Below are positions 1 to 31,340 of a stretch of DNA of 31,340 nt, piece after piece (within the stretch, counting starts at the first letter, position 1; the number at the start of each line of letters is the position of its first letter). This DNA comes from a virus. Where the stretch lies: positions 1-31,340 of the IMG/VR virus record IMGVR_UViG_3300025379_000047; one strand, 5' to 3'. The notes beneath the pieces were generated by a model that worked only from the letters and a program-made list of their open reading frames with translations, ran no database searches and was not told where the DNA came from. The position numbers and the translations under genes are program-made.

Positions 1-284
1 TCTTCTACAATTTTATTGATTTCTTTATCTGCTTCAATACGCTCTAACTCAATACTTTTTCCACGTAGTTGCATCACAGTTTCTACTTTTTGGTTAAGTC
101 GTATAAGGTCATTATCAAGCATCCGAATACGATCAATAAGAGCAATAAGTGTACCATTGGCTTGTCCTATAACAGGTTTGATTTCTGTAGTTACCCACTT
201 CCACACGAAATAGACAAAATACCCCATGCCGCCTGCGGCCACAATGGGGAACCCATATTTGTTAACTAATTCTACTGGATCCAT
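1..284 (-). CDS. Small membrane protein, holin-like paralog A (partial)
   Basis: Reads from ATG at 284 on the minus strand and runs off the window start, so the C-terminus is missing. It begins MDPVELVNKYGFPIVAAGG, a hydrophobic segment (GYFVYFVWKWV) follows, then a charged helix with IRMLDNDLIRLNQKVETVMQL that looks like a coiled coil. The layout (short N-terminal helix, GFPIAAA-type membrane segment, Asn/Leu-rich coiled coil) matches the protein encoded at 5056-5331, so the two are paralogs flanking the tail fibre. Small single-span proteins of this shape are often called holin-like in phages; lysis function is not shown here. Its start lies 1 base beyond the stop codon of the tail-fibre gene, so the two are probably translated together. 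Confidence 0.7.
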   Translation of the reverse strand, partial: MDPVELVNKYGFPIVAAGGMGYFVYFVWKWVTTEIKPVIGQANGTLIALIDRIRMLDNDLIRLNQKVETVMQLRGKSIELERIEADKEINKIVE

Positions 285-285
285 G

Positions 286-3200
286 TCACTCCACTTTTCT
301 TTCTAATTCAGCTACTCGTGCTGTTAATTCTTTAATAGCCGCAAATGCTAGAGCTACTAATTTTTCATAATCAACTGCTAGAGATCCGTCAGTGCGTGTT
401 CTTACAGCCAACGGGAACGCTTTTTCAACATCTTGAGCAATAACACCAAAGTCTGTTTTTCTTTGGAAATATTCATGCTCACCGCCATGATCTCGGAGAT
501 AGTCTTGTGTCCAACTAAATGTCTTACCACCAATACTATTAACTTTATTTAAAGCTCCTTGAATGTCTTGAACATTTTCTTTGAATTTACGATCTGAACT
601 GTAAAAACCTATGATGTTACCTTCAGCAGTAATCTGTCCGTTGGCATAAGTTGGGGTATGTACAATGCCCACATAAATGGATGCGGGTTGAATATCACCA
701 CCTGGAGTAATACCTCCCACAGATCCAGTATAACCAATTGGGCCTTGTGGTCCTGCCGTTGTGCTGGCACTTCCGGTATACCCAAGTGCTGCATACGCAC
801 CATTACTACCTGTATAACCTAATCCACCGTTGGCGCCCACACTTCCAGTATAACCTTGTGTGCCAACACCAGCGGTACCTTGACTACCCGCATATCCAAC
901 AGATCCACTATAGCCCAAAGGTCCTTGACTACCGCTGTAACCATTTAGTCCTTGGCCACCAATACTGCCAGTGTAGCCTTGTGGGCCAATACTACCACTA
1001 TAGCCCAAAGGTCCTTGTGGCCCAGCCACACCTGCTGATCCTGTATAGCCCACGCTGCCAGTATATCCATTGCTGCCTGAATATCCAAATCCGCCTGTGG
1101 ATCCCGTATAACCTACCGATCCGTTATATCCTGGACTGCCCAGTGCTGAACTACCTGTGAATCCAGCACTACCAGTATAACCAAATGGTCCTGATGTGCC
1201 GCTGGAACCCCAATAACCTGCTGATCCCGTAAATCCAGTACTACCAGTATATCCTCCTACACCGCTAGTACCAGCACTACCCGCATACCCTATATCGCCA
1301 ATACTACCGTCATAGCCAGCACTACCAGTATAACCTGGAGAACCAGCACCGCCCACTAATCCAGAACTTCCTGTGTAGCCTGCGCTACCTGTAAAACCAC
1401 CACTACCTGTATAGCCAGGAGCTGTACTTGCTGATCCAGCGTAACCTTGTGATCCAGCATATCCTTGGCTACCATCAAACCCTCTAGGTCCAAGTACTGC
1501 GCCGACGTTTAAGAATCCATTGTAGTAATCACCAGGAGCAGGACCTGCTGTGCCAGTACCGCCGTTGTATACCCATAAGTCACCAGTGTCTAAGGCAATG
1601 TAGGAATCACCGTTGCTACCGCCACCTGGCAATCCCAAATATGTGGCCACTGTGCCTTTAATATTAAACGAAGTACCTTGGCTACCAGCATATCCAACGC
1701 TACCCCAATATCCAGCTGATCCAGCGTAACCTTGACTACCAGTGTAGCCTAATCCGCCCGTACTACCTGAGCTACCAGTGTAGCCCTGTGGGCCCTGTGG
1801 GCCAACACTACCTGAGTAACCAAGACTACCTGTATAGCCTGTTGGTCCAGAGATATTGCCTGAATAGATCCAAGCACTACCGTTCCACACCCATAAACTT
1901 CCGTTGGCATCCTGGCCAGTACCAGGAGTTATACTATTGTAAATGATATAGGCATCGCCTTGCGTATTTCCAAAAGCTGGCAAATTAGTATGATTCGATA
2001 CGCTGCCTTTGAAATTAATACTATTACCTTGACTACCGGTATATCCTACACTACCTGTATAACCAACACTACCAGCATATCCCTGAGGGCCAATGCTACC
2101 TGCAAATCCAATACTGCCAGTATACCCTGTTACTGTACTAGCTGATCCAGTATAACCTGAACTGCCAGCATAACCTTGACTACCAGTATAGCCAACTGAT
2201 CCAGCATAGCCTTGACTGCCGGTATATCCTTGCGGGCCTTGTGGACCTTGAATTGGTCCAACATCAACCCATCCGCTATTACTATGGGCACCGCCGTAGA
2301 CCCATAAATGGCCAGTTGTGGTATCTAAATATCCGTCGCCTATCGTGGTATCACCTGTGGCTACCAATAAGTAAACTGCTGTACCTGGTGTCGATGAGTT
2401 ACCTGTGGATCCATTACTGGTAATTGTGCCTTTGAGTGAAAGACCTGTGCCTTGGCTACCGTCATAGCCTTGACTGCCAACGTAGCCCTGTGGACCAACA
2501 CTGCCAGTATATCCAACACTACCAGTGTATCCCAAACTACCACTATAACCCAAACTACCTGCGTAGCCTTGACTGCCAGAATATCCAACTGATCCAGTAT
2601 ACCCCACACTACCACTATACCCTAAACTACCTGTATAACCTGTGTTACCAATTGAGCCTGTATAACCTGTAAAGCCGCGACTGCCAGTATATCCTAATAG
2701 CCCTTGACTACCAGCATAACCCTGTGAACCAAAATATCCTCCAAGTCCCACGCTACCTGTAAAGCCAATACTACCTATGCTACCATCATAACCTCTACTG
2801 CCAGTAAACCCTTGTATACCCTGGCTGCCTGCGTAGCCTGAATTCGGAGTATTGCCCACTGTGACTTCGTAGGTTGTTGTATTATAGTATAAAATAGTGC
2901 CTGGTAAAGTGCCTGTTAATCTAACAGGTGTTATGTAGGTACTGCTGGTTTGATTAGCAATACCGTCTACTTCATTACCTGTGGCATTGATAATAATAGT
3001 ATTGGCAGCTTGAGTATTTGATGAGGCAAAACCTGCTTTTTGTCCAATCGCTATTGAATTAGCACCTTGACCATACAATCCTGCATTAGTGCCAATAGCA
3101 ATTGCAAATGCGCCTTGACTATTATTTCCTGCGTTTAGACCAATTGCTATAGCATCAGCACCTTGATTTCCAGCTCCTGAGGTGGCACCAATAGCAATGG

Positions 3201-4815
3201 CGTCAGCACCTTGACCAAAGGAGCCCGCGTCGGTACCAATACTAATAGCTCCACCACCCTGTGCGCCTGCTCCAGCCGCTTGTCCAATAGCAATAGCCCA
3301 TTGCCCTTGCCCTTGGCTTCCAGCATATCCACCAATTGCTATGGCCTCTGGAGCTTGACTATTCAGTCCCGCAAATAGTCCAATCGCAATAGCACCAATA
3401 CCTTGATTATTTTCTCCCGCGCTAGCACCGACAGCTATAGCAGAATTGGCCTGACTAGTCTGACCAGCATACTGCCCAACAGCTATAGAACTGCTACCTT
3501 GACCAGATTGTCCCGCATTTGCTCCTACAGCTACAGAACTGTTACCTTGACTGGTCAGTCCTGCACTTGCTCCTACAGCTACAGAATTATTGCCTTGTCC
3601 AACATTACCTGCTTGAACACCAACAGCAACAGAACTGGCACTTTGACTGGTTTGGCCAGCATCTGTACCAATAGCAATAGAACTGCTGCCTTGGTTGGTA
3701 TCGCCAGCGCCTGTACCAATAGCAACTGCATTGCCTCCTTGGGAACTTGATGCCGCATTGCCTATGGCAATGGCGTTGGCGCCTTGATTACCATTTATAG
3801 CCGCTGTGGTACCGATAGCAACTGCATCAGCACCTTGGGTAATTAAACTTTGTGTGATATTAACGGCATTGCCGTTGTTGGCTTGGAAATATAAACTGGC
3901 AAGTCCGCTAGAATTTACCAGTTCTATAAATCCACCAGATACAATATTTTTAGCAACACCAACACCGCCAGCAACTATCAATGCTCCTGAATTGGTACCA
4001 ACTGTGTTGGTTGGACTGGTTAATTTTAATATGGGGCTAGTTAATGTGCCTGTATTAGGAGCAAAACTCAATCCAGCATAAATGCCTGGGCTAGCATATA
4101 CTCCAGGAGCAACAAACATGCCAGGATAAACAGTTGAACTTGATGCTGTGATTGTGCCAACAAAAACTGTGCCTGCTTGGCCAGAATATGCTGGAATAAT
4201 ACTGGCTGTGCTGATCCATGTAGCTGTATTGCCTGGACCATACTGTAGTAGATATCCAGCAGTGCCTGGAGCAATAAACGCAGTGGCGCTGGTTGCTGAT
4301 TGAATAGGAATAGCACCTGCTACTCCACCTGCTAGGTTAGTAGCATAAACTGATTGTGGTGCCGCGCTGCCTGTGTACCCAATTGGTCCTTGAACACCAG
4401 CACTGCCCGCATAGCCCTGTGGACCGGCTGGTCCTGGAGTGGTGCTGGCTGAACCTGTATATCCAGCACTGCCTGAGTAGCCTTTGCTACCAGCATAGCC
4501 CTGTGGTCCCTGTGGGCCCACACTACCTGTATACCCTTGACTACCTGTGTAGCCCTGACTACCAGTATAACCTTGTGGACCTTGTGGCCCAACACTACCT
4601 GTGTAGCCTAAACTTCCCGAATAACCTTGGCTGCCAGTAAATCCAATTGGACCCTGTGGTCCTTGCGGACCAGCTGGACCTTGTGTTTGTAATAAGGAAA
4701 CTACCTGTGGGGTAGTAAGTGTTTGTTCAACTGACTGATCTTCAACAATGAATAGGGTGGTCCCTGTTGTCGGGTTGGTCAGCTGTGGTAAATTTTGAAG
4801 ATCTTGACGGCTCAT
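286..4815 (-). CDS. Giant collagen-like tail fibre with YadA-like head repeats and S74 chaperone domain
   Basis: A 1509-residue structural protein, probably a trimeric host-recognition tail fibre. Residues 1-45 form a non-repeat N-terminus likely to attach to the virion. Then come long G-x-x tracts dominated by GYTGS and GYAGS units (about 45-165, 660-790 and 860-1380), broken by short globular inserts with WVY/LWVYNG motifs. Residues about 330-620 carry a different 14-residue-type repeat (AIAIG..AG..Q), like the left-handed beta-roll of YadA/trimeric autotransporter heads. The last ~115 residues (SSDRKFKENV... to ...LTARVAELERKVE) match the peptidase S74 intramolecular chaperone: the Ser-Asp before RKFKEN is the usual self-cleavage site and the end is coiled coil. 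A TATAAATA late promoter lies at 4842-4849. The start codon is ATG at 4815. Function by family; the receptor is unknown. Confidence 0.93.
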   Translation of the reverse strand: MSRQDLQNLPQLTNPTTGTTLFIVEDQSVEQTLTTPQVVSLLQTQGPAGPQGPQGPIGFTGSQGYSGSLGYTGSVGPQGPQGYTGSQGYTGSQGYTGSVGPQGPQGYAGSKGYSGSAGYTGSASTTPGPAGPQGYAGSAGVQGPIGYTGSAAPQSVYATNLAGGVAGAIPIQSATSATAFIAPGTAGYLLQYGPGNTATWISTASIIPAYSGQAGTVFVGTITASSSTVYPGMFVAPGVYASPGIYAGLSFAPNTGTLTSPILKLTSPTNTVGTNSGALIVAGGVGVAKNIVSGGFIELVNSSGLASLYFQANNGNAVNITQSLITQGADAVAIGTTAAINGNQGANAIAIGNAASSSQGGNAVAIGTGAGDTNQGSSSIAIGTDAGQTSQSASSVAVGVQAGNVGQGNNSVAVGASAGLTSQGNSSVAVGANAGQSGQGSSSIAVGQYAGQTSQANSAIAVGASAGENNQGIGAIAIGLFAGLNSQAPEAIAIGGYAGSQGQGQWAIAIGQAAGAGAQGGGAISIGTDAGSFGQGADAIAIGATSGAGNQGADAIAIGLNAGNNSQGAFAIAIGTNAGLYGQGANSIAIGQKAGFASSNTQAANTIIINATGNEVDGIANQTSSTYITPVRLTGTLPGTILYYNTTTYEVTVGNTPNSGYAGSQGIQGFTGSRGYDGSIGSIGFTGSVGLGGYFGSQGYAGSQGLLGYTGSRGFTGYTGSIGNTGYTGSLGYSGSVGYTGSVGYSGSQGYAGSLGYSGSLGYTGSVGYTGSVGPQGYVGSQGYDGSQGTGLSLKGTITSNGSTGNSSTPGTAVYLLVATGDTTIGDGYLDTTTGHLWVYGGAHSNSGWVDVGPIQGPQGPQGYTGSQGYAGSVGYTGSQGYAGSSGYTGSASTVTGYTGSIGFAGSIGPQGYAGSVGYTGSVGYTGSQGNSINFKGSVSNHTNLPAFGNTQGDAYIIYNSITPGTGQDANGSLWVWNGSAWIYSGNISGPTGYTGSLGYSGSVGPQGPQGYTGSSGSTGGLGYTGSQGYAGSAGYWGSVGYAGSQGTSFNIKGTVATYLGLPGGGSNGDSYIALDTGDLWVYNGGTGTAGPAPGDYYNGFLNVGAVLGPRGFDGSQGYAGSQGYAGSASTAPGYTGSGGFTGSAGYTGSSGLVGGAGSPGYTGSAGYDGSIGDIGYAGSAGTSGVGGYTGSTGFTGSAGYWGSSGTSGPFGYTGSAGFTGSSALGSPGYNGSVGYTGSTGGFGYSGSNGYTGSVGYTGSAGVAGPQGPLGYSGSIGPQGYTGSIGGQGLNGYSGSQGPLGYSGSVGYAGSQGTAGVGTQGYTGSVGANGGLGYTGSNGAYAALGYTGSASTTAGPQGPIGYTGSVGGITPGGDIQPASIYVGIVHTPTYANGQITAEGNIIGFYSSDRKFKENVQDIQGALNKVNSIGGKTFSWTQDYLRDHGGEHEYFQRKTDFGVIAQDVEKAFPLAVRTRTDGSLAVDYEKLVALAFAAIKELTARVAELERKVE

Positions 4816-4841
4816 TGTATGGGTTACCTAAGTATAATTAA

Positions 4842-4849
4842 TATTTATA
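4842..4849 (-). promoter_or_regulatory. T4-type late promoter box TATAAATA for the tail fibre
   Basis: An exact TATAAATA on the minus strand 26 bases upstream of the tail-fibre ATG. This octamer is the T4 late promoter consensus, read by a phage sigma factor plus sliding clamp. Its use for a virion gene fits late expression. Confidence 0.75.
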
Positions 4850-4861
4850 CGAATCGTTATA

Positions 4862-5053
4862 TTAGGTTTCCTCCCGTGGAAAACGTCGAATAAACTTTTC
4901 CAGCTCGTCTATTTTGGTTAATTGTGTACGGCCATTGACAACATCCACCTTGAAGTAGTCCCCGCGCTTCCAGCCCAATCGTTCAAGGTCAAGTTCTTCA
5001 TCTAATACGACTTTGTCTGGAGTCATATCCAAATCATAATCTATGTATTTCAT
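4862..5053 (-). CDS. Conserved small phage protein (63 aa), unknown function
   Basis: A 63-residue acidic/basic mixed protein starting MKYIDYDLDMTPDKVVL. I recall similar MKYIDYD...LGWKRGDYFKV proteins from T4-like cyanophages, where they are unassigned. The LGWKRGDYFKVD stretch resembles an SpoVT/AbrB-like or small beta-barrel turn, but this is not enough for a functional call. It lies between the tail fibre and a small membrane protein in the same minus-strand block. An AAAGGA-type ribosome site lies upstream of ATG 5053. Confidence 0.7.
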   Translation of the reverse strand: MKYIDYDLDMTPDKVVLDEELDLERLGWKRGDYFKVDVVNGRTQLTKIDELEKFIRRFPREET

Positions 5054-5055
5054 GA

Positions 5056-5331
5056 TTAGTCCTTTCGTTGATCTGACTGTTCAGCTCTAGAAATACGATC
5101 GTAATCTGGCGCTAGCCCCAATGCGTGACTGACTTTGACATCTAATCTAATCACTTGGTTATTCATGGTGTCAACTCTGCTGTCTAATCCTTTGATAATG
5201 CCACCCATACCATTCACACTGGATGTCACCCCAGCAAGAATAAATTTCAGTGTAAGAAAAACAAAGTATCCTGCTGCAAATGCAGCCGCGATGGGAAAGC
5301 CTAATTCGGCTACTATTTTGAAAAAATCCAT
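5056..5331 (-). CDS. Small membrane protein, holin-like paralog B
   Basis: 91 residues from ATG 5331, chosen because GGAG sits 6 bases upstream; the reading frame is open further upstream but lacks a ribosome site there. It starts MDFFKIVAELGFPIAAAFA, has one strong membrane helix (AAFAAGYFVFLTLKFILAGV), a short glycine turn and a C-terminal helix with regularly spaced Asn/Leu/Val (RVDTMNNQVIRLDVKVSHAL) likely to form a coiled coil. The layout copies the partial protein at 1-284. Together they bracket the tail-fibre gene. A role in lysis (holin-like) or as a virion-associated membrane factor is plausible but unproven. Confidence 0.7.
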   Translation of the reverse strand: MDFFKIVAELGFPIAAAFAAGYFVFLTLKFILAGVTSSVNGMGGIIKGLDSRVDTMNNQVIRLDVKVSHALGLAPDYDRISRAEQSDQRKD

Positions 5332-5406
5332 AGAGTTGCTCCTAGTGTGTAGGGGTAGTGCAATGTTATTTAATACATAGATAATTACCAAAATATATAC
5401 AGTTAA

Positions 5407-5435
5407 TTGACATGCCCTTAAATATGTGCTAATAT
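5407..5435 (+). promoter_or_regulatory. Sigma70-type promoter (TTGACA-17-TAATAT)
   Basis: TTGACA at 5407-5412 and TAATAT at 5430-5435 with a 17-base spacer. A TATAAT at 5433 would need a 20-base spacer. It points at the glycosyltransferase gene starting at 5462. Confidence 0.6.
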
Positions 5436-5461
5436 AATTCAACTATTCTAAGAAGGTGACC

Positions 5462-6241
5462 ATGTCAAGAAAATTAACAATCGTAGCAAGAACTTGCGGA
5501 AGGGTATTTGCTATACACGGCAGTAGATATATCCAAAAATCCAAACCAGAACTTATTAATATCTGTATCAGCAGTTTGGTAGAAAGTATCAATAATGTAT
5601 ATGAGCATGATATTGAACTTTATGTTTTAGATGATCACAGCGCACCTGAATGTGTTGAAGATATTAAAACAATTTTGAATAAGTGTAAATTTCCCACACA
5701 ATTTATACCTGTAGAAGATGGCACTGGTGCTAGCCATACCTGCTATAAAGTCTATGAATTGGTAGAACAAAAAGCCACTGATTTGTGGTATCATGTGGAG
5801 GACGACTATGTACACTATCCCTCAGCTATCAGTGACATGATTGAAACTATTGATCAGTTTGAAGAAAACACAGGCAACATGATTGCCATTAACCCACATG
5901 ACGACCCCCATCGTTATATCCACCAAATTTATGACAGCATCATATTGTTTGGACCCATGCGACACTATCGCACAGTAAAGCACAGCACATACACCTGTAT
6001 GGCGTCAAAGGCTATCTATGACACATATCGTGATTGGTTCCAAATGTCTGCTGAATGGATTCTAAGAAAAGGCGAAGACGAGCATATTAATCAAGTATGG
6101 CATCAACCCGACGTCATGATGTTTAGCCCTATCCCTAGTGTAGCACTACACTTGAGCGATGAAAGTAGCAGAGACCCCTACATTGATGTAGATCAACTGA
6201 TAGAAAACACCCCCCAACTTTGGAAAACCAACAATGAATAA
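5462..6241 (+). CDS. GT-A type glycosyltransferase-like protein
   Basis: 259 residues. Start ATG 5462 is preferred over GTG 5456 because AGAAGG lies 5 bases before it. The N-terminus (LTIVARTCGR...) and the pattern 'SSLVESINNVYEHDIELYV-LDDHS' fit the nucleotide-sugar-binding half of a family-2-like GT-A fold, and VEDDYV is a good DxD-type metal/sugar-nucleotide motif. After this the protein has HYRTVKHSTYTCMASKAIYDTY, typical of the acceptor half. It likely transfers a sugar to a host or phage surface glycan. It overlaps the next glycosyltransferase-like gene by 8 bases, so the two form an operon. The sugar and acceptor cannot be told. Confidence 0.7.
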   Translation: MSRKLTIVARTCGRVFAIHGSRYIQKSKPELINICISSLVESINNVYEHDIELYVLDDHSAPECVEDIKTILNKCKFPTQFIPVEDGTGASHTCYKVYELVEQKATDLWYHVEDDYVHYPSAISDMIETIDQFEENTGNMIAINPHDDPHRYIHQIYDSIILFGPMRHYRTVKHSTYTCMASKAIYDTYRDWFQMSAEWILRKGEDEHINQVWHQPDVMMFSPIPSVALHLSDESSRDPYIDVDQLIENTPQLWKTNNE

Positions 6242-7061
6242 TTATCTACACTCAGGCAGTTTTGGCGATACTATCTATGCGTTAAATGTTATCAAATTAC
6301 TAGGCGGTAATTTATTTGTCCAACTTGACGGTATGGACGGTATCAGTCGTGAAGTTTGGGGTAGTCCAGACAGTGGTGATCATAAAGGACGTTACACACA
6401 GCAAGATTTAGACTTTCTATTTCCCTTGTTAGAAAAGCAGGACTATATCAATCAAGTCTCTGTGTGGAACAATGAAGCGATTGATCACGACCTACGCTAT
6501 CACTATAATTTCTGGGCAGACAAATATGCTCGCAACGGACGTGTGGAAAATTGGCAGGGTAATAATACTGAAGTCTACGGATTGGTTTGTGGAGTAGACA
6601 TTGCGGAACACCGTAAACACTTCTTAGTTGATCCTTGGCTGGTCAATGTTGAACCAGTGCGTATTCCAGGCAAACCCATTATTATCAATCGTACCCCACG
6701 TCACACACGCAGAGAAGCGTTTGGCATGACACCATTCCATGAGCAGTGGGACTATTGGATCAAAAACGAATACTTGGAAGACATGGCAGTGTTTGTTGGC
6801 ACACAAAAAGAACATGATACATTCTGTGAATTGTACAAGTGTAATGTAGGCTACAGGCCCGTAACTGACATGTTGGAAATGGCACAGCTGATTCAAGGTT
6901 GTGAACAGTTCATTGGCAATCAAAGTATGCCACTGAGTTTGGCCATTGGACTAGGCAAAACATTCTGGTGTGAAGTTCGTGTGGACTATGAGCAAGCAAC
7001 CAAAACACCACATGGATATGGTGATGTTTGGTTTCCAAGAGCCAACGGCAATTACTTTTAA
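6234..7061 (+). CDS. GT-B (GT9 heptosyltransferase-like) protein
   Basis: 275 residues starting MNNYLHSGSFGDTIYALNVIK, which matches the GxGD-I-x-A-L loop of family-9 (heptosyltransferase-like) GT-B enzymes. Near the end, 'EMAQLIQGCEQFIGNQSMPLSLAIGLGK' matches the C-terminal donor-binding signature where family 9 reads (F)IGNDSGPMHLAAALG; the usual Ser-Gly-Pro-x-His is replaced by Gln-Ser-Met-Pro-Leu, so the catalytic details may differ. It overlaps the preceding gene by 8 bases. Together they suggest LPS/capsule-like glycan modification, or decoration of virion or DNA. Family assignment by motif only. Confidence 0.65.
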   Translation: MNNYLHSGSFGDTIYALNVIKLLGGNLFVQLDGMDGISREVWGSPDSGDHKGRYTQQDLDFLFPLLEKQDYINQVSVWNNEAIDHDLRYHYNFWADKYARNGRVENWQGNNTEVYGLVCGVDIAEHRKHFLVDPWLVNVEPVRIPGKPIIINRTPRHTRREAFGMTPFHEQWDYWIKNEYLEDMAVFVGTQKEHDTFCELYKCNVGYRPVTDMLEMAQLIQGCEQFIGNQSMPLSLAIGLGKTFWCEVRVDYEQATKTPHGYGDVWFPRANGNYF

Positions 7062-7649
7062 TTAGACTTTATATAGTCTGCCGTTGTGCGCCCAAGGTAC
7101 AGCATCAATACCCAAGTGATCAACATAGCAGGTATTGATGCTTCTTACATATTGAGCTACCTGTGCTTCTACGGGATGATCCTGATGAGTGTTTACTGTA
7201 AAATGATTGGCTAGAAAATCTTTCCAGCAACGATATGTCATGGCAATAAGGAAAGTGTGGATGCCAGTATCATAGGGTCCATAGATATCTTTACCTGATT
7301 TAACATAGGCGTCATATCCTGGATTGGCATTGATATAGTCCAAGAAGTAAGAACTATTGAGTTCATATCTTAGAGTGGATTTGATAACGACATCATCATC
7401 CCCAAATCTAGTGGGATTAGATTTAAAAAAATTATCTATGGTAGTGAATTCGTTATTGCCCTTGTTAGTGGAATAGTCGTTTCTATCAACAAAATGTTCA
7501 GGAAAGTAGTCAACTTGTCGAACTGCTTCAATGATATAGGGCTTGAGTTTATAAAATTCCTGTATGGAATTTAATCCCCGAATATATTGTTGTTTTCTTT
7601 CTTCATAGTGATCCTCGAAATTAGCCGAGGTGGCGATCATGTGTATCAT
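7062..7649 (-). CDS. Unknown protein, possible glycosyltransferase-like, coupled to epimerase
   Basis: 195 residues on the minus strand, convergent with the GT-B gene (stop codons abut). The ATG at 7649 lies 1 base after the TAA of the epimerase gene, so translation is coupled. Visible pieces: 'MIATSANFEDHYEERKQQYIRGL' at the N-terminus, 'PYIIEAVRQV' and 'DDVVIKSTLRYELNSSYFLDYI' in the middle. I recall a similar order (short N-terminal strand, PxIIE, then a K-x-T-x-R-Y motif) in uncharacterised nucleotide-sugar-transferase-like proteins of phages and giant viruses, which would fit the neighbours, but I do not recognise the family with certainty. Confidence 0.55.
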   Translation of the reverse strand: MIHMIATSANFEDHYEERKQQYIRGLNSIQEFYKLKPYIIEAVRQVDYFPEHFVDRNDYSTNKGNNEFTTIDNFFKSNPTRFGDDDVVIKSTLRYELNSSYFLDYINANPGYDAYVKSGKDIYGPYDTGIHTFLIAMTYRCWKDFLANHFTVNTHQDHPVEAQVAQYVRSINTCYVDHLGIDAVPWAHNGRLYKV

Positions 7650-7650
7650 G

Positions 7651-8655
7651 TTACATTAACCTTTCAGACCAAGTTTTTGGTGTATATTGATTGACGATCT
7701 CTAGTGGATAGTTACTATAGTCAAAGGGTTTGACACCACGCTCTTTAATATAGGCAATAGTACTACGCAATCCGTCAATGAAACTTGTGCCAGTTTGATA
7801 GCCTAGAATAGTACGAGCTTTGGTGCTGTCACAAGTAGCATACTTGATTTCTTTTGGACGTTCTGGGAAATAAACTATTTCACCTGTATAGTCCAGCTCT
7901 TGGCAAATTGTTTCTGCTAATCTGCGTATGGTAATGAATTCTTCATCAGGACCAATGTTGAATGTATCATTTTTAATAGTGGGATCCAAGGCCAACTTTT
8001 CCAAACAGTAGACACAGTCATCAATAAAGCTGAAGCAACGCATTTGTCCACCATCACCATAGACAATTGGTGGTTTTCCCTGTAGCACACGATTGATCAT
8101 GATGCTCATGACATTACGATATGGATCGTCATAGCACTGACGTGGTCCAACAATGTTGTGCGGAACAGCCACGATCCACTCCATGTCATTCATAGGAGCA
8201 ATAGACTTCAGGACTTCTTCACCTGCTACCTTGGCAATGCCATAGGGATCTACTGGTTGTGGATGCTGTGATTCCTTGTAGGGATATTCTTGATTGCCGT
8301 AGCGTGCCATGCTAGAACAGTAGACAAATCGTTTTACCTTGTTTTGTATGGCAGCACTGATTGTACTCACACTGGCTTGGAATATATTTTTAGTGATGAA
8401 GTTTGGACTGAAAACACTGAGTCCTTCGTGTGCTGTGGCCGCTGTGTGATATACCACATCACTGCCTGCGATGGCTTGAGTCATTGCGTCTATATCACAA
8501 CAGTCAATTTGATAAAATTTAGCACCTTTGGGTACATTATCTTCATATCCACCAATCAATGTGTCATTGCCTGCTACTTCATGCCCTAGGGCAATCATTC
8601 TATCTGCTAAGTGGCTTCCTAAGAAACCTGCTATACCTGTAATAAAAATTTTCAT
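7651..8655 (-). CDS. NAD-dependent epimerase/dehydratase (extended SDR)
   Basis: 334 residues from ATG 8655, which has GGAG 5 bases upstream and a TATAAATA late box 16 bases upstream; the frame is open further upstream without these signals. Rossmann motif G7-x-x-G10-x-x-G13 (TGIAGFLG), catalytic Y138-x3-K142 (YGIAK) and the upstream Ser pair in YCSSMARYG are all present, as is the DxR-type turn before IRRLAETI. This is the UDP-glucose 4-epimerase/dTDP-glucose dehydratase type of short-chain dehydrogenase. It probably makes a nucleotide sugar used by the neighbouring transferases. Substrate not determined. Confidence 0.9.
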   Translation of the reverse strand: MKIFITGIAGFLGSHLADRMIALGHEVAGNDTLIGGYEDNVPKGAKFYQIDCCDIDAMTQAIAGSDVVYHTAATAHEGLSVFSPNFITKNIFQASVSTISAAIQNKVKRFVYCSSMARYGNQEYPYKESQHPQPVDPYGIAKVAGEEVLKSIAPMNDMEWIVAVPHNIVGPRQCYDDPYRNVMSIMINRVLQGKPPIVYGDGGQMRCFSFIDDCVYCLEKLALDPTIKNDTFNIGPDEEFITIRRLAETICQELDYTGEIVYFPERPKEIKYATCDSTKARTILGYQTGTSFIDGLRSTIAYIKERGVKPFDYSNYPLEIVNQYTPKTWSERLM

Positions 8656-8671
8656 GTGTTCTCCGATGAAA

Positions 8672-8679
8672 TATTTATA
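8672..8679 (-). promoter_or_regulatory. Late promoter box TATAAATA for the epimerase operon
   Basis: An exact minus-strand TATAAATA, 16 bases upstream of the epimerase ATG with a GGAG ribosome site between them. Confidence 0.7.
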
Positions 8680-8736
8680 GTGGTCATCTGATGGTAAAAA
8701 TATTTTTGTCTTTTTATATAAAATAATAATCATAGG

Positions 8737-8765
8737 TTGACAGCCGACATAAATAAACTTATAAT
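8737..8765 (+). promoter_or_regulatory. Consensus sigma70 promoter
   Basis: TTGACA 8737-8742, 17-base spacer, TATAAT 8760-8765. First of two tandem promoters reading into the small ORF at 8923. The stretch between the two promoters holds a short hairpin (GTTGTA/TACAAC near 8800) and nothing else recognisable. Confidence 0.75.
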
Positions 8766-8836
8766 AGAAACAAGTTAACAAACAATCTAGATCGAAGGTG
8801 TTGTAAAAATACAACAAAGAAATTTACAAAAAGTTG

Positions 8837-8865
8837 TTGACAAGGATGCTGAAAGGCATTACAAT
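8837..8865 (+). promoter_or_regulatory. Sigma70 promoter (TTGACA-17-TACAAT)
   Basis: TTGACA 8837-8842 and TACAAT 8860-8865 with a 17-base spacer, 100 bases downstream of a matching promoter and ~58 bases before the small ORF. Confidence 0.7.
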
Positions 8866-8922
8866 AAAGGCATACGTTGTAAAAAGCGTATAAATTTTTA
8901 AAAGAGAAAACTGAGAACAGAA

Positions 8923-9063
8923 ATGAAAAGCGTAACGAATTTTAGACAACATTATTCCATAGCCAAACAGGCCGGCTTTATGCCTACCTATTGGTTAGCG
9001 ATTAATAGTCTAAACTCAGATCGCACACCAGAGATTACAAGGGTCCAGGAGACCAAAGTGTAA
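8923..9063 (+). CDS. Small basic protein, 46 aa, unknown
   Basis: ATG 8923 to TAA 9063, encoding a 46-residue protein that begins MKSVTNFRQHYSIAKQAGF and ends ITRVQETKV. It is supported by two upstream sigma70-type promoters and by a rho-independent terminator 27 bases after the stop, making a single-gene transcription unit. The ribosome site is weak (GAGAACAG). No domain recognised. Its early-type promoters suggest a small host-interaction protein; that is inference. Confidence 0.55.
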   Translation: MKSVTNFRQHYSIAKQAGFMPTYWLAINSLNSDRTPEITRVQETKV

Positions 9064-9089
9064 CGCAAATTACATAAAAAACTCCAAGG

Positions 9090-9118
9090 ACCCTAGTTAG
9101 AAATAACTGGGGTTTTTT
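9090..9118 (+). terminator. Rho-independent terminator
   Basis: A 10-bp helix (9090-9099 with 9104-9113, one G-U pair) capped by a GAAA tetraloop and followed by a T run. It ends the small-ORF transcript. Confidence 0.85.
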
Positions 9119-9125
9119 GTTTTTA

Positions 9126-9400
9126 GCGTAGTAAAAGTGTGTATAGGGAACGCGACCCTGCTGGCACTATAAACATCGGCTTAATGTGGGCGGCCTACCG
9201 GATGGTAAGTCTAGGGCGATAACCTAGATGCGTAAAATGGTAGCGTATTAAAGCATTCTCGGGCCGCGAGGCAAGTGGGTTCATCCATGAAGAGTGCTTT
9301 AATACACACATTCTATTTCACCTTCCGACGGTGTCAAAACGCATAGCGGAGAGTGTGTTACAAATTTTAGCAAGTTGATTGCCGTGCCATAAATATTTGT
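9126..9400 (+). other. Structured non-coding stretch before the tRNA array
   Basis: No coding gene. It contains several good hairpins: 11-bp GTATTAAAGCA (9245-9255) with 9295-9305, an inner CTCG/CGAG, and a 6-bp helix with loop GCGATAA near 9207-9225. GTGTGTAT at ~9137 could also pair with ATACACAC at ~9302. It may be a leader or a separate small RNA; no clear promoter was seen after the 9090 terminator. Confidence 0.35.
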
Positions 9401-9402
9401 CG

Positions 9403-9477
9403 CGGTGATTAGCTTAATGTTAGAGCGCTGTTGTTACTTGACAGAGGTTGCGGGTTAAACTCCCGCATCACCCACCA
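9403..9477 (+). tRNA. tRNA-Val(TAC)
   Basis: Anticodon arm loop GTTACTT (anticodon TAC), T-arm GCGGG/CCCGC, encoded CCA at 9475-9477. The acceptor pairs for six bases but position 1 is C opposite C72, an odd mismatch. Confidence 0.88.
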
Positions 9478-9489
9478 CTTGGTTATTTT

Positions 9490-10272
9490 ATGAAAATTGG
9501 ATTTTATGGGTCTAGCTTTTGCCATGTTGCGTCAAATAAACACAGCGAACGCTACTATTACCTTAGCTACATTGAAAAACTTCGCAATCACTATAATGCT
9601 GATATTTGCCATTTAGGCATCAGCGGCTGTGGTGTTTGGGATATTATGATTCATCAGTTTCAGGAATTACTGGCTGACCCACCAGATGTAGCTGTGTTTA
9701 CTTGGCCCAATAACGGCACGGTGTTTCATAGAACACACAGATACATTCACCGAGGAGCAACTGCTCCTGGATCTAGGATACACAAAGAAGATCCGGTTAT
9801 ATGGCAAGCTGTGTGCGGGTATTTTGACAGTTTATTTGATTATGATAAAGATGTTTTAGAATTGAAATCAGCACTACTGTACTTTGATACTATGTTGCTG
9901 CCACAAATTCGAGATCGTGTAAAAATCATACATTTATGGGAATATGGCATTGCGGTCAATGTAGAGGAAACTCTTGCGTTAGATCTAAGCAATAGTAATT
10001 TTATTCGAGATATCAAATATCCCATAAAGTGGACTAACGGTGTAGAAATTGTTAGTCCACTGATGGCCGTTAGTGTAGCCGGGCAATGGCCCAGACGTGC
10101 CAATATGTTTAAGATACTGAGCAACGATCCAAGATGTAACCATTTGGATGGTGACATTAAAAATAATTTATTGTATCGTTGGATTTCAAATGCTATTGAC
10201 AACTACGCAAATGATGTTACAATAGACAAAGTTGAAGAAACTATTGTGTTTTACGATAGTTTCAAAGGTTAA
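9490..10272 (+). CDS. SGNH/GDSL-like hydrolase family protein
   Basis: 260 residues from ATG 9490, only 12 bases after tRNA-Val; the frame is open upstream through the tRNA but that part is not coding. The start MKIGFYGSSFCH resembles block I of SGNH hydrolases (G-x-S with nucleophile Ser), 'HLGISGCGVWD' resembles the block with conserved Gly, and 'DVAVFTWPNNGTVFHR' fits the Asn-containing block III. A clear C-terminal D-x-x-H was not found, though DPRCNHLDG could serve. Such proteins de-acetylate or hydrolyse esters on glycans in phages. A short overlap with tRNA-Tyr is avoided by 2 bases. Family call is moderate. Confidence 0.5.
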   Translation: MKIGFYGSSFCHVASNKHSERYYYLSYIEKLRNHYNADICHLGISGCGVWDIMIHQFQELLADPPDVAVFTWPNNGTVFHRTHRYIHRGATAPGSRIHKEDPVIWQAVCGYFDSLFDYDKDVLELKSALLYFDTMLLPQIRDRVKIIHLWEYGIAVNVEETLALDLSNSNFIRDIKYPIKWTNGVEIVSPLMAVSVAGQWPRRANMFKILSNDPRCNHLDGDIKNNLLYRWISNAIDNYANDVTIDKVEETIVFYDSFKG

Positions 10273-10274
10273 TG

Positions 10275-10360
10275 GAGATGTAGGAAAATTGGTAACCCCA
10301 GTGGACTGTAAATCCGCCGCCCGAAAGGCACTACTGGTTCGACTCCAGTCGTCTCCACCA
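10275..10360 (+). tRNA. tRNA-Tyr(GTA)
   Basis: Class II tRNA: acceptor GGAGATG/CGTCTCC, loop CTGTAAA, long variable arm GCCCGAAAGGC, CCA encoded. It starts 2 bases after the stop of the preceding gene. Confidence 0.95.
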
Positions 10361-10365
10361 AATTG

Positions 10366-10551
10366 TTATTTTTTGAGTCTATGGATTAGTTTACTAGCGA
10401 TGAAGCTGTCTTCTTCTGCTAGTCGTGCTAGTAGTCCTGTGAGGTAGCCTCGCTCATAAAGCATTTGCTCATGACTGTCCTTAAATGGGCGATTAGTGCG
10501 AATCTGTTTAAGCAAACGTTCTACTAGATCAGTGTAATCTTGTATACTCAT
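10366..10551 (-). CDS. Small protein, 61 aa, unknown, late-type
   Basis: Minus-strand ORF between two tRNAs, start ATG 10551 (MSIQDYTDLVERLLKQIRT). It is mostly helical and charged, with no recognised domain. An AATAAATA box (10557-10564) lies exactly 5 bases before the ATG and there is no ribosome site, the same layout as two oxygenase genes at 16068 and 16783. The frame extends upstream through a tRNA, which is not coding. Confidence 0.6.
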   Translation of the reverse strand: MSIQDYTDLVERLLKQIRTNRPFKDSHEQMLYERGYLTGLLARLAEEDSFIASKLIHRLKK

Positions 10552-10556
10552 AAAAG

Positions 10557-10564
10557 TATTTATT
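10557..10564 (-). promoter_or_regulatory. Late-promoter-like box AATAAATA
   Basis: Seven of eight bases of TATAAATA, ending 5 bases before the ATG of the 61-residue protein. Confidence 0.5.
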
Positions 10565-10566
10565 AT

Positions 10567-10642
10567 GCACGGTTCGTCTATCGGTTTAGGACACTGGCCT
10601 TTCACGTCAGTAAGACGGGTTCGATTCCCGTACCGTGTACCA
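10567..10642 (+). tRNA. tRNA-Glu(TTC)
   Basis: Anticodon arm CTGGC, loop CTTTCAC, anticodon TTC; T-arm ACGGG TTCGATT CCCGT; CCA encoded. Confidence 0.95.
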
Positions 10643-10648
10643 AGTTTA

Positions 10649-10725
10649 GGTCCCATAGTATAGCCTGGTAATTACAGCGGCTTGTCACGCCGTCAACAGG
10701 GGTTCGAATCCCCTTGGGACCGCCA
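10649..10725 (+). tRNA. tRNA-Asp(GTC)
   Basis: Acceptor GGTCCCA/TGGGACC, loop TTGTCAC, discriminator G, CCA encoded. Confidence 0.95.
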
Positions 10726-10732
10726 ATTTATC

Positions 10733-10807
10733 GCGGGAAGGGTCTGGTCACCAGCGAGGTCTCATAAGCCTTTGCCATCCTTGGTTCGAATCCAAGTCCC
10801 GCAACCA
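10733..10807 (+). tRNA. tRNA-Met(CAT), elongator or Ile2 type
   Basis: Loop CTCATAA. Position 1-72 is a G-C pair, so it is not a standard initiator. Whether C34 becomes lysidine (Ile2) cannot be told. Its anticodon loop is copied in the RNA element at 13830-13846. Confidence 0.9.
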
Positions 10808-10812
10808 GTTAA

Positions 10813-10882
10813 AGGATGCTAACAGCAAATTTTTATACATTTGACTTTTAATCAAAACCGTAAAAATGCATCCTGTTTTATT
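10813..10882 (+). ncRNA. CAGCAA-family RNA element 1 with Lys(UUU)-like anticodon hairpin
   Basis: Closing helix AGGATGC (10813-10819) with GCATCCT (10868-10874), then GTTTTATT. After the 5' helix comes TAACAGCAAA. Inside is a 5-bp/7-nt hairpin (10840-10856) with loop CTTTTAA, identical to the loop of tRNA-Lys(TTT) at 12279; a second helix (ATTTTT...with GTAAAAAT) extends it. No T-arm or D-arm, so it is not a normal tRNA. Confidence 0.6.
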
Positions 10883-10884
10883 AT

Positions 10885-10959
10885 ATAGCGTTGGACTTCT
10901 GGGTAGGTCCGTAGCCCTTCAAGCTACAGAGACGGGTTCGATTCCCGTACGCTATACCA
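10885..10959 (+). tRNA. tRNA-Glu-like(TTC) with C33
   Basis: Acceptor ATAGCGT/ACGCTAT, anticodon arm GTAGC/GCTAC, loop CCTTCAA. The invariant T33 is C, which would weaken the U-turn. Good T-arm and CCA. It may be a degenerate second Glu tRNA. Confidence 0.75.
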
Positions 10960-10964
10960 ATTTT

Positions 10965-11039
10965 GCCCCCGTCGTATAATGGAGTATATACTGGTCTACG
11001 AAACCGGGGATGGTGGTTCGATTCCATCCGGGGGCGCCA
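10965..11039 (+). tRNA. tRNA-Arg(ACG)
   Basis: Acceptor GCCCCCG/CGGGGGC, loop CTACGAA, CCA encoded. Confidence 0.95.
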
Positions 11040-11048
11040 AAAGTTTAT

Positions 11049-11124
11049 TCCCTAGTAGCACAGCGGTAGTTGCGCTTCACTGTTAATGAAGATGTCGTAC
11101 GTTCGATCCGTACCTGGGGAGCCA
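11049..11124 (+). tRNA. tRNA-Asn(GTT)
   Basis: Acceptor TCCCTAG/CTGGGGA, arm CTTCA/TGAAG, loop CTGTTAA, CCA encoded. Confidence 0.95.
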
Positions 11125-11133
11125 ATACAATTT

Positions 11134-11208
11134 GGGGGCAGTAGTGGGCTACGGGTATCCCTTGCAAGGATGCTGTCTAGAAGGATTCGATTTCCTCGGC
11201 CTCCACCA
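11134..11208 (+). tRNA. tRNA-Ala(TGC)
   Basis: Loop CTTGCAA, discriminator A, CCA encoded. T-loop TTCGATT; the acceptor has an A7-G66 mismatch. Confidence 0.9.
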
Positions 11209-11213
11209 AATTT

Positions 11214-11287
11214 ACCCGGATAGTTAAATGGTATAACGGTCGCTTGATAAGCGATTATCGAAAGTTCAATTCTTTCTCTGGGTACCA
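11214..11287 (+). tRNA. tRNA-Ile(GAT)
   Basis: Acceptor ACCCGGA/TCTGGGT, loop TTGATAA, CCA encoded. Confidence 0.95.
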
Positions 11288-11293
11288 TGTTTT

Positions 11294-11360
11294 AGGATAC
11301 TAACAGCAAATCTTATATAACTTTTTTTGGTATAAAAGAAAATGTATCCTGTTTTATTTT
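11294..11360 (+). ncRNA. CAGCAA-family RNA element 2
   Basis: Closing helix AGGATAC (11294-11300) with GTATCCT (11344-11350), followed by GTTTTATTTT; TAACAGCAAA follows the 5' helix as in element 1. The inner hairpin (11317-11333) has a 7-T loop and one A-G mismatch, a weak Lys-like anticodon arm. Confidence 0.55.
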
Positions 11361-11362
11361 GT

Positions 11363-11440
11363 TGGGGAATCGCCTAGCCCGGCCTAAGGCAACGGTCTTT
11401 GAAATCGTCATCATGGGTTCGAATCCCATTTCCCCTGCCA
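11363..11440 (+). tRNA. tRNA-Gln(TTG)
   Basis: Loop CTTTGAA. The T1-G2-G3-G4-G5 start and TCGCC D-arm resemble bacterial Gln tRNA, with a T1-T72 mismatch where a weak U-A pair is usual. CCA encoded. Confidence 0.9.
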
Positions 11441-11446
11441 GTTTTT

Positions 11447-11521
11447 GCCGTAGTAGTTCTCTGGGAGAGCACTGGATTGTCTATCCAACTTAGGCGGGTT
11501 CGATTCCCGTCTGCGGCGCCA
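11447..11521 (+). tRNA. tRNA-Asp(GTC), second copy
   Basis: Acceptor GCCGTAG/CTGCGGC, loop TTGTCTA, discriminator G, CCA encoded. The sequence is divergent from the first Asp tRNA; the anticodon stem has an outer C-A mismatch. Confidence 0.88.
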
Positions 11522-11527
11522 AGTTTT

Positions 11528-11601
11528 ATCTCCCTGATGTAATGGCAGCATAGCGGTCTCCAAAACCGTTCGTCGGAGTTCGAGTCTCTGGGGGGATGCC
11601 A
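11528..11601 (+). tRNA. tRNA-Trp(CCA)
   Basis: Acceptor ATCTCCC/GGGGGAT, arm GCGGT/ACCGT, loop CTCCAAA, discriminator G as in bacterial Trp tRNA. Confidence 0.93.
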
Positions 11602-11611
11602 ATAGTTTATT

Positions 11612-11690
11612 CGGAGTGTAGGAAAGTCTGGTTTAATCCGCCTGCTTTGGGAGCAGGAGACCGAAGGTTCGAATCCTTCCATTCCGACCA
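11612..11690 (+). tRNA. tRNA-Pro(TGG)
   Basis: Acceptor CGGAGTG/CATTCCG with the C1-G72 pair usual for Pro, arm CCTGC/GCAGG, loop TTTGGGA, CCA encoded. Confidence 0.95.
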
Positions 11691-11695
11691 AGTTT

Positions 11696-11764
11696 AGGAT
11701 AGCAACAGCAAACATTAAAAATCTTTTCTTGAAAAAAAGCCAAAAAATGCTATCCTGTTTTATT
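11696..11764 (+). ncRNA. CAGCAA-family RNA element 3 with Ser(UGA)-like anticodon hairpin
   Basis: Closing 8-bp helix AGGATAGC (11696-11703) with GCTATCCT (11749-11756), followed by GTTTTATT. AACAGCAAA follows the 5' helix. The inner hairpin CTTTT/AAAAG (11723-11739) has loop CTTGAAA, identical to that of tRNA-Ser(TGA) at 15365. Confidence 0.6.
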
Positions 11765-11765
11765 T

Positions 11766-11839
11766 GCTCTATTAGTATAATGGAAATACTCCGGTTTTGT
11801 AGTCCGGCAATCGTGGTTCGATTCCTCGATGGAGCACCA
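11766..11839 (+). tRNA. tRNA-Thr(TGT)
   Basis: Acceptor GCTCTAT/ATGGAGC, loop TTTGTAG, CCA encoded. A second Thr(TGT) gene lies at 19854. Confidence 0.9.
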
Positions 11840-11853
11840 AGTTTTGTAAGTGT

Positions 11854-11997
11854 CAGCAAGAGAATGTCACGCTATCTAGGTAAGTTCGAACTACCGAAAT
11901 AGTAGAAGGGGACGGGTTCAACTCCCGAGGGATCGGAAGATCCTTGCAGATTGGTTGCTAACTGGACTAGTATCCCAAGTGACGGATCTTGACCCTG
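11854..11997 (+). ncRNA. Candidate Y RNA with permuted tRNA-like module (YrlA-like)
   Basis: A stem CAAGA-x4-GTCAC (11857-11870) pairs with GTGAC-x3-TCTTG (11979-11991), and CAG/CTG may extend it. Enclosed, in order: T-arm-like CGGG TTCAACT CCCG (11913-11927), a 7-bp acceptor-like helix closed by GGAA (11928-11945), and a D-arm-like GCAG...TTGC hairpin with GG in its loop (11946-11958). T-arm, closed acceptor and D-arm in that order is the signature of YrlA tRNA mimicry. It begins with the CAGCAA motif seen in the other elements (11854-11859). Confidence 0.5.
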
Positions 11998-12198
11998 CCG
12001 GCTTTATTACAAGGGAAAATGGTTGCGATATGAGTGACGCAACGACTTACAAATTCAACAGACCCCGCTTGCTAGTGTGCGTCATCACTAGCACAATTTT
12101 TAACAAGGAGAATGACATGAAACGTGGTAAACGTTAGTGTCAGCCTTGACCCCGTATTGGTCCTGGTTGGCACATTAAATCAATTTTAATACGACCAA
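11998..12198 (+). other. Structured non-coding stretch with a six-codon ORF
   Basis: Hairpins: GTTGCG/CGCAAC (12022-12043), GCTAGTG/CACTAGC (12071-12092), AACGT/ACGTT near 12120-12136 and TGGTTGG/CCAACCA closing about 12164-12201. Between them AAGGAG (12105-12110) lies 6 bases before an ATG that encodes MKRGKR and stops at 12137. The last hairpin overlaps the first bases of tRNA-Lys and may shape its processing. No larger gene seen. Confidence 0.4.
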
Positions 12199-12274
12199 CC
12201 ACTCGTAGCGTTAATGGTAGCGCACTTGACTCTTAATCAATGAGGTGTCGGTTCGAATCCGACTGAGTGGACCA
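12199..12274 (+). tRNA. tRNA-Lys(CTT)
   Basis: Acceptor CCACTCG/TGAGTGG, loop CTCTTAA, T-arm GTCGG TTCGAAT CCGAC, CCA encoded. Confidence 0.92.
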
Positions 12275-12278
12275 ATAT

Positions 12279-12354
12279 GGGATTGTGGTGAAATGGTAAT
12301 CACAGCGGACTTTTAATCCGTCAATTCCCGGTTCGAGTCCGGGCAGTCCTACCA
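12279..12354 (+). tRNA. tRNA-Lys(TTT)
   Basis: Acceptor GGGATTG/CAGTCCT, arm GCGGA/TCCGT, loop CTTTTAA. Its CCA is the first part of a 15-bp inverted repeat that closes the next spacer. Confidence 0.95.
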
Positions 12355-12436
12355 TATAAAAACACATTCTAAAAAATAAAGATTTAGGATCATCAAGGGA
12401 TACTTTCAGCACATCCCCGAGTGTGTTTTTATATGG
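12352..12436 (+). repeat. Spacer closed by a 15-bp inverted repeat, copy 1
   Basis: 12352-12366 (CCATATAAAAACACA) pairs perfectly with 12422-12436. Inside, GGGAT/ATCCC (near 12403-12418) forms a second hairpin. The same left arm recurs at 12566, again starting at a CCA end. Probably an RNA processing structure or small RNA. Confidence 0.6.
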
Positions 12437-12458
12437 TAAAAACAGGAGTAATTACCCT

Positions 12459-12568
12459 GTCCATATTGGGGAGTCATGACCTCAAGAATCCGTGTTCTTA
12501 TAAGTGGTAATAAAGGCCCGTTATGGGGCTTAATGTAGGTTTCGATGCCCTACACACAATGGATTCCA
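12459..12568 (+). ncRNA. tRNA-like RNA with long variable-arm region
   Basis: GTCCAT (12459-12464) pairs with ATGGAT (12559-12564) and is followed by T and CCA. Inside are GGGG/CCTC (D-arm position), AAGAA/TTCTT with a 6-base loop (anticodon-arm position), a hairpin AAGGCCC/GGGGCTT (variable-arm position) and GTAGG/CCTAC with a 9-base loop (T-arm position). It is shaped like a class II tRNA but with no readable anticodon: a degenerate or mimic RNA, like the one at 16125. Confidence 0.4.
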
Positions 12569-12708
12569 TATAAAAACACATTCGTTGATCGGTGAGCCCC
12601 TGGCAGATCCGCAAATGTCAAAGAGTTGTCACTCTCAGTTTCGGTCTTGGCCATACAGTGCCAGGTATCGGGTAAGACGGTTAAATTCCGCAGTGTGTTT
12701 CTATATGG
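12566..12708 (+). repeat. Spacer closed by the same 15-bp inverted repeat, copy 2
   Basis: Left arm 12566-12580 is identical to copy 1; the right arm 12694-12708 has one mismatch. Inside: CCTGGCA/TGCCAGG, AGAGT/ACTCT, and a T-arm-like CGG TTAAATT CCG near its 3' end. The right arm overlaps the first two bases of the next tRNA. Confidence 0.55.
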
Positions 12709-12782
12709 TGATGTAGCATAGCGGCTAATGTACCTCCTTCATACGGAGATTATCGTCGGTTCGAGTCCGACCATCACTACCA
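12707..12782 (+). tRNA. tRNA-Met(CAT), second
   Basis: Acceptor GGTGATG/CATCACT, loop TTCATAC, CCA encoded. The type (elongator, Ile2 or initiator) is not clear; 1-72 is G-T, not the C-A of initiators. Confidence 0.88.
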
Positions 12783-12787
12783 AAAAC

Positions 12788-12864
12788 GGGTCCTTAGCTC
12801 AGTTGGATAGAGTCCCAGTCTTCGAAACTGGTTGTCGGCGGTTCGAATCCGTCAGGACTCACCA
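12788..12864 (+). tRNA. tRNA-Arg(TCG)
   Basis: Acceptor GGGTCCT/AGGACTC, arm CCAGT/ACTGG, loop CTTCGAA, CCA encoded. Confidence 0.94.
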
Positions 12865-12875
12865 AATTAAATTAT

Positions 12876-12951
12876 GGTGTCACTAGTGTAGAGGTTCGCA
12901 CCCTAGTCTGTGAAACTGGTAGTACGGGATCGTTCCCCGTGTGACACCCCA
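12876..12951 (+). tRNA. tRNA-His(GTG)
   Basis: 8-bp acceptor GGTGTCAC/GTGACACC with the extra G-1 paired to C73, the His hallmark; loop CTGTGAA; CCA encoded. Confidence 0.95.
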
Positions 12952-12956
12952 ACATT

Positions 12957-13046
12957 CCCCCAGTAGCTCAAGGAGAGCAGGTCGGCTTATAACCGATTAA
13001 TCTAGATAAGGTCCAGGATGTGGTTCGATTCCACACTGGGGGACCA
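12957..13046 (+). tRNA. tRNA with anticodon TAT (Ile codon AUA) on a class II body
   Basis: Acceptor CCCCCAG/CTGGGGG, D-arm GCTC/GAGC, arm GTCGG/CCGAT, loop CTTATAA. The variable region is 21 bases (CTAGA/TCCAG hairpin), which normally belongs to Leu, Ser or Tyr tRNAs. Discriminator A. By anticodon Ile; by body Leu-like. Confidence 0.85.
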
Positions 13047-13057
13047 AGTAGTACTAT

Positions 13058-13131
13058 AGTTCCTTAGTTTAATGGCAGAACAATGCCGTGACATGGCGTA
13101 AATGAAAGTTCGATTCTTTCAGGAACTACCA
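13058..13131 (+). tRNA. tRNA-Val(GAC)
   Basis: Perfect acceptor AGTTCCT/AGGAACT, loop GTGACAT, CCA encoded. Confidence 0.93.
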
Positions 13132-13143
13132 AATTTTTTTAAT

Positions 13144-13221
13144 GCCCTAGTAGCCCAATTGGTATGAGGCGTCTCTCTCAAAAGGAGAATCGTGTCAGTT
13201 CGAATCTGACCTAGGGTACCA
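13144..13221 (+). tRNA. tRNA with anticodon CAA (Leu codon UUG) on a class I body
   Basis: Acceptor GCCCTAG/CTAGGGT, arm TCTCT/GGAGA, loop CTCAAAA, T-arm GTCAG/CTGAC. The variable loop is only 5 bases, although bacterial Leu tRNAs are class II. Confidence 0.85.
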
Positions 13222-13224
13222 TAT

Positions 13225-13253
13225 TTGACTTACACTGAAAACCAGTGTATAAT
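13225..13253 (+). promoter_or_regulatory. Sigma70 promoter (TTGACT-17-TATAAT)
   Basis: TTGACT 13225-13230, TATAAT 13248-13253. It reads into tRNA-Arg(TCT), tRNA-Phe and the Y RNA-like element at 13430. Confidence 0.75.
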
Positions 13254-13261
13254 AAGGTTAA

Positions 13262-13336
13262 CTGGCGTTCGTTCAATGGATAGGACAAGATTCTTCTAAA
13301 GTCTTTATAGAGGTTCGATTCCTCTACGCCGGACCA
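13262..13336 (+). tRNA. tRNA-Arg(TCT)
   Basis: Acceptor CTGGCGT/ACGCCGG, arm AGATT/AGTCT, loop CTTCTAA, CCA encoded. It begins about where transcription from the promoter at 13225 should start. Confidence 0.94.
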
Positions 13337-13347
13337 ATATTTTATTT

Positions 13348-13423
13348 GCCGCTTTAGCTGATGTGGTCATAGCACCGGTTTGAAGCACCGAGGAACCAGG
13401 TTCGATCCCTGGGGGCGGCACCA
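13348..13423 (+). tRNA. tRNA-Phe(GAA)
   Basis: Acceptor GCCGCTT/GGGCGGC, loop TTGAAGC, CCA encoded. Confidence 0.92.
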
Positions 13424-13429
13424 AGTTTG

Positions 13430-13556
13430 AGGATACGCCCAGCAAAGTCATTTATGACACGTTGGTTCGATTCCAACATTTGGCTTCATGCCAGATTCGC
13501 TCAGCGGTTGAGCAAAGGCCTAAACAGCCTTCGTAAAAAACGTATCCTGTTTTTTC
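13430..13556 (+). ncRNA. Candidate YrlA-like Y RNA / circularly permuted tRNA (CAGCAA-family element 4)
   Basis: Closing helix AGGATACG (13430-13437) with CGTATCCT (13541-13548) and a T-rich 3' tail; CAGCAA at 13440. Then hairpin GTCAT/ATGAC; T-arm GTTGG TTCGATT CCAAC (13461-13477); a 7-bp acceptor helix ATTTGGC/GCCAGAT closed by a 5-base loop (13478-13496); TC; D-arm GCTC AGCGGTT GAGC (13499-13513); A; anticodon-like arm AAGGC CTAAACA GCCTT (13515-13531). All four tRNA arms are present but permuted, with the break in the variable loop. It lies upstream of a Ro60-like gene. Confidence 0.7.
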
Positions 13557-13565
13557 CAAATTGTA

Positions 13566-13594
13566 TTGACACAAGTCTGTGTTTCACATACAAT
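13566..13594 (+). promoter_or_regulatory. Sigma70 promoter for the Ro60-like gene
   Basis: TTGACA 13566-13571 and TACAAT 13589-13594 with a 17-base spacer. The transcript would start near 13601 and include RNA elements 5 and 6 as its 5' region. Confidence 0.75.
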
Positions 13595-13628
13595 ATATAC
13601 ATAGCAAGGAAACTTGTTAGACAGTTTT

Positions 13629-13799
13629 AGGATCGGTTCAGCAATCTTAATCTACTTAAGAACTGTTAGACACTGTGGTAGTCCGTTGGAGCGAAGCACG
13701 TAAAACTGCCTAGCGTTGAAGGCGGCTATTGAAGCAAGACTAACAAGCTCAGAGTGATGGCCTGAGTAAAATAAAAGCAGTCGACAACGATCCTGTTTG
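13629..13799 (+). ncRNA. CAGCAA-family RNA element 5, large structured RNA
   Basis: Closing helix AGGATCG (13629-13635) with CGATCCT (13788-13794), then GTTTG. CAGCAA at 13639-13644 is followed at once by a 5-bp hairpin CTTAA/TTAAG, the same order as in element 4. Inside, TGTTAG near 13664 pairs with CTAACA near 13739, and CTCAG/CTGAG forms a hairpin near 13749-13765. About 165 bases; no tRNA arms recognised. It may be a longer Y RNA or a leader module. Confidence 0.5.
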
Positions 13800-13808
13800 A
13801 ATTTATAT

Positions 13809-13870
13809 AGGTTAAGTTCAGCAACATTTTTTCACTCATAATGAAATCAACCGCCGCAAGGCATTAACCT
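13809..13870 (+). promoter_or_regulatory. CAGCAA-family RNA element 6 in the 5' leader of the Ro60-like gene
   Basis: Closing helix AGGTTAA (13809-13815) with TTAACCT (13864-13870). CAGCAA at 13819. An inner 5-bp/7-nt hairpin (13830-13846) has loop CTCATAA, identical to tRNA-Met at 10733, and GCC-GCAA-GGC forms a tetraloop hairpin. The 3' side of the closing helix ends 2 bases before the AAGGAG ribosome site, so protein binding could block translation (autoregulation, inferred). Confidence 0.6.
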
Positions 13871-13884
13871 GAAAGGAGCCAATC

Positions 13885-15288
13885 ATGGCAACATTTGTAG
13901 AAGCAGTAGCAAATCAAGAAGCCCGTACTGCCAATGGTATGAAGGCCCGCAAGTCCTCAGCTAATGCTGTAGTAGACTTGTTTTACAATATCGGTGCTAG
14001 TCGTGGCAAGGACATTGTTCCTGCCTTTACAGCCGCTTTGGTGGCTGATCGCGAACTAGCACTTCGTATCGCACTATGGGCACGTGATGCTCGTGGTGGA
14101 GCAGGTGAACGTGAATTGTTCCGTTCAATCCTGAAGTATCTGGAAACTAACGACAAGATGGCAGTAATGTCACTGTTGAAGAAGATTCCAGAATTGGGTC
14201 GCTGGGACGACATCTTTGTCTTTACTGACCCAGATGTTAAGAAGGCCGCTTACACAATGCTAGGTGACGCTCTTCGTGAGAAGAACGGCTTGGCTGCTAA
14301 GTGGACTCCACGTAAGGGTGAAGTGGCACGTGAAATCCGTGAATTCTTTGGTATGAGCCCAAAGTTCTACCGTAAGAGTCTAGTAGCACTTACCAAGGTC
14401 GTTGAAACACAAATGTGTGCCAAGGACTGGGATAACATCAACTTTAGCCATGTGCCAAGTGTAGCGGCTAGCCGTTACAAGAAGGCATTTAACCGTAACA
14501 CTACAAAGTTCGCCGAGTATGTTGCGAGTTTGGTTAAGGGTGACCCAACCGTAAAGGTAAATGCTTCGGCAATTTTCCCTTACGATGTCTTGAAGAATGT
14601 TGCCTATGGTAACTTCAACAAGACAGAAACTGATTTGATCGTTGCTCAATGGGAGGCTTTGCCTAACTATGTGGGCGACGCAAACATCCTACCACTGGTT
14701 GACGTTAGCGGTTCTATGTCCAGCCCAGCAGGCAAGAACACTAAGGTCACTTGTATGGATGTAGCAGTTTCACTAGGTTTGTACTTGGCTGAAAAGAACA
14801 CTGGCAAGTTCAAGGACACGTTCCTAACTTTCAGTGACCGTCCAGAACTCTTGACCCTAAAGGGTAACGTAGTTCAAAAGATGGCCCAAATGGTTAAGTC
14901 CGATTGGGGCATGAGTACTAACCTACACGCGGCTTTCAGCAAGATCCTTGATGTTGCTGTGAAGGGCAATGTTCCACAAAGTGAAATGCCAGAAATGGTT
15001 TTGATCTTGAGTGACATGCAGTTCAACCAATGCGTAAAGCATGACTCTTCAGCAATGGAGATGATTGAACGCAAGTACGAAGCCGCAGGCTACGCTGTAC
15101 CACAAGTTGTTTTCTGGAACCTAAACAGTTCAGATAACGTGCCTGTTAAGTCAGACAAGAGTGGTGCCGCACTAGTGTCAGGTTTTAGCCCAGCTATTGC
15201 CAAGGCACTATTGGCCGCAGACATGAGTGAATTCACACCAGAAGGCATCATGTTGAAGACTGTGATGAGCGATCGTTACAGCTTCTAA
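13885..15288 (+). CDS. Ro60-like protein (TROVE/DUF2828 with vWA domain)
   Basis: 467 residues. The N-terminal ~265 residues are helical with 'ALWARDARGGAGERELFR', 'IPELGRWDDIFVF' and 'DWDNINFSHVPSVAASRYKKAF', hallmarks of DUF2828, the TROVE-related HEAT-repeat family. The C-terminal part is a von Willebrand A domain with a complete MIDAS: D273-V-S275-G-S277, T345 and D377. Ro60/Rsr proteins form a ring that binds misfolded RNA and Y RNAs and work with exonucleases in RNA quality control. Start ATG 13885 has AAAGGAG 7 bases upstream. The upstream leader carries two copies of the RNA motif family, and a Y RNA-like element lies 330 bases upstream, supporting an RNA-binding role. A hairpin and terminator follow. 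TROVE versus DUF2828 cannot be settled by eye. Confidence 0.88.
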   Translation: MATFVEAVANQEARTANGMKARKSSANAVVDLFYNIGASRGKDIVPAFTAALVADRELALRIALWARDARGGAGERELFRSILKYLETNDKMAVMSLLKKIPELGRWDDIFVFTDPDVKKAAYTMLGDALREKNGLAAKWTPRKGEVAREIREFFGMSPKFYRKSLVALTKVVETQMCAKDWDNINFSHVPSVAASRYKKAFNRNTTKFAEYVASLVKGDPTVKVNASAIFPYDVLKNVAYGNFNKTETDLIVAQWEALPNYVGDANILPLVDVSGSMSSPAGKNTKVTCMDVAVSLGLYLAEKNTGKFKDTFLTFSDRPELLTLKGNVVQKMAQMVKSDWGMSTNLHAAFSKILDVAVKGNVPQSEMPEMVLILSDMQFNQCVKHDSSAMEMIERKYEAAGYAVPQVVFWNLNSSDNVPVKSDKSGAALVSGFSPAIAKALLAADMSEFTPEGIMLKTVMSDRYSF

Positions 15289-15295
15289 AAGTTTC

Positions 15296-15319
15296 GTGGG
15301 TGTACTTCAAAACACCCAC
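15296..15319 (+). terminator. Stable hairpin after the Ro60-like gene
   Basis: GTGGGTGT pairs with ACACCCAC (8 bp), directly after the stop codon. It lacks a T run, so it may protect the 3' end and not terminate transcription. Confidence 0.5.
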
Positions 15320-15330
15320 ACCTAATTTCA

Positions 15331-15360
15331 AACCCTGACCTTGCGCAGGGTTTCTCCTTT
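15331..15360 (+). terminator. Rho-independent terminator
   Basis: AACCCTG (15331-15337) pairs with CAGGGTT (15346-15352), followed by TTCTCCTTT. Confidence 0.7.
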
Positions 15361-15364
15361 ATAT

Positions 15365-15456
15365 GGAAGGTAATGCAGCGGGGATGGTCCTGCGACTGGC
15401 CTTGAAAACCAGGTTCTCTTAACAGGGATGGAGTTCGACTCTTCTGCCTTCCGCCA
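15365..15456 (+). tRNA. tRNA-Ser(TGA)
   Basis: Class II: acceptor GGAAGGT/GCCTTCC, arm CTGGC/ACCAG, loop CTTGAAA, long variable arm, discriminator G, CCA encoded. Confidence 0.95.
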
Positions 15457-15495
15457 ATATTATTGAGGTCGATTCTACCATCCCTCCTCCAAATA

Positions 15496-16068
15496 TTAAA
15501 TTAAGTCTTTGAAGATATCCAAGGCTTGATTCATGGTGATTCGACGGCTGGTGTCTTTATGAATGATATCGGCGCAGATGCTATGACGTTTTTGATCTTG
15601 ATTTTGTACAGTGTGTGGTATGCCAACCTGTACTAGATGTGGGCCTGAGATTGCCTGTGAGTGGATGCATTCCACATCGTCTGGACCATAGACAATATGT
15701 TGTACTTTGTGTCGGTCTAACTGATCAATATGATTCCGGAACTTGTACCATTTCATTTCACTGCCCTCCCCACCGTAGATCCAATTGATACGCACATAGT
15801 CATTTTCCACAAACTGATCCACATGTGGTTGATCTACATGAATTGGATGTGCTTCATAAGGGCCACAGTAAAATATATCAACGAGACTCACCATGATGTT
15901 TCGTTGATCCATAAAAGATTTTAATTTGGGATTGACAAATACCAAAGGTATGTATTCCAAGTTTGAGTAGTGTTTGTTTAAATTTCTAGGTCTATTGATA
16001 TCATACACATCAAACCCTTCGAACAGTGGGTCAATGTCAATATTGATTGATCTACAAAAAGTATTCAT
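15496..16068 (-). CDS. 2OG-Fe(II) oxygenase-like protein, paralog 1 (late-type)
   Basis: 190 residues from ATG 16068, chosen because its N-terminus (INIDIDPLFEGF) aligns with the paralog at 16783 and because an AATAAATA box lies exactly 5 bases upstream. The jelly-roll signature is visible: H77-V-D79, strand RINWIYGGEGSEMKWY, H152 in LVQVGIPHTV and R161. These give the Fe(II) triad and the 2-oxoglutarate Arg expected of hydroxylases. The C-terminus ends in a conserved RRITMNQALDIFKDLI helix. The substrate is unknown; no ribosome site is visible. It is one of seven oxygenases in the window. Confidence 0.7.
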   Translation of the reverse strand: MNTFCRSINIDIDPLFEGFDVYDINRPRNLNKHYSNLEYIPLVFVNPKLKSFMDQRNIMVSLVDIFYCGPYEAHPIHVDQPHVDQFVENDYVRINWIYGGEGSEMKWYKFRNHIDQLDRHKVQHIVYGPDDVECIHSQAISGPHLVQVGIPHTVQNQDQKRHSICADIIHKDTSRRITMNQALDIFKDLI

Positions 16069-16073
16069 GCTGA

Positions 16074-16081
16074 TATTTATT
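16074..16081 (-). promoter_or_regulatory. Late-promoter-like box AATAAATA
   Basis: Seven of eight bases of the T4 late box on the minus strand, 5 bases before ATG 16068. Confidence 0.5.
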
Positions 16082-16088
16082 GGCACCA

Positions 16089-16117
16089 TTGACATCTCAT
16101 CGCGGTAAGTATATAAT
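16089..16117 (+). promoter_or_regulatory. Consensus sigma70 promoter for the tRNA-like RNA
   Basis: TTGACA 16089-16094, 17-base spacer, TATAAT 16112-16117. The expected start falls at about 16124, exactly where the tRNA-like RNA begins. GTAAGTA/TACTTAC flanks the -10 box. Confidence 0.75.
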
Positions 16118-16124
16118 TACTTAC

Positions 16125-16237
16125 GCGGCTGTGAGTGGAATATAGCAGACCTCCCGCCTAACCCATAGTTAGGAAAGGGGACGGGGCAAGGACGTAGTCA
16201 TTTGCCTTTGTAGGGGCAGGACCTACCAGCCGTACCA
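16125..16237 (+). ncRNA. 113-base tRNA-like RNA with its own promoter and CCA end
   Basis: GCGGCTG (16125-16131) pairs with CAGCCGT (16227-16233), followed by A-CCA. Inside: CCTAA CCCATAG TTAGG (a 5-bp/7-nt anticodon-like arm; CAT in anticodon position, C at 33), a long hairpin GGCAA..GAC/GTC..TTGCC in variable-arm position, and GTAGG GGCAGGA CCTAC in T-arm position without the T-loop sequence. It lies alone between two minus-strand genes. It is not a standard tRNA. Confidence 0.6.
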
Positions 16238-16240
16238 ATT

Positions 16241-16783
16241 TTAAATATAGTTCTGAAATATATCCCTTGCTTCACGCATTGTGATTCGACTGTTGTCTTT
16301 TTTCTTTGTGGGCACTATGCCAAGACAAAAGCGAGATTCAGGACCAGTGGTGACATTGTGTGGTATACCCACTTGTACTAGGTGTGTGCTGGCAAGTTGT
16401 TCGCTGTGTAAAAGATCAACTTGATCAGGTCTATATATACAGGTCAGGGAAACATCAATCCAATTGGTGGCGGGCTTTAGGCCATACCAGTTCATGGCAC
16501 TGCCCAAACCGCCATAGATCCAATTTATACGCACATAGTCCTTATCTTGATAAATGGGGCTTTGTGGTCTGTCAACGTGTATGTAACTGTTGTGATTTTT
16601 ATTATTAAAAAATAGATCTGATCGTAGCAACACATCCATGCTGTCAAAAAATTCTACCAGTGAAGGATTTAGAAATTTTGTATCAATTGTTGTAACGCCT
16701 GTTACACTTGATATACTGAAGTCAGTGAGCTTTACACCATCCCGTAGTGGTTGAATGTCAATGTTGATTGGCAAAGTATACAT
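16241..16783 (-). CDS. 2OG-Fe(II) oxygenase-like protein, paralog 2 (late-type)
   Basis: 180 residues from ATG 16783; an in-frame ATG at 16789 lies inside the promoter-like box and is less likely. It shares with paralog 1 the start (PINIDIQPLRDG), the Fe motif H69-V-D71, 'YVRINWIYGGLGSAMNWY', H142 in LVQVGIPHNV, R151 and the C-terminal SRITMREARDIFQNYI. The two genes are separated only by the tRNA-like RNA on the other strand, so they arose by duplication. A CATAAATA box lies 5 bases before the ATG. Substrate unknown. Confidence 0.7.
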   Translation of the reverse strand: MYTLPINIDIQPLRDGVKLTDFSISSVTGVTTIDTKFLNPSLVEFFDSMDVLLRSDLFFNNKNHNSYIHVDRPQSPIYQDKDYVRINWIYGGLGSAMNWYGLKPATNWIDVSLTCIYRPDQVDLLHSEQLASTHLVQVGIPHNVTTGPESRFCLGIVPTKKKDNSRITMREARDIFQNYI

Positions 16784-16788
16784 GCTCA

Positions 16789-16796
16789 TATTTATG
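16789..16796 (-). promoter_or_regulatory. Late-promoter-like box CATAAATA
   Basis: Seven of eight bases of the late box, 5 bases before ATG 16783. Confidence 0.5.
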
Positions 16797-16804
16797 AATA
16801 GCAG

Positions 16805-16833
16805 TTGACAAAGAACAATAAGTAACATATAAT
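16805..16833 (+). promoter_or_regulatory. Consensus sigma70 promoter
   Basis: TTGACA 16805-16810, TATAAT 16828-16833, 17-base spacer. Transcription would start at about the 5' end of tRNA-Ser(GCT). Confidence 0.8.
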
Positions 16834-16841
16834 AGAAACAA

Positions 16842-16931
16842 GGAGAGTGGGCAGGATGGTAATGCAGCAGATTGCTAATCTGTCGTCGGCTTATACCCGG
16901 CGAGTGGGTTCGATTCCCACACTCTCCGCCA
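16842..16931 (+). tRNA. tRNA-Ser(GCT)
   Basis: Class II: acceptor GGAGAGT/ACTCTCC, arm GCAGA/TCTGT, loop TTGCTAA, long variable arm, discriminator G, CCA encoded. Confidence 0.95.
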
Positions 16932-16951
16932 TATACAATAAAGGTAAATCA

Positions 16952-17173
16952 ATGTTAAAACCCAATAGCACTTTCAAACTAAGTAAATCATCTAAACGTA
17001 TGTTATGTAATATCGTGGACAAAGATAAACGTGATAGTTGGAAACACGCTATGATACAAGCCGAATTGGCCGCAGCCATTGTGCCTAAGAGTACAAAACA
17101 AGAACGTAGGCCACAATTACTCACAGGTTATGTGGCTGTTGATGGTAGTACAACTACTCCGGCGCAAGAGTAA
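16952..17173 (+). CDS. Small basic protein, 73 aa, unknown
   Basis: ATG 16952 with AAAGG 9 bases upstream; the frame is open through tRNA-Ser upstream but that part is not coding. The protein begins MLKPNSTFKLSKSSKRML and is rich in Lys/Arg in the first half, with a helix (DSWKHAMIQAELAAAIV) and a polar C-terminus (VDGSTTTPAQE). It lies between tRNA-Ser and tRNA-Thr in one transcript. I do not recognise a family. Confidence 0.65.
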   Translation: MLKPNSTFKLSKSSKRMLCNIVDKDKRDSWKHAMIQAELAAAIVPKSTKQERRPQLLTGYVAVDGSTTTPAQE

Positions 17174-17176
17174 ATT

Positions 17177-17250
17177 GCTCCTATAGTTAAATGGCAGAAC
17201 ACATCCTTGGTAAGGATGCGATACAAGTTCGATTCTTGTTAGGAGCACCA
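17177..17250 (+). tRNA. tRNA-Thr(GGT)
   Basis: Perfect acceptor GCTCCTA/TAGGAGC, arm CATCC/GGATG, loop TTGGTAA, CCA encoded. Confidence 0.95.
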
Positions 17251-17251
17251 G

Positions 17252-17280
17252 TTGACAAGGCCATTTAACTGTTGTATAAT
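17252..17280 (+). promoter_or_regulatory. Consensus sigma70 promoter
   Basis: TTGACA 17252-17257, TATAAT 17275-17280, 17-base spacer. It drives tRNA-Leu(TAA) and the oxygenase genes beyond. Confidence 0.8.
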
Positions 17281-17333
17281 CAACGCACTAAGCAATTAGT
17301 AAAAACGTTCTTTAAAAAGTAAGGTTAGTATTT

Positions 17334-17417
17334 GCGACTGTGGCGTAATTGGTAGCCGCAAGGGACTTAAAATCCCTCGACTTTGTCGTACCGGTTCGAG
17401 TCCGGTCAGTCGCACCA
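17334..17417 (+). tRNA. tRNA-Leu(TAA)
   Basis: Class II: acceptor GCGACTG/CAGTCGC, arm AGGGA/TCCCT, loop CTTAAAA, variable arm CGAC/GTCG, discriminator A, CCA encoded. Confidence 0.95.
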
Positions 17418-17421
17418 TTAG

Positions 17422-17573
17422 TTGATAGTATTTGGCGGGTATCGTGTAAGGACGCTTACACTAGGCGGGCTGGTAGGGCCATCTTCCAGTCCTGAGACAA
17501 CCGTGGCAATGGCTTAGGAGGGCCGCAACCCACTCCAAAATTTGCTTAGTCTGTAAGATTTGAGTACTATCAA
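17422..17573 (+). ncRNA. Structured leader closed by TTGATAGTA/TACTATCAA
   Basis: A 9-bp helix joins 17422-17430 and 17565-17573, ending 14 bases before the oxygenase ATG. Inside: GTGTAAG/CTTACAC hairpin (near 17444-17461), CTGG/CCAG, and CCTGAG/CTTAGG enclosing CC/GG. It may be a cis-regulatory leader for the oxygenase pair or a separate small RNA. Confidence 0.45.
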
Positions 17574-17587
17574 TTAATGGTGAATTT

Positions 17588-18178
17588 ATGATAGATAAGA
17601 ATGAAATTATAGTTTTAGATGATGTCATATCAAAGTCTCAACAAGATGGCATAGAAGCCTTATTGTTGGGGCATCGTACTCCTTGGGTCTATATGCATGA
17701 CATTGCCTTATCCAAGGAAGAACTAAAAAAGTTGGGTATTGTACAACGTACCCCAGGAATGGCCAGTTACTTCAATGATGAGTTGATCAAATATCATAAT
17801 AAATTTTTATTTGATGAAATGAAAGTTGTAGCGCAGGCCGCGGCAAAAGCAATTAATTTTCCTTTGAAAAAAATATTGGCCAGTAGAAGTTTTTTACATT
17901 TTCCTGTTAGGGAAGAACTACACAAAAAATATGACAATGTTCATGTTGATCACGAATTTGATCATCTAGTATGTTTGTATTATGTAAACAACACAGATGG
18001 TGACACAGTATTGTTTAAATCTTTTCATGGCGATAAGGTCAGTTTGTCTACTATTGAGGAACATCAAAGAGTCAGTCCTAAAAAAGGCAGATGTATATTG
18101 TTTAATGGCACACGATTCCACTCTAGTACACCGCCCACCAAGGACATACGCTGTATTGCTAACTATACTTTACTATGA
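17588..18178 (+). CDS. 2OG-Fe(II) oxygenase (prolyl 4-hydroxylase-like), copy 1
   Basis: 196 residues. The jelly-roll core is clear: H119-V-D121, 'HLVCLYYVNNTDGDTVLF', then 'PKKGRCILFNGTRFHSS' with the distal His H178, and R188 for 2-oxoglutarate. This matches phage 2OG-Fe(II) oxygenases of the prolyl 4-hydroxylase-like group. They hydroxylate protein or small-molecule substrates using Fe(II), O2 and 2-oxoglutarate. The stop codon overlaps the start of the next oxygenase (ATGA), so the two are co-translated. Only a weak GGTG ribosome site is seen. Confidence 0.9.
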   Translation: MIDKNEIIVLDDVISKSQQDGIEALLLGHRTPWVYMHDIALSKEELKKLGIVQRTPGMASYFNDELIKYHNKFLFDEMKVVAQAAAKAINFPLKKILASRSFLHFPVREELHKKYDNVHVDHEFDHLVCLYYVNNTDGDTVLFKSFHGDKVSLSTIEEHQRVSPKKGRCILFNGTRFHSSTPPTKDIRCIANYTLL

Positions 18179-18711
18179 TAGGCAATGATATAATAATTAT
18201 TGATGATGTAGTTTCAGAACAACATCAAGACGAAATTAAAAAACTATTGTTGTTGAGAAATACATCCGGTTGGCATTTCTTTTTAGACAAAGGTAATTTC
18301 ATTACTCCAGGATTGGTCACCAGTGTATTTGAATCGTTGACTAATTTTCGAGATGAAAAATATTTTGACCAATTTAACCAGATATTGGTCAATGCTTGCG
18401 AGCAGGCCAATCTCAAAATTGATCAACTAATACAGATTCGACCTTTCATACAGTTGCCCATAGTTGAGAAATTTAGAACCGAATATAACAACATACATCG
18501 AGATCAAAACTTTCCACATGTTGTTTGTGTTTATTATGTTGATGACTCAGATGGTGATACCTTGATATTTGATGATAGCAAAACCAATGTTGTACAACGA
18601 ATACAACCAAAGCGGGGTCGTGCTGTATTCTTTGATGGATTGAGATATCATGCTAGTAGTTGCCCACAAGAAAATTTAAGAATAATTTTAAATTATAATT
18701 TCACAATTTAG
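18175..18711 (+). CDS. 2OG-Fe(II) oxygenase, copy 2
   Basis: 178 residues, starting in a 4-base overlap with copy 1. It begins 'NDIIIIDDVVSEQHQDEIKKLL', closely parallel to copy 1 and to the 19278 protein. Fe ligands H108-R-D110 and H159 and the 2OG Arg R169 are present, with 'HVVCVYYVDDSDGDTLIF' and 'PKRGRAVFFDGLRYHASS'. A tandem duplicate of copy 1 that has diverged. Substrate unknown. Confidence 0.9.
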   Translation: MIGNDIIIIDDVVSEQHQDEIKKLLLLRNTSGWHFFLDKGNFITPGLVTSVFESLTNFRDEKYFDQFNQILVNACEQANLKIDQLIQIRPFIQLPIVEKFRTEYNNIHRDQNFPHVVCVYYVDDSDGDTLIFDDSKTNVVQRIQPKRGRAVFFDGLRYHASSCPQENLRIILNYNFTI

Positions 18712-18714
18712 TTG

Positions 18715-18743
18715 TTGACACTGCGTAAATAATGTGTTACAAT
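18715..18743 (+). promoter_or_regulatory. Sigma70 promoter (TTGACA-17-TACAAT)
   Basis: TTGACA 18715-18720, TACAAT 18738-18743. It drives tRNA-Leu(TAG) and the omega-like gene. Confidence 0.75.
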
Positions 18744-18758
18744 TAATTTTTAAACAAT

Positions 18759-18842
18759 GCGGGGGTGATGTAATGGTAGCCATGCGGGTCTTAGAAGCCC
18801 GTGCCGAAAGGCGTGAGAGTTCGAGTCTCTCTTCCCGCACCA
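18759..18842 (+). tRNA. tRNA-Leu(TAG)
   Basis: Class II: arm CGGGT/GCCCG, loop CTTAGAA, variable arm TGCCGAAAGGCG, discriminator A, CCA encoded. Confidence 0.95.
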
Positions 18843-18859
18843 TATAACATTAGGATCTT

Positions 18860-19093
18860 ATGAACTTTCCATTTAGTACTGAAAAAGTAACACTGACTAA
18901 TTCGCTTAATAACGATGTTTGTGTTGAGAAGATTGGCAATAGATTTAATCTAGTCTTGGTTGCTAGTCTACGTGCTCGAGAAATTGCTCATGGCAGTAGA
19001 AAGCTAGTAAATACTCCAAACGGAAATATTGTCAGTGCACTACAAGAAATTGAAGCTGGCTTGGTAGGTCCTGAATACTTAAGAAAAATTTAA
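18860..19093 (+). CDS. rpoZ-like: RNA polymerase omega subunit-like protein
   Basis: 77 residues, close to the conserved core length of bacterial omega. The stretch '[20 protein letters not shown]' matches the omega signature (E. coli: [20 protein letters not shown]), and '[18 protein letters not shown]' matches the following helix (E. coli VIALREIEEGLI). Omega binds the C-terminal tail of beta-prime, helps assembly and forms part of the ppGpp site. A phage copy could replace host omega and change promoter choice or ppGpp response; this is inference. ATG 18860 has TTAGGA upstream. It sits 17 bases after tRNA-Leu and is followed by a CDGSH-like gene. Confidence 0.87.
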   Translation: [77 protein letters not shown]

Positions 19094-19104
19094 AAAGGTA
19101 TAAC

Positions 19105-19275
19105 ATGCAGGTTAGAGTTAAAGAAGATCAAAAAGAATTTGGCAAGTGCGGTTGCGGCCGTAGTCCAGTTGGACATTGTATTGGTTGGCATGGACTAACC
19201 GAAGATGAATTCCGTCAACGATTGGCTGAGTGGGATGCCAAGATGATGGATCCCAAGCAAAACGTAGTTGAGTGA
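19105..19275 (+). CDS. CDGSH-like small metal-binding protein, 56 aa
   Basis: ATG 19105 to TGA 19275 with AAAAGG 6 bases upstream. The middle reads KCGCGRSPVGHCIGWHG, i.e. C-x-C-x2-S-x4-C-x-G-x-H. This is the CDGSH 2Fe-2S motif (C-x-C-x2-S-x3-P-x-C-D-G-S-H) with one residue fewer in the spacer and D/S replaced by I/W, so it may bind Fe-S or zinc. The C-terminal half is a charged helix. It ends 2 bases before the ATG of the next oxygenase, suggesting a joint role, perhaps electron or metal supply; that is speculative. Confidence 0.5.
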   Translation: MQVRVKEDQKEFGKCGCGRSPVGHCIGWHGLTEDEFRQRLAEWDAKMMDPKQNVVE

Positions 19276-19277
19276 TC

Positions 19278-19847
19278 ATGGACCGTCATATCATCATTGA
19301 TGATGTAATGACTGTCGAAGATCAACAAAAGATCAAAGATACCTATCCATTTTTTGGATGGTACTATGACACAAATACATATCGTGGTGATAAGGAGCCA
19401 ATTATTAATGATGATGTGTATGATGTTGGTCAATTGTCATTTGCTGTATTTGGTCATAAGATTAAAGAAAGCAACTTATTTCCAATACGTGCAGTTTACC
19501 CGATAATAAGGGCGATAGATTATCATTTGAGAGACGAAGAAGAATTTAAGTCATTGCTTATTAATAGGGTAAAATTCAATTTACTTTGGAGAGTAAAAGA
19601 AGCGGCGGGCAAATGGAATACTCCTCATGTTGATGTTGATAACCCTGAAGATTTTATTTCGGCAATATATTATGTGAAAGATGCTGACGGAGATACTTGT
19701 TTGTTCTATCCAGATGAAACAGTTAGAGTAAAGCCCAAACAGGGAAGGGTACTAGTATTTCCAGCATATATAAAACATGCGTCTAGTAATCCTATTGATA
19801 GTTATGATAGAGTTGTGATTAATATGGTTTTAAAATTTGATAGATAA
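19278..19847 (+). CDS. 2OG-Fe(II) oxygenase, copy 3
   Basis: 189 residues from ATG 19278 (MDRHIIIDDVM). A GTG at 19272 in the same frame is possible, but the ATG start fits copies 1 and 2. Fe ligands H117-V-D119 and H167, 2OG-binding R178; core motifs 'FISAIYYVKDADGDTCLFY' and 'PKQGRVLVFPAYIKHASS'. It follows the CDGSH-like gene directly. Third member of the plus-strand prolyl-hydroxylase-like set; substrate unknown. Confidence 0.9.
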   Translation: MDRHIIIDDVMTVEDQQKIKDTYPFFGWYYDTNTYRGDKEPIINDDVYDVGQLSFAVFGHKIKESNLFPIRAVYPIIRAIDYHLRDEEEFKSLLINRVKFNLLWRVKEAAGKWNTPHVDVDNPEDFISAIYYVKDADGDTCLFYPDETVRVKPKQGRVLVFPAYIKHASSNPIDSYDRVVINMVLKFDR

Positions 19848-19853
19848 TCTGTT

Positions 19854-19927
19854 GCCCTTATAGTTAAATGGTATAACGACGGTTTTGTAATCCGTAATTT
19901 GCAGTTCGATTCTGTGTAGGGGCACCA
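19854..19927 (+). tRNA. tRNA-Thr(TGT), second copy
   Basis: Acceptor GCCCTTA/TAGGGGC, loop TTTGTAA, CCA encoded. It starts 6 bases after the oxygenase stop codon. Confidence 0.93.
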
Positions 19928-20127
19928 AGAAAACCCGGGCACCTCCGCCCGTTATACAAGAGGGGTGGGGCAGTCACCATAAAGAGCGCCAGGTTTGTAG
20001 TGCTATGACCATCCGATCCCTTATGGGGAACCCGGGAACGCATTAGGTGAGGTTTAACACCTTTCCAAAAGAATAAATGTTATGGACGGGGTAACCACCC
20101 AGTCTAGGGCCTATGTGGTGTAGGTAG
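19928..20127 (+). other. Structured intergenic stretch, possible small RNA
   Basis: No coding gene. Pairings seen: CCATAA (near 19976) with TTATGG (near 20021) enclosing AGCGC/GTGCT; AGGTG/CACCT (near 20045-20062); GAC-GGGT/ACCC-GTC (near 20084-20103); two CCCGGG blocks that can pair. No T-loop sequence was found. Function unknown. Confidence 0.35.
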
Positions 20128-20730
20128 CTAGGCAATAATTTTAGTTTGGACGATAGATTGGTGTTTTAATAGGCAACTAGTAGAACAAGTTTTCTTTGTC
20201 GGCCGACCTGGTATTCCAACAATCAATGTATTACATATACAGCAATAGGATATTTTAGTATATTTTTTAGGCTTATTTTTCATAGTTTCGGATCGTTTAA
20301 TGTTTGATTCTTGACTATGTGGTCCTAATATTTTTCCTTTATTCCAAATATCAACTTTTGATATTTTTCTAGCATTACTAATTTTCTTTTTAGATTCTTC
20401 TGTGTGTTTTTCAAATAAGAAATCTTTCCCACCATTTGATTTATTAAGCCATAAGGGATTTTGTTTAGCATTAACTTTCTTTAATACTCGTCTTTCCCAA
20501 TTTACAGCATCGTGTCTATTTTCAAAAATTTTTCGAACTTCAAATTGAAACGATTCAATTCCATGTTGTTTGATAAGATTAATTATTATTTTTGATGATG
20601 TAAAATACGTTATCCAGAGTTGTTCTGGATTTGATACTTTATGTTTGTTGTTAGCATAACTTGATCCGTAATAAACTTGACCAGTAGGTAAAAATTTAAT
20701 AAGGTAAGTATACGGCTGATAAATATTCAC
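20128..20730 (-). CDS. GIY-YIG homing endonuclease with NUMOD3 repeats
   Basis: 200 residues, GTG start at 20730 with AAGGAG 8 bases upstream. The N-terminus 'YTYLIKFLPTGQVYYGSS' fits the GIY-YIG nuclease core (YLI...YYG), followed by the helix with 'FQFEVRKIFENRHDAVNWERR' (catalytic Arg/Glu region). 'HTEESKKKISNAR' and 'HSQESNIKRSETMKNK' are NUMOD3 DNA-binding repeats. A Cys4 knuckle (CCIC...CSTSC) ends the protein. A free-standing mobile endonuclease of the phage Seg type, sitting in a tRNA region. A TATAAATA late box lies at 20794-20801. Confidence 0.88.
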   Translation of the reverse strand: MNIYQPYTYLIKFLPTGQVYYGSSYANNKHKVSNPEQLWITYFTSSKIIINLIKQHGIESFQFEVRKIFENRHDAVNWERRVLKKVNAKQNPLWLNKSNGGKDFLFEKHTEESKKKISNARKISKVDIWNKGKILGPHSQESNIKRSETMKNKPKKYTKISYCCICNTLIVGIPGRPTKKTCSTSCLLKHQSIVQTKIIA

Positions 20731-20793
20731 GCTGATTGCTCCTTGTAAGCATTAGAGTAGTTGGGGGAATTCGAGCTCCGCGAACTACACTAA

Positions 20794-20801
20794 TATTTAT
20801 A
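20794..20801 (-). promoter_or_regulatory. Late promoter box TATAAATA for the GIY-YIG gene
   Basis: Exact minus-strand octamer about 64 bases before the GTG start. The leader between them contains a GTAGTT/AACTAC hairpin. Confidence 0.65.
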
Positions 20802-20809
20802 CATTTAAG

Positions 20810-20838
20810 TTGACAATAACAAAATAATCAGTTATAAT
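20810..20838 (+). promoter_or_regulatory. Consensus sigma70 promoter
   Basis: TTGACA 20810-20815, TATAAT 20833-20838. It starts transcription just before the 16-bp leader hairpin and tRNA-Gly. Confidence 0.8.
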
Positions 20839-20850
20839 AAACATATAGAT

Positions 20851-20946
20851 ACTTTAATCAAATACATTTAACCTGAACATAGTTCAGGTAGTAAGGACAG
20901 GGCACCAGGTTTCGATCCAAAAGCCATGAGTGTATTTGATTAAAGT
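20851..20946 (+). ncRNA. Leader RNA closed by a perfect 16-bp helix, abutting tRNA-Gly
   Basis: 20851-20866 pairs perfectly with 20931-20946; the next base is the first of tRNA-Gly. Inside: CCTGAA/TTCAGG hairpin and a T-arm-like GGTTTCGATCC within GGC...GCC. The promoter places the RNA start a few bases before the helix. It may guide RNase P or be a separate tRNA-like RNA. Confidence 0.55.
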
Positions 20947-21020
20947 GCGGGGTTCGTATAGTGGTAATACCTTAGCCTTCCAAGCTAAAGCGAGGAGTTC
21001 GATTCTCCTACCCCGCTCCA
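20947..21020 (+). tRNA. tRNA-Gly(TCC)
   Basis: Acceptor GCGGGGT/ACCCCGC, loop CTTCCAA, discriminator T, CCA encoded. Confidence 0.95.
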
Positions 21021-21029
21021 TAGGATAAT

Positions 21030-21683
21030 ATGTATAGTTTTGAAATATCTAAATTCACAGTATTCCCAGCATTTAGTTCACCAGTGTCTACTACATTCTT
21101 GACAGGTGATTTTACTGCTGTTAAAACACAGATTAAAAATAGTGAATTTTATATTAATCAAGCATCAGGAACAAATTTTAATGGAACGATTCCTGCTTAT
21201 TCAACAACAAATAGAAAATTATTAAAGCAGTTTCCTGATTTAGAAAAATTAATATTAGATAATTTTGACGACTATGTTCAAAGCGTATTGCGAATTTCCA
21301 ATAAGAAATTTATAATAACTACTTCATGGGGTACCAAGGTAAAGCGTGGCGGGGAATCTCAATTCCATTCTCACAAGAACAGTTTTTACAGTGGCGTTCT
21401 TTATTTTGATGAAATCATAGATGGTGGTATATTAGAATTTGGAAATCATAATCTAAGTTTATCTAGTTTTTTATTGGGCGGAACAGAAGAATATAATTTA
21501 TTGAACACTGAAGGATTCACATTATCACCAAGGAAGAACATGCTGGTATTTTTTCCTAGTTATTTGTTTCACAGAATTACTCGGCATAATTCAAACTTGA
21601 CTAGGTATTCTTTGGCATTTAACCTACACCCCACAGGTGAATATGGTCTTGGAGATTCTTTCATCAATAATGACGCAAGTTAA
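21030..21683 (+). CDS. 2OG-Fe(II) oxygenase, TIGR02466/2OG-FeII_Oxy_5 type
   Basis: 217 residues, starting 9 bases after tRNA-Gly. The signature 'ESQFHSHKNSFYSGVLYFD' (H113-S-H115) is that of the phage family with a H-x-H/N pattern followed by SGVxYL; the distal His H181 is in 'FFPSYLFHRITRHN' and R192 may bind 2-oxoglutarate. The family is common in marine phages and poorly characterised. A second member is at 25612 beside the halogenases. Weak ribosome site (TAGGATAAT). Confidence 0.88.
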   Translation: MYSFEISKFTVFPAFSSPVSTTFLTGDFTAVKTQIKNSEFYINQASGTNFNGTIPAYSTTNRKLLKQFPDLEKLILDNFDDYVQSVLRISNKKFIITTSWGTKVKRGGESQFHSHKNSFYSGVLYFDEIIDGGILEFGNHNLSLSSFLLGGTEEYNLLNTEGFTLSPRKNMLVFFPSYLFHRITRHNSNLTRYSLAFNLHPTGEYGLGDSFINNDAS

Positions 21684-21696
21684 ATAATGAATACAT

Positions 21697-21772
21697 GCCT
21701 GGTTGCGTAGAGAGGTTATACGTCTCCTTTACACGGAGAGCGATGTAGGTTCGAGTCCTACACCAGGTACCA
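21697..21772 (+). tRNA. tRNA-Val(TAC), second copy
   Basis: Acceptor GCCTGGT/ACCAGGT, arm TCTCC/GGAGA, loop TTTACAC, CCA encoded. Confidence 0.93.
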
Positions 21773-21790
21773 ACTTATAAGGAAACAAAA

Positions 21791-22057
21791 ATGAGAGCAA
21801 GTCATGTTTTAACTGACACATTAGAAGAAGCACAATTGATTAGGAAAAAAATCAATCAAGGCATTGACATTTCAATGTTGGCATACACACATAGTATATG
21901 CCCAGATAGCAAAAATAATTTAGGGGATCTAGGTGAATTGACATCAGATCAAATGGATCCAATATTAGAGGCCGCTATCAACAGCATTGGTATTGGTTCA
22001 TATACTGGGCCAATTCAAACAGCGGCAGGATATCACGTGGTCAAACGTACAGGTTAA
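21791..22057 (+). CDS. Parvulin-type peptidyl-prolyl isomerase, copy 1
   Basis: 88 residues: a single stand-alone parvulin (PpiC/rotamase) domain. 'RASHVLTDTLEEAQLI' gives the first catalytic His, 'GDLGELTSDQMDPILEAAINSI' the central G-D-L-G and the substrate loop, and 'GPIQTAAGYHVVKRTG' the final catalytic His strand. No signal peptide, so it acts in the cytoplasm, probably folding phage proteins. Compared with copy 2 the substrate-binding Phe pattern is altered (ELTSDQMDPILEA versus EFGPGQMVKPFEDA), so specificity may differ. Ribosome site AAGGAA upstream. Confidence 0.92.
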   Translation: MRASHVLTDTLEEAQLIRKKINQGIDISMLAYTHSICPDSKNNLGDLGELTSDQMDPILEAAINSIGIGSYTGPIQTAAGYHVVKRTG

Positions 22058-22072
22058 CAACAAGGAAAATAA

Positions 22073-22339
22073 ATGAGAGCAAGTCATATTTTGGTAGATA
22101 CATTAGAGTTAGCACAAGAACTTAGAAGCCAAGTTAATGCCAACAGTAACAATTTTGAAGAAATCGCAAAAAAATTCAGCAAATGTCCTAGTGGACGCAA
22201 TGGCGGTGATCTAGGCGAATTTGGTCCAGGGCAAATGGTCAAACCCTTTGAAGATGCTGTAAACAGTATTAGTATTGGTTCATACACTGGCCCAGTACAA
22301 ACACAGTTTGGCTTTCACATCGTTAAGAGAACTGGTTAA
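22073..22339 (+). CDS. Parvulin-type peptidyl-prolyl isomerase, copy 2
   Basis: 88 residues and a better match to the parvulin consensus than copy 1: 'RASHILVDTLELAQEL', 'KFSKCPSGRNGGDLGEFGPGQMVKPFEDA' and 'GPVQTQFGFHIVKRTG'. All expected features (two His, GDLG, FGPGQM, F of KPFE) are present. It is a tandem duplicate 15 bases after copy 1 with an AAGGAA ribosome site. Cytoplasmic, without signal peptide. Confidence 0.95.
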   Translation: MRASHILVDTLELAQELRSQVNANSNNFEEIAKKFSKCPSGRNGGDLGEFGPGQMVKPFEDAVNSISIGSYTGPVQTQFGFHIVKRTG

Positions 22340-22346
22340 TTGCTAG

Positions 22347-22372
22347 GTACAGGTGGCAGAGAGGCCAATAAT
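22347..22372 (+). pseudogene. 5' part of a split tRNA
   Basis: GTACAGG-TG-GCAGAGAGGCC reads as an acceptor 5' strand, positions 8-9 and a D-arm. It stops where tRNA-Cys begins. Its acceptor strand pairs perfectly with CCTGTAC at 23127-23133, 774 bases downstream. Confidence 0.6.
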
Positions 22373-22447
22373 GTGAGCGTGGCGGAATGGTTACGCACCG
22401 GATTGCAAATCCGCACCATGCAGGTTCAAGTCCTGTCGCTCACTCCA
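22373..22447 (+). tRNA. tRNA-Cys(G CA anticodon, GCA)
   Basis: Acceptor GTGAGCG/CGCTCAC, loop TTGCAAA, discriminator T (Cys identity), CCA encoded. It lies between the halves of a split tRNA. Confidence 0.95.
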
Positions 22448-22489
22448 TTTTACGAACTAACGCTAAATATATATAAAGCGAGGGTTCAA

Positions 22490-23113
22490 ATGTTTTGTGA
22501 AAATTGCGGTAAAGAACATACTGGTACATACGGTTCGGGCAGATTCTGTAGCCTTAAATGTTCCCGCGGGTTTTCTACAAAAAATAAAAGAGCAGAGATT
22601 AATGAAAAAGTTTCTAAAACTCTTTTTGGTAGAAGATTAACTTCTGAGCATATAAGGAATATAGAACAAGGAAACAATTTTAATCGAAAAGATAAAATTG
22701 AAAAAAATTGTTTAGAATGCAACGCTATTATAGTGTGTAGGATAAGTGATTGTAGAAAATTTTGCACAACAAAATGCTGGACAAACTACACAGAAAAAAA
22801 TAAAGAACCGTTTTTATTGTATAGACAACGATCTAACTTTGATTTCAAATTTGAGGACTACCCGGATAAATTTGATTTAGGATTAGTAGAAGAACACGGT
22901 TGGTATAGTCCAAGTAATAAAGGTAACAACCTTAACGGAGTATCTAGAGATCATATGGTCAGTGTCAGGACAGGTTTTGAATTAGGAATAGATCCTGATA
23001 TTATTAAACACCCTGCTAATTGTAAATTAATGTTACATAAAGATAATCAAAGTAAGAGAGCAAAAAGTTCAATTTCTATCGAAGAACTTTTAGAAAGAAT
23101 AAGGAGCTGGTAG
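22490..23113 (+). CDS. HNH homing endonuclease with zinc knuckles
   Basis: 207 residues from ATG 22490 (GAGGG 5 bases upstream); the frame continues upstream across tRNA-Cys, which is not coding. Zinc-finger-like Cys pairs (MFCENCGKEH, FCSLKC; NCLECN, FCTTKC) precede an HNH core 'LNGVSRDHMVSVRTGFELG-...-HPANCKLMLHKDNQSKRAKS' with the D-H, N and K/N residues expected. A free-standing phage homing endonuclease. Its stop codon TAG (23111-23113) lies inside the T-arm of the split tRNA, so the gene appears to have been inserted into a tRNA locus. Confidence 0.88.
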   Translation: MFCENCGKEHTGTYGSGRFCSLKCSRGFSTKNKRAEINEKVSKTLFGRRLTSEHIRNIEQGNNFNRKDKIEKNCLECNAIIVCRISDCRKFCTTKCWTNYTEKNKEPFLLYRQRSNFDFKFEDYPDKFDLGLVEEHGWYSPSNKGNNLNGVSRDHMVSVRTGFELGIDPDIIKHPANCKLMLHKDNQSKRAKSSISIEELLERIRSW

Positions 23114-23137
23114 GTTCGAATCCGACCCTGTACTCCA
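23110..23137 (+). pseudogene. 3' part of a split tRNA
   Basis: T-arm GTAGG TTCGAAT CCGAC (one mismatch), acceptor 3' strand CCTGTAC, discriminator T and CCA. It matches the 5' part at 22347. Confidence 0.6.
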
Positions 23138-23151
23138 TGGTAAATATCTAA

Positions 23152-24315
23152 ATGAAAAAACTAGCAATCATTGGCCGAGGTACAGCAGGATGTTATGCCA
23201 TAGCATATTTTTTAAAAAGTACCAATTGGAATATTGATTGGTATTTTGATCCCAATGTGGCTCCACAGAGTGTGGGTGAAGGCTCCACCGTGGAATTCCC
23301 CACTAATTTAGATCAATTCTTGGGATTCAAATTACCACAACTAGACAGTGTAGACGGCACATTCAAAGCAGGTATTAAAAAACAGGGTTGGGGATCAGGC
23401 AAAGAGTATTATCACCTATTTCCATCCGGTACTGTGGCCTATCATTTCAATGCGGTCAAACTACAGGAATGGATCATAAATTATGCCGGCAGTCAAAGCC
23501 GGGTAAAAATTATCAACAATAACATAAAAGCCTATAATGATATTGATTCTGATTTTGTTCTAGACTGTTCAGGTAGACCCAGCGAAAATGAACTACAACA
23601 CTTTCATCTTCCCCAAACTATTCCGGTTAATGCTGTTCATGTTACTCAATGTTATTGGGATATTCCAAGATTTCAATATTCACTGAACATTGCCAAAAAA
23701 CACGGGTGGGTTTTTGGTATTCCCCTACAAAACAGATGTAGTATTGGTTATTTGTATAACCATAAAATCAATACCATAGACGAAGTCAAGGAAGATGTTC
23801 AATCAATTTTTGATCAGTATGGTTTGACACCCAGCGAAACTACCAATAGTTTCACATTTAATAATTACTACCGTAAACAAAACTTTTATGGTCGAGTGGC
23901 ATTTAATGGTAATGCCAGTTTCTTTTTAGAACCCCTAGAAGCCACATCAATTGCCTGTATGAATGTGGTAAATGTCATGGCACATCGTCACTGGACTGGG
24001 CGGAGCGAAAATTCCAACAAAGTATACTATGATTATATCAACCGACTGGAAGACATGATCATGCTACACTACTACAAGAATGATATGTATGATAGTGATT
24101 TTTGGAAGTTTGCCACAGAACGCGGCCAGGCACGTATCAAAGAAACCATACGCAAACAAAACATATTTAGATCTGTGATCAAATACGCAATAGATGACAG
24201 CGATATAAATCCCTTACTTGAAGGATATGGGTACGGAACGTGGGGTCAAATATCCTATACAGCAAACATCAAAGGCATGGGACTGGCTCAGGATCTATCA
24301 CCATTAATACAATAA
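23152..24315 (+). CDS. Flavin-dependent halogenase (tryptophan-halogenase family), copy 1
   Basis: 387 residues. FAD-binding GRGTAG (G8-x-G10-x-x-G13), GEGST at 42-46, the catalytic Lys K72 in DGTFKAGIKK (equivalent of Lys79 of PrnA), DCSG at 138-141, GWVFGIP at 185-191 and FLEPLEATS near 258-266. The W-x-W-x-I-P motif of classical halogenases is W-x-F-x-I-P here. The family uses reduced flavin, O2 and halide to form a Lys-haloamine that halogenates an electron-rich substrate. The viral member VirX1 from a cyanophage prefers iodide and also lacks the classical motif. No flavin reductase gene is seen nearby; the substrate is unknown. Confidence 0.93.
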   Translation: MKKLAIIGRGTAGCYAIAYFLKSTNWNIDWYFDPNVAPQSVGEGSTVEFPTNLDQFLGFKLPQLDSVDGTFKAGIKKQGWGSGKEYYHLFPSGTVAYHFNAVKLQEWIINYAGSQSRVKIINNNIKAYNDIDSDFVLDCSGRPSENELQHFHLPQTIPVNAVHVTQCYWDIPRFQYSLNIAKKHGWVFGIPLQNRCSIGYLYNHKINTIDEVKEDVQSIFDQYGLTPSETTNSFTFNNYYRKQNFYGRVAFNGNASFFLEPLEATSIACMNVVNVMAHRHWTGRSENSNKVYYDYINRLEDMIMLHYYKNDMYDSDFWKFATERGQARIKETIRKQNIFRSVIKYAIDDSDINPLLEGYGYGTWGQISYTANIKGMGLAQDLSPLIQ

Positions 24316-24330
24316 TAATTAAATATTGCC

Positions 24331-25548
24331 ATGAGTAAAATAAAATTAGCAGTTATTGGACGCGGTACTGCCGGAGCTTATGGTGTCAGTCATTTTTTAA
24401 AAAGCACCAAATGGGAAATCGATTGGTACTTTGATGCCAAGCAACCGCCACAGGCAGTGGGAGAAGGATCTACTTTGGAATTTCCCATACAGTTATTCCA
24501 TAACATGGGATTTACCTATAGCGATCTAGAAAAGATAGATGGCACTCCTAAACTTGGAATTCAAAAATCAGGTTGGGGCAGGGACGGTGCTGAATTCATG
24601 CATTGGTTTAGCGCAGGGTTCAATGCCTATCATTTCAATGCCAATAAGCTACAAGACTACATTTTAGATTATGTACAAGCATCTCCTAGAGTAAAAATTA
24701 TCGATCAGAGAGTTACCAGCTATGATGATATAGATGCCACTTATATCTTGGATTGTTCAGGAAAACCCGGAGAGGATGACCGAGATCAATTTGTCATGTC
24801 AGATTACATTCCTGTTAATTCAGTACACGTCACACAATGTTATTGGGATGTCGCAGAATTTCATTATTCACTAAATCTTGCTAGAAAACATGGCTGGGTA
24901 TTTGGCATTCCATTACGCAATAGATGTAGTATTGGGTACCTATATAACAATAATATATCTACACTAGATGAAATCAAGGAAGATGTTCAAGAAGTATTTG
25001 GCCGTTACAGGTTAACACCCAGTGACCATACCAATACTTTTAATTTTAGAAACTACTATAGAAAACAAAACTTTTATCCTAGACTGTGTTATAATGGCAA
25101 TGCTAGTTATTTCCTAGAACCAATTGAAGCTACTTCAATTTATTTCATGGATATCATACAGTGGGCCGCCGAAGCTGTTTGGAAAGAAGGCAAACACTAC
25201 AGTCTAGCCAATATAAAATATGAAAGACTGATTAAAGAAATGGAAACTATGATCATGTTCCACTACTTTAAGAATCAAGTCTACGAAACAGAATTTTGGC
25301 GGTTTGCCACAGAACGTGGAGTCAGAGGTATTAAAAAATCTCTAGCAGAAGATCCCATGTTCAGAGGAGTAGTGACAAGGATCGTTAATCCCAAATGGGA
25401 ACATCCTGATATTTCAACAAAAATTCCTCCAGGATATGCTACATGGGCTGAACCATCATTCCATTTACATATGGAACAACTAGATGTTAGACAAGAATTA
25501 ATTCAGCTATTAGAAGATACTAAAGATAACAATGCGGGTATGATGTAA
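24331..25548 (+). CDS. Flavin-dependent halogenase, copy 2
   Basis: 405 residues, a close duplicate of copy 1 (GRGTAGAYGVSHFLKSTKW, GEGSTLEFP, GTPKLGIQKSGWG with K74, DCSGKPGEDD, GWVFGIPLRNRCSIGYLYN, FLEPIEATS). The start has no clear ribosome site, as in copy 1, and sits 15 bases after its stop. The last codons (DNNAGMM) overlap tRNA-Gly(GCC) by 15 bases, so tRNA processing would cut the mRNA inside the stop region. Likely similar chemistry on a related substrate. Confidence 0.93.
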   Translation: MSKIKLAVIGRGTAGAYGVSHFLKSTKWEIDWYFDAKQPPQAVGEGSTLEFPIQLFHNMGFTYSDLEKIDGTPKLGIQKSGWGRDGAEFMHWFSAGFNAYHFNANKLQDYILDYVQASPRVKIIDQRVTSYDDIDATYILDCSGKPGEDDRDQFVMSDYIPVNSVHVTQCYWDVAEFHYSLNLARKHGWVFGIPLRNRCSIGYLYNNNISTLDEIKEDVQEVFGRYRLTPSDHTNTFNFRNYYRKQNFYPRLCYNGNASYFLEPIEATSIYFMDIIQWAAEAVWKEGKHYSLANIKYERLIKEMETMIMFHYFKNQVYETEFWRFATERGVRGIKKSLAEDPMFRGVVTRIVNPKWEHPDISTKIPPGYATWAEPSFHLHMEQLDVRQELIQLLEDTKDNNAGMM

Positions 25549-25607
25549 TGGTAACCTACAACTTTGCCAAAGTTGATTTGCGAGTTCGATTCTCGCTACC
25601 CGCTCCA
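25534..25607 (+). tRNA. tRNA-Gly(GCC)
   Basis: Acceptor GCGGGTA/TACCCGC, arm CAACT/AGTTG, loop TTGCCAA, discriminator T, CCA encoded. Its first 15 bases overlap the 3' end of halogenase copy 2. Confidence 0.94.
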
Positions 25608-25611
25608 TATT

Positions 25612-26256
25612 ATGACTTATAAAATTAAGCCGACTACAGATAATTTTAAGACTCATATGTTGTTTCCCACAGTGGTGGCAACTGTGGATAACACATCGAT
25701 CCCAAGACAGGATCATGAGTTAGTATTAAATTCAGAGTATGTGGTTCAAAGTAAGTACGGCGCATTTCCTACTACCAAGAACAAACGCATATTAGACACC
25801 GTGCCATCTATAAAAGCATGGATACAACTTCAGTTGGACAAATATGCTAGAGATATCATGGGTTCGGAAAAATTACAGTTCACACAAAGTTGGGCAATTA
25901 AACACGAAAATATACCGCAAAGCATTTTCACACATTCGCATGCCAATTCAATTATCAGCGGCAGTTATTATATTGATGCTCCCACAGGCAGTGAAGCATT
26001 GACCTTTATCAAACCATCTTATGTTGGTGGCGGTCCAGTCGTTGAGTACGAAAAAGATTTCCAAAATAAACCTTGGCTATATGACGAAATTAAATTTGGT
26101 GCTAACACTGGCCGTCTTATTTTATTCCCCAGTAATCTACAACATGCCGTGATGGGGTATCAAACCATGCGTCAACGTAGATGTGTATTGGCATTTAACA
26201 CTTGGTTTGCTGGACCGATTGGCACCGAAGAAGGATTGACAAGGTTAGAACTATGA
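25612..26256 (+). CDS. 2OG-Fe(II) oxygenase, TIGR02466/2OG-FeII_Oxy_5 type, beside halogenases
   Basis: 214 residues from ATG 25612, only 4 bases after tRNA-Gly; the ORF continues upstream through the tRNA but that part is not coding. 'QSIFTHSHANSIISGSYYIDA' gives H108-S-H110 and the SG-x-YY-I family motif; 'GRLILFPSNLQHAVMGYQ' gives H178; R190 may bind 2-oxoglutarate. The stop overlaps the start of halogenase copy 3 (ATGA), so oxygenase and halogenase are co-translated. This suggests that both act on the same substrate or pathway. Confidence 0.9.
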   Translation: MTYKIKPTTDNFKTHMLFPTVVATVDNTSIPRQDHELVLNSEYVVQSKYGAFPTTKNKRILDTVPSIKAWIQLQLDKYARDIMGSEKLQFTQSWAIKHENIPQSIFTHSHANSIISGSYYIDAPTGSEALTFIKPSYVGGGPVVEYEKDFQNKPWLYDEIKFGANTGRLILFPSNLQHAVMGYQTMRQRRCVLAFNTWFAGPIGTEEGLTRLEL

Positions 26257-27443
26257 AAAAGCGTATAGCAGTAATTGGCGTAGGCACTGCAGGTATTATT
26301 TCCCTGTGTGAATTGTTGCCCTATATGACAGACAATTGGGACGTATACAGCATATTTGATTCTAATAAGCCTATATTAGGAATTGGAGAAAGTACCAATC
26401 CTAATTTTATTATGACTCTACAGGATGCCACAAGGTTTCAATTCGCTGACTTAGATTTATTGGATGGTACACTAAAATTTGGAACTCGTTACAAGAGATG
26501 GCGAGAACACGATTTTGTAAATCCCTTATTTGGCGCAGGCTATGCTGTACATTTTAACAATTTTGAACTTAAAGAATTTGCTTTTGAAAGGTTCCATAAA
26601 TTTTGGCCAAACAAGTTTAAAGAAATGCATGGCACAGTGTCTGAAATTATTCCTGGAAAAAAATCAGCACAGATTGTGATTGATGGTAGGACTGAAGAAT
26701 TTGACTATGTCATTGACTGTATGGGCTTTCCCAATGACTATAAAGACTACAACATGTCCAATTGTAGCCCAGTTAACCACTGTATTGTATATTCTTTGCC
26801 CACTGGCAATTATGATCAGTATACTGACCATGTGGCCATGAACGCAGGTTGGATGTTTGGAATTCCCCTTCAGTCTAGACATACCTACGGATATTTGTTT
26901 AATGATGTTAAATCCAAACGAGAAGATGTTATAGAAGAAATGGGTGAGTATTTAAATACCAAATTAGATCCAGCTCAAATTAAAGAATATCAATTCCAAT
27001 CTTATTATGCCAAAAAAGCCTATGAGGGTCGAGTATTAAAAAATGGCACCAAGGCGTTCTTTCTAGAACCACTGAGTGCTAGTTCGATATTTTTTTACAT
27101 ACAGAATGTTAAAACTTTTACTGACCATTTGGCCGCCCCTGATAAGTTTGATGAAAACTACGTCAACGAAATGTTTGAAATATATTCAGAAAATTTAGAA
27201 GATTTACTCAGCTTCTTTTATCATGGTGGATCCATATTGGACACAGAATTTTGGCGACATGCTAAGACATTGGGTCAGAACAGATTAAAGAAAAGTAGAA
27301 TGTTAAGTCACGTGTCCAATGAACTAAAGAAGAATGGTGCCATAGGACTATTAAACGAAGGCCCAAAGTGGTTCTTCAATCCCATGTCGCTTCGATTAGT
27401 TGATGAAAATATGGGCTACAACTACTTTAAAGTTCCAAAATAA
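26253..27443 (+). CDS. Flavin-dependent halogenase, copy 3 (divergent)
   Basis: 396 residues from ATG 26253, in a 4-base overlap with the oxygenase; the frame upstream overlaps that gene and is not used. GVGTAG (9-14), GIGESTNP, catalytic K75 in DGTLKFGTRYKRW, DCMGFP, GWMFGIPLQSRHTYGYLF at 199, and FFLEPLSASS near 269-278. It is more distant from copies 1 and 2: the second Glu of EPLE is Ser. Substrate and halide unknown. A terminator follows. Confidence 0.9.
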   Translation: MKKRIAVIGVGTAGIISLCELLPYMTDNWDVYSIFDSNKPILGIGESTNPNFIMTLQDATRFQFADLDLLDGTLKFGTRYKRWREHDFVNPLFGAGYAVHFNNFELKEFAFERFHKFWPNKFKEMHGTVSEIIPGKKSAQIVIDGRTEEFDYVIDCMGFPNDYKDYNMSNCSPVNHCIVYSLPTGNYDQYTDHVAMNAGWMFGIPLQSRHTYGYLFNDVKSKREDVIEEMGEYLNTKLDPAQIKEYQFQSYYAKKAYEGRVLKNGTKAFFLEPLSASSIFFYIQNVKTFTDHLAAPDKFDENYVNEMFEIYSENLEDLLSFFYHGGSILDTEFWRHAKTLGQNRLKKSRMLSHVSNELKKNGAIGLLNEGPKWFFNPMSLRLVDENMGYNYFKVPK

Positions 27444-27472
27444 TTAAACCTGACTGTTGTTTTTATGATACG

Positions 27473-27515
27473 GCCCTGCTCTCTACAACATAGTTGTACG
27501 GCGGGGCTTTCTTTT
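27473..27515 (+). terminator. Rho-independent terminator after halogenase 3
   Basis: GCCCTGC (27473-27479) pairs with GCGGGGC (27501-27507), with an inner TACAAC/GTTGTA hairpin, followed by TTTCTTTT. Confidence 0.8.
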
Positions 27516-27517
27516 GA

Positions 27518-27546
27518 TTGACAAATCAACTAGAATGTCATATAAT
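27518..27546 (+). promoter_or_regulatory. Consensus sigma70 promoter
   Basis: TTGACA 27518-27523, TATAAT 27541-27546, 17-base spacer. Confidence 0.78.
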
Positions 27547-27593
27547 ATACATAACTAAGCAACTTTAGGCACACCGTAAGTTAAATATTGTAC

Positions 27594-27622
27594 TTGACAA
27601 AGGCACAATTCTTAGTTATAAT
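27594..27622 (+). promoter_or_regulatory. Consensus sigma70 promoter, tandem
   Basis: TTGACA 27594-27599, TATAAT 27617-27622, 17-base spacer, 33 bases before the AAA ATPase ATG. Confidence 0.8.
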
Positions 27623-27655
27623 ACACACATACTAACACTTTTAAGGATTTTTAAA

Positions 27656-28516
27656 ATGGCAAAGGCAATGAAAAATACTAACATACTTGAATTTGATAAT
27701 GAGGCAATTAAGGCTCGTGAACGTGAAGTAGCTCAAGAAACAGATGAGCAGATCATGGAACGTCTACGTGAACGTTTCCAGATTTTGGATGACATGACCA
27801 AGGCAGTCAAGCAGGGCAATGTCCGTGCTATGATTGTTAGCGGGCCTCCGGGTGTTGGTAAGAGTTACGGTGTCGAAACTGTGCTACAAAAGGCAGACTT
27901 GTTTAATACCTTGGCAGAGAAGAAGCCAAAGTTTGAAGTTGTTAAAGGTGCTATGAGTGCGATTGGCTTGTATGCCAAATTGTATGAATTCAGTGATGCG
28001 GGTAATGTTGTTGTGTTTGATGACTGCGATAGCATTTTGATGGAAGACCTTAGCCTTAATATTTTGAAAGGCGCACTGGATTCCAGCTCACGCCGCTTTA
28101 TTAGCTGGAACACAGACAGCCGCATTTTGCGTAGCGAAGGCATTCCAGATCGTTTCGAGTTCAAGGGTGCGGCAATTTTTATTACCAACATTAAGTTTGA
28201 ACACGTTCGCAGTAAAAAGTTACGTGACCACTTGGATGCTTTGGAATCACGTTGCCACTACATTGACCTTCAAATGGATACTACCCGTGAGAAGATCCTG
28301 CGTATTAAACAAATCATTACTGATGGTATGTTGGACCGTTATGATTTTGACAACATTGAAATTGTTAAAGATGAGCTTGTGGGATTTATTGAAGAAAACA
28401 AAGACAAATTGCGTGAGTTGAGTTTGCGTATGGTTCTTAAATTGGCAGACTTGCGTAAGAGTTTCCCCGCAAATTGGCAGTCAATGGCAAGAACGACATG
28501 TATGCGCCGTATCTAA
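27656..28516 (+). CDS. Phage AAA+ ATPase
   Basis: 286 residues. Walker A GPPGVGKS at 63-70, Walker B VVVFDD at 118-123, sensor-1-like 'FKGAAIFITN' and a candidate arginine finger in 'SRRFISWN'. A charged N-terminal helix precedes the core. Similar single-domain AAA ATPases occur in T4-like cyanophages without assigned function; they may act in DNA or RNA remodelling. Start ATG 27656 has AAGGA 8 bases upstream and follows two consensus promoters, so the gene is probably early. It leads a run of closely packed genes (28518, 28819, 29091, 29263, 29724). Confidence 0.9.
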   Translation: MAKAMKNTNILEFDNEAIKAREREVAQETDEQIMERLRERFQILDDMTKAVKQGNVRAMIVSGPPGVGKSYGVETVLQKADLFNTLAEKKPKFEVVKGAMSAIGLYAKLYEFSDAGNVVVFDDCDSILMEDLSLNILKGALDSSSRRFISWNTDSRILRSEGIPDRFEFKGAAIFITNIKFEHVRSKKLRDHLDALESRCHYIDLQMDTTREKILRIKQIITDGMLDRYDFDNIEIVKDELVGFIEENKDKLRELSLRMVLKLADLRKSFPANWQSMARTTCMRRI

Positions 28517-28517
28517 A

Positions 28518-28826
28518 ATGTGGGATTTACTAACCGGTCCCTCAATGATGAGATTGGTGGTTTACTCCACCATCTCATACATGTTAAGTACTTTAGGCAT
28601 CATGTGGGATGATTCTAGATTTTGGTGCTTTATTGTTTTAATTTTTATATTAGAACACCTTGCCCATTCTCAAGGAAAACAGGATGCTACAACATTCATA
28701 TTAAGTATGCATCGTGGTAAACTTCTTAAGTTAAAAGACTTCTTTGATCGTGTGGAAAAAGGGATCAGTAATGATCCTGAAGAACTTGTTCAAATTTTAA
28801 AAGAAAAGGATGGTAAAGATGAGTGA
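28518..28826 (+). CDS. Small membrane protein, 102 aa
   Basis: It starts 1 base after the AAA ATPase stop. Two hydrophobic stretches (about residues 11-30 and 33-48, 'FWCFIVLIFILEHLA') suggest two membrane passes, followed by a charged cytoplasmic helix (LLKLKDFFDRVEKGISNDPEELVQILKEK). Not recognised. The operon position suggests work with the ATPase. Confidence 0.75.
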   Translation: MWDLLTGPSMMRLVVYSTISYMLSTLGIMWDDSRFWCFIVLIFILEHLAHSQGKQDATTFILSMHRGKLLKLKDFFDRVEKGISNDPEELVQILKEKDGKDE

Positions 28827-29091
28827 TTTGCTTAAACCCAATTATGAGGGCTGTACCTATATTGGACCAGATCAAGATCCACAAATACATTGGCCAGTCA
28901 AATATTGCGGATGTAAAACAGTCTATGGCAAAGCCTACTGTCAAGAACATTTAGATAAAATGTATCAAAAAGGTACTGCCTTACGCAAACGCAAAAAAGA
29001 TATTCGTCGAGCCGAAGCATTTTGGGATTTGGAAAGTGAATTCAATGCCGCAGTAGAAGAACTTATTAGTGAAGGCGAGCTGGTATTATAA
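28819..29091 (+). CDS. GcrA-like zinc-motif protein, 90 aa
   Basis: Start ATG 28819 (MSDLLKPNYEGC), 9 bases after an in-frame ATG that lies against AAAAGG; it overlaps the previous gene by 8 bases. 'CTYIGPDQDPQIHWPVKYCG', 'YCQEHLDKMYQK' gives the C-x(n)-W-P-x3-C-G ... Y-C-x2-H pattern that ends GcrA, the alphaproteobacterial cell-cycle regulator. The N-terminal DNA-binding part of GcrA is missing. It could be a truncated regulator or a general zinc protein. The match is by motif only. Confidence 0.5.
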   Translation: MSDLLKPNYEGCTYIGPDQDPQIHWPVKYCGCKTVYGKAYCQEHLDKMYQKGTALRKRKKDIRRAEAFWDLESEFNAAVEELISEGELVL

Positions 29092-29261
29092 TGGATTGGC
29101 AGTTGGTCATTGTAATGATCATTGTTGGCCTAGCATCTTATTTTACTGTCAAAACACTTTGCTTTGGTAATAAAGGCAGTAAGTGCCAAGATTGTGCTGT
29201 ACAATGTAGACCCGATTGTAAAACAAATTCTAAAACAATTATTTGGTTAAAGAAAGAGTAA
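29091..29261 (+). CDS. Cys-rich single-span membrane protein, 56 aa
   Basis: ATG 29091 overlaps the previous stop by 1 base (TAATG). The sequence starts MDWQLVIVMIIVGLASYF, a membrane helix, then 'CFGNKGSKCQDCAVQCRPDCK', and a basic tail. The arrangement (one membrane helix, then C-x2-C-x3-C-x3-C) resembles FeoB-associated Cys-rich membrane proteins. Function unknown; too short to be sure of the family. Confidence 0.6.
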   Translation: MDWQLVIVMIIVGLASYFTVKTLCFGNKGSKCQDCAVQCRPDCKTNSKTIIWLKKE

Positions 29262-29262
29262 A

Positions 29263-29727
29263 ATGCCAAAGTGTTATCAATTAGTTGGTGTACCAGGATC
29301 TGGCAAAAGTACCTGGGTTTCAAATCAAGACTGGGCACCAGACTGTGCGTATATCAACACTGATACCTGGGTAGAACTGTACGCAAAAGAACAAGGTAAG
29401 ACTTATTCAGAAGTGTTTGAAGAGTACATGCCCAAAGCCGTTAACATCATGACCGAACATGTTAAACTGGCCAGAGATGCCGGACAAGATATTATCTGGG
29501 ATCAAACTAGCACAACTCTTGCTAGTCGAGCTCGTAAGTTTAATATGTTACCTGACTATGAACATATTGCTGTGGTGTTTGCCACTCCCGAACATAAAGA
29601 ATTGATCCGTCGATTGTGGAGTCGCCCTGGAAAAGAAATTCCAGAACATGTTATTGCCAGTATGATAGCAGGCTGGGAAGAGCCCACGCTAGAGGAAGGT
29701 TTCAAAGAAATCTGGAGAGCAGTATGA
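29263..29727 (+). CDS. P-loop kinase, polynucleotide-kinase-like
   Basis: 154 residues. GVPGSGKSTW is a Walker A; 'CAYINTDTWV' and 'DIIWDQTSTTLASRARK' give the D-x-D/T and lid-helix patterns of the AAA_33/zeta-toxin-like kinase group that includes the 5'-kinase of T4 Pnkp. 'RLWSRPGKEIPEHVIASM' is the lid region with conserved Arg. It lacks the Pnkp phosphatase domain. A role in RNA/DNA end repair would fit a tRNA-rich phage, but nucleoside or other small kinases share these motifs. Confidence 0.7.
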   Translation: MPKCYQLVGVPGSGKSTWVSNQDWAPDCAYINTDTWVELYAKEQGKTYSEVFEEYMPKAVNIMTEHVKLARDAGQDIIWDQTSTTLASRARKFNMLPDYEHIAVVFATPEHKELIRRLWSRPGKEIPEHVIASMIAGWEEPTLEEGFKEIWRAV

Positions 29728-29822
29728 ACAACGAACTAGGATGGATTGCTGTACTATTTTTAATATTGTTTGGACAGCCTTTCTTAGCATTGATTTTGGC
29801 ATTTTTAATCATTAGTTGTTGA
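29724..29822 (+). CDS. Mini membrane protein, 32 aa
   Basis: ATG overlaps the kinase stop (ATGA). 32 residues, mostly hydrophobic (WIAVLFLILFGQPFLALILAF): a one- or two-pass membrane peptide. The overlap with the previous gene and immediate proximity of the promoter at 29819 to its stop support a real short gene. Function unknown. Confidence 0.5.
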   Translation: MNNELGWIAVLFLILFGQPFLALILAFLIISC

Positions 29823-29847
29823 CTATTCTTTATTATTCATGTATAAT
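29819..29847 (+). promoter_or_regulatory. Sigma70 promoter (TTGACT-17-TATAAT)
   Basis: TTGACT 29819-29824, TATAAT 29842-29847; 27 bases before the next ATG. Confidence 0.75.
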
Positions 29848-29874
29848 AACATTACTTCAACCAACAGAGGATAT

Positions 29875-30543
29875 ATGAAAAAGACACTTTTAGCAGTAAT
29901 GCTTGGTATTGCTTTGTGTGGCGCAGTTGATGCCAAACCTGGCCAAGGGGGCGGAGGTGGTCGCAGTTTTAGTGCGCCCAGTGCTCCGAGCAAAGGTAGT
30001 TTTAGTTCGCCTGGTCCTGTACACCCTACTGCGGCACCTAGTCCGAGCCCAGGTAAAGGTAGCTTCAGTGCTCCACAACAAACTACTACTCGAACCACTA
30101 CCACAGTGAATCGTACTTATTCAAGTCGATACGTTAGCAGTGGCGGATATTACGGCGGCTGGGGTATGGGATATCATTATAACAATGGCTTGTTGACAGG
30201 TCTTATTATTGGTAATATGATGCATCCTTACGGTACTGTAATGTACACTGGCCCAGGCATGTACTACAATAACGCAGTGCTATATCCAAATGGACAAGTG
30301 GTTAATCAAAATGGATATTTGGTTGGAACCTATGCTAGTGGGCAGTTTAACCCTGTACAAAATGGTCCCATGGTAGCACAACCTGCTCCTGCTGATGCCG
30401 GTGCTCAACCAGTACAACAACCACAACAACCACAAGTTGTCTATGTTGAGAAGCCTGGCCCAAGTGCTGGTGAAATATTTGCTTACATAATGGGCGGCCT
30501 TGCTATCTTTGCGTTGTTAATTATTTTATTGGGGATTATTTAA
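29875..30543 (+). CDS. Secreted or envelope protein, low complexity, with C-terminal membrane anchor
   Basis: 222 residues from ATG 29875 (GAGGATAT upstream; an earlier in-frame ATG at 29839 is upstream of any ribosome site). Signal peptide MKKTLLAVMLGIALCGAVDA, then a Gly/Ser/Pro/Thr-rich stretch (SFSAPSAPSKGS, TTTRTTTTVNRT), a Tyr/Gly-rich middle (GGYYGGWGMGYHYNNG), Gln/Pro repeats and a C-terminal hydrophobic helix (IFAYIMGGLAIFALLIILLGI). It likely sits in the host envelope with most of it in the periplasm. Not recognised as a known family. The promoter fits early expression. Confidence 0.8.
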   Translation: MKKTLLAVMLGIALCGAVDAKPGQGGGGGRSFSAPSAPSKGSFSSPGPVHPTAAPSPSPGKGSFSAPQQTTTRTTTTVNRTYSSRYVSSGGYYGGWGMGYHYNNGLLTGLIIGNMMHPYGTVMYTGPGMYYNNAVLYPNGQVVNQNGYLVGTYASGQFNPVQNGPMVAQPAPADAGAQPVQQPQQPQVVYVEKPGPSAGEIFAYIMGGLAIFALLIILLGII

Positions 30544-30544
30544 A

Positions 30545-30850
30545 ATGTATATTATGCTCAGTATTATTTTTATTCTAGTATTTTTAATTCTAATTGTGGC
30601 TATTACTCGGAGGGACCGCGACGTGATTGTATATGATGATTTTGATGACGAAGTTGAAACAACTACGGTAACAACTACAGTTACCACAACTCCAGCTAAC
30701 ATTGCTACAGTTGGGACAATCTATGCTTATCAAAAGCCTAGTAGCCCTATTTGGTATGTTGTCGATCCAGTGGATAATCAAGAAACTGAAGTCAATGCCA
30801 ATGATGACTACTACCGAGATGCTGGTGGTAAAGTTTGGTCATTGATGTAA
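30545..30850 (+). CDS. Membrane-anchored small protein, 101 aa
   Basis: It starts 1 base after the previous stop. N-terminal membrane helix (MLSIIFILVFLILIVAIT), then a charged and Thr-rich linker (VETTTVTTTVTTTPAN) and a soluble domain with IYAYQKPSSPIWYVVDPV. Likely an operon partner of the preceding envelope protein. Unknown function. Confidence 0.75.
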   Translation: MYIMLSIIFILVFLILIVAITRRDRDVIVYDDFDDEVETTTVTTTVTTTPANIATVGTIYAYQKPSSPIWYVVDPVDNQETEVNANDDYYRDAGGKVWSLM

Positions 30851-30986
30851 AAGGCAGCGAGAACTCCATCAACCTCAGTATGAGCCGCTAGGGTAGGCGC
30901 CTAACCCCTAGGGCAAGTAACAGTACAATCCTAGATGGTGACACCCTGGAACAGACAGGGCGTAGTTTTTTATAGAGGATAATTTT
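30851..30986 (+). other. Structured leader before the phosphatase gene
   Basis: Contains a strong hairpin CTAGGGT/ACCCCTAG (30888-30911) and CCCTG/CAGGG (30944-30960) followed a few bases later by a T run (30966-30971), perhaps a weak terminator or attenuator in front of ATG 30987. Confidence 0.45.
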
Positions 30987-31340
30987 ATGCCATGGATTCA
31001 AAATGTATCGTTGAGCGATATTAAAAAAGGGTTTCACTTTGATCAAGGCCCCAATGCCATGTTGATTCAAATTGTTGATTGTGGCATGGAATTCCCTAAG
31101 CCAGCACGTGACTTTAGAGAAGTTCATCAATTTGAATTCCTCGATGTTGAAGAAAACGATACAGTCCTTGACGAAGCAATGCGGTGTAGCCATGAACAAG
31201 CCGCAGAGTTAGTTCAATTACTACAACATGCTCTTGAAAAAAGAATGAATGTTGTTGTTCATTGTATCGCAGGTGTTTGCCGTAGTGGCGCAGTTTGCGA
31301 AATTGGTGTTATGTTGGGCTTTGACGACACTGAAGTATTT
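30987..31340 (+). CDS. Tyrosine/dual-specificity phosphatase-like protein (3' partial)
   Basis: ATG 30987 with AGAGGAT 8 bases upstream; open to the window end (118 codons). The signature HCIAGVCRSG gives H-C93-x5-R99, the catalytic loop of protein tyrosine phosphatases; 'MLIQIVDCGMEFPKP' and 'HQFEFLDVEEND' fit the strands ahead of the loop, with D54 or a nearby Asp as the possible general acid. Phage proteins of this kind occur in T4-like phages, where they may dephosphorylate host proteins or RNA ends. Truncated at the C-terminus by the window. Confidence 0.85.
   Translation, partial: MPWIQNVSLSDIKKGFHFDQGPNAMLIQIVDCGMEFPKPARDFREVHQFEFLDVEENDTVLDEAMRCSHEQAAELVQLLQHALEKRMNVVVHCIAGVCRSGAVCEIGVMLGFDDTEVF

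What the first reader, a model, noticed from the sequence alone, without database searches (positions are those of the whole stretch)
13430..13548. RNA with all four tRNA arms in permuted order next to a Ro60-like gene
The order T-arm, closed 7-bp acceptor helix, D-arm and anticodon-like arm, inside an 8-bp closing helix, is not a normal tRNA. It matches YrlA-type bacterial Y RNAs (tRNA mimics that bind Ro60/Rsr), or else a circularly permuted tRNA gene, which is not established for phages. The loop CTAAACA gives an unlikely anticodon (AAA), favouring the mimic.
Basis: partly seen in the sequence, partly recalled or inferred. Interest (0 to 1): 0.92.

Follow-up and report, generated by a model that had tools for sequence, protein, structure and literature searches.

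The report
Phage Y RNAs that imitate tRNAs
A phage encodes a small RNA that is a scrambled, sealed copy of a transfer RNA next to a gene for a Ro60-like RNA-binding ring protein, and it proves to be one of a large, widespread phage family of RNAs that share one docking stem and display all or single parts of a tRNA.

Summary
Window 13430-13548 folds as described (z -4.9). Related RNAs in other phages keep the fold through compensatory changes. It is not a decodable tRNA: there is no CCA end, and the loop is not conserved in sequence or length. The neighbouring protein is DUF2828/DUF7788, not TROVE by Pfam, but its AlphaFold model (pLDDT 93) matches only Ro60/TROVE structures at E<0.001. The RNA is best explained as a Y RNA (tRNA mimic) of this phage Ro protein.

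It is one of six elements in the window with the same chassis: helix, 2-4 nt, CAGCAA, insert, helix. In 160 loci chosen only by the protein, 121 carry such an element on the gene strand nearby. Conversely, 18/18 and 43/48 contigs of at least 50 kb found by the chassis alone encode the protein. Thirty-five distinct RNAs carry permuted tRNA arms; 32 have native acceptor pairing, against 4.5% when strands are swapped. Small elements often carry a lone anticodon-like hairpin (67 against 2.5 in shuffles).

Tethering or decoy function is inferred. Phage Y RNAs as such are known. The CAGCAA chassis, lone anticodon arms and multi-copy set look new, but the key 2014 paper could not be read.

The parts
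13430..13548 (+). Permuted-tRNA Y RNA: closing helix 13430-13437/13541-13548, CAGCAA at 13440-13445, T-arm 13461-13477, sealed acceptor 13478-13496, D-arm 13499-13513, anticodon-like arm 13515-13531
   Evidence: fold, related RNAs and compensatory pairs, covariance model hits in other contigs
13549..13555 (+). GTTTTTT run directly after the closing helix: probable intrinsic terminator shared with the Y-RNA stem
   Evidence: sequence; the terminator scan did not call it because it allows loops of 3-8 nt only
13885..15288 (+). Phage Ro protein (phrog_850; DUF2828 + DUF7788), 467 aa, Ro60-fold ring with vWA/MIDAS domain
   Evidence: AF2 model pLDDT 92.8; Foldseek: 1yvr E 4e-8, 2i91, 9l5y, 2nvo
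10813..10874 (+). Chassis element with a lone anticodon-arm-like hairpin TTTGA-CTTTTAA-TCAAA (UUU)
11294..11350 (+). Chassis element, AGGATAC-TAA-CAGCAA..GTATCCT, hairpin with TTTGG (D-loop-like?)
11696..11756 (+). Chassis element with anticodon-arm-like hairpin CTTTT-CTTGAAA-AAAAG (UGA)
13629..13794 (+). Larger chassis element (166 nt, AGGATCG-GTT-CAGCAA..CGATCCT) in the leader of the Ro gene; relatives in other phages
13809..13870 (+). Chassis element directly before the Shine-Dalgarno of the Ro gene, hairpin TTTCA-CTCATAA-TGAAA (CAU); candidate autoregulatory site
   Evidence: an element sits at this place in nearly all close relatives
13566..13594 (+). Sigma-70-like promoter TTGACA-17-TACAAT ahead of the leader elements and the Ro gene
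   Evidence: consensus match, 11 of 12

Best explanation
13430-13548 encodes a roughly 120-nt Y RNA, a non-decoding tRNA mimic, that works with the phage Ro protein encoded at 13885-15288. The basal helix with the CAGCAA internal loop is the common chassis by which the Ro ring is most likely bound, and with the T run it also ends the transcript. The upper part is a whole tRNA in permuted order with a sealed, CCA-less acceptor, so it can bind tRNA-recognising proteins but cannot be charged or used. Shown: structure, covariation, chassis family, tight linkage to a Ro-fold gene. Inferred: binding of Ro to the chassis, and the role of the mimic as a tether or decoy for a tRNA-recognising enzyme (an RNA-decay enzyme such as PNPase, or a tRNA-cutting host nuclease), with the leader element giving feedback on the Ro gene.
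For: Fold z -4.9. Compensatory pairs in the acceptor, closing and anticodon-like helices. Chassis: 143 CAGCAA elements against 5 for all non-overlapping permutations of the hexamer. In 160 loci selected by protein only: 288 elements against a mean of 31 per permutation, 266 on the gene strand against 22 on the other, 121/160 loci within -2.5..+4.5 kb. Chassis alone finds the Ro gene: 30/39 contigs, 18/18 of those at least 50 kb; with a different helix sequence 43/48. 35 distinct permuted RNAs, acceptor at least 6/7 paired in 32, against 4.5% after swapping strands. Ro fold: AF2 pLDDT 92.8; the 9 PDB matches with E<0.001 are all Ro60/TROVE/Rsr. T5, which has a tRNA array and no phrog_850, has no chassis element on the tRNA strand of its array.
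Against: No transcript or binding data for these RNAs. In Listeria phage CKA15 (PMC12282133) the most transcribed non-coding region near its Ro homologue (26,236-26,727) has no CAGCAA element; the elements lie at 25,290-25,552. Four named phages with the gene (KVP40, GAP32, DLP_6, Astolliot) and 39 of 160 protein-selected loci show no convincing gene-strand element near it. Pfam TROVE and Rfam YrlA are not matched.
Confidence: 0.8

Rival explanations
1. Circularly permuted tRNA gene: the transcript is cut at the sealed acceptor and religated at the other end to give a working tRNA, as in red algae.
For: 3' half precedes the 5' half with exact tRNA geometry, U8/R9 and GG in the D-loop; some relatives have NCCA after the acceptor (L183 GCCAACAAAATT, L297 GCCAATT, L328 ACCAACTAT); some have well-formed anticodon loops (L029 GCA, L050 UCU, L103 UAU, L174 GAA).
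Against: Most acceptor loops are 3-8 nt without CCA (window TTCAT); the anticodon-like loop varies in sequence and length among close relatives; the same chassis also carries lone hairpins that cannot become tRNAs.
Confidence: 0.07
2. Anticodon decoy: the chassis RNAs mainly present anticodon arms to soak up host anticodon nucleases or A37-modifying enzymes during infection; the full permuted tRNA is one form of decoy.
For: 67 small inserts with a YUNNNAR 7-nt loop against 2.5 in shuffles; N36 is U or A in 86/96 YU loops, against 18/33 real tRNAs of the window. The loops recur in unrelated phages (Aeromonas UUU/CAU, Campylobacter GCU, mycobacteriophage GCU). A competitive-inhibitor role was proposed for YrlA by Hughes et al. 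(PMC7790460).
Against: The window RNA itself has a degenerate anticodon-like loop; more than half of the small inserts show no such loop; no target is known; elements are not phylogenetically independent.
Confidence: 0.3
3. Degenerate remnant of a tandem tRNA array (3' half of one tRNA, 5' half of the next) without function.
For: It lies in a dense tRNA array, and tandem junctions superficially resemble the YrlA model (17.4 bits).
Against: Acceptor halves pair with each other across the junction and covary in 32/35 distinct RNAs; the chassis is conserved; there is association with the Ro gene in distant phages.
Confidence: 0.03

Closest known systems
YrlA (Rfam RF02553), bacterial tRNA-mimic Y RNA
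   Same: T-arm, sealed acceptor hairpin, D-arm in permuted order inside a basal stem; beside a Ro60-fold gene
   Different: Rfam score far below threshold (17.6 against 69); in the YrlA consensus the anticodon position is a short stem leading into the Ro-binding stem, here a separate anticodon arm exists and the basal stem carries CAGCAA; several copies per genome, some with only one tRNA arm
Phage Y RNAs reported for mycobacteriophages and suspected in Listeria phage CKA15 (PMC12282133, citing Chen et al. 2014)
   Same: Y RNAs near Ro homologues in phages; the CKA15 protein is of the same family
Ro60/Rsr (TROVE) proteins; Thermus phage phiLo Ro60 (PDB 9l5y)
   Same: Fold of the 13885-15288 protein (Foldseek E 2e-7 to 4e-8), vWA domain with DxSxS
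   Different: Sequence family is DUF2828/DUF7788 (phrog_850); none of 85 members matches Pfam TROVE
Permuted tRNA genes of red algae
   Same: 3' half precedes 5' half
   Different: No CCA, no conserved anticodon, chassis with terminator

Membership tests
YrlA (RF02553) | Reaches Rfam gathering score 69 | tested here: not met
   17.6 bits, partial match 30-81/114; none of 13 phage loci with such RNAs reaches it
YrlA (RF02553) | T-arm, closed acceptor, D-arm in that order within a basal stem | tested here: met
YrlA (RF02553) | Basal stem continuous with the anticodon-position stem | tested here: not met
   Separate anticodon-like arm plus linker before the basal helix against Rfam consensus
Y RNA (functional class) | Encoded with a Ro60-fold protein | tested here: met
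Y RNA (functional class) | RNA binds the Ro protein through its basal stem | not testable with these tools
   Needs binding assay; the conserved CAGCAA chassis is the predicted site
Y RNA (functional class) | Effector domain recruits or gates a partner (PNPase in D. radiodurans) | not testable with these tools
   PMC8394870, PMC7790460 for the precedent
Ro60/TROVE protein | Pfam PF05731 TROVE | tested here: not met
Ro60/TROVE protein | Ring-forming helical-repeat plus vWA fold of Ro60 | tested here: met
   AF2 pLDDT 92.8; the 9 PDB hits with E<0.001 are all Ro60/TROVE/Rsr
Ro60/TROVE protein | MIDAS residues of the vWA domain | tested here: met
   D273, S275, S277, T345, D377 invariant in 85 sequences
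Permuted tRNA gene | CCA end after acceptor and conserved decoding anticodon | tested here: not met
   TTCAT loop; variable arm loop
Permuted tRNA gene | Processing to a circular or religated tRNA | not testable with these tools
   Needs RNA-seq or northern blot

The most novel reading that the evidence does not exclude
Phage Ro proteins carry a modular set of chassis RNAs, each displaying one part of a tRNA (most often an anticodon arm of the A37-hypermodified type, N36 = U or A) or the whole permuted tRNA, and so act as a programmable tRNA-part display that shields or redirects host tRNA-processing or tRNA-cutting enzymes during infection.
Probability: 0.35. Interest if true: 0.92.

Novelty: new variant of a known kind. 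Interest (0 to 1): 0.8.

Why it matters
It turns a single odd RNA into a recognisable RNA family with a simple signature (helix, CAGCAA, helix) that marks the probable partners of a Ro protein found in at least 677 phage genome records, including phages of E. coli, Salmonella, Listeria and mycobacteria. It gives DUF2828/DUF7788 phage proteins a testable role and links Ro biology, tRNA arrays and tRNA-directed phage-host conflict. It also raises the question why phages show the cell lone anticodon arms.

Tried and rejected
Rfam scan for a known family: apart from tRNAs and one tmRNA (L174), nothing above threshold. BLASTN of the RNA against phage genomes: only tRNA pieces, so the family is not visible by plain sequence search. 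Unbiased inverted-repeat hexamer enrichment was swamped by tRNA stems and was replaced by a hexamer-permutation control. First AlphaFold run without alignment was poor (pLDDT 41) and was not used. A genome-contig scan for close protein relatives found none. The idea that the abundant ncRNA of Listeria phage CKA15 is one of these elements was tested and not supported. T5 stable tRNA-like RNAs were examined as possible members: no chassis, and T5 has no phrog_850. The pattern required TTCAT and the T-arm, so constancy of those parts in A3 is by construction; searches do not share that bias. A stricter reading of the chassis in KVP40, GAP32, DLP_6 and Astolliot found nothing convincing.

Full report
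What is there. The fold is far better than dinucleotide shuffles (z -4.9, 0 of 200). A short hairpin GUCAUUUAUGAC precedes the T-arm, and GUUUUUU follows the closing helix. ARAGORN does not call it. The Rfam YrlA model gives 17.6 bits, far below its threshold of 69 and no better than a junction of two tandem tRNAs (17.4), so that score proves nothing.

Relatives. Pattern and protein searches of viral contigs gave versions with other sequences. In seven distinct close relatives the acceptor changes from AUUUGGC/GCCAGAU to UCCACGC/GCGUAGA, one closing pair from A-U to C-G, and one anticodon-arm pair from A-U to U-A; 97.8% of cells pair, against about 33% when strands are slid. A covariance model found more distant members in other contigs at 47-123 bits. 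In several of these (L029, L050, L102, L103) a normal-looking anticodon arm (loops CUGCAAA, CUUCUAA, CUUAUAA) stands 5' of the T-arm, so the break in the circle lies between D-arm and anticodon arm. In the window RNA the arm with seven-base loop stands 3' of the D-arm and its loop is not kept in relatives (CUAAACA, CUCAAAA, UUAAACA, UUAAAAA, or fewer than seven bases). It does not decode.

The chassis. All members share the same frame: helix (often AGGnnnn/nnnnCCU), 2-4 bases, CAGCAA, insert, often an A-rich run, the other helix strand, then G and a T-rich run. The same frame occurs with other inserts. In the first set of loci 143 distinct AGG..CCU elements contain CAGCAA; all permutations of the hexamer that do not overlap it give 5 together. 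The window has six: 10813-10874, 11294-11350, 11696-11756, 13430-13548, 13629-13794, 13809-13870, all on the strand of the tRNAs and of the Ro gene. The last ends immediately before the Shine-Dalgarno sequence of that gene, and close relatives have an element in the same place.

The protein. 13885-15288 matches DUF2828 and DUF7788 and phrog_850 'RNA-binding protein', not TROVE; 85 of 85 family members behave the same. An AlphaFold2 model from 85 window and viral-contig sequences has mean pLDDT 92.8. Foldseek against the PDB gives nine matches with E below 0.001, all of them Ro60, TROVE or Rsr structures, including Ro60 of Thermus phage phiLo. The MIDAS residues of the vWA domain are invariant.

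Linkage in both directions. 160 loci were chosen by protein similarity alone. They contain 288 CAGCAA elements, against a mean of 31 for other permutations (22% of CAGCAA sites are in such a helix, against 5% of control sites); 266 are on the gene strand and 22 on the other; 121 loci have one on the gene strand between 2.5 kb before and 4.5 kb after the gene start. Starting from the RNA, 30 of 39 contigs found by the AGGATAC chassis pattern carry the gene, and 18 of 18 that are at least 50 kb; a different helix sequence (AAGACAC) gives 43 of 48 contigs of at least 50 kb. Named phages with elements beside the gene include Escherichia phage ekra (Felixounavirus), mycobacteriophages UPIE and DuncansLeg, Enterococcus EFDG1, Listeria LP-048, Staphylococcus S-CoN_Ph3, Campylobacter CP30A, Aeromonas LAh_9, Synechococcus BUCT-ZZ01 and Cronobacter S13. 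In Citrobacter Ci1 and Cronobacter S13, tRNA-like genes in normal order carry a hairpin and CAGCA between D-arm and anticodon arm, the same junction. Escherichia phage T5, with a large tRNA array and no phrog_850, has no chassis element on the tRNA strand of the array.

Permuted RNAs are common. Thirty-five RNAs with distinct acceptor strands have T-arm and D-arm in permuted order inside the chassis; in 32 the acceptor strands pair at six or seven of seven positions, while strands swapped between RNAs do so in 4.5% of cases. U8, the base at 9 (A, G or T allowed), and GG in the D-loop were required by the search; the acceptor pairing was not. Acceptor loops are mostly 3-8 bases; a few contain NCCA, so a processed form is not excluded for those.

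Lone arms. Of 336 small inserts, 160 have a hairpin of five or more pairs with a seven-base loop, and 67 of these are YUNNNAR loops, against 2.5 (at most 6) in shuffled inserts. In the protein-selected set the figures, with four-pair stems allowed, are 25 of 162 against 3.5. Among loops that start YU, position 36 is U or A in 86 of 96, against 18 of 33 for real tRNAs in the window. Codons read by such loops begin with A or U, the class whose A37 is usually t6A or i6A modified (general knowledge). Elements are related by descent, so counts overstate independence, but the same loops occur in unrelated phages (Aeromonas LAh_9, Campylobacter CP30A, mycobacteriophage DuncansLeg). Inserts with UUGGU (D-loop-like) and GGUUC (T-loop-like) are also enriched.

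How it probably works. In known Ro systems a Y RNA binds Ro by its basal stem and presents another domain to a partner; in bacteria the tRNA-like YrlA module is modified by DusA and TruB, and in D. radiodurans the Y RNA tethers Rsr to PNPase (PMC8394870). Hughes et al. suggested that YrlA may competitively inhibit an anticodon nuclease (PMC7790460). By analogy, the CAGCAA chassis is the likely Ro-binding site and the tRNA parts are the bait. Which partner is bound is unknown; tether to an RNA-decay enzyme and decoy for tRNA-directed enzymes are both open. The element before the Shine-Dalgarno site suggests feedback by Ro on its own gene. None of these last steps is shown.

Known or new. Phage Y RNAs and Ro homologues have been reported: PMC12282133, citing Chen et al. 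2014, for mycobacteriophages; PMC7765460 for several phages. For Listeria phage CKA15 the authors propose Y RNAs near the Ro homologue CKA15_055, which is also found in purified particles. The chassis elements of CKA15 lie at 25,290-25,552, just upstream of that gene, but the most transcribed region reported (26,236-26,727) is not one of them. What I could not find described is the CAGCAA chassis, its multi-copy nature, and the anticodon-only forms. Chen et al. 2014 and the review by Sim and Wolin could not be opened, so part of this may be known.

Verdict. A real, structured, conserved tRNA-mimic RNA; a Y RNA by context and architecture, not a member of Rfam YrlA; a new variant of a known kind, with an unexpectedly broad family around it.

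Noticed in passing
13629-13794 and relatives (e.g. L057 4523, L076 244): A 166-nt structured RNA in the same chassis with conserved GGAGC/GUUGAAGG-like parts, no tRNA likeness and no Rfam match; longer forms of about 230 nt follow it in relatives.
   Followed up: partly
11843-12053; L102 625: A 211-nt element with GT-CAGCAA inside a 9-bp helix that differs between phages (TTTGTAAGT/ACTTACAAA against TTTGTCAGT/ACTGGCAAA); contains a T-loop-like piece.
   Followed up: no
L163 6012-6125, L165 5896-6138: Citrobacter Ci1 and Cronobacter S13 'tRNA-OTHER' genes: tRNAs in normal order with a hairpin plus CAGCA inserted between D-arm and anticodon arm, i.e. the unpermuted counterpart of the permuted RNAs.
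   Followed up: partly
L088 6347-6527, L021 1174-1377: Permuted RNAs whose sealed acceptor is extended into a long hairpin.
   Followed up: no
15368-15456: A tRNA-Ser-like sequence with loop CTTGAAA (UGA) that ARAGORN does not call.
   Followed up: no
23152-27443: Tryptophan-halogenase-like genes in a row (23152 matches the Pfam family; 24331 and 26202 look similar, not scanned), with several 2OG-Fe(II)-oxygenase-like genes among tRNA genes of a phage.
   Followed up: no
286-4815 (-): A 1509-aa collagen-like GxYTGS repeat protein, probably a tail fibre (not tested).
   Followed up: no
G097, G121, G130, G079: In some contigs the Ro gene is split into two separate matches, possibly by frameshift, insertion or the contig ends.
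   Followed up: no
Listeria phage CKA15 (L339, record 26,236-26,727): A very abundant non-coding transcript near the Ro gene (PMC12282133) without a CAGCAA chassis; its nature is open.
   Followed up: partly

Follow-up and report, generated by a model that had tools for sequence, protein, structure and literature searches.

A virus record of 31,340 bases, the whole of which is the window analysed here, carries three short homologues of flavin-dependent halogenases (FDHs) and a predicted 2OG-Fe(II) oxygenase in close succession. Are these proteins FDHs by fold and active site, and what might a phage do with three of them? The locus comprises the following features:

23152 to 24315, plus strand: hal1, a short FDH of 387 residues (clade B; PF04820) with the motifs GRGTAG and WVFGIP
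23365 to 23367 and 23938 to 23940, plus strand: K72 and E263 of hal1
24331 to 25548, plus strand: hal2, a short FDH of 405 residues (clade B; PF04820) with K74 and E266
25534 to 25607, plus strand: tRNA-Gly(gcc), called by ARAGORN, between hal2 and the oxygenase
25612 to 26256, plus strand: 2OG-Fe(II) oxygenase of 214 residues (PF13759/phrog_81) with the family pattern HSH...H...R
26253 to 27443, plus strand: hal3, a Glu-less FDH of 396 residues (clade C2; PF04820) with the motif WMFGIP
26475 to 26477 and 27075 to 27077, plus strand: K75 and S275 of hal3, the latter at the position of PrnA E346
27518 to 27546 and 27594 to 27622, plus strand: two sigma-70 promoter matches (TTGACA-17-TATAAT, each 12/12)

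The earlier note on this DNA had placed three halogenases and an oxygenase at 23152 to 27443, and its coordinates are right, with matches to PF04820, phrog_2928, and PF13759. The overlap of four bases that it described is the ATGA at 26253 to 26256, common to the end of the oxygenase and the start of hal3. The note had also called the oxygenase co-translated, overlooking the tRNA-Gly, which shares 15 nt with the 3′ end of hal2 and is followed, 4 nt past its end, by the oxygenase ATG at 25612. This gene occupies the same position in the related viral contigs L010 and L009, where changes in the anticodon stem are paired on both sides, so it is a real tRNA. Because it separates hal2 from the oxygenase, coupled translation can be considered only for the oxygenase with hal3, and a co-translated operon of all four genes is ruled out. 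The tandem sigma-70 matches stand ahead of the next gene and probably mark the next operon and the downstream boundary of the cluster.

The cassette is also found in other viral contigs (L008/L035, L009/L037, and L010/L036) and partially in L034. A 71-kb relative (G001) carries a T4-type clamp loader and PhoH, which makes a T4-like tailed phage likely. Within the window, 33 tRNA genes are scattered among the coding genes between 9403 and 25607, and tRNA arrays also house the halogenase loci L010, L011, L012, L068, and L122.

The products of hal1, hal2, and hal3 are FDH homologues in a conserved phage cluster. All three exceed the PF04820 gathering score of 21 bits, with 109 bits for hal1 (E 2.7e-31), 85 bits for hal2 (E 9e-24), and 115 bits for hal3 (E 5e-33); PF04820 and phrog_2928 are their sole Pfam and PHROG matches at the default threshold. 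The AlphaFold models of hal1 (pLDDT 93.8) and hal3 (pLDDT 89.3) have SttH (5hy5) as the nearest solved structure, with Z scores of 39.9 and 41.5, respectively, and the close structural neighbours listed for both are FDHs. The same fold is expected for hal2 from its 52% identity to hal1. By sequence, hal3 is best matched by MibH, a lanthipeptide Trp halogenase. The phage proteins are 387 to 405 residues long, compared with 497 to 554 for the matched PDB chains; the profile alignment skips about 55 residues near PrnA positions 91 to 156 and ends early. Relative to the nearest relatives, L010 and L009, dN/dS is 0.07 for hal1, 0.08 for hal2, and 0.05 for the oxygenase, and it lies between 0.05 and 0.08 for all four genes. 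The cluster is thus under purifying selection, and chance ORFs or pseudogenes are ruled out.

The FAD motif and the catalytic Lys are present in all three proteins, as the note had reported: GxGxxG reads GRGTAG in hal1 and hal2 and GVGTAG in hal3, and the equivalent of PrnA K79 is K72, K74, and K75, respectively. In PrnA, K79A abolishes activity and E346Q slows the enzyme ~100-fold (PMC5727139). The column of this Glu, located in the profile alignment by the PrnA E346D entry 2jkc, holds E263 in hal1 and E266 in hal2. In hal3 it holds S275, an exchange that adds to the earlier reading. Since E346Q is so slow in PrnA, hal3 might have almost no activity toward indoles.

The phylogenetic tree has three parts: (i) clade A, full-length and mostly with WxWxIP, (ii) clade B, of the hal1/hal2 type, and (iii) clade C, of the hal3 type. 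While hal1 and hal2 are clade B paralogues, hal3 comes from the other clade and has a different active site. Clade C splits into one branch with the Glu and one without (support for the Glu-less node 0.993), and the tree indicates that the catalytic Glu was lost once in the viral clade that contains hal3. The 30 representatives of this branch, C2, were assigned to it from their sequence length together with the residue at the Glu position itself; the count at that position (Ser 22, Phe 6, Thr 1, Ala 1) is therefore no test, and invariance elsewhere is. All 30 retain G8, G10, G13, E43, K72, W186, F188, P191, F258, E260, P261, and W318, which span the FAD motif, the Glu of GEG/GES, the Lys, the Trp, Phe, and Pro of WxFxIP, and the F, E, and P of FxEP. 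Because every other tested catalytic position is invariant, the loss of the Glu is not decay. Separate changes to Gln at the Glu site occur in L027 and in the cyanophage S-SSM7. Two further FDH homologues, at 8968 to 10146 in L097 (Lys to Arg, Glu to Gln) and at 2674 to 3942 in L101 (Lys to Arg, Glu to Met), each have an intact FDH nearby.

Such pairings raise the prospect that hal3-type proteins are catalytically dead or serve as regulatory partners of active copies in hetero-oligomers. FDHs in which the Glu or Lys is changed often share a record with an intact one (the window, L027, L097, L101, and S-SSM7), the odd copies in L097 and L101 have exchanged the Lys as well, and the phage halogenase VirX1 is trimeric according to a review (PMC8407142). 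A dead subunit would have no need of the Lys and the FAD-site residues that all 30 C2 representatives keep, and many C2 loci have no second FDH within 6 kb (L129 to L139 and L144 to L146), so we consider this reading unlikely. An active hal3 is preferred. With one catalytic residue exchanged and the rest of the active site fixed, this large branch allows the debated contribution of the Glu to FDH catalysis to be tested directly.

Two signature motifs of the family are altered in all three proteins. WxWxIP is WVFGIP in hal1 and hal2 and WMFGIP in hal3, with the first Trp and the Pro kept, and FxxPxxSxG is replaced by FxxPxxAxS (FLEPLEATS, FLEPIEATS, and FLEPLSASS in hal1, hal2, and hal3, respectively). 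The active BrvH carries a Ser at the Gly position of the latter motif (PMC7336383). The note had correctly read WxFxIP in all three; as a peculiarity of this phage it is rejected, for Phe replaces the second Trp in 113 of the 121 viral copies of the first locus set and is a clade signature. It weakens the label of canonical FDH and leaves homology untouched. Since WxWxIP has been suggested to block monooxygenation (PMC8407142, PMC5945002), the short enzymes might be flavin monooxygenases that hydroxylate rather than halogenate, and oxygenases are indeed present in the same cluster. However, the Lys is needed for halogenation and unneeded for hydroxylation, yet it is invariant in C2 and kept by 87 of 90 representatives of clade B and C1, the Glu-bearing branch of clade C. 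Moreover, Bmp5 is an FDH without WxWxIP, some active FDHs miss the motif (PMC8407142), and some full-length clade A phage copies have F or L at that Trp and retain the Glu. Hydroxylation by these flavoenzymes is accordingly given a low probability, and halogenation is what we infer for all three.

These enzymes appear to be nearly confined to viruses. In IMG/VR, 368 loci with short FDHs related to hal1 and hal2 were confirmed, which places such enzymes on at least 368 viral contigs, and only three matches, all on metagenome-assembled contigs, were obtained among 84,980 prokaryote genomes (two at 29 to 30% identity, one at 38%) in a scan by short exact peptide patterns, through which distant cellular relatives can slip. 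That single scan, within the same limit, argues against a recent bacterial acquisition. At least two FDHs occur together in 21 of the 97 loci of the first set, which are partly non-independent; up to four per cluster occur in the second set (L190, L194), and two to four are common in IMG/VR contigs. A cyanophage with two copies was listed in 2010 (PMC3037559, Table 3), and several FDHs per phage are already known. The near virus-only Glu-less branch suggests that halogenation by these viruses follows more than one kind of chemistry. The proposal in the note that three diverged copies act on several substrates or in a pathway is a plausible one and has gained support from the separate clade and active site of hal3 and the clustering of PF13759 with FDHs, although multi-FDH phages are common.

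The oxygenase matches PF13759 with 60.6 bits (E 2.1e-16; gathering score 27) and phrog_81. Its HSH...H...R pattern, a candidate Fe/2OG-binding site, compares with SHIHPHS in 3bvc, a weak match (E 0.07). Simple counting of adjacent genes within the first locus set gave 9 loci against 4.7 expected, with a permutation maximum of 12, and because this was too weak alone, a record-level test by circular shifts was made. In 26 records of 43 to 332 kb that hold PF13759, thinned of near-duplicates by eye and with rounded gene positions entered by hand, PF13759 lies within 1.5 kb of an FDH in 14 records against 4.3 expected (0/5000 shifts) and within 5 kb in 18 against 8.5 expected. The clustering may stem partly from shared variable regions of phage genomes.

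A more intimate linkage is seen in five contigs (L140, L160, L164, L176, and L177), where a C2 FDH is fused to an extra C-terminal domain of 250 residues. This domain belongs to phrog_2954, is of a different family from the PF13759 oxygenase of the window, and contains an invariant H-x-D and a further His downstream. A Pfam scan of the domain gave no clear family; its Pfam and PDB matches are weak and lean toward 2OG oxygenases, so that it is possibly 2OG-like, and the phrog_2954 label of ferrochelatase is doubtful. Oxygenases linked or fused to FDHs point toward the substrates of the latter.

One candidate substrate is a polymer of the virion or the host surface, such as Tyr or Trp of a tail fibre, which the FDHs and prolyl-hydroxylase-like oxygenases would modify with no small molecule involved. 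The window encodes a tail fibre of 1509 residues (286 to 4815, minus strand) with collagen-like GYTGS/GPQGPQ repeats, collagen-like fibre genes lie near an FDH in 9 of 68 groups, and MibH, the best match of hal3, acts on a peptide-borne Trp. The fibre gene is, however, 18 kb distant and on the opposite strand, many FDH loci have no nearby fibre, and some proximity is expected because tail fibres occupy variable regions; surface modification is therefore judged improbable.

We give about even odds to the proposal that hal1 and hal2 act on indole-like groups, that hal3 acts on a phenol-like group that is more activated, and that the oxygenase belongs to the same pathway. The cluster would then tailor a single substrate, or a single substrate group, by oxidation. 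Each FDH would use FADH2, presumably reduced by the host, and O2 to convert a halide to HOX, which would then pass to the conserved Lys. Among those window proteins that were scanned, none was recognized as a flavin reductase. In hal1 and hal2, the Glu would assist halogenation of a heteroaryl group, indole-like or otherwise, and free tryptophan is probably not the substrate. In hal3, a mode like that of phenol-type FDHs would serve a more activated ring, for which help from the Glu is unneeded. The PF13759 oxygenase may share its substrate, or its target molecule, with the FDHs and would act by hydroxylation. The reservation about free Trp comes from the Tyr-Tyr at PrnA 443 to 444, part of the Trp-backbone stretch (~443 to 459, Tyr-Tyr...Glu...Asn), which is unconserved in a profile alignment that is weak there; in the same weakly aligned region, W364 of hal1 is a possible match to PrnA W455. 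A motif that includes this Tyr-Tyr stretch has been tied to free-Trp activity (PMC8269204).

A bolder proposal is that the Glu-less enzymes form a distinct FDH subfamily of aquatic phages with its own chemistry, sometimes fused to a 2OG-like domain, which halogenates and hydroxylates a shared phage- or host-specific target in a virus-made pathway not known from cells. As a whole, this is a long shot, somewhat less remote than the alternatives weighed above. We know of no phage halogenase whose natural substrate has been determined.

Among characterized enzymes, VirX1 of cyanophage Syn10 (PDB 6qgm) resembles hal1 and hal3 in being a phage-borne protein with the FDH fold and the Lys. It is 531 residues long, has an active-site Glu according to the review (PMC8407142), and is only 18 to 20% identical to hal1 and hal3, with Z scores (29.3 and 30.6, respectively) below those of Trp halogenases; its iodination activity, offered earlier as a guide, thus says little here. 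SttH, AbeH, PrnA, and BrvH share the fold (Z 32 to 41), GxGxxG, and the Lys with the phage enzymes and the Glu with hal1 and hal2. Compared with these Trp/indole halogenases, the phage enzymes are 100 to 150 residues shorter, carry WxFxIP, and lack the Trp-backbone-binding stretch as far as the alignment, weak there, can be read; hal3 also lacks the Glu. The short size may be useful for biocatalysis.

In the phenol-clade FDH CHEESY1, F310 immediately precedes the motif Ser, and an Asp lies three positions ahead of F310 (PMC12645471). CHEESY1 thus has no Glu directly before that Ser and an acid three positions earlier, the EPxS/EPxF layout also seen in hal3 and C2. By sequence, C2 groups with PF04820 halogenases instead of phenol-type FDHs (CHEESY1, PltM, Rdc2), so the likeness looks convergent. 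The cyanophage prnA homologues (T4-like GC 212) include short FDHs in S-RIM4, S-SSM5, S-MS29, and S-SSM7 at 30 to 46% identity, with two copies in some phages (PMC3037559). The S-MS29 copy retains the Glu, unlike hal3. A three-gene cluster with an oxygenase is undescribed for them in the literature found, and neither the Glu-less clade nor its link to oxygenases is described in the literature searched.

The window holds further genes of interest. More 2OG-oxygenase-like ORFs lie between 15496 and 21683, at 17588, 18175, 19272, and 21030, and those starting at 15496 and 16241, which have no Pfam or PHROG match, are possibly of this kind. Directly after the tRNA array, at 13885 to 15288, is a gene for a protein of 467 residues that matches PF25043/PF11443 and phrog_850 ("RNA-binding protein") and has a Ro60/TROVE-like appearance by eye. 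Two parvulin-type PPIases of 88 residues each are encoded in tandem at 21791 to 22339.
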